The notes under the pieces were generated by a model. It was not told the DNA's origin, did no database searches, and worked only from the letters and a program-made list of their open reading frames with translations. 64,000 bases of DNA from Phalacrocorax aristotelis (Eukaryota > Chordata > Aves > Suliformes > Phalacrocoracidae), in the NCBI RefSeq assembly GCF_949628215.1, contig NC_134279.1, positions 84,377,517 through 84,441,516 on the forward strand, written 5' to 3'. Below, piece by piece: positions 1-64,000 of this stretch. The position numbers and the translations under genes were made by a program. Position 1 is the first letter of the stretch; each line of letters starts with the position of its first letter.

Positions 1-38
1 GGGCGGCGGGGGGTAGCAGGGGCCGGGGTGGCACTTAC

Positions 39-2801
39 CTGGCGTGCTCGCAGTCCACGCGCCCCTTGTAGCGCTCCAGAAAGTCCAGGGGCAGCGCGTG
101 GTCAGCCACCGCCCGGGCGATGAACTGCCCCAGCATCTGGGGACAGAGGGTCAGCACTCAGCCCCACTGTTCACCCATGGCCGTCAGGCACCCCCCAGCA
201 CAGCCATGGTTCCCCTGGCACATCCCTGTCCCCTCCAAGCATCCCCTGGCACAGCCATGTCCCCCCCGGCACAGTCATGTTCCCTCCAAGCATCCCCTGG
301 AACCACCATGGACCCCCCAGCACATCCCTGTCCCTGCCGAGCATCCTCCGGCACTGCCATGGTTCCCCTGGCACGTCCCTGTCCCCTCCGAGCATCCCCC
401 AGAGCAGCCATGGCCCCCCAGCACAGCCACGTCCCCTCCGAGCATCCCTCGGCACGGCGGCGTCCCCCCGTCGTGTCCCCGTCCCCACGCCTGCCAACAC
501 CTGGGGGGCCTCAGGGGTGTCAAGGATGAGGTCGGGCAGGTCCCGCAGCATCTTGTCGAAGGCCCAGGCAATGTCCTCGGGGGTGACGACGTGGCCCACC
601 AGGTCGGAGAGCAGGCGGGAGGTGAGCTCACGGTGGCTGGCCTTGCCCTCCAGTGCCAGGGCCACGGCCAGTGAGGGCACCGCGTGTCGCCGGCTGCCCA
701 GGTTCAGCCCCCGCAGCAGTTCCTGCGCCCAGCACGTCACCCCCTGCCACTCACCCCTGGGACCCCCAGCCTCTCCCCAGGGGTGACCTGGTGACCCACC
801 CAGGGACACCCCCCAGTCCCCCAGGGACCCCCCTTTCTCCCCGCTCCGCACCAGCCTGGCCCCCTGAAGGTCCCTGCCGCCACGGGAAGCCCAGCCCCTC
901 CCAAAGGACCCTTCCCCACCCCAGCCTGCCCTGTCCCTGAGGGTCCGCGTCACCATGGGGCCCCTGTCCCCTCTCACTGGGACACCCCCCACCCCCAGGG
1001 GACCCCCTTTCCCTCACCCTGTCCTGACCCCTACAAAGACCCCCACCACCAAGGGACACCCCCCCCCACAGGGGACCCTGCCCTTTCCCCAAGGGTCCCC
1101 ATCAGCAGTTGGTCCCCACCCCCTCCCTGAGGGACCCTTCCCCACCCCAGCCTGCCCCACCCCTGAGGGTCCAGGTCACCAAGGGGCCCCCGTCCTCTCC
1201 CCGAGGACCCTGTCCCACAGACCCCTGCCCCGACGCACCATGACCTCACTGGTGTCCCCATGCTCGAAGTACTCCAGCACCATGGGCTGCACGTTCTTCT
1301 CCAGCTCCCCCTCCTCCAGCTCGGGCACCACGGTGGCGTAGACAGTGTCCCCCTGCGGGGACGGGACGATGCCGCCCCTGCCCGCACCCCTGCCCGCAGT
1401 CGGCCGCCCCCAGCAGGGGCTCCCCGCGAGGGTGGGGGTCGGTGCAGGGCTGGGCGGGGGGCTGGGGCCATACCTGAGCCACCTCGTCGTAGTTGGGGTC
1501 ACGGGCATCAGGCTCCTGGTAACCGTAGACCACACCAGGGGCACCCCACACGCCCTTGCCCCCAGCACCACCTGCACCGGGCACGCACAGAGTGAGCGGG
1601 GGCTCGGCCACGGGGGGCGCCGAGACCCCCAGCAGGGCCCCGCCCAAGCGGGGACTAAGCCTGGGGCGCTGGGAGGGAGCCCAGCCCCAAGGGGAGCGGT
1701 GGGGTCATGCAGGGTCCCAGCCCCACAGAGGCCAATGGAGGGGTCCCAGCCCCACGGGGCCGCAGGGGGAGCCCTGCCCCAAGGCGCGGTCTCCCCTCAC
1801 CTTTCTTGGGCAGCCCGCGGCCCTTGCCCATGCGGGACCTGCGGTCGTGGGCCCTGCCCTTGGGGCTGCCGGGCTCGGGGCCGGGCTCGGCACCCTCGGA
1901 GAGGGACTCACGGGCCGAATCCCGGGAGGAGGTGCGCCGCAGCCGCCGCTTGGCCTTGGCCTTCAGCCGCGCCTCATGCAGCAGCTTCTCCTGGGGGGTC
2001 CAGGTGTGGGGACCCCCGGCCCCCAGCAGCTCCTCGTCCCCGTCCTCCTCCTCCGCGCCCGCCAGGCATGGGACCTGTGCGCCACCGGCACCATGATGTG
2101 ACGTGGAATCCCCTGGGACCCCCGTGGGACCTCACCATGTGCTGGTGGAACCCCCGTGGGACCCCCGCCATGCACCCCTGGCCTCCCCTGGGACCCCCAC
2201 GGGACCCCTGCCATGCGCCCCCAGCTTCCCATGGGACCCCCAAGAGCCCCCGGCCATGCACCCCTGGCCTCCCCTGGGACCCCCACGGGACCCCTGCCAT
2301 GCACCCCGGCTTCCCACAGAACCCCTCAAGCGATCCCCACCATGCACCCCTGGCCTCCCCCCAGGACCCCCAAGAGACCCCCCACTATGCATCCCCAGCC
2401 TCTCCCAGGATGCCCACGGGACCCCCACCATGCACCCCTGGCCTCCCCTACAACCCCCATGGGACACCACCACACACCCCTGGCATCTCCCAGGACGCCC
2501 ACCATGTGCCCCCAGCTTCTCCGGGGACCCCCATTGGATCTCCCCATGCACCCCTAACCTCCCCCAGGACCCCCCCCCGGGGCCCCCCCCAAGCCTCCTC
2601 CGGGACCCCCCACCCTACAGGGGATCCCCCCGCCCAGCTCACCCGCCCCGTTCCCACCGGTGCCGCCCCCACCCCGCGCACGTAGCACCGGCCCGGTCCC
2701 GGGGGCGGGGGGCGTCCGGTCCCGGTGCTCCCGGTGCCGTTACTTGCCGTGGCGAAGGGGGGACGCTCGACGGCGCCCAGCTCGGTGGCGGGGACGGCCA
2801 T
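39..2801 (-). CDS. PDCD4-like translation repressor (paralog of PDCD4), 5' part, runs off left edge
   Basis: Exons read on the minus strand: 1801-2074, 1474-1571, 1239-1352, 501-722 and 39-136, all in phase with canonical splice sites. The gene continues past the left edge, so the second MA3 domain is not seen. The protein has a basic stretch (RLKAKAKRRLRR), the near-invariant PDCD4 block DRRSRMGKGRGLPKKGG followed by GKGVWGAPG, then the first MA3 domain (from about EKNVQPMVLEYFEHGDTSEV to GQFIARAVADH). In PDCD4 the MA3 domains bind eIF4A and block cap-dependent translation. Differences from canonical PDCD4 across the whole protein argue for a paralog and not PDCD4 itself. The first coding exon is uncertain: an ATG at 2801 opens a short GC-rich exon, but its obvious donor (near 2742) does not give the right phase into 1801-2074. 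Family assignment is firm; paralog status rests on divergence plus synteny. Confidence 0.85.
175..475. repeat. Intronic degenerate minisatellite in the PDCD4-like gene
   Basis: Several imperfect copies of a roughly 50-60 bp C-rich unit containing CAGCCATG, GGCAC(A/G)TCCCTGTCCC and GAGCATCCCC. It lies in the intron between exons 39-136 and 501-722. Apparent ORFs here are products of the repeat. Confidence 0.7.
2098..2620. repeat. Intronic minisatellite in the PDCD4-like gene
   Basis: Roughly ten copies of a unit built around CCATGCACCCCTGGCCTCCC followed by CTGGGACCCCCACGGGACCC, with length variation between copies. It fills most of the first visible intron. All frames are open because the unit has few stops; no frame resembles a known protein. 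Confidence 0.8.
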
Positions 2802-3228
2802 GGCGGGCGGCACCGGGGCCGCACCGGGACCGGGACCGGGACCGGGAAGGGGCGCTCGGCTCAGCCCGACCCCGCCCCGCGGCGGAAGTGGCCGGGGGCG
2901 GCGGCATCATGGGAACCGTAGTCACACCGCGGGCTCCGGTAGCACTGGTACCCGCGACCCCTGTCCGGGCCGCCGGCGTTCGCCGGGGCCGCTGCCGAAC
3001 CTTGGCGACCCGGGTAGGGGTCGGGGGTACCGGGCAAAGCCCCCCCCACCGGGGACCGGGGCCGGTTCGACCGTGCTGCGGGCAGGAGCGGGTGCAGGCA
3101 GCAGCAGGCAGGACCCCCCCACCGGGGCTCGGGGTGCTCGGGGTCCAGCTCCCACCCGCAGCCGGGGACGGGGCGGGACGCCGGGACGCAGACAGACACG
3201 GGCACGGCGGCTCAGCTCCCGCAGCCGT
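2802..3228. other. Spacer between the PDCD4-like 5' end and the CCDC142 3' end
   Basis: GC-rich, CpG-rich sequence of about 430 bp. It must contain the PDCD4-like promoter and the end of the CCDC142 transcript. I see no TATA box or coding exon here. Confidence 0.5.
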
Positions 3229-3234
3229 TTTATT
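3229..3234 (-). terminator. Polyadenylation signal of CCDC142
   Basis: AATAAA on the minus strand, about 20 bases beyond the CCDC142 stop codon. This implies an unusually short 3' UTR. Confidence 0.75.
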
Positions 3235-3254
3235 GCCGCCGCCGTCGCGCGTGG

Positions 3255-6200
3255 TCAGGCCTCGGGGCCGTTGCCGATGCAGGGCAGGCCGGGAACGCGC
3301 CAGCGTCGCGCCCGGTGCAGCCGCAGCGACAGCCACTGCTGCTGGTTGCCCGAGAGGTAGGACTCGGGGACGCCGCCCCGCAACCGCGACGGCACCTCAG
3401 CACCGGGGGCAGACGGGGGGGTCCCCGCCGCCGGCGGCACCTCCAGGGTCTCCAGGCCGTGCAGGCTGCCCGGCTCCTGCGCCTGGGCACCGTTGTCCGA
3501 GCCTGGCCAGAGAGGAAGGACGGGAGTCAGCGGGCGGCGAGAGCCCGGCCGCGACCCTCACGCCAACGCAGACCACCGTGAAAGGCGGCTCTTGCCCACA
3601 CCCCACCACGGCCGTCGGGCCCGGGATGGGCACAGCCCATGGGGCAGCCGAGCCGAGCGCCCACCCCGCGTCCACCCCCAGCTCACAGCATCGTCGCAGG
3701 GAGTGCCAGGGCCGGGGGGACACGCCGGCCGCCCCGCCGGGCTGCTGCAGGAGGCAGAGGATGGCCCCGTCCATCTGCTGGAAGACGCGCAGGGAGAGCA
3801 GGGACTGCCGGGTCTCGGGGGCCAGCCCGTAGCGCTCCGAGCCCAGCAGCTCCCGCACCAGCTCGAAGTCCTGCCGCAGCTGCAAGGCTCCCTGCAGGCT
3901 GGGGGGCACCGGCGGCGCTCAGCCCGGCCGCCCTGGCACTGCCTGCGCCGCCCCGGCCCCGCCGCTGCCGCTCACTACCTGAACTTGATCCTCTGGGCCA
4001 GGATGTGGTCCATCCATGCTTCCAGGAAGGCCGTGGTCACCCGGGCCAGGGCGGGCGCCTGGGCGTCCCGGGGCAGAAGCTGGGCGCCCTGCAGCACCTG
4101 GCCCAGCACTGCCTGGGCCGCTGCCGCCGCGTACGCGCTGGGGGAACTGGGCAGGTCTGTGGGGTGAGGGGGGGGGACACCTGCTGAGCCCTGCCCGTGG
4201 CCCTGCCTGCAGCCCTGCCCGGCGCCAAGGCACCCCGACCCACCGGTGCGGAGGCCGACCCTCCAGTGCTTGCCCAGCGGCATGGTCTGGTCGAAGATCT
4301 CTGCCGACATCCGCTTGCAGTTGGCGGAGAACATCTTCAGCACATCCCCCGAGAAGAGCTGGGGGGCAGAGCGAGGGAGCCGGGGTGGAAGGGCGGCCCC
4401 ACGGCACCCTGTGGGTCCATCCCCAGCACAGCATGGCTCCCAGCGGCCCCCCCGCGCAGTCGGGCCATACCTGGATGCTGGCAGCCATGGAGCGGATCTG
4501 CTGGCACAGCTGGTGCTGCTGGCGGGACAGCGGGGCAGGGGGCAGTGGCGGGGGGGCGTCCCCAGGCTCCGGGAAGGTCCCGCTCACCAGCACCACCAGT
4601 CTGTCTGTCTCCGACTTCAGCAGCTGGAGGGAAGAGGGGTGAGAGGAGTCCTGCCCGGGGCAAGCCCCACCGCCAGCCCCACACATCAGCTCGGTCCCAT
4701 GGTTACCTGCAGGTCCCCCTGGGTGACGAGCAGGAACTGGGGCAGGGCCCAGGCCGCCAGGTACCGGCAGGCTCTGCCCATGAGCCAGGAGCAGGCAGCC
4801 TGCGCCGTGGCCAGGCAGCGGCCCAGCACCTGCAGGCGCAGGCAGGGCGAGCCAGGGGGGCGGCCTGGGGGACACAGGGTTGGGGGGTGTCACAGGGGCT
4901 GCGGGGGCAGCGGCACCCGGCGGGCGGGGGCCAGCCCAGAGGGGACCCCCGGGATGCCCATGCCCCAGAGCCCCACTCACCGGGCGGGCAGGCAGGCAGG
5001 GACCGCAGGCAGCACAGGGCGAAGGTCAGCGCCGGGTAGAGCCGCTGCAGGCATTGCGCCGTCCTGCTCCTCACCGGCCCTGCCGCCGGCGCCGCCTCCC
5101 CCGAGCACTTGTCGGACAGACCCGAGCCCAGGGCGCGGGCGAAGTCTGCAGGGGGGCACCAGTCAGCTGCCCCGCGCCAGCCTCCCACCGGCACCCCGCA
5201 CCCCACGCCAGCCTCCTGCCAGCACCCCGCACCCCACATCCCGCACCTCTTTCCCAGCTCCGGAGCACACCCCAGCACAGCAGGCGCAGGCAGAGCTGCC
5301 CCAGCTCCTCCTTGCACTCCCGGGGGACGCGGGCTGCGGGGAGATGGCGCATGAGGGCCAGTGCACCACGTGCAGCACCGGAGTCACCCCGGGGAGCCAC
5401 CCCAACGCCCCCTGCCCCGGCCCCCACCTACCCTGGGTGAGAGCGTGGCTCAGCTCCCGCGCGGCAGCTGCGGCCGTGCCCGCCCTGCAGTGCAGCAGCC
5501 CCAGGCGGTGCCCCAGCGCCATGCCGGTGGCCCCCCAGAAGAGCGCGCGGTACTGGGCGTGCAGGGCCTCGGCCGCCGGGGCGCGGGAGGCGTCCAGCCA
5601 CCGCACTGACTTCCAGCCGGGAGAGCTTGGCCCCGTGGCTGTGCCTCGGCTGCCCGCTGGCAGCTCCAGGGACTTGGGGCCCTCTGCCGCCGCTGGCTTC
5701 TGCTTGGGCCCATAGAGGACATGGTGCCAGAGGCTGTCGGCGGAGGCCACCAGCACCCCCAGGCTGAGGCCCATCAGCTCCTCATCCTCCCTGCACAGCG
5801 CCTGCAGCTCCCCAGCGAGGCCCAGCGGCTCCTCCCGTCCGGAGGGTTCCGCATCTGCCGCCACGGCGCCGTGCTCCGGGGGCCAAGGCACCTTGGTGTC
5901 CTCCCAGCAGACATGTTCTGCTCCACCGCCCCCGTCCCACGGCTGCAGGAGGGGCTGGAGCCGCTCAGCCGTCAGCCGGCCCCGCTCGGCTGCCAGTATC
6001 CCCAGCACCCTGGCCGCAGGGAAGGCGTGGGAATGGTCCCCAGTGGTCCCGGGGCGGCTGGCGGTGCCGGCGGGCAGGCAGGCAGCGATGCCCAGCTCCA
6101 AAGCCAGGTCACCCACGACCTGGTTGTAGATCTCCAGGCCCTGGAAGAGGTCGGAGAGCAGCGCCGGTGGTGGGGCGGCGGCAGGGCCAGCCCGTGCCAG

Positions 6201-6836
6201 GGCCCGCAGCCGCGCCTCGGCGTGGCGCTCGGCCAGCCGCGTGGCGTGCAGCGCCAGCAGCAGCAGCGCCCGCCGCATGTGTGCCACCGACTCGTGCCGG
6301 CGCAGCAGCAGCGGCCGCAGCCACGGGTCGCCGCGCATCCGCCGCTGCAGCCCGCTCCAGTGGCCGGCGTGTGTCCGCAGCTCCTGGCAGAGCCCCTGCA
6401 GCGGCGGGGCGGCCACCGCCTCCCCCGCCGGCGACTCCGGCCGCTCCACCAACGCCAGGAGCCGGCGGAGGAAGTCGGAGGAGGCCTTCAGGCGGCGGCT
6501 GTAGTCGCGGGCGAGGCGGAGGTGGTGGCGGTGCTGCAGCAAGGCGTGCAGGGCGGCGCCACGCTCAGCCACGCGTGGGTGCACCGGGTGGTGGGAGAAG
6601 GCAGCGGCGCCATCGCCGGGCTGGGGCTGCACGCGGCCCCGGAAGGTCTCGGTGCGGGGGTCCTCCCAGACGCAGAGGCAGCGGCGCAGCCCCGGGAAGG
6701 CCTGCTCCAGCGCGGCCAGGAGGGCTGGTGCCTCCTCCTCCTCCTCGTCGTCCCTGTCGTCGCCGCCGTCGCCGTGCTGGCGGGGCCGCGAGGGCAGCAG
6801 GCGCCGCAGGCCGGGGCTGACGCAGCTGCGCAGCAT
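3255..6836 (-). CDS. CCDC142: CCDC142, coiled-coil domain containing 142
   Basis: Nine exons read on the minus strand: 5432-6836, 5247-5333, 4981-5145, 4707-4864, 4471-4623, 4244-4358, 3979-4156, 3687-3898, 3255-3502. They join in phase to about 906 codons, ending in GLPCIGNGPEA and stop. Recognisable segments are the large first exon (MLRSCVSPGLRRLLPS, an acidic DDRDDEEEEE run, LFQGLEIYNQVVGDLALELG) and the conserved C-terminal part (MFSANCKRMSAEIFDQTMP, MDHILAQRIKFSLQGALQLR, FQQMDGAILCLLQQP). The molecular function of this family is poorly known. Placement beside TTC31 in divergent orientation matches human 2p13.1. ATG at 6836 is the simplest start, but an open stretch runs a little further 5' and noncoding or coding 5' exons may exist (see the entry at 6995-7522). 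Confidence 0.92.
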
Positions 6837-6994
6837 GGCCTCCGCCTTCTGCAGGGAGCGGGCCAGGCCCCCCAGGGAGCTGCTGCCCGCGGTGGGGGGA
6901 CCCTCGGTGCAGGGCGGTGGGGGGGGCGCAGCCCCCGCCCACAGCCACCCCAGCGCTGCGCCGGGCCCCCCTGGGCCAGGCCAGCGCCCCTCAC

Positions 6995-7522
6995 CTGGCT
7001 GGGCGGGCTCTGCACGGGCAGCCCGGTCCCCCGGGGCGGGTAGGGCCGTCGGGAGGAGGAGGAGGAGGCCGCTCAGACCGGCGCCATCGCCGGTACCGAC
7101 CTGCGAGGGACGGCGGGGAGGGTCAGTGACCCCGGGGCGGGAGCGGGGCTACCGCGGGGGCGGGGCTACCGGTGAGGGGGCGGGACCACAGGTGATGAGC
7201 GGGGTTATCGGCGAGCGCGCAGAGCTACAGGCGAGGGACAGCTACACGTGAGGGGGAGGAGCTAAAGGCGAGGGGGGCGTGTCCCGGGAAGCTACCCCGC
7301 CCCTCGCCACGGCGGAGCCACCCCGCCGCCTCAAACCACGCCCCCTCCGGTGGGGGGCCGTTATCGAGGCGAGGCCTCTCAGGCCCTAGGCCTGGCTGTG
7401 ACCCCGGGCTGAGGACGGCGGCGTCGCCTCCCGCGGGTCGCGTTCCCTCTCTCCCCGCCTGTTCGGGGCCTCACCTGCAGGCAGGGCTCCCCGCCGCACC
7501 GCTCGGGGCCGCCGTCCTCCAT
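6995..7522 (-). other. Possible 5' exons of CCDC142
   Basis: On the minus strand an ATG at 7522 opens a 48-base exon (MEDGGPERCGGEPCLQ) ending in a good donor, CAG then GTGAGG, at 7475. A second exon, 7100-6995, follows a CGCAG acceptor and ends in a CAG/GTGAGG donor. Together they are open, but the phase into the 6836 exon does not work with the acceptors I can see. They may be untranslated, may use another acceptor, or may belong to an alternative transcript. Confidence 0.4.
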
Positions 7523-7855
7523 GCTGGGCCGTCCTCGAGGGTGGTGGGAGGAAATAGGTTTAGGCCGCGCCCGCGCTAATCCGGCGGAGCGGGCACGGCT
7601 GACCCGCCGGGAGGGCTGGTGCTGCGGTGCCCGGTGGAGGTGGGGAGGGGGCTGAGCGGCGGGAGGCGGCAGGGCAGGCGGGCACGGCGGGAGAGGGCGC
7701 GGAGCCCTGGCCCTACTCGGTGGGGGCCTCGCGGGCTGCCGTCCTGCCCACACACAACATGGCGGCCGGGCAGCCTCAGCCGGCGCCGTGACCCGCTTCC
7801 GGTCCGCCCCCGTGCCCTACTTCCGGCGCCTCCGGTGGCAGCGGCGGATCGGGCG
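7130..7855. promoter_or_regulatory. Divergent CpG-island promoter of CCDC142 and TTC31
   Basis: Very CpG-rich, with several GGGGCGGGGCTACC (GC-box) copies at 7135-7180. A YY1-type site, AACATGGCGG, lies near 7756. Two ETS-type CTTCCGG cores lie near 7796 and 7820, just upstream of the TTC31 ATG. No TATA box. This is typical of a housekeeping bidirectional promoter serving CCDC142 on the minus strand and TTC31 on the plus strand. Confidence 0.7.
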
Positions 7856-12580
<4,725 letters not shown>

Positions 12581-13079
12581 CCAGGGGCTCTCCTCAGCTT
12601 AACGGCAGCGGAGCCTGACCCCGTATGGTGCGGCATCGCCCTCCAGCACCGCTGGCACGCCGCGGAGAAGCTGCGCCCTCGGCGTGGCCCTGTTCCTGCG
12701 GACGCTGCAATGGGGTGTCCCGGCCCCCTGCCTGGCCCTGGGGCACCCGCCCCAGGCTGCCTTCTCCTGGGCTGGGGGGGCCCCTGCTCCCCCGGGGGGC
12801 TGTGCAGGGGCCCCTGCTTTCGCCCTGCCTGTGCCTTTTCCCTCTGCAGGCAGCAGGACCTGCCCTGCTCCGGGTGCCTCTGTGGGTAGGGGTCCCCCCT
12901 CTGGGTGCCTCTCCTGGCTGTGCCGCCAGGGGCTGCCTAGGGCCACGGGCTGTGCCGCTGCCCCCCAGCTGACCTGCTGAGGCCTGTGCCCCCCCTGGAG
13001 CACCAGGGCAGGGCTGTGCCATGGGGGGCTGACGGTTACCCCCGCTCCTTCAGGGATTTGTACTGGAGTCGGGGTTCTT

Positions 13080-13085
13080 AATAAA
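13080..13085 (+). terminator. Polyadenylation signal of TTC31
   Basis: AATAAA in the context CTTAATAAAGCTG, about 500 bases after the stop at 12580. The interval 12581-13079 is the likely 3' UTR. Confidence 0.75.
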
Positions 13086-13828
13086 GCTGAGATCTAGTGG
13101 TGGCTGTTTGTCCTTCCCTCCCCCTCCCTGCCACCTCCCCTTGTCGGTGAAGGTGCTCTTTTTCCCCACCCGTGACTCTGGTTTTGTCTCTGCTGCCCCC
13201 TCTGGGGCCATGGCAGCCCCCCCCAGATCCCCGTGCCCACCTTTGGCTCCTGCGGTGCTCCTGGCTCTTTTCCCACCTTCCCCACCCTGCGCCTGGACCC
13301 CCACGGCCCCTGCCCGCCGTGTGTCCGGTTCCCCCTGCCGCTCCGGGCTGCCCAACCCCTTTCCAAGCAGCCGGTGGCGTCCGGTGCCGCCCGCGCAGGC
13401 CCACCGGCGGCCAGGAGGGGGCGCACTCGCCACGCGCGGCGGCTCCGGTGGCCGGATCGGGCCCCCCCGCTCCGGTGCTCCGGGGCCTCCCCGGCGGCGG
13501 GTACCACAGACCCAGCACCGGCTGTACAGCAACGCTGCGGCAGCCCCCGGTGCGAACCCCCAACCCTGCCTCCGGGCCACGTCCCGCCCCCTCTGCACCC
13601 GCCGACCCTCCCCACGGGGCGTGGGGAAGGACCTGGGGGGGGACGGGTCTGCCCGGAGCGGGGGACGCCCCGGCCGGGGGCTGCCTTAACCCGGGTAGTA
13701 ACGGGGACCCCCGGCTCCCGCGGTCCGTCCTGGGGTCCCCGGCCGCGGCGGGGGGCAGGAGCCGGGGGGCCGCAGCAGCCCCCGCCCCGCTGTACTGCCA
13801 TTTGCTGGTGGCGGGGCCGTGGCAGGCA

Positions 13829-14000
13829 GGCCATCAAGTAGAATTTGATTAATATGCAAATAGGCAACAGGGAGAAGGAGCGCGGGAGACAGCAAGTAAT
13901 TAATCACTAGTTAAAAGAAATTAATACCAACAGCAGAGGTTGTCAGGAAGCAGCAGTCGAGTTAATCATCCAGAAAATTGGAAGAGGAAAAAGACAAGTG
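13829..14000. promoter_or_regulatory. Candidate enhancer: octamer plus homeodomain sites
   Basis: An AT-rich island inside sequence that is otherwise about 70% GC. It holds a perfect POU octamer ATGCAAAT at 13854-13861, TTGATTAATATG just before it, TAATTAAT at 13897-13904, and further TTAAT cores near 13911-13925 and 13961. It lies 3' of LBX2 and TTC31. Base composition and site density suggest a conserved noncoding enhancer; conservation itself cannot be seen here. Confidence 0.5.
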
Positions 14001-16044
14001 TGCTCAGGGAGGGGAGAAGTGGGGGGCTGAGCCTGCCCGAGCCCCCCGGCACCAGTGCCCGCCGCTGCCCCGAGACCCCGGTGATGGGCACGGCCTGTCC
14101 TGGGGCCTCCCCAAGGCCATCGAGCCGGGGCAAACCCCTGCAGGAGCCCATCCCCTCTGGGAATGGGTGGGTGGTCCCTGGGGAACCGCGGTGGGTGATG
14201 GCTGGGGGAGCCACGGGGCTGCCGAGAATGCTGGGTGGGTGCTCCCACGCCTGCGCCTGGCACCTCGCAGCCCTGAGAACAGGTCGCTGCTCAAGCCGTG
14301 TCCTCGGCTGCCTGTGCCCATGATGGGACATGCGTGTCCACTGCCGTGTGCACCGCTGGCAGCATGTGCCCGGTCACAGCTGTGCCCACAGCAGTACGTG
14401 CACACCCTTCTCCTACGTCTGCATGTCCCAGTGTCTGTCCTTGCACATGTGTCCACGTGTCCCCCGTGCTGTGGCCATGCCGGCGCTGTGGCTGTGCCAG
14501 TGGTGTGGGCGGGCTGGCTGTGCCTGCGGCGGTGCTGGTGGGCCTCGCTGTGTGGCCGCGCGGCGCAGTGGGAACCGGCAAGGCACAGGGCTGGCGGTGG
14601 CAGCGTGCCCAGCGCCTGCACCATCTCCTGCAGCAACACCTCCCGCGGGGCGGCCGGGGGTGACGCCAGACACTGCCTGGCCTGGCCAAGGCTTCCGCCC
14701 ACGATTAGCTGTCCCGGGGGAGGCTGGCACGGGTGGCTGACATGGGGCAGGAGGGGGTAGCAGCCCAGAGGCCACGGCGAGGGCGCTGTGCAGGGGAACT
14801 CAGTATCCCCCAGCCACCCTGAACTGAGAGGGGATGGAGGCGTCTGGGGGTGCTGGGACCAGCTCACACTGCAGGGATGGGATGAGAACCTGGGGGTCTG
14901 AGCCCCCTCCTCCGATCCAGCTCACCCATCCCTGCCCCACGCTGCCCACATGGCCTGTGGGTGCGGGGCTGAGGCCGTGGGGTCCCGACTGCACTGGGGG
15001 AGAGGGGTCTGGCAGGGCTGGGTTGGGGCCTGGCTCTGAATCCCGCGGTGGGGGCTGAGGCAGCAGCCGGGGACGTGGAGTCAGGTCACCCCATGGCACA
15101 GAGGTGTGATCCCGCCAGCCATGCACCTCGTCTCAGCCTGATGGGAAAAAGCCAGAGCCATGAGCTCATCTCCGGGGCTGGCCCCATCCGCCCCCGCGCA
15201 GGCACGCGCCAGCCTGGGCACACACACATGTACAGCGCTCACGCGTGGGCCTGTGCACGGGAGTGCATATGTGTGCGCTGCGGTGCTCGCTGCTGGTGCC
15301 CCTGGGTGCAGCCAGGCTGGCGGCCCCACGCTCAGCTCTGCCGCGGGCACTGGGGCCATCGCCCAGCGCTGGCTCTGCCAGGGCTGGGCTGGGGGGGACA
15401 CGGCTGGGGGGTGACAGGGCTCTGGGGGAGACACGGCTGTGGGGTGACGCAGAGGCCATCACAGACACCCTCGCCTGCAGCAGAAGCATGTTTTTATCCC
15501 ACTGCTGTGGCTGGGCTGTGGGGCCACTGGGGGCTGCTGGGGTCAAATGGGGGACTGCTGGCCCGGGGCTGGGGCTGAGCCTGCCCTTTGTGGGGTGCGG
15601 GGTCACGGCCGGGGAGTCGCCTGCTGGGATTCTGTGTGCAATCCCCTCCCCACTGAGTGTGTAAACCCCACCGCCGGGTGTGCAGTCCCTCCCCCAGAGT
15701 GGGTGGGGGCTGGGCTGGGGGTTTCTGAGCCCGGGGGTGCCGGTGCGCGGTAGCCCCGGGGGGGTGTGTCCCAGCTACTGGGGAGAGGGAGGCAGGGTGA
15801 GGCCCCCGGGATCCACCCCCCCATCTCTTGCCCCTGCTGGGGGGGGTGTGTCTGTCCCTGCCTGTGGGGTCTCTGCACCAGCGGGCAGGGCGGTCCATGC
15901 CCCGCCATGCCCCGCACCCCGTTATGCGGTAGGGGCTCGCGGCCCCGGGGCTGCCGGGCAGGGCGGGCGGGGGGGGGGGGGGAGCCTCGGTGCGCAGCAG
16001 CCGCAGCCGCGCATGCCCCACGCGTGTCGGCCCCGGCCCACTCC

Positions 16045-16250
16045 TACCTGTCAAATTAAAAGCAATTCCCCCCGGGGGATGCTCAAAGGCACTTTCAGGC
16101 TAAATCTCATTTCTCCCCCTCCCCCCTCAGGCGGGCGGCTGCGGCGCGGGGGGAGGGGTGGGACAATGCAATTAAAACCGGATAAAATACCGGGGGGGGG
16201 GTGCGGCTCTGCCTTCGGAACTTCGCGCCGCCGTAATTAGATCAGCGCGG
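16045..16250. promoter_or_regulatory. Candidate enhancer near LBX2
   Basis: An AT-rich island with CCTGTCAAATTAAAAGCAATT at its start (MEIS/TGIF-type TGTCA next to AATTAA), CTCAAAGG, GCAATTAAAACC and CCGTAATTAGATC (16230-16242). It lies about 1 kb beyond the LBX2 polyadenylation signal. It is inferred to be regulatory from composition and motif clustering only. Confidence 0.4.
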
Positions 16251-16562
16251 GCGCATCTGGATGCGGGAGGGATGCGGAGCGAGAGGAGCACAGAGGCGGT
16301 GACAGGGCCCGGGGGATACCTCGAGGGCAGGGGGCGGGCACGGAGCGGGCAGACACCCCCCCCCGGGCCGCTCCCCCCCGCCCTGCGCCCCCGGGGGGTG
16401 AGGGGGGGCTGCCCGCGAAGGAGCCGCTCACCGGGGGACGGGGGGGGCATGAGGCCCCAGGCTGCCCTCCCCACCACCCCCACACCGGGGGGGGTCCTGC
16501 CATGCCCCTCCCCCGCCCCGCTCGCCCCGGGGTGCGGCCGGAGCCGCTCCAGCTCATCAGAG

Positions 16563-16607
16563 TGACATCACCGCTTCGCGCAATGACGTCAGCGGGGCAT
16601 GACGTCA
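16563..16607. promoter_or_regulatory. Cluster of three CREB/ATF sites
   Basis: TGACATCA at 16563-16570, TGACGTCA at 16584-16591 and TGACGTCA at 16600-16607. The two perfect palindromic CREs have starts 16 bp apart, with a one-base variant 21 bp upstream. No adjacent coding start is recognised. It could be the promoter of an unannotated transcript or an enhancer. Confidence 0.55.
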
Positions 16608-17164
16608 CGAGGGGCGGTGTCGACCCCAGCGGCCAGGGCAGGTGTGGAGGGGAGCGACGGACCGACACCCTGTGTGACCGCGGCCCCACTCGGGTCACGC
16701 GTGGGGCAGCGGCGGGGGAGGCGCCGCCGGAGGGAATCTGTCACGGTGGGACAGGAGCTGCCCCCCCTCCGGCATGTCCCCCCTCCTCCGTGTGCCCCCA
16801 CCCCGCGTGTGCCCCCCCAGCCTCCCCCGCGAGTCCTGCACCCACCGCAGCCGGCACGAGGGTGCGTGCGTGGGGCTGAAGACACGGACACGAATAAACA
16901 CCCACGGACTCATAGACCGCCCCACACCCCCCGCCCGGTCTGGGACCGGGTGATGCCCCAGCCGTGATGGACCCCCCGGGGGGGCCCCTCGGCTCCCTGG
17001 AGCGGGGAATGCGGGGGGGGGCGGGGCGCCGGGGCCCGGGGAGGTGGGCGGAGCAGAGCAGGGCACCCCCAGCCTGCGTTAATGGTCCGGGTCGGGGGTG
17101 ACCGTCCGTCCGTCCATCCGTCCCGCCGGCTGAGCCGCTCCGCGCTCCTTAATAAGGTGTCGCC

Positions 17165-17170
17165 TTTATT
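17165..17170 (-). terminator. Polyadenylation signal of LBX2
   Basis: AATAAA on the minus strand about 250 bases after the LBX2 stop. The intervening 3' UTR (17171-17416) includes A-rich runs on the plus strand, 17258-17340, which are U-rich in the transcript. Confidence 0.75.
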
Positions 17171-17416
17171 CCAAATATTTACAGCCGGGCCGGGCCCCCC
17201 CGTGCCCCCGGCGCTCGGGGCCGCGGACGGGCCGGCGGGACAGACACGATAGAAAATAAAAATGAAAAAAAAAAATCAAACCAAAACCCAGAGGAAAGAC
17301 GGACCAAAAAAAAAAAAAGGGGGAAAAAAAAGGCGAAAAATCGAAGAATTGCACCAGTTCCCCCGGGGTGGGGGCTCGGTCCGTCCGGGTGCCGGCCCGG
17401 GCACCCCGGCCCCCGC

Positions 17417-20400
17417 TTAGTCCCCCACGTCGATCTCCTCCTCCGAGAGCTCGGCGGGTGGCGGGGCGGCCGTGCCGGGGCCGGGGCCGGGGGGCCGGGG
17501 CGGGTCGGGCAGCGCCGCCAGCTGCCGGAGGGCGGCGGGGGGCAGCGCCTGCAGCGAGGCCACGTCGGCGCGGAGCTCCTCCAGGTCCCGCTTGAGCTTG
17601 GCGCGGCGGTTCTGGAACCAGGTGATGACCTGGGCCGTGCTGAGCGCCAGCCGCGCCGCCAGCTGGTCCCGGTCCGCCGGCGAGAGGTACTTCTGCCGCA
17701 GGAACCGCTGCTCCAGCTCGAAGATCTGCTGGTTCGTGAACGCCGTCCGCGACTTGCGCCGCTTCTTGCAGGCCGGGCGCTGCCCCAGGGCGCCCAGCGG
17801 CTCCCGACCTGCGGGGAGAGCGGGCTCAGCGCCGCCGGCACCGGCACCGGCACCGGCACCGGCGCCGCGCCGGCCCCCGCCGCCCAGCGCCCACCCCGGC
17901 CCGGCCCCGAAACGCCCGACGCGGTCCAACAGAGCCCGGCCGAGCTAAGCCGAGCTAAACCGGGCCGAGTCGAGCCGAGCCGAGCCGAACCCGGGCCACC
18001 CGAGTTAAGCCGAGCTAAACCGGGCCGAGTCGAGCCGAGCCGAACCCGGGCCACCCGAGCCCGGCCGAGTTAAGCCGAGCTAAACCGGGCCGAGTCCAGC
18101 CCAGTCGAGCCGACGTGAACCCGGGCCACCCGAGCCGAGCCCAGCCGAGTTAAACCGAGCCAGGCGGAGCCGAGCCCAGGCCACCCGAGCCAAACCCAGC
18201 CGGCCCCAGCCCAGCCGAGCTAAGCTGAACCGAGCCCAGCCGGCCCCAGCCTAGATCAGCCGAGCCGAGCTCAGCCGCGCAGACCGCGCCGTGCCCGATC
18301 TCCGGCCGTGCCCGTGACGCCGCACGGGCCCGGTGCCGCTGCTGGGTGCCCGGTGCCGAGAGCCGCCGGCCCCGCCGCGCCCGCCGGGCCTCACGCCGTC
18401 CCCAGCGGCCCCCGTCCCGCCGGTGCCGCCGGCGGCTGCGGCGCGGGGCCGAGCCCACCCGTGTCCCGCGGGGCCCGCACTGCGCCGGGGCCGGCAGCCG
18501 GTAGCGGAGTCCCGGGAGGCGCGGCCGGTCACCCGGGTCCCGCCGGGGCTTTCGCCGAACGGTTTCCCGGGACCGAGCAGACCCCCGGGGCCGGTCCCCG
18601 CCGCCCCGATCCGGCGCTGCCGCCGGCGGAGGAGAGAAGCCCCGAGAGAGGCGGGCTGCGTGTTCGCCGGTAACGGCCCCGCGCCGGCCGCAAGGGCCCG
18701 GTTCCGCCGCCCGCAGGGGGTCCGCTCCCGGGACCCCCCGCCGCGGCCGTCCGTGGGTCTGTCCGGCGGCCTCGGCCGCTCGGCACCGGCGCCGCGGGCA
18801 GTTCGGGCGGTGTCCGTATGTCCGTCCGGGTAACGGGGCTTTACCTCAGTCACGGAACCCCGATCGCTCCCGTTCCTGTCCGTTTGTCCGTAGGGGCAAA
18901 GGGGCGGTTTTGGGTTGGTTTGGTTTTGTTTTTCGTTTACCGCGGAAGCCCCGCTCCACCCGGCCGTGTCTGTCTGTCCCTCCGTCCGACCGGGTAACGG
19001 GGTTTTACCTTAATTCCGGGAACCTCGATCTGCCCTTTCTGTCGGTCTGTCCGTGGGTCCCGGCTCACCTCGCCAGGAAGCGACTGGCGCTTTGTTAGTT
19101 ACGAGAACACCGCTCCACCCGGCCGTGTCCGTCTGTCCGGCCGGGCGACGGGGTTTTACCTCCATGCGGGCAGCCCCGCTCTGTCCCGTTTCTGTCCGTT
19201 TCTGTCCGTCCGGATAAAGGGGATTTTTTTTTTCGTTTATCGCGGTAGCCGCGCTCTGCCCGGCCGTGTCCGTCTGTCCGGCCAGGCGACGGATCTTTTC
19301 GTTAATTACAGTAGCCCCGCTCTGCCCGTCCCTGTCCATCTGTCCAGCCGGGTAACGATTTTTTACCTAAATTCCGGGAGCCCTGCTCTGTCCTCTTTCC
19401 GTCCGTCTGTCCGACCTTGCAACACTACTTTTCGTTAATCATAGGAGCGCCGATCTGCCCGGCCGCGGCCGTCTGTCCGTCCGGTTAAGGGTGGTGGGTT
19501 TTTTTTTTTCTTTTTTTTTTTTTTTTCTTTTCGTTAATCACGGGAGCCTGCTCTGTCCGGCCATGTCCGTCTGTCCGGCCGGTAACAGGGCGGGTTCGGC
19601 AATTATCGGAGCGCCGCTCGGCCCGTCCCTGCCCAGCCGTGGATGGAGTTTTTCGTTAAAGGCGGGAGCCCGGTTCTGCCCATGTCCGTCTGTCCGGCGG
19701 GGCAAAGTTTTTTTCGTTAACGGCGGGAGCTGCGCTCTGCCCGTCCGTGTCCGTCTGTCCGGCTGGGTAACGGTTTGGGGTTTTTTCGTTAATTACAGGA
19801 ATGCCATTCTGCCCGTCCCTGTCCGTGTGTCCGTCCCGGTACGAGGTTTCGGTTTTTTTTTTTCGTTTACGGCGGAAGCCCCACTCTGTCTGTCTGTCCA
19901 GCCGGGTAATGGGTTTTCGTTAACGGTGAAAGCCCCGCTCTGTCTGTCCGTGCGTCCGTCCGTAGAAGGGATTTTTCGTTCACGGCAGTCGCCGCGCTCC
20001 GCCCGCCCGTGTCCGTCTGTCTGTTCGATGTCGGATTTTTTGCCTCGGGCGGGCCGCGGGGTGCCGGTTGCCGCTCGTTCCGTCCATCTGTCCCTCGCTC
20101 TCACGGCGGGTTTCCCCGCTAGGGCCGAGCCGGGAACAGGCGGGGCCGGTTCGTTCCCGCCGGGGCCGGGTCTGCCGGGCCCGGTGCCCCGGGGGAGACT
20201 CCGCCGGGCCGGGTGCACCGTCCGTGAGCGGGGAGCAGCTGCCCTGCCCCTCCGGCAACGGGTTTCTGCCCGAGGACCGATGCCGGCCGGAGTCGCCGCC
20301 GCCGCCGTCCCCGCCGGGGCTCGGGGAGGCCGGCGCCGGCGTCGGTAACGGGTTTTCGTTGCCGGCGGGACCGATCCGCCGCCGCGACCTGTCACGGTCA

Positions 20401-21282
20401 CGGTCACGGCTCGGCGGGGCTGGGTGCGGCCGCTCCGCCCGGTGCAGCCCGGCCGCCGCCGCGGGACCGATCCGCCAACCGGTGCGGCGGCTGCCGGGGC
20501 CCGAGGCCGGGTCGGTCCCCGCCTCTCCCCGTAAAGCTGCCGGGCCCAAACCCGGCCGGTCCTCCCGGAGCTCCGGTCCCGCTCGCGGCGCGGGCTCGGC
20601 CGGGGCTCGCTCGAGCTCCCGGTGCCCCGCTCCGGGCCCCTCCCTCCGGGCGGGCGGCCGCCGCCGGTGCGGTGGAGGGAGCTGAGCCGGGGCCGCCCGT
20701 GTCCCCGCCGCTACGGGACGAGCACCGGCCCCTTCCCGGCCCGCGGCTGCCCGCTCTCTCGGCGGCGCTCGCCCCGCCGGGACACGAAGGAAACTTACCG
20801 AGGCCGCGCCGGGCTGGGGGCGAGGGGAGACCACGGCCCCGTCACGGGCTCGGCGGCGGCGCAGCCCCGGACCCACCCCCCCTCGCCGGCGGCTCCGGCA
20901 CCTGCCCAGTCGTCCCCCCGCCCCGGTCCCGGCGGAGCCCCCCTGCCGCCCCGGTACCTTCGGCCGCCTGCAGCACGCCCAGCTCCAGCCCCTGGAAGGT
21001 TTTGCTGGCGAGCTCCTCCAGCGCGCAGAGCGGCGAGGACGGGGCGCAGCCGCCGCCGCGGGGCCCCGCCGCCTTCTCGGGGAGCCGGGCGGGGGGCGCG
21101 GCGGGACCGGGGCCGGGGGGGCTCCCGCCGCGGGGCCGCCCCAGGATGTCCTCGATGCCGAAGGGGGTCAGCGGCTTGTTGGAGTTGGCGGGCGGCGGGA
21201 GCTGGTCCAGGGCGCTCCGCCGGCGGCCGCCGCCCGGGGGGTGCAGCGGGGGAGAGCCGGCCGCCTCCCGCGCCGAGGTCAT
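17417..21282 (-). CDS. LBX2: LBX2, ladybird homeobox transcription factor
   Basis: Two exons, 20958-21282 and 17417-17808, join in phase to 238 aa. Exon 1 starts MTSAREAAG and carries the LBX N-terminal repression motif region (PPPANSNKPLTPFGIEDIL) and SPLCALEELASKTFQGLE. Exon 2 opens with the basic KKRRKSRTAFTNQQIFELE and contains a complete homeodomain ending WFQNRRAKLKRDLEEL. The C terminus ends in the acidic ladybird tail EEEIDVGD. An in-frame ATG seven codons upstream (21303) is less like family starts. LBX proteins are nuclear DNA-binding regulators in muscle, neural and urogenital development. It is named LBX2, not LBX1, from its neighbours CCDC142, TTC31 and PCGF1. The intron is about 3.1 kb and dominated by tandem repeats. 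Confidence 0.93.
17940..18290. repeat. Tandem repeat in the LBX2 intron
   Basis: About six copies of a roughly 55 bp unit combining GCCGAGCTAAACCGGGCCGAG, GTCGAGCCGAGCC and ACCCGGGCCACCCGAG, degrading toward 18290. It lies just inside the exon 2 acceptor side of the intron. Confidence 0.8.
18820..20060. repeat. Degenerate 65-80 bp minisatellite in the LBX2 intron
   Basis: Around 15-18 diverged copies of a unit built from TGTCCGTCTGTCCGG, CCGGGTAACGG, a T-run, TCGTTAATTACGGGAGC and CCCCGCTCTGCCC. The unit repeats at about 65-80 bp, with the homeodomain-like GTTAAT/GTTAATTA core kept in many copies. It occupies about 40% of the intron. Confidence 0.8.
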
Positions 21283-21809
21283 GGCGCGTCCCCGCTCCCG
21301 CACGGGGGCCGCCTCAGCACGGCGCCCGCCTCATCCCGCCGGGGTTTCCCCCCCCCCTTCTCGCCGCCGCCGTCCCGCCCGCGCATCCAGCCGCGGCCGC
21401 ACTTAAACCCCGCGGGCGCAGCCCGCCCCCTCGGCGGGGGCCCGGTGGCGGCGGCGGCGGCGGGGAGCGCTCGGCCTCCCGGCGCCGGGACCCGCTCGGC
21501 GGGGCTGAGCAGCTCCGCTCCCGCCGCCGTTGTTTCCCCCCCCCGCCCCGTGATCCCGGTGCCGCAGCCTTAAAGACCCGGGGCCGGGGCGGCAAATCGG
21601 GCACCGGGAGGAGGAGGAGCCACCGGAGGGGCGGAGGGGGGGGCGAAAGAGGGGGGGCACCGCTCCCTCCCCGCCGCTGCTACCGGGGTGCAGACGGGGC
21701 GCAGCTTCGCGCCTCCCCCTTGTACAGCGATTTTAAACCCCCCCGCCGGAGGGGCGGCCGGTGGGTGCTCGCTGCCGCCCCCCCATCCTCAGCGGGGCTT
21801 TTACCGTCG

Positions 21810-21990
21810 CAAAAAATTTATTAGCTCCCCTGCTCTAAAATGCCCCATAAAAGCACAGGGGCCGCCGCGTCTGGGAGTGATTAGGCCGCTTCGGGTGGGT
21901 TTTGGGTTTCAGAGCGCAGCCCGGCCATAAATCCCCCCCCCCGGCCTCTCCGCTGCCCTCCCCAGTACAAATAGCTCCGAGATCCCGACC
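21810..21990. promoter_or_regulatory. AT-rich island upstream of LBX2
   Basis: It contains AAAAAATTTATTAGC, CCCATAAAAGC, GAGTGATTAGGCC and GGCCATAAATC, which are HOX/CDX-like words. It lies about 0.5-0.7 kb 5' of the LBX2 start and is a plausible promoter-proximal control region. Confidence 0.4.
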
Positions 21991-22329
21991 GCTTGTAAAA
22001 AGCCTGGGGACGCCCGCACACGCAGGTGAGCCCCAGCTGCCGACACCGGGTCCACATCCTCCATTGGGATTGGGACGAGGGGTGATTCGGCATCCCCCTG
22101 GTCCCCATCCCACCCAGTGCTCCCATGGGTCTGCTGCTGGGATGCTCTGGTCCCAGTGACAATGTGGAGGGTGCAGAGGTCACGGTGGTAATGAGAGAAA
22201 ATGAACCTGTGGGTGGGGTGGTGGTGGTGGGAGAACCGTGCCGGGCTGGGGGAGCAGGTGCAGGGGGACCCGGCAGCGCCGATGCCGGGAGGGGTTGGGG
22301 GCTTCCAATCTTGCTGACAAAGGCAGAAC

Positions 22330-22420
22330 GCGATCCCCCGGCTGGAAATTGGAGTTAGATAAATTCAACCTTGAAATTTCCCAGCAGCCGGAGCAATTAA
22401 ACGCTGGAGCGGGCGGGGGC
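22330..22420. promoter_or_regulatory. Short AT-rich island upstream of LBX2
   Basis: It contains GGAAATTGGAGTTAGATAAA, TTGAAATTTCCC and GAGCAATTAAACGC within GC-rich sequence. Inferred regulatory from composition only. Confidence 0.3.
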
Positions 22421-24219
22421 GGGAAGGGGGCTCCGGCAGCCTGGGATCGAACCGATTTGGGAGACGTTTGCAGGCTGCTCCCGGGAAGTGCCAGCCCGGG
22501 AGCGTGACCACCCTGGCGTGGTGCCGCCGCAAAGCCTAGCTCCTGCGGGCCCACGGGGGCCCCTCGCCCGCCAGCGTGAGGGGCGCTGCAGGCCGATGTG
22601 GGGGCGTTTGCACGGCTGCCTCGCACGCGGCTTTTGTCCTCTTGGAGGGCTCGGCCGTCTGGATGGCGGCAACGTGACATGGCGAGGCGAGGGGAGCCGG
22701 TGGAGCCGCCGCTGCTGAACGTGCTGCCAGCTCCCAATGCTTGCCGGGGAACCATGCGTGTTCTGGGGTGCAGGCTTTCTGTGTCCCTGCTCCCGCCCTG
22801 GCTGCCGGCCCCACAGAGGCTGCCAGTGGGCCTGGGCTCAGCTGGGCCCCGGTGACCCGCGATCCCTTCCAGCAGCGCCGCGTGGCATGAGGGCGCTGTG
22901 CCGGACACGAGGCCTCAGGCACCCAGCGGGCAGCGCCGGGGAAGGGGCACAGCCCTTCTCCCCCTGGCACCAGCCCCGGCTGGCACCCGCGCCCTGGGCT
23001 CAGTCGCAGCTAATGCCATGACACGCACCAGGAAATTGCTGCTCAAGCTAATTCCTTGTTCTTGCGCCGATCGGGGCTCGCAGCGGCCCTGCCCCGTGGA
23101 GCAGACCCCCCTGCAGCTCCAGCTGCTCAGGGACGGGAGGGAGCTCTGCTGCAGAGTCCTGCGCTCCAGCCGGGCTGGGCCTGGGCAGGCAGGAGCTGGG
23201 CTGGGAGCCGGCCGGATCTCCAGCTGCAGAGCTCACCCTGTTGGGATGCGACACCACCCCTGCCCCATCGCCCCAGCCCCATCAGCCCTGGTCATGGCCC
23301 TGCAGCGGCAGGGGTGAATCCCCAGTGTGGCTGCAGGCAGGGAGAGGCCATGGCCATGGCCACGGCTGCAGGCGTGCAGCGGTCCCCTCCCCTGTAGCAG
23401 GCCTGCTGCCCCTTCCAGCCACCCCCGCCAGCCCCCAGCCCCAGCGCAGGGCGAGCCTCGGCCCCCGGCTCGCCGCCAGGCGGGGGAAGCGTCAGCTCCA
23501 GCTGCCGGGAACACAGGACGGGAAACGCTTTTCACCCCAAAGCAGGACACACAGTGGAAAACAAAAAGAGACCTCTGAATTTTTGCAGGAACATTGGAGT
23601 TTCCTGCGGAGCGGGGCAGAGCGCCCTGCGCTGGCGGGGTGCCCGCAGCCGGCCGGGATGGTGACGGGCACAGACGCTTGGATGGAGCCGGGGACACCGT
23701 GGGGCAGCACAGCCCAGCGTGGCGCTGCCAGACCCCTACCTCGACTCCCACGCCTCCATCTCACTGAGGCCCAAGTCCCCTGCGGGGTGGTCTGGGACTG
23801 TGTGTAAGGCCTGAGCCCTCAGCTCCCCAGCTGTGACCCCCGAGCCCCTCATGCCCCTTCCCCCGGCAGCTGTGCCACCCCTCGCATTGAGTGCAGGGTG
23901 AGCAGCGTCTGAGCACGCTTGTGTGTGTACACTCATGAAGCTGTGTGCATGAGGGCATACATGCTCTGGAGACACCCCCCCCGTGCCGGTGGCCGGGGCT
24001 GCCCTTGTGCCCTCACTCATGACACCCCATCTCAGGGGCACCCATGGCTCCCATCACTGTCAGTTTTGAGCGACCCAGCTCAGAGGCACCCACAGTGGGG
24101 GGCACCTGGGGCTGCCCACCGCTGCATGCCCACAGCCCTGGTGCAGCCGGCCGGGAAGCAGGCCGGCAGGACACCCTGCAACGCACTGGGGTGCCTGTGC
24201 CGCACCAGCAGCTCCCCGT

Positions 24220-24740
24220 GCCGGGGTAACGTGATTAGGGGAGGGAGGCGGCAGCTCAGCCCGCTAATACGCTTACGCCCCGGCACCACGCTCTGCCCCT
24301 GATCTATTATTTAGTGGATCCATTTCAATAACGCGGCTCCGTGCCGAAGCGCCTGGCGGTAACTCGATTAGGGGCGCTCCCAGCCCCGCGCTGGAGCTGG
24401 CACTGCAGAGCAGTTTGCACATGGAAATTGCTTGCAAATGAGTTTTTCCTTTAATAAGAGGAATAGCTCGGTGCAAAATTAAACCATCGGTAGCGGAGAC
24501 AAGCGGGGCATCACCGGGGGAGCCGCCAGCAGCGCCGTGCCCCGCACCAGGGGAGGAGACCTGGCCAATTATTGGCAATAAATCCTGACCCCGCTCGCGG
24601 GGCCGGCAGCCGCGGGTGAAGCCACGACTAATGGGATTACACCTCGCCCCGGTAAACGGGGATTAATGTGCCGGGAGCCAGGGGACGCCGGGGATCCCCC
24701 GCCAGGGGCTGTTGGCAAATGATCTATTCATTAACACACG
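24220..24740. promoter_or_regulatory. Large candidate enhancer with repeated GATTA and homeodomain words
   Basis: The longest AT-rich island in the LBX2-PCGF1 block. It holds two copies of a GATTAGGGG word (near 24231 and 24367), two GGATTA (OTX/PITX-type) words at 24634-24639 and near 24659, GATCTATTATTTAGTGGATC, TTGCTTGCAAATGAG, GCAAAATTAAACC, the palindrome GCCAATTATTGGC at 24564-24576, and GATCTATTCATTAAC near its end. Such density in a GC-rich background is typical of developmental enhancers. Confidence 0.5.
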
Positions 24741-26261
24741 CCAGCCTCGCTGCGCGCACCAGAGCGGGGCTGACCCCAGCTTCGTTACGCGGCGAGCACG
24801 GCGGGGAGCGGTGGCGGGGAGAGGGACGGGGATGGCCCAGGGCGAGGAGCGCTGGGGGCTCACGATGTGCGGGGCCCCGCACATGTCTCAGCTGCTCCTA
24901 CACGCATGTGCCGATGCCGGCACAGCCCGTGACGGCGGGCACTCACACGCGTGTGCCTGGTGCGTACGTGTGTGCGCAGCCACCCCCCCCAGCAGCCACC
25001 CCGCAGCTGCGCGTGTGGGCACAGCCGTGTGCAGGTGGGTGCAGCGGCCGTGCGCGGAGGCGCTCACGGAGCACCGAGACACCAGCTCACGTGCAGAGCT
25101 GCCACATGCGTGTGCAGGCACACGCACACACATGTGCCTGTGCCAGGGACCAGCGGGGCTGGGGGCAGGAGTAGGACATGGCCTCGGGTGGGGGGCACCT
25201 GGGCAGGGATGAGGGAGGATGCTGTGGGGACCCCCGCCGTGCCGTGCATGGGGGAGCAGTGTGCTGGGGTCAGGGGATCCCACCGTCCCTGGTCCCAGCT
25301 GCCACCCCCCCACCCAGGACCCCCTCCTTGCTCTGGGGCCTCCATATGGGCCTGGGCCAAACTCCAGCCAAATGGGCTGGGACGGGGGGTTGCATTTCAA
25401 AGCCTCTGGCTGGAGCAAACGCCGCTGCCCCCCTGCTGGGCTGTCGCCCGCCTGCGCCCCCTGACCCCGGCCACCGCAGCGTTGGCGGGGACAGTCCTGT
25501 CCCCCTCCCCAGGGATGAGGGGGGCAGTTCTGCAGAGCTGCTGGGAGCTGTGGGGTGGGAGGTGGGGACCCTCTGGTGAGGGACCTGTTCTGGGTGGCCC
25601 CACACAGGGACCCCCGCAGGGATCAGGGTCCCTCCCAGGGTTGACCTGGGTCTGGCGGCTGCGCTGGCTGGGGGAGAGGGGCTGTGGGGGGCATGGGGGG
25701 GATGTGCCAGGCGGCAGTGGAGAGCAGGCTGGGGCAGTGGGTCGTGGGAAACCCGTCCCGCCGTGGGGCAGAGCCATTGTGTGGGGCTGCGTGCCCGCTG
25801 CCCGCGAAGGCGGGGGGCTATTTATGACGGGCAGGCAGGAAGCAGGCAGGCAGCACCGTCTCACCGTGGCCGCTTCCTTCCCCGCGCCGCAAATAGCCGG
25901 GACGGGGCAGCCGGAGCAGGGGCTGTGCGGGGTGGGGGATGCCGAGGGCCCACTCTCCTGTGCCGACCCCAGCCCGGGGCCTGGGTGGAGGTGCCAGTGG
26001 GCACAGGGATGGCACAGGGTGCTGCCAGAGACCCTGGCCCGCTCTCACTGGGCACAGCCAGAGCAGGATGGTGGGGGTCCGGCTATGGTCCGAGGGGTGC
26101 CTGCGTGTGGGGCACCCTGTCCCCCATCACCCTGATGCCCCCACAGCACCAGGACCCCTGGGGGAACCCAGCCGCCACGGGGAGCAGGCACCTCCTGGGG
26201 GCGTGGGGTTGAGCGCGGGGTGGCAGGGTGCGACGGCGGGGCTGGCGCGGCGATGCAGCCA

Positions 26262-26410
26262 TGCGGATTCAATTAGGGCGCGAGCACGGGGGGCTCGGCT
26301 CGGCCCCGCGCCGGGCAGCGCGGTGAGGAAATGGCTCGTCTGAGCCGCTGACAGCCCGGCCCCGCGCCCAAGATGAACGACCATCGGATTAAAGCTCCGC
26401 ACGCTGACAG
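26262..26410. promoter_or_regulatory. Weak AT-rich island
   Basis: It contains GGATTCAATTAGGGCG near its start and CATCGGATTAAAGCTCC near its end, with GC-rich sequence between. It may be two short elements. Confidence 0.25.
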
Positions 26411-27269
26411 GGTGCACCTGAGCGAGGAGCAGGGCTGGGGCGGCCATGGGGGGGGGACGGGACCCCAGCCCTGGCGCTGCCGAGGGGCCGCCGAGAGGAG
26501 GGAGGAGGGTCCCGGGTGGCCCAAGGGGTGGGGGGGACGTGACACCGGGGGCAACGCACCCCAGTGATGAGCACCCATGGCCTCCTGGGGCTGGGAGGTG
26601 GGTGGGGAGGGTGAGGGCAAGTGGGATCACCCTGCGGGCCTGGCCGGGCTCTGGCCGTGAGCTGGGACCCCCAGCTGGGGCCAACTCGGGTGGCCGTTGC
26701 GGGACCAGCCCAGCCTGCACCCCCAGACCCGCTGGGGCCAGCTGCAGCTGTGGGTGCTGCTGGAGCCTCACCACCGTGCTGGGGCAGCACACCCTGCTTG
26801 GGCTGCCGGTGCCAGTGCCGGGCCTGTGGCCGGGTTCTCCAGCGATGGCTGGGGAAGCCCAGGGCCCCATGGGGCTGGTGGAGGTGGGGGCTCGCTCCTG
26901 GGTCCAGCCCCACGTGCTGCTCTCAGCCAGGCTGCCCAGCGTGCACAGCCCTCCTGGTGCCCCACAGCCCTCCCTGTGCCCCACAGCCCACCACACCCCA
27001 TGGCCCCCCACAATGCCATGGTGCTGCCCCCCGAGCTGTGGGGCTGGACTGGGCAGGGGGGCAGTGCTGGAGAGGGCTGGGGGCTCCGACCTGGCACCTC
27101 ACTAGGCTGCATCAGGGTGGGGGCACCCTGGGGGTCCTGCTTGGCTCAGTGATGGGCTGGGTGCTGCTGCCCCGGGGGGGGACACCCCATCCTGCGGGGA
27201 GCCGGGGGGGGACACGCGTCCGTCAGCGAGCGAGCGTTGGGCTCGCAGCGCGTGGCCGGGGGAATCGAT

Positions 27270-27362
27270 GGGCTGCGGCGGGTCACCGCTATCATTAACC
27301 CCGGCGAGGCAGCCGGGCCGCGCCGCCCAGAGGTTAATTAAAAAGAAAAGTGCAACGAAACG
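27270..27362. promoter_or_regulatory. AT-rich island with TTAATTAA core
   Basis: CTATCATTAACCCC is followed by GGTTAATTAAAAAGAAAAG; the TTAATTAA palindrome is at 27334-27341. Candidate homeodomain-bound element. Confidence 0.3.
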
Positions 27363-29004
27363 CGGCAGCAGCGGCGGGGGGGGCCGGCGCAGCGGCACTG
27401 CTGCGGGCAGGGGCACAACGCTGCCGGGGCTGCCGTCAGTTGCACCCCTGGTGCAGGCTGTCACGCGGGGGTGGGGGGTGCAGGACAGTGGGGGGAGCAG
27501 GTGGCACCCGGGGTGTCCCCGTCCCATGTGTTCCCCGCAGCCCAGGGGGCTCTTGGCGAGGCTGACATGGCAAGGGCTGTGCCACACGGTGCCATGCCAT
27601 GCTATGCCGTGTGGCAGAGCTGGGCGGGAGGAAGAAGAGCTGTCGCAGAGGAAGCCCCATCCTTCCTCCTCCTCCCATCCCAGCCCGGCTCTATTCTTAG
27701 CCCCAGTCTGTCCTGCATCCTCCCTGCCCGGCCGGGGTCCAGCCCTGCGCCCCAGTGGGACCATTGGGCCAGGAGAGTGGGGGGACCCCACCGCAGGGAC
27801 CCCGTCCCTCCCCGGGCCCCACTCCCCACCCTCAGCCATCACCGTAACTCTAGACCAGACAGCTGTGCCGCAGCGGCTGCCCCACAGCCCCCATGGCTCG
27901 GCACCACATGGCACAGCATGGCACGGCATGGAGGTGGGGGCCAGCCGTCCAGTGTGCTGGCGCCGGATCGGACCCTCCTGGCCACCAGCACCAGCCCTCA
28001 CGCAGACCCCAGCATTGCCCGGTGTCCCCTGGCCTGTCCCCGTCCCATGGGCTGGCTGGGGGGCCCACTGCCCCCAGGGGCTGGGGGTGTGGGGAGGGAG
28101 ATGGAACCCCTGGGGTGGCCGGGGAGAGGGAGGATGGGGGGTGGTGGGGCACGTCTGGGGCCAGTGCTCATATGGATGTGGGGAGAGGTGATATAGTGAC
28201 TGTCCCTGAAGGGGGACCTTGGTGACGGTGTCACTGCTGTCATGGGGATGCTGCGGGTCCTGCCTGTCCATGCATCCCGGGGATGTGTCTCTGTGGGACT
28301 GGGGACCCGGGATAGTGCCTCGCTGGGTTTGGGGGCCAGGGGGGTGTCACCTCAGCTGGGGCAGGGGCTGCGCAGGTGCCCTCCGTGACCAGGCCTGCGC
28401 TGGCCCGGCTGGCCACAGTGGTCCGTGGTGACCCGCGCGTGGCAGGGCCGTCCCTGGGCCGTGGCAGGCACGGCAGGGTCAGCGCGGCAGCGCCACATTC
28501 CTGCTCCCGGCGGGGCGATCCGGTTACCTGCCAGCCCGGCTGCCGGCCCCGCGATTAATCTTCCCGGGTGCCCTTTGGAATTTGCCGCCCGAGGCCCCGC
28601 GGGGTGCAGGGGGTCCAGCCGGGCACAGGCTGGGGCGGCGGGGCAAGGGCAGGGGCTGGCGGCCAGCCTGGCACGGGAGCAGGAGCGGGCTGGGAGAGCG
28701 GGATGATGGATGGGGACAGGCACGGTCCCCTTGGACCTGGCCCCGGCCCTGCTGGGGTGATTGTGGCTCAGCCAGGGCAGGCAGCACAGGTACGTGCCCA
28801 CCTGAGTCGGGGATGGGCATGGGGACGGGGATAGAGCCGTCCCCCGGTTCACCCTGCGGCAGCACCCCTCCGCCGGGCCAAGGACCCTCCGGCCCCACCA
28901 GCCCCTGCACCACGGCGGGTGCCTGGTGCTGCCGCGGCAGAGCCGCTGGGTGCAGGCGCTGCATCACTGCGGAGCGGGAGTGGGGCCCGCACCACCCGTG
29001 TGAT

Positions 29005-29080
29005 GGGGATCACATGCAATTAGCTGCCAGACGGAGACGTGGTGTTTCAATAACCCACTGAATTGATTTAGGGAGAGTGG
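29005..29080. promoter_or_regulatory. AT-rich island with CAATTAG and TTGATTTA words
   Basis: It contains ATCACATGCAATTAGCTG, TTTCAATAACCC and TGAATTGATTTAGGG within 70 bp, flanked by GC-rich sequence. Confidence 0.35.
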
Positions 29081-31894
29081 GACCGGGCGGGCGCAGCCAT
29101 GGCAAAATGAGCTCCCCCCTGCTGGGAATGGGGCTCCGGGGAAGCCCTGCCAGCCTCTGTCACCGCCGTGGGACTGCGGCTGTCACCCCCAGCCCCCCCC
29201 CCAGCACACGCTGTGGGGGTGGGCAGCAGGACCCCTGCCCTGGGCAGTGACCGGGTGTGGGGGGAAGCAGGGCAGGGGGTGCCTGGAGCTGGAGAGTCCA
29301 GCCTGGGCAAGGGGCAGCATTAATGGGGGGGCTGGACATGGGGCTCGCTGTCCCTCCGTGGTGCTCTCAGCCTTCGCACAGCCTGGGGGCCTTTCTGCCC
29401 CGTGGGGGTTGGGGGTCCCACACACTGCTCATGCCCAAAGACGCGGCATGGCCGGGCAGGCACCTGCCCGCTCAGCATCCCCTGCTGCTGCCGGGGATCC
29501 CGCTCCTGCCTGCCCCGCTGGCGGTGAGGATGGAGCCGCCGCTGCGGGAGCGAGCCTGGACCCTGCCCCGGTCCCGGGCCTGGCACCAGCCCGGCCCGGC
29601 GGAGCCGCTGCCGGATGGGGAAAGGGTGCGCAGGGGCTGCCGGGCCTCAGCACGCCCCGACGCCGGCACGCTGGGGATGGCATCGACGCCGGCGTGGCCA
29701 CAGCAGGGGGTTCAGCCCAGTATGTCCATGGTGCAGCCGGGACCCCCCCGGGGCTGAGCCCAGCGATGTCCTGGCAGGCCTGGGGGGTGTCAGGACATGG
29801 TCCCGGTGCCCCGACGTGCCAGGTGGGCGCTGCCATCCGGGAGCAGGAATGCCGTGGCACCAGCTGTGCCTCTGCCCACGGCGCAGCAGGGACAGGGCCG
29901 GGAGCGCCGTCCTGCTGGGCGCGGAGCCACCGGCTCCGCTGGGACCACGGGCTTCCTGCGAGGAAGGTGGGACAAGGAGGGGAAGACAATAAAACCCAGG
30001 AAATGCTCTGAATAGCAAAGGTAACAGTTGTGCTGGGCCTGCGCCGGCGCTGAGCCGAGCCGGAAGCCTCGGGGCACTGGGGGCGGCCGGGCAGGGATCG
30101 GGGCAGCGGGGACCCCCCTGCAGCCCCGGCACGGGTGGCACCATGCAGCGCATCGGGCTGGGCTGAGCCCCCTCTGTCTGCGGCTATTTCCAGTCTTGCC
30201 ATGATTTGTCCTGGAAGCCTGACCCTGGGTCCCTCCTGTTAAACTGCTGCCTGTTTTACTGCCGGGGGAGTCAGCAGGGAGCTAGGGATCCGACGGGGCC
30301 ATGGGGATGGGGCCGGCCGGTGTTATCTGTCCCCACGGCACTGGAGCAGGGTGCCGGCACGGGGGGTGCACAGCCCCGCGGACAGGAGCATGCATGGGAC
30401 AGGGACAGGGAGGCAGGAGCGCCCATCCCACGGCCCCCTGCCCTCTCCCAGGTCGTGGGGTCTCGCTGGCCGTGCCCTGGATCCCTCCAAGGAAGGACGT
30501 GTGTCCCCGGGTGGGTGGGCTCTGGGGCAGCCGCCTGCCTGTGCCCATGGCACCTTCGCTGGGGCGAAGTGTGGCCGGTTGGTGCTGCTGGGACCGGCCG
30601 CTGTCCCGCCGTGTGGATGCCTGTGCCGGCCCGGCAGCGCTGTGGGGCTCAGGCCGGAGTCCTTCTCCCGCCCTGGGCAAATCCCAGGTGAACGTGGCTT
30701 CGGCTGGTGCCCCTCACCGGGGCCATGGGCGAGCGGCCGGCCGCGCTCCCCCGAGCCTCCCAGTGCCGAGTGATTTATGGCCGGGGGAAGCGCGCGGCGC
30801 AGACAGATTGGGCCATAAAACCGGGGCAGGAAGTCGCCCGACTTCAAAGGCTGCGCAGGGCCGTGGCCGCAACAATAGCGGGGCCGGCGAGCACCGTGCT
30901 GCGGCACCCACACCGTGGCACCCGTGCCAGCCTGGCCCCGCGGACACAGCTGGCACCCCCGCCTGCGAGCACCCCACGCCAGCCCGCCACGCACGCCCAC
31001 ACCCCACGTGCACATCCCATGCGCATCCCACGCACACCCCGTGTGCGCAGCCAGTGTTGCACGGGGCTGGCTGCGGGGCCGCCCCGCAGGCGTCGAGCGG
31101 CCTCCGCAGCGGCCCCAGCCCGCAGGACCCGGTGGGGCGCGCCCAGGGCTGTGGTCCCACGGCGCGAGGGTGGCCCCGATGTGCACCCCCCTGCGCCGGG
31201 CCCGGCGGCACACAGGAAAGCCAGGGGGGGTGCGGGTGGCTGCAGCCTCGTAGACAAAGGGCTGGAGGAAACACCGCCGTCCAAGATAAACCAGGAAAGG
31301 TGAGGGGGTGCCCTCCCGCCCCGCTCCCACGCCTTGAAATGGGCTGGAGGCGCCCGGCCGGGGGTACCCGCCCTGCCACCGCCCAGCACCTGGAGGTTGC
31401 TGGGCTCGTCCCTGCAGCTGGGGCTGGGGGTGCCGGCCATGCCGGTGGCAAGACTGGGTGCCATGGCTGCTCCCGTCACCAGCCTGGGCTGCTCCGAGCT
31501 CTCCCTAGGGACCACACTGGTCCCAGCCCCATGGCCTGGGGTGGGGATAGCATGGCTGTGGGAGGGTGTCAGGGTCCTGGAGGGGCACCAAGTGGGGAGG
31601 GGGCTCCCTATGGTGAGCACTGCTTTCTCAGGCCCCTGCAGCCACATCCCCCAGGGCTGGGGCAGGACCCTCCATCCGCAGGAAGGTGCCCCCCCTGCCC
31701 CACGTTCCCACGGTGCTGGGTCGTCCCGGTGCCAGCGCCGGTGCCCACATCCATGGGAAGCTGTCAGGAAGCCGGGTGCTGCCGTCCCGCCCTCCCCGGC
31801 CCTGCTGCCTCCACGCGGGGCATGGCGGGGGCCTGGTCGGTGCCGGCGCGGTGCCGGAGGGTGTGTGGGCACAGCATGCCGGCCCGTCAGAACC

Positions 31895-31998
31895 ACACGG
31901 CGTCGTTTAAAGATGATCAGGCGGTGACAGGAATTAAATTGTGTTTTGATTTTCTCATTAGCCTAATCTCCAGCGCGCCTCGTTACGGGGTAATTTCC
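31895..31998. promoter_or_regulatory. AT-rich candidate enhancer
   Basis: It contains CGTTTAAAGATGATCAG, GGAATTAAATTGTGTTTTG, and paired homeodomain words in CTCATTAGCCTAATCTCC, then GGGGTAATTTCC. It is one of the clearest composition shifts in the block. Confidence 0.45.
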
Positions 31999-34194
31999 CC
32001 GTGCCGACATGACAGCTCATTCCCACCATGACAGCCATATGCCAGCGTGTCCGTGCTGCGCGCCAGCGGTCACTGGGATGCCCAGCAGGGATGGCCATGT
32101 GCCTTGATGGGCCTGGTGGGTGCCCCTGGGGTGGGCTGCGGTGTGGGATGGGTCGGGGTGTGGGGTGGTGCCGGCTGGGACCTGGCACACATGTCCCCGC
32201 GGAGCCCATCCATCCCGCGCCCCGCAGAGAGGCGCTGGCAGGCCCCGCTGTGCCGCAGGCTGGCAGCCGAGCGGGGCCCCGCGGTGCGGCCCGGCAGCTG
32301 GCCCGGCAGCACGGGGCTGCCATGCCGTCAGTGCTGGAGCTGGAAGGATGCGGTGATGCCGGGGGGGGCCCGTCCCAGGGCACTCGGGGGTGTCACAGGA
32401 CTGGCCCCACGTGCCGGGTCCCCGGGCATTGCCCCACTCACCCCAGCAATGGGGTGTGAAGGCAGTGGCAGGCGAGGGCGGCTCATTTGTCTCTGTCAGG
32501 AGCCGGCGCGGGAGATGGTGCCGCCGGAGCGTGGCGGGGACAGCGTAGCTGGGGGTGCTCAGCACCACCCCACGGCCCCGCTTGCCTGGGGCATGGCCGG
32601 TGCTGGGACCAAGTGCCAGCTGCCCGGGCACAACGGGGGGGTCTGGCCCCTGTGCCTGCCTGTGGGATGGGGCAGGGGCTGGGGGTGATGAGCAGGGACC
32701 CCCCTGAGTGAGCACTCACAGGACAGATGGGTTATGTGTGGCTTTTGGAGGGGGCTGTGCTGCACCCCTCTGCCAGGCGCATGCAGCCCCACAGCCACCG
32801 GGGACCAGCTCCCCCCTGCACACCCCACCAGCCCACCCATTGCCTGCCCCAGGGGTAGAAGGCAAGGGGGGGGATGAGCCCCAGCAATGGGCAGGGGGGA
32901 GGGGCCGTGGGACAGGAGAGGGTCAGCACGATGGGGTGTTTGGGGACCTTGCCATAGGAGGGAGGGGTGCTGATGCTGTCCCCCACAGCTGTGCCATGTC
33001 CCCCCATCCTGGCACTCTGTGTTGGCCCCAGGTGTGGGGACTGCAGGGCAGTGAGGGCCATGGGGCGAGGGGTTCCTCCGAGGGGTCCCTCCTGTCTTGC
33101 TGCAGCCCCATGATGAGCTGATCCTCCCACTGAGCCCCCTGTTACCACCCGCCCAGGCCAGGGGCTGCAGGACCCCTCTGCACCTGCAGGTCCCTGGCAG
33201 GGCTTGAGCACCCCGTGGCACGTCCCTGCCCTGGCATCACTGCACGGGCTGGGGTGGGCAGCTGGGGCTGTTTGCCCCTTCACCCCATCCAGGCCCTTTG
33301 CTGGTGCTGGGACCCTCTGGGCTGGGGGTGACACCATCCCCAGTGCGGAGCTGGGCTCACTCCGGTGACCTGGGGACAGGGGAGTGGGAGCCATGGGGGT
33401 CCTCGTGCAGCCAAGGAGCTCCCAGGGGTCCTGGCCCCCCGCCGTGGGGAGCCATGCTGGGGGCCATGCTGTGACCAGGCCATGCCCAGGTCCTCCCAGG
33501 CAGGGCTGTGTGTCCCCCGCTGCCCCCCGGGTTAGGGCTGGCGGGAATGGGGGGGCTCAGGTTTCCCTCTCTGCCGGGCTGGAGCCTGGGGCCATTAGCC
33601 CCCTTGGAGCATGACGGGGCGGTGGGGGGCTGGGATATCAAAGTGCCTTCACCTCGCCCTAACTGGCATGACCGGGGCTCACAGCCAGCCCCTGCCGACA
33701 CCATGGCCCCCATGGCCAGGCTGGGGGTGCAGGACCCCATCCTGGCACCTGCCCCTGCCCCACTGCCCCTCTGCCCCCCCGAACTGTCCACAGCCTCAGC
33801 CTGTGCCGCAGCCAGGCAGTGGGAATGGGGGGCTCCCTGCACCCCCGAGATCATCCTGCACCCCATGGCTCGTCCTGCGTCCCCCACCCAGGCTCGTCCT
33901 GCCCCTCCCTGTCAACCGCACTCCCCACAGCTGCCTGGGTCTCCCCCTGCACCCCCAGGCTCTCCCTCCTCCCTGGGCCTCCCTGAACCCCCGCGATTCC
34001 CCAATCTCCCCTCACTCCACTGCACTCTGGGGTTGCCCCACACCCCCAGCTGCCCCCCACCCCCACTGGGCCCCGGCACCCCCAGGGGGGGCACAGTGCG
34101 CCTCCAGGCCCTGGTGGGCGATGGGGCCAGGCTGCGGGCAGGGGGCTGCTGGCACCGACCCCTGCGCCCGCCCCCACTCCCATCCAGGCGGGGG

Positions 34195-34265
34195 CTCATT
34201 TACCAACGTCAGCCCCGCAGTTGGTTTGAATTAGGCTCCTCTGCGGCCGGCGCTGATAAGTGAGG
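34195..34265. promoter_or_regulatory. Short candidate element
   Basis: It contains GCTCATTTACCAACGTC, GTTGGTTTGAATTAGGC and GCTGATAAG (GATA word) within 65 bp. Confidence 0.3.
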
Positions 34266-35464
34266 GGGCGCGGGGCTGGGGGGTGTGGGGGGCTCCCGGC
34301 CCCGCTCCCGCTTCCTGCTCTGCCGTCTGTAACCGGCTGCCAGAGCCGCTGCTGAAAGACACGGGGATGGCCCCCTGCCTCGCCGCCCCCACAGTCCTGC
34401 CATCCGTCCGTCTGTCCACCTACCCGCTCCCATGGCCACGCTGCCCTCCCTGCTCCCCTGCAAGCAGCCCCGGTTGGGACCCCCACCCTGCACCCCTCTG
34501 GCTGCAGGGACGGTGCTGCGCTCAGCCAAGCCGTGCCAAGGCGCCGACCAGCTTCACGCACCCGCAGCCCCACAGGGCTACCTGGCGGGACCCGGCATGG
34601 GGAGCCCCATCGCCACGGGGTGTTTGTGGGGCTGCGGGGGACTCAACATCCCCCCCCAGCCTGGGGAGCCCTGGCTGGACACGGATCCCTGTCCCAGGAC
34701 GAGGAGCGCAGCCCCAGGTTCTGCTGACCCTTGGCCTCTGCCCACGTTTCACCACATACTTAGCAGGGGCTTTTGGCACGGGGGGGCCACAGCCGCCCCC
34801 GCGTGAGGGATGGCCGACAGCTGGGCTGGGGAGAGGGGCCAGTAACCGGATCCCCCGGCAGCGGCTCGCGGGGTCCCGGGCGCGGGGTCAGCCGCGGTGC
34901 GGAGCCGGGGGTGATCAACGGGCCACAGCCCGTGTTCCCCTCGGGCTGGGGACCCCCGGGGCTGGTGGGTGGGCACGGGGCGCCTGGAGGGGACAGCCTG
35001 CCTGACGGCTCTGTGGCATGGCCACCGCGGCTCTGGGAGCGAGGGTGGGAGCAGAGGGGCTGTGGCTGCCTGACCCGGAGCTGCTGCCCCAGCGAGCCCT
35101 GGCAGCTGCACGGCACGGCCAGGCACCAACACCACCGTGCCGGGGGGACAGAGCGGGGCTGGGGGTCTCCACCAGGACCAGGGGGGACGGGGCCACCCCC
35201 TCCAGGGCACCCAGCGCCCCATCCCCGCACCACGGCCCCTCAAGCCGCTTTCGTGGAGGGCCGGGACCAGCGGGAGCCGGCACCTGTTCCTCTGCCAGGA
35301 ATAGGGGACGCAGCCGCCGGATCGTGTTTGCAGGGCCTGGGTGAGGGGAGCACGTCCCAGCCCCACACCGGGGGGAGGGAAAAGCCCCACACCGGGGGAC
35401 CCCTGAGCCACCCTGTGCCAGCAGCTGGGCCCGGGGCTGCCGCACGCCCGACCCTGCCGCGCTC

Positions 35465-35533
35465 CGGCAGCAGCCCAGATGGCTGCGATATTGTCCCCAC
35501 AATAGCGGGCTAATTAGGCAAGCGCTGGGGACT

Positions 35534-35567
<34 letters not shown>

Positions 35568-35800
35568 CGCGCACCCCGTCCATTCCCCCCCCCCCTCAGG
35601 CAATCAAAGGGCCCATGACTTTATTACGGCTCATTATGCGCGGGCGGCGGGGGGGCGCGCAGCCTGCGCCGAGGCGACAGGCGTGTTATTTCCCCATCAC
35701 TCCTCATTGGGATTTCTGGCACCGGCGGCGGCGCGGGGGGGGCCGGGACATGCGCCAGGCAGCCGTGACGGTGATTAATCTGCCGAGCGCCCGCACAACT
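35465..35800. promoter_or_regulatory. Candidate enhancer interrupted by a poly-G run
   Basis: Left of the G run is GGGCTAATTAGGCAAG. Right of it are CAATCAAAGG (TCF/LEF-type, 35601-35610), GACTTTATTACGG, CTCATTATGCG, CTCATTGGGATTTC and GGTGATTAATCTG. Spacing and density resemble a developmental enhancer; the poly-G tract sits inside it. Confidence 0.4.
35534..35567 (+). repeat. Uninterrupted run of 34 G
   Basis: A homopolymer of G, far longer than others in the window. It may be real or may have been extended or truncated by sequencing. Confidence 0.85.
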
Positions 35801-36210
35801 GCGCTCGGCGAGGGGCTGCGCACCCCCGCGCCAGCACTGCGGAGGAATGGGGGGAGGGGAGGGAGGGGGCCGCACCCCCCCCCCCCCAAGCACTGCACCC
35901 CCACAGGCCAGCCACCCCCCCAGTGCTGCATCTGCTCCCCAAGGCCCCCTCCAGCATCCCCCATAGGGCACCCCACAGCTCAGCCCCTCCCCACCCCAGT
36001 ACTGCACCCCCAACGCTGCATCCCCCCACAGCAGGGGCCCTGGAGGGGGTCATTGCTCCCCCCCCCCATGCAGCCCCACACCTGAAGGTGTGGGTGGTGA
36101 GGGGTGCTCAGCAGGGGCCCCAGCTGCCCCCCATCCCGGGACCCCAGTAGCAACCCCCCCAGTAGCAGCCCCCAGCCTCAGGCAGGCTCCCACAAGGGAT
36201 TTTCCACAGT

Positions 36211-36216
36211 TTTATT
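36211..36216 (-). terminator. Polyadenylation signal of PCGF1
   Basis: AATAAA on the minus strand about 110 bases after the PCGF1 stop codon. Confidence 0.75.
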
Positions 36217-36324
36217 CAAAAAATAAACTCAAGCAGGAGGGGTATTAAGTTAGGGGGAGCAGAGCGGGGCAGGGGGCGCAGAAGTAGGGCTGCACTCGGA
36301 GGGGGCAGCGCCCGCCCCCAGCCC

Positions 36325-39300
36325 CTACCTCCTCTTGTCCTTGATGCTGTAGTGCAGCAGGAGGGGCGCAGGCTGCAAGGCAAGTAGTGGAGGGTCAGGG
36401 CCACTGGCACCCCAACCCCAGGGCAGAGACCCCATACCCCATTCCAGGGCCCCACGGGGGGGGCAGGAGCGACCCCTCCCCACCGGGCCAGGCCCAGGCA
36501 GAACCGTGAACTTGTCCAACCCCTTCTGGGACCCACCACCCTCCTGACCCGCGCGGGAACCGCGGGCCGGCTGCGGCACAGCCATGGGCGCCCCGGGTCC
36601 GCCACTCCAGCGAGCGACATTAATCATCCTTGATTCACCAATTCCCCGCTCCGCCGCCACATCCTCAGCACGGCACTGCCCTGAGCTGCCTCCAGGGAGG
36701 TTCCTCCCGCCAGACCCCACCGAGCCCCCCAGCCTGGATGGGGCCCCTGGGGGCAAATCGCCCATGTCAGGGCTGCAGCGGGTACCTGTCCCTCCAGGGA
36801 CACCCACCTTGCCGAACCAGCGCGAGAGCCAGAGCTGCTTCATCGTCATGTGGTCGGGGAGAGCCTCGTTGTTGAAGAGGATCTGCACCTACGCACGGGG
36901 AGATTGTGTCGGGGGGGCCCACAGCCCCCACCCGAGGCCCATGACCCCCGCCGAGCCCCCACACTCACGTGTTGCAGCGGCAGCTCCAGGCGGTGGCACA
37001 GGACCCTCCGCAGGTGCCGGATCTGTGCCCGCACAGAGCATCTCACGTACTTCTGCTGCAAGGGGCAGAGCGGGTTGGGGGAGTGCAGGGGCCCCCAGCC
37101 CCCCGGGACCAGCGCCGACACATGGCGAGGCCCCAGCTCCCCTCTGCCCACCCCGCCTGGGACCCCACGCACCAAGCTGAGCTCGGAGCAAGAGCTGTGG
37201 GGCCAGGTCTGGGCAGAGCCCGGGGGCTCGGGGCCCGGTGAACTGGCAGGGCGGGCCGCACAGACCCCCGCTCACCTGCAGCACGGCCTTGCTCTTGTCC
37301 TTGCTGGAGCTGCGGAGGGAAGAGAAGGGGCAGCCTGCCCACTCTGGCACAGGGAGGCGGGGGGCTGCGGGCCATACCCCCAACCCCTTCCCTGGACACA
37401 GCCTGGTGCACAGCCCCCACCCACCCGTCACGCAGGCGTGGAGCCGGGGCTGGCAGCTGAGCTGCAGCCATCGATCCCATTACAGCCCCCCAGAGNNNNN
37501 NNNNNNNNNNNNNNNNNNNNNNNNNNNNNNNNNNNNNNNNNNNNNNNNNNNNNNNNNNNNNNNNNNNNNNNNNNNNNNNNNNNNNNNNNNNNNNNNNNNN
37601 NNNNNNNNNNNNNNNNNNNNNNNNNNNNNNNNNNNNNNNNNNNNNNNNNNNNNNNNNNNNNNNNNNNNNNNNNNNNNNNNNNNNNNNNNNNNNNNTTGCG
37701 GAGGCAGTCCCAGCTCGCACAGCTCCTGTCCCCACAGCCCACTGTGCCGGAGCCCGAGCGCCGGGACCTGAGCCGGTTAGAGACACACCCCAACGAGGCA
37801 CCCACCTCTGTGCCCCGTTCCCCCACCTGCCCGCCCCCTGCGTGCAGCAGCCCGGCCGTGGGGAGCTGTGGCCACTCCACCTGCCGGCACAGCCGAGGGG
37901 AAGGTGCAGAGCCCCGACACCAGCGCAGCCAGAGCATCCTGCGGGTCCCTGCACTCGAGCCCCCTAAACCGCGCAGTGCCAGCGCCAAGGCCCTCCCTGG
38001 CTCTGCTCCCCATCCCCGAGCAGCCCCACGTGCTTCCCGAGCAGGGTCCCCGCAGCCCCGACACACAAGCAGGGGCCCTTTGTCCTGCCTTTCTCACTCT
38101 ACAACTGGTTTCGCACGGTAAGAGGTCCTCCCTGCCCTCTCTTCCCAACCCGGCTCTAGCAGCTGCCACGGACGATGGTCAGCATTTGAAGACCCTGACT
38201 TACGGACAGTGTCTCCCACACCCAGCAGGGAGGTGCCCCCCAAAAGCATCCCATTCTCCTGGGCCATTCCCCACACAGCTTGTCCCACATTGCTCTGCAA
38301 GACGCCGGTGCCAGGGACGCCGGACCCTGGCCCTGCCGCCGGGGACACTCACTCTCTTGCAGGCCGGGCACCAGCTTGTAGACAATGTCCTGCATGACAC
38401 GGTCCAACTTGAGATTGAGCAGCGGCTGCGTCTCGTGTATCTTGGTGTTGCACATGGGGCAGTACTTGCTGGTCTGCAGGTACTTGACGATGCAGCTCTT
38501 GCAGACTGTGGCCAGAGGGAGGGGGCGTCGGGGGGGGGCCGAGTCCGTGGCACGGCCCAAACCCCGAGACACCCAGCACTGAGCAGCTGGACACATCCCC
38601 CTCAGCCCCCCCAGGCAGTAGCCGCAGTCCTGGGGCAGCGCCGGACCTGCCGGCGGGGACCCCACGGGACCCCCGCACTGCTTGGAGTCCGCACAGGCAG
38701 CTGCCGCCACCGCGCGGGGACTCACACGTGTGCAGGCACTCGGTGATGGTGGTGGCGTCGATGAAGTACCCGGCGCACAGGCAGCACACGATGTGCTCGT
38801 TCAGCTCCTTCATCTTCACCTTCACCTCCTCCTGCGGAGACAGGCCACTGTCATCCAGCCGCCGCCCTGGCACCCTTTTGGGCCCCCCTGCCCCACGCTC
38901 TTGCCCTCCACAGTGACCCCTGCCCCCACACCCAGTGGGAACCCCCACAGACAGCATGGCAGGGGGGAACAGGGGGCTGCGGGCAGCTCCCACCCCTGCA
39001 CAGGGGGATGGACCCCCCCTCCGGGTGACACAAGGGGACCTGGCTCACCCATGGCTTCGCCCCATGGCCCGGCTGCAGGGCCTGTAGTGGAACTGCCACT
39101 GTCACGGATGGGGGGCTGGGGCTGGCCCCTCTCCTGCTGTGGGGCCCAGCACCTACAGGGATGGGGCCGCCTGGCAGACAGCTCCACAAAGCCCAGCCCA
39201 GCCCCACAGTGCTGAGCCCTGCCCTGCACAGCCCCAAACAGCCCAGCCCTGCCCAGCCCCACAGAGCTGAGCCTTGCCCCACAGAGACAAGCTCCAGAAC

Positions 39301-40139
39301 CGAGCCCAGCCCTTCACAGCCCAGCCCCACAGAGCCAAGCCCTACTCTGTACAGTCCCACACAACCCAGCCCACAGAGCTGAGCCCAGCCTTACACAGCC
39401 CAAAGCAGCCCCACAGAGCCAAGGCCTGCCCTACACAGCCCAACCCAGCCAAGCCCCACAGAGCTGAGCCCTGCCCCACAGAGGCAAGCTACAGAGTCGG
39501 ACCGAACCCAGCCCTTCACAGCCCCAGAGAGCCGAGTCCTAACCAGACAGCCCAACCCAGTCCAGCCAAGGCCAAGCCCCACAGAGCTGAGCCCAGCCCT
39601 ACACAGCCCCCACAGAGCTGAGCCCTGCTCCACACAGCCCAACCAAGCCCCACAAAACCGAGCCCTACACCGCCCCACCGAGTGGAACCCTGCCCCACAG
39701 AGGCCAGCTCAGGCCAGCTGAGCCCAGCCTAGCTGAGCTGGCCCAGCCAGGACAGGGTTTAAATCACCGCTGCCCCACCCCAGCGCCAGGCCCCGCCCCC
39801 TCGCCCCAGCCCCCCACCCCTGAGCCAGCCCCACCCCTCACCTGCGCCCCGCCCCTCGCACCTGGCCCCGCCCCGCAGCCCTGCCCAGCCCCGCCCTCCC
39901 GCCGCGTGGGCGGCCCGGCGCATGCGCGGAAGGGCCGCAGGGCGCCTGCGCGGCCCCGCGTCCCCCGAGCGGCGCGCGGCGCCCTCTTCCGCCCACGCAT
40001 GCGCCGGCCCGGTCCCGATCCCGGTGCCGCCGCCGCCGCTCGCCTCGTTCCGGAGCGGGTCCATCTTGTAGACGGCCTGGAGCTGGTTCCGCAGCCGCAT
40101 GGCGATCGCCATCGGGCCCCCCTGAGGAGGCGACGCCAT
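36325..40139 (-). CDS. PCGF1: PCGF1, polycomb group RING finger 1 (internal exons missing in gap)
   Basis: Minus-strand exons seen: 40044-40139, 38726-38831, 38353-38505, then after the gap 37276-37309, 36969-37055, 36808-36888 and 36325-36372. The start MASPPQGG...IAMRLRNQL matches the family. The RING finger is complete ([37 protein letters not shown]). The C-terminal RAWUL fold is seen in [36 protein letters not shown] and [16 protein letters not shown]1 pairs with RING1 proteins and BCOR in the variant PRC1.1 complex that ubiquitinates histone H2A. The segment between the RING and the KDKSKAVLQ exon, about 60 residues in the human protein, was not found and probably falls in the N gap at 37496-37695. 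The first intron uses a GC donor (GAG/GCGAGC). Confidence 0.93.
37496..37695. other. Assembly gap, exactly 200 N
   Basis: The round length suggests a placeholder of unknown true size. It lies in PCGF1 between exons 38353-38505 and 37276-37309. The missing middle coding segment of PCGF1 is expected here. Confidence 0.98.
39150..39735. repeat. Minisatellite in PCGF1 intron 1
   Basis: More than ten imperfect copies of a 35-50 bp unit containing AGCCCCACAGAGCTGAGCCC and CTGCCC(C/T)ACACAGCCCAACC. It fills most of the first intron of PCGF1. Confidence 0.85.
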
Positions 40140-40350
40140 CTTAGAACCTCCTCCGCCTCCCCGCTCACTTCCGGGTTCGGGGCGGGGCCCGCCGCCGCCG
40201 CCCGCGCCGTGACTACGGCTCCCGCCGCGCCCCGCGCCCGCCGGGCATGCCGGGGAACGGCCGGGCCGGCGCCCCCTGTTGGGCGCGGCGGGGAGCGCGG
40301 CCTAGCGGCGCGGCGGCTGACCTTGGCCCCCGCGCTGACCCCTGACCCCG
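39900..40350. promoter_or_regulatory. CpG-island promoter of PCGF1
   Basis: Strong CpG density around the PCGF1 start. The start codon lies in a YY1-type AAGATGGCG on the minus strand, and an ETS-type CACTTCCGG lies at 40166-40174. No TATA box. Confidence 0.6.
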
Positions 40351-40689
40351 GCCAGGGATGTCGGGGGTGGTCCCCCCGGCCTTGCCCCACCCTCCCCCCC
40401 GGCGCCGGAGCAGGGCGAACGGAGCCGAGCCCCGGGGAGCCGCCGGGGCCTGCGGGGAGCCGGGCCCCGCCGCCCCGGTGCGGGCTCAACGCCCGGGCGG
40501 GCCCCGGGACCCGCTGCAGGGGAGGGTCTGCCCCCGCCGGGGGACCAATGGCGGTGGGGGCGCTCTTTTGACGGACCGCAGCCTCCCGCCAATCAGAGAG
40601 TGCGCCGCTTGCGCGTGGGTGCCGCGGGCCGCCGCCAGAGGGCAGCAGAGCACCGCGGGGGAACTGGGGGGGGGGGAGAGCGAGGGGGC

Positions 40690-41080
40690 CGGGGTTCCCG
40701 CCGTGCCGGGGGGGGCGGTGCCCGGGGGGGGGGTGGGCTGTCCCGGGGGTCCCGCCGTGCCGGGGGGGCGGTGCCCGGGGGGGGTGGGCTGTCCCGGGGG
40801 TCCCGCCGTGCCGGGGGGGCGGTGCCCGGGGGGGGGTGGGCTGTCCCGGGGGTCCCGCCGTGCCGGGGGGGCCGGTGCCCGGGGGGGTGGGGCTGTCCCG
40901 GGGGGTCCCGCCGTGCCGGGGGGGCGGTGCCCGGGGGGGGGGTGGGCTGTCCCGGGGGTCCCGCCGTGCCGGGGGGGCGGTGCCCGGGGGGGGGTGGGCT
41001 GCTCCCGGGGGTCCCGCCGTGCCGGGGGGGCGGTGCCCGGGGGGGGGTGGGCTGTCCCGGGGGTCCCGCTGCCCTGCGCG
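40690..41080. repeat. GC minisatellite upstream of PCGF1
   Basis: About seven nearly identical copies of a roughly 52-56 bp unit: TCCCGCCGTGCCGGGG, a G-run, CGGTGCCC, a second G-run, then TGGGCTGTCCCG. Copies differ mainly in G-run length. The array can be read open in several frames but has no protein resemblance. Confidence 0.9.
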
Positions 41081-41804
41081 GGGGCGGGGCGGCGGGCTCG
41101 GTTAAGGGGCCGTGACCCCCAGCGCTGGGGCTGGGGTCCCACCGACCGGGTGCCGTGGGCCGCGCTCAGGCTGCGTGGGGCAGGGTGGGGCCGTGCCCCT
41201 GCAACCCCCCCGTACCCCCTAGCCACCCGTGACGTGCCTCCGCAGGGCGACCCCACCATGTCCGTGTGCCGGCGGGACCCTCGGGCCGGCACGGCGTGCG
41301 AGACCCCCACAGAGCGGCCCCGGGGACTATAGAGCCCGCGTGGACCCCGATGGCAGCTTCTCCCCCCCCCGCGAGGGTCCGGCCCGCTGGCGGGCAGCGA
41401 CCCCTCTGCCGGGGCAAGGGCGGGCCGAGGCAGCGGGGGGTGCGGGGCGTGCAGGGGGACACGGGGGGGTGCGGGGGGCTTGGGGGGGGGCACGTAGGGG
41501 GCCGGGGTGGGGCACAGTGGGTGCAGGGGCTGTACTGGGGGGTGGTGGATGGAAGGAGCTGGGCTGGGGACCGGGGTGCAGGGGCTGTACTGGGGTGTGT
41601 GTGTACAGGGGCTTGGGCTGGGGCGGGGTGAGGGGGTGGTTGCTGCCAGTACTGGCTGGGTCGGGGGGTGCCGGTCGCGGGGTGCCGGGTCAGGGGGCGC
41701 TGGCGGTGCCGGGTCGGGGGGTGCCGGGCGGCCTCCCTGGCGCAGCCCGCCGGAGCCTGGAGCCGCGCTAATGGGGGGTGATGGATCAGGCTCTGGAGGG
41801 GAAG

Positions 41805-41905
41805 GAGCGGCCCCGCTAATGCAAAGCAGAAGCCGTTAAAGGCCGTAATGGCTCGTTATGGTTACGATTATTGCTCCAATCCCGAGCAACAAGTGCCGTC
41901 TGGGG
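41805..41905. promoter_or_regulatory. AT-rich candidate enhancer upstream of TLX2
   Basis: CTAATGCAAAGCAG is followed by AGCCGTTAAAGGCCGTAATG and CTCGTTATGGTTACGATTAT, then a CCAAT word. It is a sharp composition change flanked by sequence above 70% GC. Confidence 0.4.
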
Positions 41906-43924
41906 AGACGGCGGGGGCAGCCGGCGCGGGCGAGGCTGCGCGGCCCCGCGGGGGCGGCCGGGAGAGACCCCCGCCCGGGGCCGGGGCCGGCAGCCTGGCA
42001 GCGGCAGCGACCACCCCCCGCCCCCCGCCCCCGCCGGCACCGGCCCGAGCCCTCGCTCCGCTGCTCCCAGGGAGATATTAAATACCGGCGCAGGCGAAGT
42101 GACGCCGTCCCAACCCCGGCATGGGGGCTCCTGGGCACGGCAGCCGCGCCTGCCAGCTCCCGCTCCCCGCTCCCCGCTCCCCGCACCCGCACCCTGCACC
42201 GGGGCAGAGCTGACGGGGGTCTGGCCCCCCCGCGGGCTCCATCCCGGCAGCGCCCGCAGGTAGAGCCCGGCTCACCAGGGCCGTGAGCCCCGCTGTGAGT
42301 GAGCAAGCGAGCAGGGGACGGGGTGCCTCTGGCGTCGCGGGGGGGTGGTGGCTGCGGGGCCCTGGGTGAGCTGGCACCACCCCGGCACTGCCAACCTCCC
42401 GGGCACACAGAGCGCTGGCGGTGGCTGGCCCCCCTCAGCTGGGGTGCTCCTCGATTAGTCCTGGTTATGGTCCCAGTCCTGATCCCGAGCCTGGTCCTGA
42501 TCCTGGTCACCTCAGCTCTTCCAGGTCCCACTCAGTCCAGTGTGGCCCAGTCCAGCAGACCCGGCTGGCCCCCCATGACCAGCTGGAGTGGTTCACCCTG
42601 GCCCCGTGCGGTACAGCCAGCACCAGCTGAGCCCTGGCATCCCCCGGCATCCCCCAGCACTGCCAGCCCACTGTCCCTGCCTCCTGCCCAGGCCAGGCAT
42701 GGCGTGTGGCCGGGCTCCAGCACCCCCAGCCCCTGCACCCCAGGAGGGGACCCCACCGGGAGCTGTAGTGGGGCCCCTTCCCCAGTGCTGGGGTGCCCAT
42801 GGGCAGAGGCGGGCAGGACCAGCCCCCCACCCCGGGGTGATGGTGGCCTCCAGACTTGCCCACCCGCCGCCGGCCACAGCCTGCCCGCCCCTCTGGCCCA
42901 TCCTCGCTGGGATGTGAGAAATGAGGCCGGGGCCGGGGTGACCCCCCGCGTCTGGGAGGGCCCGGCCCCATTTGTACCTGCCAGGAGCAGTTCCTGGGAG
43001 GAACCGTCAGGCTGGGGGGGCTGCAGGGGTCACAGCCGGGCCAGCACAGCCCTGGGGCAGGGCAGCATCGCTCACCTGCCAGCGCTGGACCCAGCACCGG
43101 CTCCACACCCAGCACAGGCTCCACACCCAGCACCAGCACGGCAGCGGTAGCAGCACCGCATCATCCTGACCACTGGCACCAGTACGAGCACCCCATCGAG
43201 CACCAGCGCTGCCACAGCACCAGCACAACGGAAAGCCCTGAGCACCAGCACATCAGCAAGCACTGCCTGCCTGCTGCCCAGCCCCACGCACGCCCTGCGC
43301 ATGCCCCTTGGCACCCCCACGGCCCCTCAGACACCCCGGGTCCCACTGGGCCATGGCCCAGGCCAGCAGGACAGGCTGGTTGTGGCGGTGTTGGCAGAGT
43401 GAGGTGTCTCTGCCGGGAAGGAAGGACTGACGCCCTGGTGAGGGTGGCACTGGGGCAGGGATGGGGCACAAGCGTGTGCACATGCGCGGTGACACTTCCC
43501 AGCTGTGTGGGTGCACGTCCCTGTAGGACCCGCTTGCACTGGCACAGGGCTGCCTGCGCCCCATGTGCCATCTCCTCATCCCCCCCCACCTTGTGCAGCC
43601 CCTGTGCTTGCTGCAGCTGGTCCCCCACACGCTTCCCCCCACTGTCACCCCCCGCCACATGAAGGGCCTGTTCATGTGCATGAGCGCACATTCCCACCCA
43701 TGTGCCACCCTGCTCGTGCCCCCTGCACGCTCGCACTAGCCGGGGTGAGGCTCACACCACTGGGCCGTGGGACCTCCAGGGATGAGGGGCTGAGGAGAGG
43801 CTGTAGGTCCCTCAGTGCTGGGGCAGGGAGCCCACCCACACTCTCTGCTGGTGCCGGGCGCAGGGGGCCGGGGTGCCTGGCAGCCGGCACTCCCTGGGGC
43901 CATGCTTGCCAGCCTGGCACACGT

Positions 43925-44090
43925 GAAGCCGCGCAACTCCATCTCTCCATAAATAATTAATGCCTGGGCGGCAGCCGGCACTTCTCCCGGCCTCAGAGAG
44001 GCTCCGGGGCTGGGCAGGCCAGTGCTTTTAGCAGAGACCTGCTCAAATATTCAGCTCCATTTCCGCTGCGGAGCTGCATAGGGCCTGGCG
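43925..44090. promoter_or_regulatory. AT-rich candidate enhancer upstream of TLX2
   Basis: It contains CCATAAATAATTAATGCC (about 43948-43965) and, 80 bp on, GCTCAAATATTCAGCTCC. TAATTA and ATAAAT words suggest HOX-type binding. Confidence 0.4.
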
Positions 44091-44654
44091 GCTCCTTCTG
44101 GTAAGCGCCTGCCGGGGGCTTTCCCGGCCAGGCCCCTCGCTGGGGCTGAGCGAGGCCGGGGTGGAGGCCGGACACACTCATGACCGCAGTGGGTGCAGGG
44201 CAGCAGCGCTCTGGCCCCCCCAGCCAGGCGAGGTGGGGGCCGTGGCCAAACCCAGCCAGGGCAGCAGAGAGGGTGCTGCCCATGGGGAGCTGCCTGGGCA
44301 GAGCAGGGCTGGGAAGGCTGCCTGCAGGAGGGACCGTCGGGCAGCAGCGGGTGCATGCCAGCACGCATGGCCCTGAGCACCCCCAGCGTCCCCCTGCTGT
44401 GACCACCAGCGGGGTCCGTCCACCCTGAGGCGGACACGCTGCCCCGTGGGTCACAGCCGGGATCCCATCCTGGTGTCCCCACAGGGGAGCCCCCATGGCT
44501 GGAGCCGCTGTCCCAGCCCCACACGCAGGTCCTGCCCCTGTGGGAGCTCTGCGGCCGGCGGGGCCATGGCAGGGCCCGTGGCAGTGGGTCCCGGGCCATG
44601 CAGGGCAGGCAGGGGGCCTGCAGGCTGCAGCACGGGCGGCCGGGGGGCTGGGCG

Positions 44655-44765
44655 GTTATGGGACTGAACTCCTGCCTAATGCACCTGATTGGATTTGCAG
44701 AATCCAATTACCTGCCCTCGGCCTTTGATAACGAGGTTCTGAGCGACGGCTTCTGTCAACGGCCC
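44655..44765. promoter_or_regulatory. Candidate enhancer with CCAAT, E-box and TCF-like words
   Basis: It contains GCACCTGATTGGATTTGC, AATCCAATTACCTG and GCCTTTGATAACG. CACCTG and ACCTG E-boxes flank two CCAAT/ATTGG words and a TAATT core in a near-symmetric arrangement. Confidence 0.45.
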
Positions 44766-45904
44766 CGCGGCAGCCACAGCCGTGGCCGCTGGCACCCGCC
44801 GGTACCCCGGGCCCGTGGGGACGGGCAGCACCAGCGCCCCACAGCCTGCTGCTGGGAAGGATCCCCCCCCCGCAGCTCCCTGGCAAGCGCCAGGTCTGGG
44901 GGGGAGACAGGGACGGGGCTGGGGGGCCCCCTGAGGAGCACACAGCAAGGCCAAGGAGGATGCAGCATGGGAGAGGATCCTGGTGTGCCTGTCCCCAGCT
45001 CTGGCACACTGGCACCAGCTGCCGAGCCAGGCAGTGGGGCCGGCTGCCTGTCCTGCCAGCCCCCACGCCTGCCCGCAGCCAGAGGGGCCCCAGGGCCGTG
45101 CATCCCCCCTGCTCCTGCAGGACCCCCTCTGGCTCCCTGCTCCACCTCCAGCCCTCTCCCAGGCCCCCTGCCCTGCCATGGCCCCGCTGAAGGCTGGGGG
45201 GACTCAGCTGCTGCCCTCAGTGGCCTCAGAGCTGGCCACGGCGGGTGCCCCCCACACCCCAGGGCTCCCCACAACCTCCCCCCCAGCTGGGGAGGTGGGA
45301 ACATGGGTACTGTTGCCGCTTCCCCCAGCCCAGGCAGCAACCGTTGCCTGTGCCCCCTCCCCAGCCCCTCTGGCCCCTGCTTCCAGCTTGCAGGAGCTGT
45401 GGGAGCCGGGGCAGGTGGGTTTGCAGGGGGTGGCTCATGCGGCATCCCCAGCCTCAGCTCCCAGCACCCGCTGGGGGCAGGGGGACCCCCAGCTCCACTG
45501 TGCCCTGCTCCTGGGGGGCTGCAGCCTGGGGATGCCCAGCAGGGAGCAACCCCCCAACAGCTCGAGGCCAGTGCTACCCTGCAGCCGCCCCGATCGTCCC
45601 CATCCCACCCAGCTCCTCCCCAAGGCCACGCAGACACCAACAGCCACCGTGACGTCCAGCTGGGGCGGCTCTGGCCATCGGGGCCCCGGGAGCCCATGGA
45701 CCGGCGAGCGGGGCTGCTGGTCGCCGTGCGTGGTGCTGCCCGCGCTGCCCCGGCAGCTGCAGCAGCCCCGTCCCGGCCCTGTCCCGGCCCTCTTGCAGAT
45801 TGGGGTGGGGAGCACGCCCGCTGGCTGCCACCCGCATCACCCATGCACCCCGGCCGGGGTGCCGGCGCCCACCCCGGGGCAGGCGGTGGGGGGCACCGGG
45901 AGTG

Positions 45905-46145
45905 TTTCATGTGGTTAAGAAGTGTCTGATTGAGGCAGGAGGCGCCAGCAGCTCCCCCGGGAGCCGCAAGCCAAGGACTGGAGGACCAAATGCAGGCTAA
46001 AGTAATCCAATCTGGGCTGGCTTCATCTAATTAGCCCAGAATTAACCCAGCAGCCAGAGAGGAGCTGACTGTCCCTACAGTTTGCCAGCGGGTTTGGGGG
46101 GAAGCGGGAGGAAGAAGGGGACGTCCAGCAGTAATGAGATTACGG
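45905..46145. promoter_or_regulatory. AT-rich candidate enhancer upstream of TLX2
   Basis: It contains TGTTTCATGTGGTTAAGAAG, GTCTGATTGAGG, AAAGTAATCCAATCTGGG, CATCTAATTAGCCC and AGTAATGAGATTACGG. It is the longest island in the PCGF1-TLX2 block. Confidence 0.45.
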
Positions 46146-49100
46146 GGGGGAGCGGGCGGGAGCGGGCGGCTTGGCAGCATCTTGCTGGTGGTAACGTGGG
46201 GCCCTTCCAGGCCTCCGCCGCTTAATTGCCGCGCGCTGGCCGGGGAGCGGGCTGTCAGCGGTGAGGGGCAGGCAGGGACCCGTTTTAATAACTCCTGCCC
46301 CGGCAGCAACACCTGAGTCTGGCAGGAGTCCCCGCAGGGGACAGGGACACCGGTGTGGCCGGCCCGCAGGGACGCGGCGCTGTGAAGCCGCGTGGCTGCG
46401 TTGGCTGCAACCGGCAGCCCCCAGGCACCCAAAGGCATGGGGGGGGACGGGGCGAGGGGCTGGTGGTGGGAGGACTGCAGGAGCCCCAGCATCTCCCAAG
46501 GTGGCTGCAGGGATGGGCAATGACACTGATGGGACCCCCATTGTGGGGGTGAGTTGGGGGCCAGACCCCAATGTTGCCACATCCCTGCCTCCCAGGTCGG
46601 CTGTGCTGAGGGCTGGGGGACCCCGGGTTGATGTGGGGGGCGTGGGGCAGTGAGATGCCAGGATGCAGCTCCACTCTGGCAGCCAGCCCTCGCAGGAGCC
46701 GGTGTAGCTCCAGCAGCGCCAGGGTTTGGTGCCACAGTGGCCACAGGCAGAGTCTCATAGCCCAAGGCTTATTTCCTACCTGGAACCAGGCAAACGCCCC
46801 TTTTTCTGCCATGTCCCCCTCTGGCCGTCCCTGCCACCCAGGTGCCAGGTCACACTCCTCCCCTGCGCGGGGATGTGTTCCCTGTGCCCTGTGGGGACCC
46901 CCAGATTCAGCCCTGCAGGGCAGGAGGGGGCACGTGCCAAAGACCATGAGGTGTGTGCTGTGGGCCAAGAGATGAGGAGTGGGGTTTATAATGGTGTGCT
47001 GGGTGGTCCCAGCCCTCCCAGTGTGGGTGTGCGGGGGGGTCCTGCTGCCTGAGGTCTTGCTGGTCGCGCTGTGCCAGGCTGGGGGCAGAACTGGGGAGCC
47101 AGGGACCAGGAGCCAGCCTGGACCCCCCACCTCAGGCTGCACGGCGGCTCTGGGGACCCCTGGGAGCAGGCACAGGGGAGACAACCTTGTGGCCTGTGGG
47201 TCATGGGGCAGGCAGGGCCAGCGGCATGAGGAAGGTGACAGTGGAGGGCCCTGGGGCCAGCAGTGGTCCCTGGAAGGGTGACCTCCCTGCACCCAGAGCT
47301 GTGGTGGCACAGGGCTTGGTGACCTCTCTGAGCACCCTCAGCCCTTCCCTGCGAGCCCTTGGGGGCTCTCCCAACATTGAGCCATCCTGGGGCAGCCCTA
47401 ACTGCGGTGCTGGAGGGAGCTGGGCAGGGGTGTCTGCCCCAGCGGAGGGGCTGCACGTGCTGCCCAGCCCCCTGCCTGGTGGTGCCAGCCCCGGCCCCTG
47501 CCTGCAGAGACCTTGCATCCCTCCAGAGTGAGTGCTGGTTGTTGGGGTCCCACCCTGAGCAGGGGTTGGGGTAAGCACCCACCCATTGAGGCCGTGGCAG
47601 GGGGTGCTGCCTGGCAGACCCCCCGTGGGGCATGGGGCAGACTGTGGCGCAGGCAGGCACCGTGTGAACCCCACACCGCCCCCAGCCTCGTCACCTGCCC
47701 CCCAATCCATCTCCTGGGACCGGCAGCATTCCAGCCCCCTGGGCACAGCAAACATCTGCCTCCTGCTCCAGGTTTAATTAACCTGCTGCCTCCTCCCTCC
47801 CCCAGCACCAAGGCATTTCCTCCCCACCACTGCTCGGGGCCGGGGGCAGGTGCCGACAGGGCCTGGATCAGCACCAGCGCCAATTGCCAGCACCAACACC
47901 AGTGCCAGTGCCGGTGCTGGCTGCACCCTGTTGGGGCCACAGCGAGCCCCTTGTGCCGCGGCAGAGCTGGAGCTGGTGGCTCTCTCGGCTAGGAGTGCAG
48001 CCGTGGCTCCACGGGCATGCTGCCGGAGCACCGGGCCTGTTTATCCCGGCACCTGCTGGGCCACGAGCAAGAAATGCCGAGAAACTCACAGGGGCTCAGC
48101 TCGGCAGGGTCCCCGGCAGGTCCCAGTGCTGCGGTCCGGAGTGCAGCGTCCCCCTCCATCCCCGGCTGAGGTGCACAGGGACCCGCACCCACGGCACGGG
48201 GCTCCCTCGGGAGCAGCAGGAAGGGAAATGCCTCCGGCATGGAAAGGGGCAGCTCTGCACCAGCCCGGCGCTGCAGTGGGATGCGGGCATGGCCAGCTCG
48301 GCATGGCACGAGGGTCTGGCAGGGCGGTGTGAGCCCGGCCTGGGCCTGGCAGGGATGACGTGTGCATGTGCATGCGTGTGCATGTTTGTGTGCATGTGTG
48401 CGTACCAATGCTGCACAGTCGGGTCTGTGTACCCGTGTGTAGCCATGCTGATGTGTGAGGTGAGGCCGTGTGTCCCCATGGGTACTGTGTGCTGGACCTG
48501 GTGTAGCTGTGCCGTGCTCTGGGGGATGTGTGTGTACGTGTGCATCCCTGCTGCACGGTGTGTCTGTGTGTGTGTGCGGCTGTGCTGCAGGCAGTGTGTG
48601 CCCATGTGTATGCAGGCAGCTGTGCCCTGCTGGGGGGTGTGTTTGTGCATTGCCGCTGTACACAGCCGGGTGAGTGTGCCCCCTGTATGGCCCCATGTGC
48701 CCGTGGCCCCATGCCCTAGAGGAGCTGTGGCTGCAGGGATGGTCAACCCACACTGCAGCAGGCCTGGCTGAGCCTGGGTTCATCTGGTGCCCCCAGGGCA
48801 TGTGGTGCCCCCGGGACGTGCGGTGCCCTGGGTTTGCCTGGTGCCCCCGGTGCTTGCGGTGCCCCCGGGATGTGCAGTGCCTGCAGTGCATGCGGTGCCC
48901 CCAGGGCATGTGGTGCCCCCGGGGCACAGCAGCTGCAGCTCCCGGTGCCGCCGTGATTTACAGGCGCAGGCCCCGGTAATGTCATTTACCCCAGACCGGT
49001 GGCGCCAGCGTGGCCGGGCGGCCGCCCCCCTCGCCGGCCCCTGCCCCCTCGCCGTGACCCGCCGCCCCGAGCCGCTGCCCGTCGGGGGCCGGGACCCCCA

Positions 49101-49399
49101 GCCCGGGAGCCGCCGGCACCGATCCGCGTGGCCGCCCCGCCGCCCCGCAGCCGCGCCCCACGGGCCGGACCGATCACTCGCGGCTCGGCTGTCGCGATAG
49201 TCGCCGGGAGGCCCGGCCCAGCCCGTGCTGCTCTGTGCTGGCCGTTACCGCCCGCCGGCGGAGCGGGACCGGGGCGGGGGCCGGGGCCGGGGGCCGAGCC
49301 CGCCCCGAGCGGCACCGTCGCACCCCGTACCCGGTCACCCCCTGGGGCGGCAGCCGGGCCCGCTCCTGCGAGCCAGGTACGAGCGTCCGGACGGGGGCC

Positions 49400-49830
49400 G
49401 GTCTGGGCTCCGTGCCCGGGAATGGCGGGTCCGGGAGGCCGGGACCCATCACCCAGGAGCGGCGGGTCGGGGGGACTGGGGTCGGTGTCCCGGGAACGGC
49501 TGCTTAATAGGAACCGCGGGTCCGTGCTACTGGGAACGGCGGGTTCGTGGGAACGAGTCCGTGACCTGGGAACGGCGGGTCGGGAGACCGGGTCCCGTTA
49601 CCCGGGAAAGATGGGCTCGGTGGAAACGGGATCCGTGATCGGGGAATGGCGGGTCCGAGGAAAATGTCGGTGTCCCGGGAACGGCGGGTTCCTGGGAACC
49701 GGGGTCCGCGCTACCGGCCGCGGCGGGTCGGGTGAAGCGGGGTTCGTACCACTGGGAAGGGCGGGTTGGGTCCGTGCCCGGGAGCCGCGGCTCGGGCAAA
49801 CCCCGGCTCCGTGTCTCGGGACCGGGGGCT
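49400..49830. repeat. Minisatellite upstream of TLX2
   Basis: About nine imperfect copies of a roughly 45 bp unit containing GGGAACGGCGGGTC, GGGAGACCGGG and TCCGTG(A/T)CC. It lies 1.0-1.4 kb upstream of the TLX2 start in CpG-rich sequence. Confidence 0.8.
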
Positions 49831-50815
49831 CCGGGGACCGAGTTGTCTGTTGGCTCCGCGGTGGCGGGCTCGGTGGGGCCGGGTCGGTGCTCCCGGACAG
49901 CGGCAGCTCCGGGGAACGGAGCCTGCACGCCCCGGGAGCGGCGGGCGCGGTGCCGGTGTTTGCGCCCTGGGATCTGTGATAACGGCGCCGAAGCCGGTGG
50001 CCGCTCCGTGCGCCCGAGAGGACGGGGGGGGTCCCGGCTGTGCCTCGCGCGGGCGAGCGGCGGCCCCGGCCCCCCGCACGCTGGGCGTCCCGACGCCGCC
50101 GGACCCTCCGACGGGGCCACGGGCGGAGCCGGGGCGCGGAGAGGCCGCCGGTACCGCGGTGGCTCCGGTGCGCCCCGCGCCGCCCCTTCGTTGCTGCGAG
50201 CCGGGGGACGACCGGCGGCGCGGAACGGGGCCGGAGCGCGGCGGGGGGCCGGGGGGCGTCCCGCGGTCCGACGGGCCGGGCCGTGCGCTCCGGGGTGGCG
50301 GCGGAGGAGGTGCGGGAGCCCCGGCGGGTGGCGGGGGAGGCCGGGCGGAGGTCCGGGGCCGCGGCGGCGGGGGAGAGGCGGGGGGAGACCCGGACCCGGT
50401 GGCGGGGCGTGGCCCCGGGATGCGCGAGCCCCCGCCCCCGGGGGCGCGGGGCTGTCAATCACGGGGCGCGGCCGCCAATCAGGGCGCGGGCGGCCGGGAT
50501 TTTGGCAGGTCCAGATGGAGCGGGACAGAAAAGCGCGCGCCGCCGGGGCTCGCCGCGCACCCGCGCTCCCGCGCCGGGGCCGCCAGCAGCCGCGGGCCAT
50601 GCCCCGGAGCCGGCCACTGCCCCGGAGCCGGCCACTGCCCCCGAGCCTGCCCCGGCCCCGGTCCCGGCCCCGCCGGGCCCGCAGCGGGCACCCCGCTCCC
50701 GCCGCCCCCGCTCCCGCCCCCGCCCCCGCGCGGGGCCGCCCGCCGCCGCCCCCCGCCGCCCCCCGCCGCCCCCCGGCCATGCCCGCGCCCCGCCGGCTCT
50801 GAGCGCGGCCGGGCG
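49831..50815. promoter_or_regulatory. CpG-island promoter and 5' UTR region of TLX2
   Basis: Continuous CpG-rich sequence up to the TLX2 ATG. GCCAATCAGGGCGCGG (a CCAAT box) lies near 50472, and a GTCAATCACGGGGCG word lies just before it. No TATA box is seen. Confidence 0.5.
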
Positions 50816-53800
50816 ATGGAGGCGGCGGCGCTGGCGCGGGAGGGCGGCGGCCAGGGCCCCCCGCCCCACGAGCCCATCAGCTTCGGCATCGACCAGATCC
50901 TCGGCGGCCCCGAGCCCGCCGGCGGCGGAGCGGGGCCGGCCCGGGCGGCGGGGGAGCCCGACTACGGGCTCTACGGCGGCGGCTACGGCCCCGCCTGCTC
51001 GCTCGGCTCCTACAACCTCAATATGAGCATGAACGTGAGCGTCAACGTGACCCCCGCACCCGCCGCGCCGCCCGCCGGGGTCATCCGCGTCCCGGCGCAC
51101 CGGCCCGCGCCCGCTGCGCCGCCCGCCGCGCCGCCGCCGGTGCCGGGGCTCTCGGGGCTCACCTTCCCCTGGATGGAGACGACGCGCCGCATCGCCAAGG
51201 ACCGGCTCTCAGGTGAGCGCCGCGGGACGCTCCCGACGGCTCCCGACGGCTCCGTTGGCTCCGGCGGCTCCCGCGGCCCGGCGAGCGTGGAGCGGGGTCG
51301 GGACGGGCGCTGACCGGGGCCGCGCCGCCCACGGGGACCGGCCGGAGTTGGCCGGGGCACCGTGCGCTCCGCCGTTTCCCGCAGCGCGGGGTTCTCGCCC
51401 GCCTCCCGCCCCGCCCCGTCCTGCCGTGCCCGGGCCGAGCTCCTGCCGCCACCGCCGTCGGGGCCCGCGGAGAGAGGCTCGGGGCTGCCGCAGACACCGG
51501 CAGCTCGGCCGCGGTCCCGCCCCGGCTGCCGGTGGCTCCGAGTGGTGCCCGAGGGGTCCCGCCGTGCTCCGGCCGCGGGCGCTGCTCCATGTCCAGTCTC
51601 TTCCCTGGGCTTGGGGGCACTGGGGGCTGGCTCCATCCCACCCGTAACGGGAAGGCTGCCGGGGCCTGCAGGGAGCCAGGGTGTGGGGTGAGGACAGTGG
51701 CAATGTTGGGAGCAGGGTGCAGGGACCTGCCATGGGGCTGCAGGGCAAAACCTGTCTGCATGCAGGGAGCAGGTGCCCCTGCTCCTTGTGCCAGGGGGGA
51801 GCGGGGGCAGGCAGTGGAGGGTGCCTGTGGGGCACCAGGGACTCAGAGACCCGCGTGTGCGGGGATGGGTGCAGGGCACAAGGTGCCGGTGCCGTGGGAG
51901 AGGCTGGGGCTTGTGTGTGCCGGGGCTGGGGAGGGGCGGGTGGCGATGCAGGTGTCGGGGAGGCGGTGCAGGGCCCTGGTCCTGCTGGTGGGGCTGGGGG
52001 TTGAGCGCCCATGGTGGGGCCAGAGCACCTGGTGCTGGGGCGAGGATGCTGGTGTGGGGTGCTGCCGTTGGGGTGCTGGGTGTGGGGGCTGCACGCCGGG
52101 TGCATGCGGGTGCCGGGGAGCTCTGGCCTGGCTCGGCTCAGGTCGGCTCCTTCCCAAGATGGCGGCGCTGCCACGTCCGCAGTGCACGGCTCCATGCGGG
52201 GACGAGGCTGGGGGCCACGCAGGGCTGGGGGCTGTGCGCTGGCTATGGGGGCTGCTGGGGCCATGTGGGGTGGGAGGCTGGGGGCTGCGGGGGCCCATTC
52301 TGGGCGCCAGCAGAGCCGGGTTCGCCTCCTGGCCCACCCTGCCATCCCGGCGGTGACGAAGCACCGTCCCTGCGCAGGGGCGGCAGGTGACGTCCCCGTC
52401 TCCTGCCTGGCGCCAGCAGTGGGTGGACGGGGCGGCCCCTCCCCGGCACGGGGTCTCCCAGCCGTGGCCATCACTCAGCACCACTGGCCTTGGGGTGGCC
52501 TGCGGGCTGTCGGCATCTGTTCCGAGCAAGGGGCCGCCCCGTGTGGGGAGGGGGTGCGAGGGCCTCCATCCCCCCCGACTGCGCGGCTCCACCTGCGTCA
52601 ACCGCGTCCGCCCCCGCCGGCGGGCAGGCTGGCCTCCTGCCTGCACTGCCTGCATGGGTGCTGGTGGGAGGGTCTGCTGGGCGCCAGGCTGTCCCTGGGG
52701 CTGCTGTGGGGTCTGCCCCACGCCCCCACAGCATAGGGTGCTGGGGCCCCATGACAGCCCCACAGGCCCGGCCATGTGCAGCCCTGCCCATGTGGTGCCA
52801 GCAATGGCGAGGGCCATGGGGCTGTGGCTCAGCCGTGGGCCGCTGGCAGAGCAGGAGTGGAGTGGGAGCTGGGTGCTGCGCCCTGGCCGAGCTCTCACCT
52901 TCCTCCACACCCCTTCGCTGTCCTGACATTCCCTGTGGCTCCAGCTGCGCCTGGGGCTGGGACACGGCATGCCGACCTCGCTGTCCCTGGCTCACGCCCC
53001 GGCCGTGCAAGGACAGCCCCTTGCCTGGCCCCCATCACTCAGACGCTGCTGGCGTGCGGAGGGAGATGTCGGCCACCTCCCAATGGCTTCTGGGGTCCTG
53101 TACCTTCCCCAGGAGGGCTGAGAAGCCATTAGTGTTGTGCTGCGCAGGCTCCTCTGGGGCTGCAGCAGGGCTTGGTGTGTGGGGAAGGGTGGGTTTGTGC
53201 TGCTGGAGCCTTGCCGGCCCTGGGACCAGGCCTGCTGGGGGAGCGGTCAGGCCATGGTGGTGGGGTGGGGATGGGCCGTCACACCATGTCTTGAGCTGCC
53301 CTGTGCATCACTGGGCTCTGGGAGCAGGTGGGGACAATTCGGGGTCTCCTCTCCTCCCTGCCAGGCAGCACTGGTAGTCCCCAGTCCCCACAGCCCTCCC
53401 CGAGCTCTCTGTCCCCATGGCCCCAAGCATCTGAGTATCCGCCCTGGGCCCCCGTGCTGCCGGGCTGCTCCCACTCCTGCCCTGCCCTCAGCAGGGGCTC
53501 TGCCTGGCCCCTGCCGTGTGGCAGCCTTGTGGCAGGGCGCTTTGCCTGAGGCTCCCCTGAGCAGCCCCTCACCCCTGCTCTGCCCACAGCTGCGCTGTCA
53601 CCCTTCGCGGCGACCCGGCGGATTGGGCACCCCTACCAGAACCGCACGCCGCCCAAGCGGAAGAAGCCACGCACCTCCTTCAGCCGGGTGCAGATCTGCG
53701 AGCTGGAGAAGCGCTTCCACCGCCAGAAGTACCTGGCGTCGGCCGAGCGTGCCACCCTGGCCAAGGCCCTCAAGATGACGGATGCCCAGGTCAAGACCTG

Positions 53801-54487
53801 GTTCCAGAACCGCCGCACCAAGTGGAGGTAACAGGGCCGGCCCCGGGGCGGCCGCTGCAACTCTAACCCCCTGCCTCCCTCCGGCAGCCACCCCCCGCCG
53901 TGGCTGTGCCCCCTGGGAGAGGCTGGGCTGGGGGAGATGGGGTGCCCATCCCTGCTGCATCCCCTGTGGCCGGCTGGGTGAGGCACAGTGCTGCCGAGGG
54001 AGGGATGGGCAGCAGGGCAGAGGCTGCGCGACATTGCCGCACGGGCACACAGCAGTGTCAAGAGAGGGACGGGGCTGTGGGGCAGAGGCTGTGGGGCATT
54101 TCTGCACCAGCACACTGGTGCTGAGAGGGATGGGCTACAGAGCATTGCCAGTGGTGCCAGAGCAGGACAGGGCTGCACGGCACTGCCAGACTGGCACACA
54201 GCGGTGCCGAGAGAGGGACGGGCTGCAGGGCAGAGGCTGTGGGGCAGTGACGGGCCGTGTGTGCTGGCAGGAGGCAGACGGCGGAGGAGCGCGAGGCGGA
54301 GCGCCAGCAGGCCAACCGCCTGATGCTGCACCTGCAGCAGGAGGCCTTCCAGAAGAGCCTGAGCCAGCCGCTGCCCCAGGACCCGCTCTGCATGCACAAC
54401 TCCTCCCTCTACGCCCTGCAGAACCTGCAGCCCTGGGCTGAGGACAACAAGGTGACGTCCGTCTCAGGGGTGGCCTCCGTGGTGTGA
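50816..54487 (+). CDS. TLX2: TLX2, T-cell leukemia homeobox transcription factor
   Basis: Three exons, 50816-51212, 53590-53827 and 54271-54487, join in phase to 283 aa. The N terminus holds the eh1-like repression motif [12 protein letters not shown]. Next comes [12 protein letters not shown], then [18 protein letters not shown], then [20 protein letters not shown] leading into the homeodomain. The recognition helix carries the TLX hallmark threonine ([15 protein letters not shown]). The C terminus keeps [19 protein letters not shown] and ends [12 protein letters not shown]2 is a nuclear regulator used in neural-crest and enteric neuron development in mammals. It is named TLX2, not TLX1 or TLX3, from its position between PCGF1 and DQX1. 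Part of exon 1 ([14 protein letters not shown]) resembles the other family members as well. Confidence 0.93.
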
Positions 54488-55780
54488 GGTCCCCGGGGAG
54501 CTGTGGACGTGCCGGGAGGCGGCAGTGGGCGGTGGGAGGCTGGCGGGGTTGGTGCCCAGCACCTCCGGCCCACGGCAGGGAGGGGGCTGCTGCTTCCCGG
54601 GAGCCCCCCTGTCGGCAGCCCCCTCCCTGCCACGGGCCAGCCCCCTCGGGCCCCCCTCAGCCACCCCACATCTGTGGGTGGGCAGACGTGCCCTGCAGTT
54701 GGACTCAAAGCTGTGCTGCCCCTGCCTAGACCCCTGCCTGGAGCACCACCTCAGGTGGCCCCTTGCCCGGACCCCCTGGGGAGCACTGAGCTGGGCCTCC
54801 GCACCTTGTGGGCCTCTGCAAGTGCAGCCTCCCTTCACCAGGGCCCCCCGCTCTGGGGGCAGCTCCTCGGGTGGTCCCTGCTCAGGACCTGCTGCCCACC
54901 CATCAGCAGCTCTCCTGGCTGGGCCAGGCGCCGCTCCTCCAGGGCAGCTGCAGCCCCCAGCTCACCCAGGGCTGGCCGAGCGGGGTGCGGGGTGGACCCC
55001 CCATTCCTGGTGCTGGGAGCCCCCCTGCTCTGCTGGCAGTCGCCGCAGGGTCTGCACCACCCGCACACACTTGCCTTATCCCGGTTGGAGTTCACCAGCT
55101 CCTGTTTCCAGCTGCAGCCCCTGGGCTGGACAAGGAGCCCATCCCCACGGCCCCCAGTGCCCCCAGTGTTGGGACAGACTGATGGACTGGGCTTGTCTGC
55201 CCTGCAGGCTGGGCTCCCCAGCGCTCCCAGCCCGTGCCTGTTTGCCAGCTCCCTGTGGCCCTGGGCCTGGACGTGCCCCTGCAGCACCCTGTGATGGACT
55301 TGGGGTGCCCCTGCGTGCTGAAGGATTGCACCAGCCCCCCTGAGCAGGGTGCCCTCGCGCCTGTCCCCCCATCTCTGGCTCCCAGGACCCCCTTCATCCC
55401 CCATGCCGCCTGGGGCCGGACTGGACCTTGGTCTGGTGTGACTCACAGCACACTCGCGGGGAGCCAGAGGGGTCCACTGGGGGCTGAAAGCCCCTTCCTC
55501 CAGCAAATGTCTGCACCCAGAGTGTCCCCCAGTCTTGGCTGGGGCCCCCTTCCCCTGCTCCCACCAGGGACTGATGCCCTCAGCCCCAGTCAGGATGGGA
55601 CATCACCCCCCAGCCCTGGCTCTGCCCAGGTGGTGCCCGGTCACTGGGACCCCCGTCTGGGCCAGTTCTGGCCAGGGTCCCTGGTTGATGATGGAGGGAA
55701 GGGGGGGCAATAGCGACGACCCTGACCCTAAACTTGACCTTGACCCCCCCACCTCTGCTGTCCATGGTGCTGCAGCCGCT
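54488..55780. other. TLX2 3' UTR and spacer before the filament gene
   Basis: C-rich unique sequence. No AATAAA was found close after the TLX2 stop, so the polyadenylation site is unassigned. I looked here for the missing head and coil-1 domains of the filament gene and found none. Confidence 0.5.
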
Positions 55781-55789
55781 GCCCGGGGG

Positions 55790-55921
55790 CCGGCAGGATC
55801 ATGCCGCCCCCCGCCCCCGTTGCTACCGGGAGGAGGCGGGCAACCGGTGCCGGTTTCCCGGCGGCGGGATTGGTTGCGTTTCCGTGACGCGGCCCCGTTT
55901 TACCGGCGGGGGGGGGGGGGT
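55790..55921 (+). promoter_or_regulatory. Probable promoter of the short filament gene
   Basis: CpG-rich sequence with an inverted CCAAT word (GGATTGGTTGCG) and a CRE-like CGTGACGCGG, 30-70 bases before the first ATG. No TATA box. Confidence 0.4.
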
Positions 55922-56885
55922 ATGATTGTGGAACCGCTGCGGCGCCGCCGCAGAGCCGCCGGGATGAGCACGGCCGAGGGCTGGCCCCGGTCCCGGTGGG
56001 ACGGCGGCGGCCAGGCGGTGCTGCGTGCCCGTGCCGAGGCTGCCGGGTACCGGAGGCTGCTGCGCACCCGCGCTGCCGAGGTGGAGGCGCTGCGCGGGGC
56101 CGTGGGCGCGTTGCACCGGCAGCTGGAGGGGCTGCGGGACCGGCGTAGCGGGGAGCTGGCCAAGTACCAGGTGCGGGGGGGCGGGCACGGGGGGGCACGG
56201 GGGGGGGTGGGATTGGGTTTGGGAAGGGGCAGACGGGAGGGTTGTGGGCATGGGGGGGGGCGAGAGGAGAGCCCAGGCTCTGGCGCCCGGACTCGCGGAG
56301 GGCTGGGGAGAGGGCTGGGTCTGGGGAGGGGGGATAGGGGTCCGGGGGGTGAGGGAGGACGGGGGCCAGGTCGGGGCTGGAGGGGAGGGTCCGGGCGGGG
56401 CAGCGGGACGGGGACCGGGATGGGACTGGGGAGGGGGGCTCAGGTGGGGTGAGGGTCTGGGGTTCAGCGCTGGGCGGGGGTCGGGATGGGAGCGGAGAGG
56501 GGGATCAGGTGGGCTGGGGAGTGGGATCCGTGCGGGTCGGGGGCCGGGTCAGGGGCGGGGGGGTCCTTGCGGAGCGGGGCGGGGGCCGGCGCGGGGGTCT
56601 CGGGCGTTGCTGACGGCCCGGCCGGCAGGAGCGGGTGGCGGAGCTGGAGCGGGAGATCGGCGAGGCGGAGGCGGAGATGGCCCGGTGCCTGCGGGAGTAC
56701 CCGGCGCTGCTGCGGCTGCGGATGGCGCTGGAGGCGGAGATCGCCGCGTACCGGTACGCGGCGGGGGGGGGGGGGGGGGCGGGGGGCCGGGGCGGGCGGG
56801 ACGCGGGGCTCAGCCCGGGCCTGCCTCTTGCAGAGAGATGCTGGAGGGCGAAGAGCTGCGCCTGGGCTGCCTGGCCCCACCGTGA
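55922..56885 (+). CDS. Very short type IV intermediate-filament protein (alpha-internexin/neurofilament-like)
   Basis: Three exons, 55922-56170, 56629-56753 and 56834-56885, join in phase. ATG 55922 gives 141 aa and ATG 55964 gives 127 aa. The protein aligns by eye with the second half of coil 2[21 protein letters not shown], then [20 protein letters not shown], then the helix-termination motif [13 protein letters not shown], ending after eight more residues. Introns fall after the codons for KYQ and inside the R of AAYR, and the middle exon is 125 bases. These are the positions I recall for neurofilament and INA genes (type IV). Head, coil 1, coil 2A and tail are absent, and no upstream exons for them were found. 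It could be a real mini-filament protein or the surviving end of a larger gene. An AATAAA follows at 57236. Confidence 0.75.
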
Positions 56886-57235
56886 CGGGACACCCGGCCC
56901 CGCAGCGGGATCCCGCGCCCGGGCCCCCAGACCCCGGACTTCTGCCTCTCGGGGTCCCGCTCGCCCGCACCTCGGGACCGCCGCCCCCGGATGCCCAGGC
57001 CATGCGACCCCCCAGACCCTCTGGACCCCTCCGGACTCCTGCAGCCCCGGTCCTTCTCTCCCCCTGTGCCATGGGCCCCCCGGACTCCTGGGGTCCCCGG
57101 CTACCCGGGCCCTCCAGACCCCGCCCCGGGAGGCCCCGGCCCCCCAGAAGGGCAGTGCCCACGGGGCCGCACACTCTCACCAGCCTCTCCAGAGCAGCAG
57201 CGGGTCTGGGGTCTCGGCCCGCGCGGAAGCACCTC

Positions 57236-57241
57236 AATAAA
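57236..57241 (+). terminator. Polyadenylation signal of the short filament gene
   Basis: AATAAA in CTCAATAAAGCCCC, 350 bases after the stop at 56885. Confidence 0.7.
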
Positions 57242-58368
57242 GCCCCGTGGCATTACCCGGAGTCAGCCCGTCTGTGGTGGTGGGGCAGCATCCCCCGGCG
57301 GGCCCTGCACTGGGGGCACCCTGCTGCGCACGCGGGGTCTGTGGCAGAGCCGGGACACAGATGGCAGCTTGGGTGCCAGGGCTGTGTCCTGCGGGGGCTG
57401 CCTGGCTGGGGGGTCTTGGGTCCCTCCTGCCTGGGCGCAGCCCCTCGCCCTGGGCTGGGCACCCCGCAGGGGCACCAAGTGGGGCACATTATGAGGGCCC
57501 AGCCATGGACACGTGGTGGAGGGGACTGTGCCCCAGTGGGAGCTGAGCAACCCCAGTGCTGGTGGGCGGTCCTGACCACTTCCCCCCCCCCCCGATGTCC
57601 GTGTCTGTGCCCTGCCCCAGGACAGGTGCTCCTGGGGTCAGGCAGGTATCCTGCACCCTGGGACGTGGGGATGGGGTGCTGTCCCTGTGACTGGAGATTT
57701 TGCCCCACTGCAGCCCCCAGATAGAAGGCAGACTGGGGGGAGGGCAGGTTGATGAGGATTAGGGGGGTCAGGGCATCCATGTACCCTGGCAGAGAGTTGG
57801 GCAGGGCTGTGGGGAGACCCCCATGGGCCAGAGTTGGGTACAGCCACGGAGCTGGGCTATCCCCGGGTGGGCTGGAGTGCATGCACACGCAAATGTTACA
57901 TGTCTGTTTTCAGCCATGCGTAAGGACCCTACGGGCCGAGCCCAGCAGCCCAGTGCCGGCAGGGAGTGGGAGCCCCTCAGGGATCTGTGGAGCTGTGGGG
58001 GCCTTGCACAAGTCTGTGACCCACCCGAGGGGCAGGAGCCATTCTGGATACCTTGAGCAGAAAGGCAGGACAGGCAGGAGCCCTGCCTGTGGCATGCCCA
58101 GATGGAGCTCGTGGAGGGTGGGGGGGGTGCAGCACTCCCCACCCCACACAACAACTAACCAAGGTTTGTTGTAGTAAAGCCAAGCCCAGCTCTTTAACAG
58201 GAGTAAAAACTCTGTTCCAAAGCATACAAGAGTATGGGAAAGTCGGTGCTGGGTCCCTATGGCTGCCACACCTGTGGGGTGCCCTGCAGCCCCACCGTCC
58301 CTGTGGTCATGGAGGTGCAGCGGGGTAGGGGATGGGTGCGAGGGGGAAGGGGGTGTCCGTGCACAGGG
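57242..58368. other. Spacer and probable 3' UTR of the IL12B-like gene
   Basis: No coding exon recognised. The minus-strand transcript of the IL12B-like gene should end here. I found no canonical AATAAA on the minus strand, so the end is unassigned. Confidence 0.4.
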
Positions 58369-60607
58369 TCAGTGGACTCTGAGCCGGTGCTTCTGGGCTG
58401 CATCGATGTCCTGCCAGGCGCTCCAGGGGCTCCAGGCGTGGCTGGCGTAGGGGTCCTGGCAGCTGATGCGCACCCGCTGTACGCGCTCCTGCAGCCACAC
58501 CTCTGTGTCCTCCATGTACTTGTCAACCTGCAAAGCAGGGCAGGTTGTGGCCTCAGGGAGCACCCCAGCCCCGCGGCGGGGGGCAGCCAGCATGGGTGCC
58601 ACTGGAGGCGAGGCTGCAGGGAAGGTGGGGCAGGGCAGGGGCAGGGCTCGGCGCTGGGTGTCAGGGGTGGCACGTCCCCAACCCGGGCGGTGACGCTGCC
58701 TTGCGTGGGCAGCGCTGGGTGGCAGAAGCAGAGGTGACAGCCAGGAGTGACAATTCACTGCCCCAAGGAGAGAAGCAGCGTAGCAGGGAGGGGGGGCCAT
58801 TGCTGAACCCCTGGCAAGTCCCTTTCCCAATGGCACCCCTGGGTGGAGGGAAGAGCTCAGGCTGGGGCTGGGGCAGGGGCGGGGTGGTTGCAGGGCAGGG
58901 TGGGCGCAGCAGAGCGAGGATGTGGAGTGGCATGTGCAAGGCAGGCTGGGCATGGGCGTCCTGCAGTTACCTGGGTGCCGTTGGGGAGTTCATACTGCAG
59001 CCAGTAAAGCAGAGTGAAGTAGGACTTGGGGAGTGGCCAGGAAGCTGGGGGGGCCCAGGCCAGGTGGAGCTGCTCCCCCTGCCACTGCACGGTCAGCCCC
59101 TGCGGTGGGTTGGGCCGCACTGCGGACAGAGCAGGGCTCAGCACAGGGCAGTGCTGCCCACACAACCCCCAGTGCCCTGAGGATGCCCCCCGGACCATAC
59201 TGCTGATGGTCTGAGCTCACCGATGTCGCGGACGAAGAAGGGGATGGAGAAGTTGATGTGGGAGGTGTTCGAGAGCCCCTCCAACTGCAGTTGCAGTGGG
59301 TGCAGCTCCTCAGCGAAGGGGCAGAAGGAGGCGTCCACAAAGCTGACACTGAACTGGCCGCGGTGGCCGGCCACCAGCACCCACTCCCCCAAGGAGCCAT
59401 CACTGCTGGGGAGAGGCAGCCGTGAGGGCTGGGCGGTCATGGGGCTGGGGTCGGGTTGAGGGGTCCCCGGGGCACTGACCTGCGTGTGAGGCGGGCACGG
59501 AAGACGGCAGAGTGGTCGCTGATCCAGGAGCAGTGGAAGGAGCCTTGGTAGGACTCAGCCTGGCAGGAGATGTTCATCTGCTCCTCGCCTGGTGGGGCCG
59601 AGGGGCACCGGCTCAGGGGCTGCACAGGGCCAGCAGCAGTGCCCCTTCCCCATATGGCACAGGTGAGGCTGCCCCTGTGGCTCCTCCCAGCCGTGCACAG
59701 CCCTGCTGAGTGCATCCCCACAGCCCCATGGGCTGGGCACAAACATCTGCAGATGCATGGGCATCTCCTGGTCCCCAGCCTGCCCTCAAATCTCCGCATC
59801 CCACCCATCACCCCCCATCCACCCCACTCAGACCTGGCTCTCCCACCCAGCCGTGCCAGCCCCCCCAGCCCCACGTACGGGTGCTGCTGACCACCACGTA
59901 GGTGGAGTCCAGCAGGACGTTGCTGGCCCAGCAGCTGTAGTTGCCCGTGGCTGGCATGTCCAAGCCACGGATGGTGAGAGTCTGTCCATTGGCCACGACC
60001 TCGGCCATGGGCTCTGTCTCCCCATTCTGTGTCCAGGTCACTTGCTGCTCCGAGGTGTTGCATTTCAACACCACGTCCCCATTCAGTTTCCCCACCTGAT
60101 CTGGAGATGAGGGGCAGAGACTGGGGTCAGAGGTGGGCTGTGGTGTGGGCAGCCTGTCCCCTACCCCACGATGGGACTGGGTGCCCCCTCGTCCCGACAC
60201 ACCACATCCATCCTTCCCTAAGGTCCCCATGATGCTCCCACATGCCACATCCATGCCCACCCTGCCCCATCACCCTAAGTCCATCCCCACTTGCCCCACT
60301 GCCCCACATCCATCCCCATGCTGCCTCACCCCACTCCATCACTCTCATGCCCATCCTCTAACACCCCCCCCCCAAGAAGAGCTGCTCCAACCCAGGATCT
60401 CATCACCCCATATCAGAGGGATGTGGGATGTGGCTGCTCCCTGCTCCCCCCAGCTGCTCTGTGGGTCCTGCAGTCCCCCCCCCCCACTGGGGTGTCCCCC
60501 CTCCAGGACCCCTGTTCCCAGGCGGGGCAGGACTCACACTTCGGGGGGAAGGCAGTCAGAGCATCTGCAGGAGTCAGGCACAGCAGCAGACCCAACAGCA
60601 CCAGCAT
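58369..60607 (-). CDS. Secreted IL-12 p40-like cytokine subunit (IL12B paralog)
   Basis: Six coding exons join in phase to 296 aa: 60538-60607, 59879-60100, 59480-59588, 59221-59402, 58971-59119, 58369-58527. A signal peptide (MLVLLGLLLCLTPADA) precedes an Ig-like D1 domain (KLNGDVVLKC...GNYSCWAS). D2 follows, with ISCQAESYQGSFHCSW, DASFCPFAEELH and the hallmark NFSIPFFVRDI. D3 holds PNPPQGLTVQW, SYFTLLYWLQYELPNGTQ and the WSxWS motif WSPWS. There is no transmembrane segment. IL12B pairs with p35 (IL-12) or p19 (IL-23) and engages IL12RB1. The presence of D1 excludes EBI3. Low similarity across D1 and altered cysteines argue for a paralog, not IL12B itself. ATG immediately follows the acceptor of exon 2, as in IL12B. 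Several N-glycosylation sequons are present (NTS, NYS, NIS, NFS, NGT). Confidence 0.9.
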
Positions 60608-60967
60608 CTGGAAGGGGACGGGCAGCGGTAGGGGAAAGGGAAGGGCAGCCCCATGCTGGGGAGGGGGCCCAGCCGTGCCAGAGGAGAAGGGGAGCTGGCC
60701 GAGGGGGGATGCAGCCAGCAGGATTAGCAAGGGCAGGGCCCTGGGATGGCAGCAGGGGGATTGGTGTAGTGTCGGGGGGAGCCCCGTATAGCGCCGGCAG
60801 CCGACATGACACCCCAAGCCTCCCCACTGCAGCCCTGCTGCGTGGCTCCTGGGCAGGGGGCTGCAGTGCCTGCCTGGAGCAGCACCTTCCTGGGACCCCC
60901 TGGTGCCCAACCCCTCCTGGGCATGCAGTGCAAGTGCCACCCCCAGCAGTCCCCATGCCTTGCCTAC

Positions 60968-61010
60968 CTTGCTGCTGTGGTGTGTGCTGCTCCGGTGGGC
61001 TCAGCATGAG
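60968..61010 (-). other. Noncoding first exon of the IL12B-like gene
   Basis: On the minus strand a donor GCAAG/GTAGGC lies at 60968, and the next acceptor (CTTCCAG) directly abuts the start codon at 60607. The upper boundary is inferred as about 25-30 bases downstream of the TATA box. The human IL12B gene likewise has a noncoding exon 1, as I recall. Confidence 0.55.
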
Positions 61011-61034
61011 CTGGGGGGCTGGCGGGCAGCTGGG

Positions 61035-61150
61035 TATATACTGAGCCGGGACCTCGTGGGGCTGCCCCAAGGTGAAGCCAAACCACAGAGGCATCCCAGT
61101 TCTAGTTCTCAGAACAGGAGAAAGCTGTGCTGGGTGGAGCTGTGAGCTGG
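61035..61150 (-). promoter_or_regulatory. TATA promoter of the IL12B-like gene with STAT and RUNX words
   Basis: GTATATAC with TATATA at 61035-61040 is about 30 bases upstream of the inferred start site. A GAS-type TTCTCAGAA lies at 61106-61114 and a RUNX-type AACCACA at 61081-61087. Further out are TTCCTAGAA at 61935-61943 and TTCCCAGGAA at 62056-62065. This inducible-type promoter contrasts with the CpG-island promoters of its neighbours. Confidence 0.5.
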
Positions 61151-62740
61151 GACCCATGCTCAGCCCCCAACCCGCCCAGCCCCAGCCTAGCTGGGACTCA
61201 CCATGGGTACTTCCCAGGCCAGGGGGCACTGAGGACCCGCTGTCCTGCCCTGGCTGTGGGCATCGCTGGGTGGTGAGGAGGGGTCCCTTCCTGGGAACTG
61301 CTGGGTGAAGGGGAACGCTGGGCACCTGGGAGGATGCTGGAGCCCCAGGTGCTTCCAGCTCCTGCAGAGCGGTCCTGAGCCCCAGGACCAGCTGAGGATT
61401 TGCACATCACCACATGCCACACTGCCTTGGGGGAGTAGAGGCTGGAGTACAGGGAAGGGACCACCAAGGTCCAGCAGTGCCTGTCCCAGGGATCCGGAGA
61501 GGGGCAGGCGTGGTGCTTGGCCCTGGCAGCTTGGGCTGTGGTGGGTCCCCAAGGAGAGGAGCGGGTCCCTGCAGAGGCTTGGGCTGCTGCACCCAGCCAG
61601 GCGCAGGCTGTCTCACCCCTTCCCTCCTCTCCAGGGCCACACAGCTGCCCCGGCCGCTTGTCCCCCAGGATGCTGTGCTGCGGGTGTGGGGGCAGAGGCA
61701 GCCACAGCCACCAGCCTCCCCTTTGCCATCTCCCTGAGCACCAGCTTAGCTGTGCTGCACGGCTGCCTCCGCTCAGCCTGGCAAGGCACAGCCCCAGCAC
61801 CCACTGCCTGCAGCCCCGGCCCAGGGAGAGGGGATGGGGCAGTCCCCCCACCCTGAGGGCAGGTGGCCCCAGGCCAGGGAGGGTGGGGAGGCATGAGCTG
61901 CACCCCGCTGCTCCCACTGACGTACTTTCTGGGGTTCCTAGAAAGCGAAGGGGAAGTTTGGGCTCCGAGGAGGCTGCATGGAGGACGGCCCTCACCTTTC
62001 TGCCCGACCTTCGAGGCGCTGCGGTGGGAATGGGGCAGCGGAGCCTCCAGGCCCCTTCCCAGGAATAGCGAAGCTCCCACGTGTGGGCAGCGGGGAGGGG
62101 GGGGAAGGAGGGAGACGGGGAGTGTCAGTTACCAGGCTGAAGCAGCCTTGTGCTATGGGGTCTGTCCTGGGGCAGGGGCTGGAGCACAGCACCTGTGCTG
62201 GGACCCCCAGCTCCCCAGGCAGCTCAGCCCTTGGCTGTGGTGCCAGGAAGCCATGAGAGAAGGGGGACTTGCTAGAAAGCTGGAGTGGGGCCCGAGGAGG
62301 GCGAGTGAGGGGAGCACCCGTGCCCTGTGCTGTCCTTGGGGGAGCAGGAGCTGGCTGCACGTCCAGGCTGCCGCTTGCCCTGCTCCCCAGCCGCAGCTTC
62401 CCCTCTGCTTCTGCAGAAGACTATGCAACCACAGAGGGGAAGACCCGGCGCAAAGGCCAGGGCTGCCCCTCAGCGCGTCGGCGTGACCGTGGGCAGCGGC
62501 ATGCTACCCAGAACTGGAGGCGGGAGGTGAGCAAGACCCAGCATGCCTCATGTTCAGAAACCCCCCCTGGAGAGGGGAGGCTCGGGTGGGGAGGGGCACA
62601 GAGCTGCCCTGCAGGGGCACAGGACTCCAGAGGAGCCCTCGTCCCACTGCAGGCAGGACCCTGGGGGTGGGATGGAGCTGACTCTCACCAGACCCCCCTC
62701 CGGTGTGAGTCCCCAGCTGCAATCACAGACGCAGAGCCAG
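61151..62740. other. Spacer between the IL12B-like promoter and the DQX1 3' end
   Basis: No gene recognised with confidence. An isolated exon-like stretch is at 62417-62527 on the plus strand, with a CTTCTGCAG acceptor and a GGGAG/GTGAGC donor. It is open and basic (GKTRRKGQG) and without family resemblance. Confidence 0.45.
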
Positions 62741-62756
62741 GAGCAAAGGTCACAAA

Positions 62757-62763
62757 ACTTTAT
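62757..62763 (-). terminator. Possible variant polyadenylation signal of DQX1
   Basis: TATAAAG on the minus strand about 400 bases after the DQX1 stop. TATAAA is a known weak variant; no AATAAA is nearer. Confidence 0.35.
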
Positions 62764-63162
62764 ACAGGAGAGACCGGCACGTGGCCCCTCAGCCCCTGGG
62801 CGCTGCTCCCCCGGGCAGGGGGGAGTGGGACAGGCAGGGCTGGCAGCCCCAGCCCTGCAGCAGCCCCTGGGGAAATGTGGGGCACAGGAGCCCGGGCAGG
62901 AAGGGTCTGCACAACTCCCCAGGCCCCGGGCCAGTGCTCCCCTGAACCAGGCTCTGTCCCCAGGGGAGACGCTGGGTGCCAGTCCCGTGACCGCTGGCAC
63001 CACGACTGTGGTGCAGAGCTGTGGCAGCAGCAGGCTATGCCTGTGCCTCCCTGGGGATGGGGTTGGCCCCTGCAGCACCACAGCCTCCCCAGGGCTCTCC
63101 CATCCCTGGTGGTCACAGCCAAGCCGAGGCGGCCCCAATGCAGGGGCTCTGATGGCTCCAGC

Positions 63163-64000
63163 TCACTGCAGCACGCAGACTTCCCTCTCCTCGTCCTCCC
63201 TGCTAGCTGCCTCTCCCAGCGGCTCTGGCACTGCTGGCACGTCCTCCGCGGCCACCACCTTCTCCCGCAGCTCCATCAGCAGGTCGCGGCTCTCGCTGGG
63301 TGGGAGGTTGCTCAGGTAGTACTGGGGTGCCAGCTCCACCAGCCTGCGGAGACAGGGGGTCAAGGAGGGGCAGCCAGGCCCTAGGGCCTCCCTGGGGCAG
63401 CCTCCTCTGTCCCCTGCATGGGGACAGTCCCCCACCTGCCCCACCTTCCCCCAGGAGAGGGGGCCCAGGGCACGCATCACTCCCCAGAGATGCACTCCCA
63501 GGCCAGTGCCAGCTCTGGAGCCAGGCACAGACGCAGCCCCGGTGCAACCCATCCCCCCTGTCCCTGAGGTCCTCACATTTGGGGCTGGATCTCCGAGACC
63601 ACGCGGAGGCAGTTGTCCTGCGAGATGGTGAACTCGTGGTAGAGGACCCAGGGGGGCAGGCGCTGGGGGGGCTGCCGCAGCAGATAGCAGCAGGCAGGGG
63701 GCAGGTGGGCCACGTGTTTGTGTGTCAGCATCACGTAGTTGCCAGAGCCGTCGATGTCCCTGGCCACCTGGGGAGTGGAGTGGGAGGGGAGCGGGGCTGG
63801 CTAGCACGACCCCCGCCCCACAGCTGGGCCCCTCGCGGCCCCCCGGCCCACCTTGAGGAAGTAGCCGGAGATGAGCGCTCTCTGGATGTTGAGCACATTG
63901 GCATCGGTGCCGAAGGCGGGGGGCGAGACGGGCAGCTCGATGCGCTGCATCACCTCCAGGAGCTCTGCCCGCACGATGCCCGCCAGCCGCAGCGCCTCCC
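63163..64000 (-). CDS. DQX1: DQX1, DEAQ-box RNA-dependent ATPase, 3' end only
   Basis: Minus-strand exons: 63852 to beyond the right edge, 63577-63767 and 63163-63343, in phase. The first visible exon reads [12 protein letters not shown]-like sequence ([16 protein letters not shown]), then [20 protein letters not shown], then [20 protein letters not shown] and QLAP-type [20 protein letters not shown]. This is the C-terminal OB-fold region of the DHX15/DHX32/DQX1 helicase group. The end is acidic and short ([11 protein letters not shown]). The catalytic ATPase motifs lie outside the window. DQX1 is chosen over DHX32 and DHX15 because TLX2 and DQX1 are neighbours in human. The direction, with TLX2 on plus and this gene on minus, also fits. 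Confidence 0.85.

Follow-up and report, generated by a model that had tools for sequence, protein, structure and literature searches.

Organisation of the IL12BL locus

The window analysed here is a stretch of 64,000 nucleotides from the European shag genome (contig C4, 84377517-84441516). A gene for an interleukin-12 subunit beta-like protein, referred to as IL12BL, is located on the minus strand at 60607-58369, with TLX2 on one side and DQX1 on the other. Splicing of the window DNA gives six coding exons and a product of 296 amino acids, which is identical letter for letter to the NCBI protein "interleukin-12 subunit beta-like" of Phalacrocorax aristotelis. The first-pass annotation, which had reported a second complete p40 gene at 58369..60607, was thus right in coordinates and content, the strand being minus. 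Exon 1 (60538..60607) carries the ATG and the leader peptide and ends at a GTGAGT donor. Exon 2 (59879..60100) encodes the Ig-like domain D1, which in contrast to that of IL12B has neither the W37 loop nor F82, and exon 3 (59480..59588) the first part of D2. The remaining D2 is encoded by exon 4 (59221..59402), together with the inter-chain cysteine C161 (codon 59323-59321) in the motif FCPFAEE; an alternative acceptor of this exon at 59405 also keeps the frame. Exon 5 (58971..59119) encodes the first part of D3, and exon 6 (58369..58527) the rest of D3 with WSPWS and the stop codon.

All five introns are of the GT-AG type, the exon start phases are 0,1,1,2,1,0 and there is no internal stop, so the consistent splice phases and open frame claimed earlier were confirmed by splicing of the window exons. 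The six junctions of the same claim are in part supported: five introns lie between the coding exons, and a sixth is only probable. An acceptor-like AG is found immediately 5′ of the ATG in both IL12BL and IL12B of the shag, and because this AG abuts the ATG, IL12BL probably has a 5′ non-coding exon and a further intron. The GC3 of the coding sequence is 0.84 against a GC2 of 0.44.

TLX2 (50816..54487, plus strand; homeodomain match of 76.7 bits) lies about 4 kb from IL12BL. Beyond IL12BL, open reading frames on the minus strand at 63166..63999, one of which has an OB_NTP_bind match of 41 bits (cut-off 29.5), represent the 3′ part of a gene that extends past the window and is presumably DQX1. 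Two more genes on the minus strand serve as synteny anchors: a homeobox exon at 17420..17944 (homeodomain match of 74 bits), presumably LBX2, and a gene at 38159..39044 with RING-finger matches only below the curated cut-offs, which we assume to be PCGF1.

Between TLX2 and IL12BL, a three-piece reading frame of about 126 residues (55964-56885, plus strand) resembles coil 2B of vimentin (E 1.9e-19), with a Pfam Filament match of 38.7 bits that falls just below the cut-off of 40. Having neither head nor coil 1, it may be a headless intermediate-filament gene or a remnant of one. Stretches of about 80% G+C occur at about 41000-42000 and at 50001-52000, the latter covering the promoter and first exon of TLX2.

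Predicted protein and its family

The window protein matches IL12p40_C (PF10420) with 47.5 bits (cut-off 25) and Ig_3 with 42.7 bits (cut-off 30). Its closest solved structures by sequence are p40 chains of IL12B (E 3e-27), and p40 is also the nearest fold to the structure model of IL12BL. Both NFSIPFFVRDI and WSPWS are present, and a signal peptide and the absence of a membrane anchor were judged by eye from the sequence. IL12BL is predicted to be a secreted Ig-FN3-FN3 protein of the p40 family; the Pfam matches, the motifs and the p40-like model agree with the earlier assignment of a D1-D2-D3 architecture, its signal peptide being judged by eye. Among 45 aligned members (29 IL12BL and 16 IL12B), 44 match IL12p40_C at E 0.001, the one exception being P0080 of Sceloporus.

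IL12BL has in common with IL12B the six exons and their phases, the D1-D2-D3 layout, IL12p40_C, the inter-chain cysteine and the predicted fold. EBI3, the beta subunit of IL-27 and IL-35, in contrast has no Ig-like D1 and matches PF24031, the family of the N-terminal FN3 domain of IL27B, instead of IL12p40_C. No PF24031 match was obtained for the window protein at E 0.1, and the turtle IL12BL reaches 14.2 bits for this family against a cut-off of 42; likewise, IL12p40_C has no match in human EBI3 or human CNTFR at E 0.1. A relationship of IL12BL with EBI3 is ruled out on domain content, whereas the tree test alone, in which IL12BL and EBI3 were constrained as one clade, did not reject it (p 0.07). 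The Ig-FN3-FN3 layout is also common to the alpha receptors CNTFR, IL11RA and IL6R, and by eye the W37 loop is absent from CNTFR as it is from IL12BL; however, CNTFR is the weaker sequence match (E 1.7e-13 versus 3e-27 for p40).

A separate IL12B in the shag genome

A search of the whole assembly (1.279 Gb in 352 contigs) with the window protein gave, at E 0.001, the six exons of IL12BL and nothing else. With IL12B of a rail as the query, a separate and intact IL12B of 315 residues was located at C8:25029608-25036922. The first-pass annotation had raised the case that the window gene might be the only IL12B of the species, and the finding on C8 answers it. The two shag genes share six coding exons and the phases 0,1,1,2,1,0, and their products are 25.7% identical. 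Origin of IL12BL as a retrocopy is ruled out, since its introns are retained.

Distribution of IL12BL

Protein searches listed at least 79 proteins of the IL12BL type (75 plus 4 new), many of them partial. Orthologs were found in ratites and tinamou (ostrich, kiwi, rhea, emu and tinamou), in ducks, swan, quails and many Neoaves, in turtles (42-50% identity) and in the squamates Hemicordylus, Lacerta and Sceloporus. The ratites, waterfowl, Neoaves and turtles include relatives of full length. Among the matches listed in these word-based searches there was no IL12BL from an amphibian, a fish or a crocodilian; one ortholog search scored the 7996 candidates sharing most words, and the absence of fish there is no evidence of absence. 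For IL12B, the best 120 of 167 matches comprised 91 sauropsid and 29 mammalian sequences, and mammals were represented among them by canonical IL12B only.

Partial or oddly modelled IL12BL sequences (such as P0067, P0048 and P0057) were excluded from the residue table and the tree. The former contains 29 IL12BL rows along with IL12B from 11 sauropsids, 6 mammals and the shag model; the latter contains 19 IL12BL rows along with IL12B from 13 sauropsids, 6 mammals and the shag model. Between ostrich and shag the identity is 71.6% for IL12BL and 85.7% for IL12B, and on these sequences the evolution of IL12BL is the quicker. The conservation across birds, turtles and squamates lends support to the earlier impression that the gene looks functional.

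The IL12BL models of chicken (P0048, P0057) and turkey (P0056) are partial or frame-shifted and those of quails are of full length; the broken models may reflect annotation errors or, in some galliforms, a recent decay of the gene. The squamate copies (P0077 of Lacerta, P0080 of Sceloporus) have long branches, indicating fast evolution, and the squamate sequences carry additional D2 cysteines beside the inter-chain one, which are possibly an ancestral disulfide lost in the bird and turtle copies.

Residues at the alpha-chain and receptor interfaces

The inter-chain cysteine (C199 of the human precursor) is conserved in all 29 IL12BL rows, and a loose motif around it was found in 53 of the best 53 matches. 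The residues Y136, Y268 and D312 of human p40, which we take to be those of the alpha-chain pocket, are kept in IL12BL as in IL12B: the aspartate of D312 and the tyrosine of Y136 in 29/29 rows, and the tyrosine of Y268 in 28/29. A literature search found no publication that confirms this pocket assignment. Other cysteines differ between the two proteins. The C-terminal one (human C327) is present in 18/18 IL12B rows and missing in 29/29 of IL12BL, and the pair C170-C193 of IL12B is not found at those columns in any of the 29 IL12BL rows, with squamate rows having cysteines nearby.

The surface that faces the receptor is different. W37 occurs in none of the 29 IL12BL rows, against 18/18 in IL12B, and F82 likewise in 0/29 against 17/18. 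According to the available text of a study of p40, W37 and F82 are its contacts with IL-12Rbeta1, and in mouse p40 W37 is indispensable (PMC8571081). With these hot spots missing, IL12BL is therefore regarded as a paralog within the p40 family and not as an IL12B. The proposal of the first-pass annotation, that an additional beta subunit of the IL-12/IL-23 system is encoded here, holds as far as a second p40 gene is concerned; given the lost hot spots, this subunit may be part of another heterodimer instead of IL-12/IL-23 itself.

Origin of IL12BL

Three TLX-type homeodomain matches of at least 94% identity are present in the shag genome, on C4 (the window), at C8:31063995 and at C12:8421387. 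In a comparison with human TLX3 and TLX1, TLX3 is the best fit for the gene on C8 (100% across the homeodomain stretch and 93% across the last exon), and TLX1 for the gene on C12, across its first and last exons. By this assignment, the shag IL12B lies 6.0 Mb from TLX3. Human IL12B is on chromosome 5q. The gene order in the window, several of the gene names being presumed, equals the human order with IL12BL added between TLX2 and DQX1. In humans the genes follow one another as TTC31 and LBX2, PCGF1, TLX2 and DQX1, and the chicken Tlx3 lies in a region corresponding to human chromosome 5, as described in the available part of a study that assigns LBX2/TLX2 and LBX3/TLX3 to paralogons which arose as sisters in the early vertebrate genome duplications (PMC2446394); IL12B is not mentioned in that part. 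Given this sister relationship of the TLX2 and TLX3 regions, IL12BL is best read as an ohnolog of IL12B from the early vertebrate genome duplications that is absent from mammals. On this synteny, it is not a bird novelty but, most likely, an old sister that IL12B acquired through genome duplication.

In the tree, the 20 rows of IL12B, from mammals and sauropsids alike, were separated from IL12BL with a support of 99/99, and the support of the IL12BL clade was 87/74. This topology agrees with a split of IL12BL from IL12B that predates the radiation of amniotes. The dating of IL12BL rests mainly on synteny, because the AU tests of a sauropsid-only duplication, considered below, were weak.

Extra p40 genes beside the IL12B type are also found in fish, which have p40a, p40b and p40c; p40c diverged before the split of p40a and p40b, and carp p40c has no inter-chain cysteine (PMC2946394, available text). 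IL12BL differs from the latter in keeping this cysteine. IL12BL might correspond, in sauropsids, to fish p40c; no fish sequences were among the matches listed in three protein searches. In a survey of the IL-12 family in 405 species, duplication of IL12B and EBI3 is given as one cause of high gene numbers in ray-finned fish, and no bird paralog of IL12B is described in the text available from it (PMC12162339). Nor was a publication on a bird or reptile paralog found in our literature search of open-licence papers. The locus has already been annotated by NCBI; as far as these searches go, its origin and residue pattern are undescribed.

Proposed function and alternative readings

The reading that we favour, and consider fairly probable, is that IL12BL is a functional ohnolog of IL12B, kept by sauropsids and lost by mammals, which acts as a secreted beta subunit paired with an alpha chain and has an altered receptor face. 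IL12BL would have been born with the TLX2/TLX3 paralogons, and would encode a secreted beta subunit of three domains. By analogy with p40, the elbow between D2 and D3 would dock an IL-12-family alpha subunit of four helices (p35- or p19-like), and C161 would lock the two chains covalently. The resulting heterodimer would then recruit another shared receptor, or grip IL-12Rbeta1 differently; because D1 is without both aromatic hot spots, another receptor or another mode is the most likely one. The altered surface suggests an immune signal read through a different receptor, and expression in the immune system would be expected. A more specific form of this proposal, which we put forward tentatively, assigns IL12BL as beta subunit to an undescribed heterodimer of the IL-12 family in birds and reptiles; this heterodimer would make no p40-IL-12Rbeta1 contact and would have been lost by mammals.

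Mammalian IL-12 biology rests on a single p40. A conserved second p40, with the alpha-chain cysteine kept and the hot spots gone, would mean that the IL-12/IL-23 biology of birds and reptiles includes an unassigned part, and that studies of Th1 and Th17 responses in birds that target IL12B alone may overlook part of the system. The undescribed heterodimer, if it exists, would be a further IL-12-type cytokine lost by mammals. With IL12BL it can also be tested which p40 surface came first, and whether fish p40c, the outlier, shares the same ancient lineage.

Of the other readings, the one that fares best, though we hold it to be doubtful, is that IL12BL is a classical extra p40, with p35 or p19 as its partner and the normal IL-12/IL-23 receptors, including IL-12Rbeta1, as its route of signalling. 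Trout offers a parallel, where p35/p40b and p35/p40c are both bioactive despite only 24% identity between p40b and p40c (PMC4929537, available text), but the loss of W37 and F82 in 29/29 rows, the former being mandatory in mouse p40, is hard to reconcile with the normal receptor.

It is unlikely that IL12BL is a soluble antagonist, which as C161-linked homodimers (p80-like) or as monomers would block or buffer the receptors or alpha chains of the IL-12 family, given that the conserved residues of the presumed pocket suggest an alpha partner. The retention of C161 would fit such a role, as would the antagonism of IL-12 and IL-23 that lone p40 exerts as a covalent homodimer via IL-12Rbeta1 (PMC8571081, available text); however, this known antagonism operates via the IL-12Rbeta1 contact, for which the hot spots are absent in IL12BL.

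About equally improbable is a younger origin, in which IL12B was duplicated in sauropsids only and the copy moved beside TLX2, where it would function as a beta subunit with an altered receptor. The AU test gave p 0.046 with two outgroups and p 0.136 in a smaller set with CNTFR as the only outgroup (without Lacerta, Sceloporus, Gallus IL12B and EBI3), which is no firm rejection, and no ortholog from outside the sauropsids was among the matches listed. On the other hand, this reading requires that chance placed the copy next to TLX2, in the very sister paralogon of the IL12B region; the copy is only 25.7% identical to IL12B of the same bird, and mammalian and sauropsid IL12B group together with the support given above.

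That IL12BL is a pseudogene or a non-functional relic, as the broken-looking chicken models might imply, is very improbable in view of the intact six-exon frame in the shag, the presence of relatives of full length among ratites, waterfowl, Neoaves and turtles, and the loose cysteine motif retained throughout the best 53 matches. Its identity as the one-to-one IL12B ortholog of the species, in favour of which there is family membership and nothing further, is ruled out for practical purposes by the intact IL12B on C8 and by the rejection of a clade of bird IL12B with bird IL12BL (p 5.8e-5).

A further cysteine of D3, C267, is encoded by exon 6 (codon 58461-58459, in the context SCQDP or RCQDP) and has no obvious partner. 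In one alignment 9 of 10 rows have it, with Hemicordylus as the exception, and the IL12B rows displayed in the residue table lack it; it could be a second inter-chain link of IL12BL.
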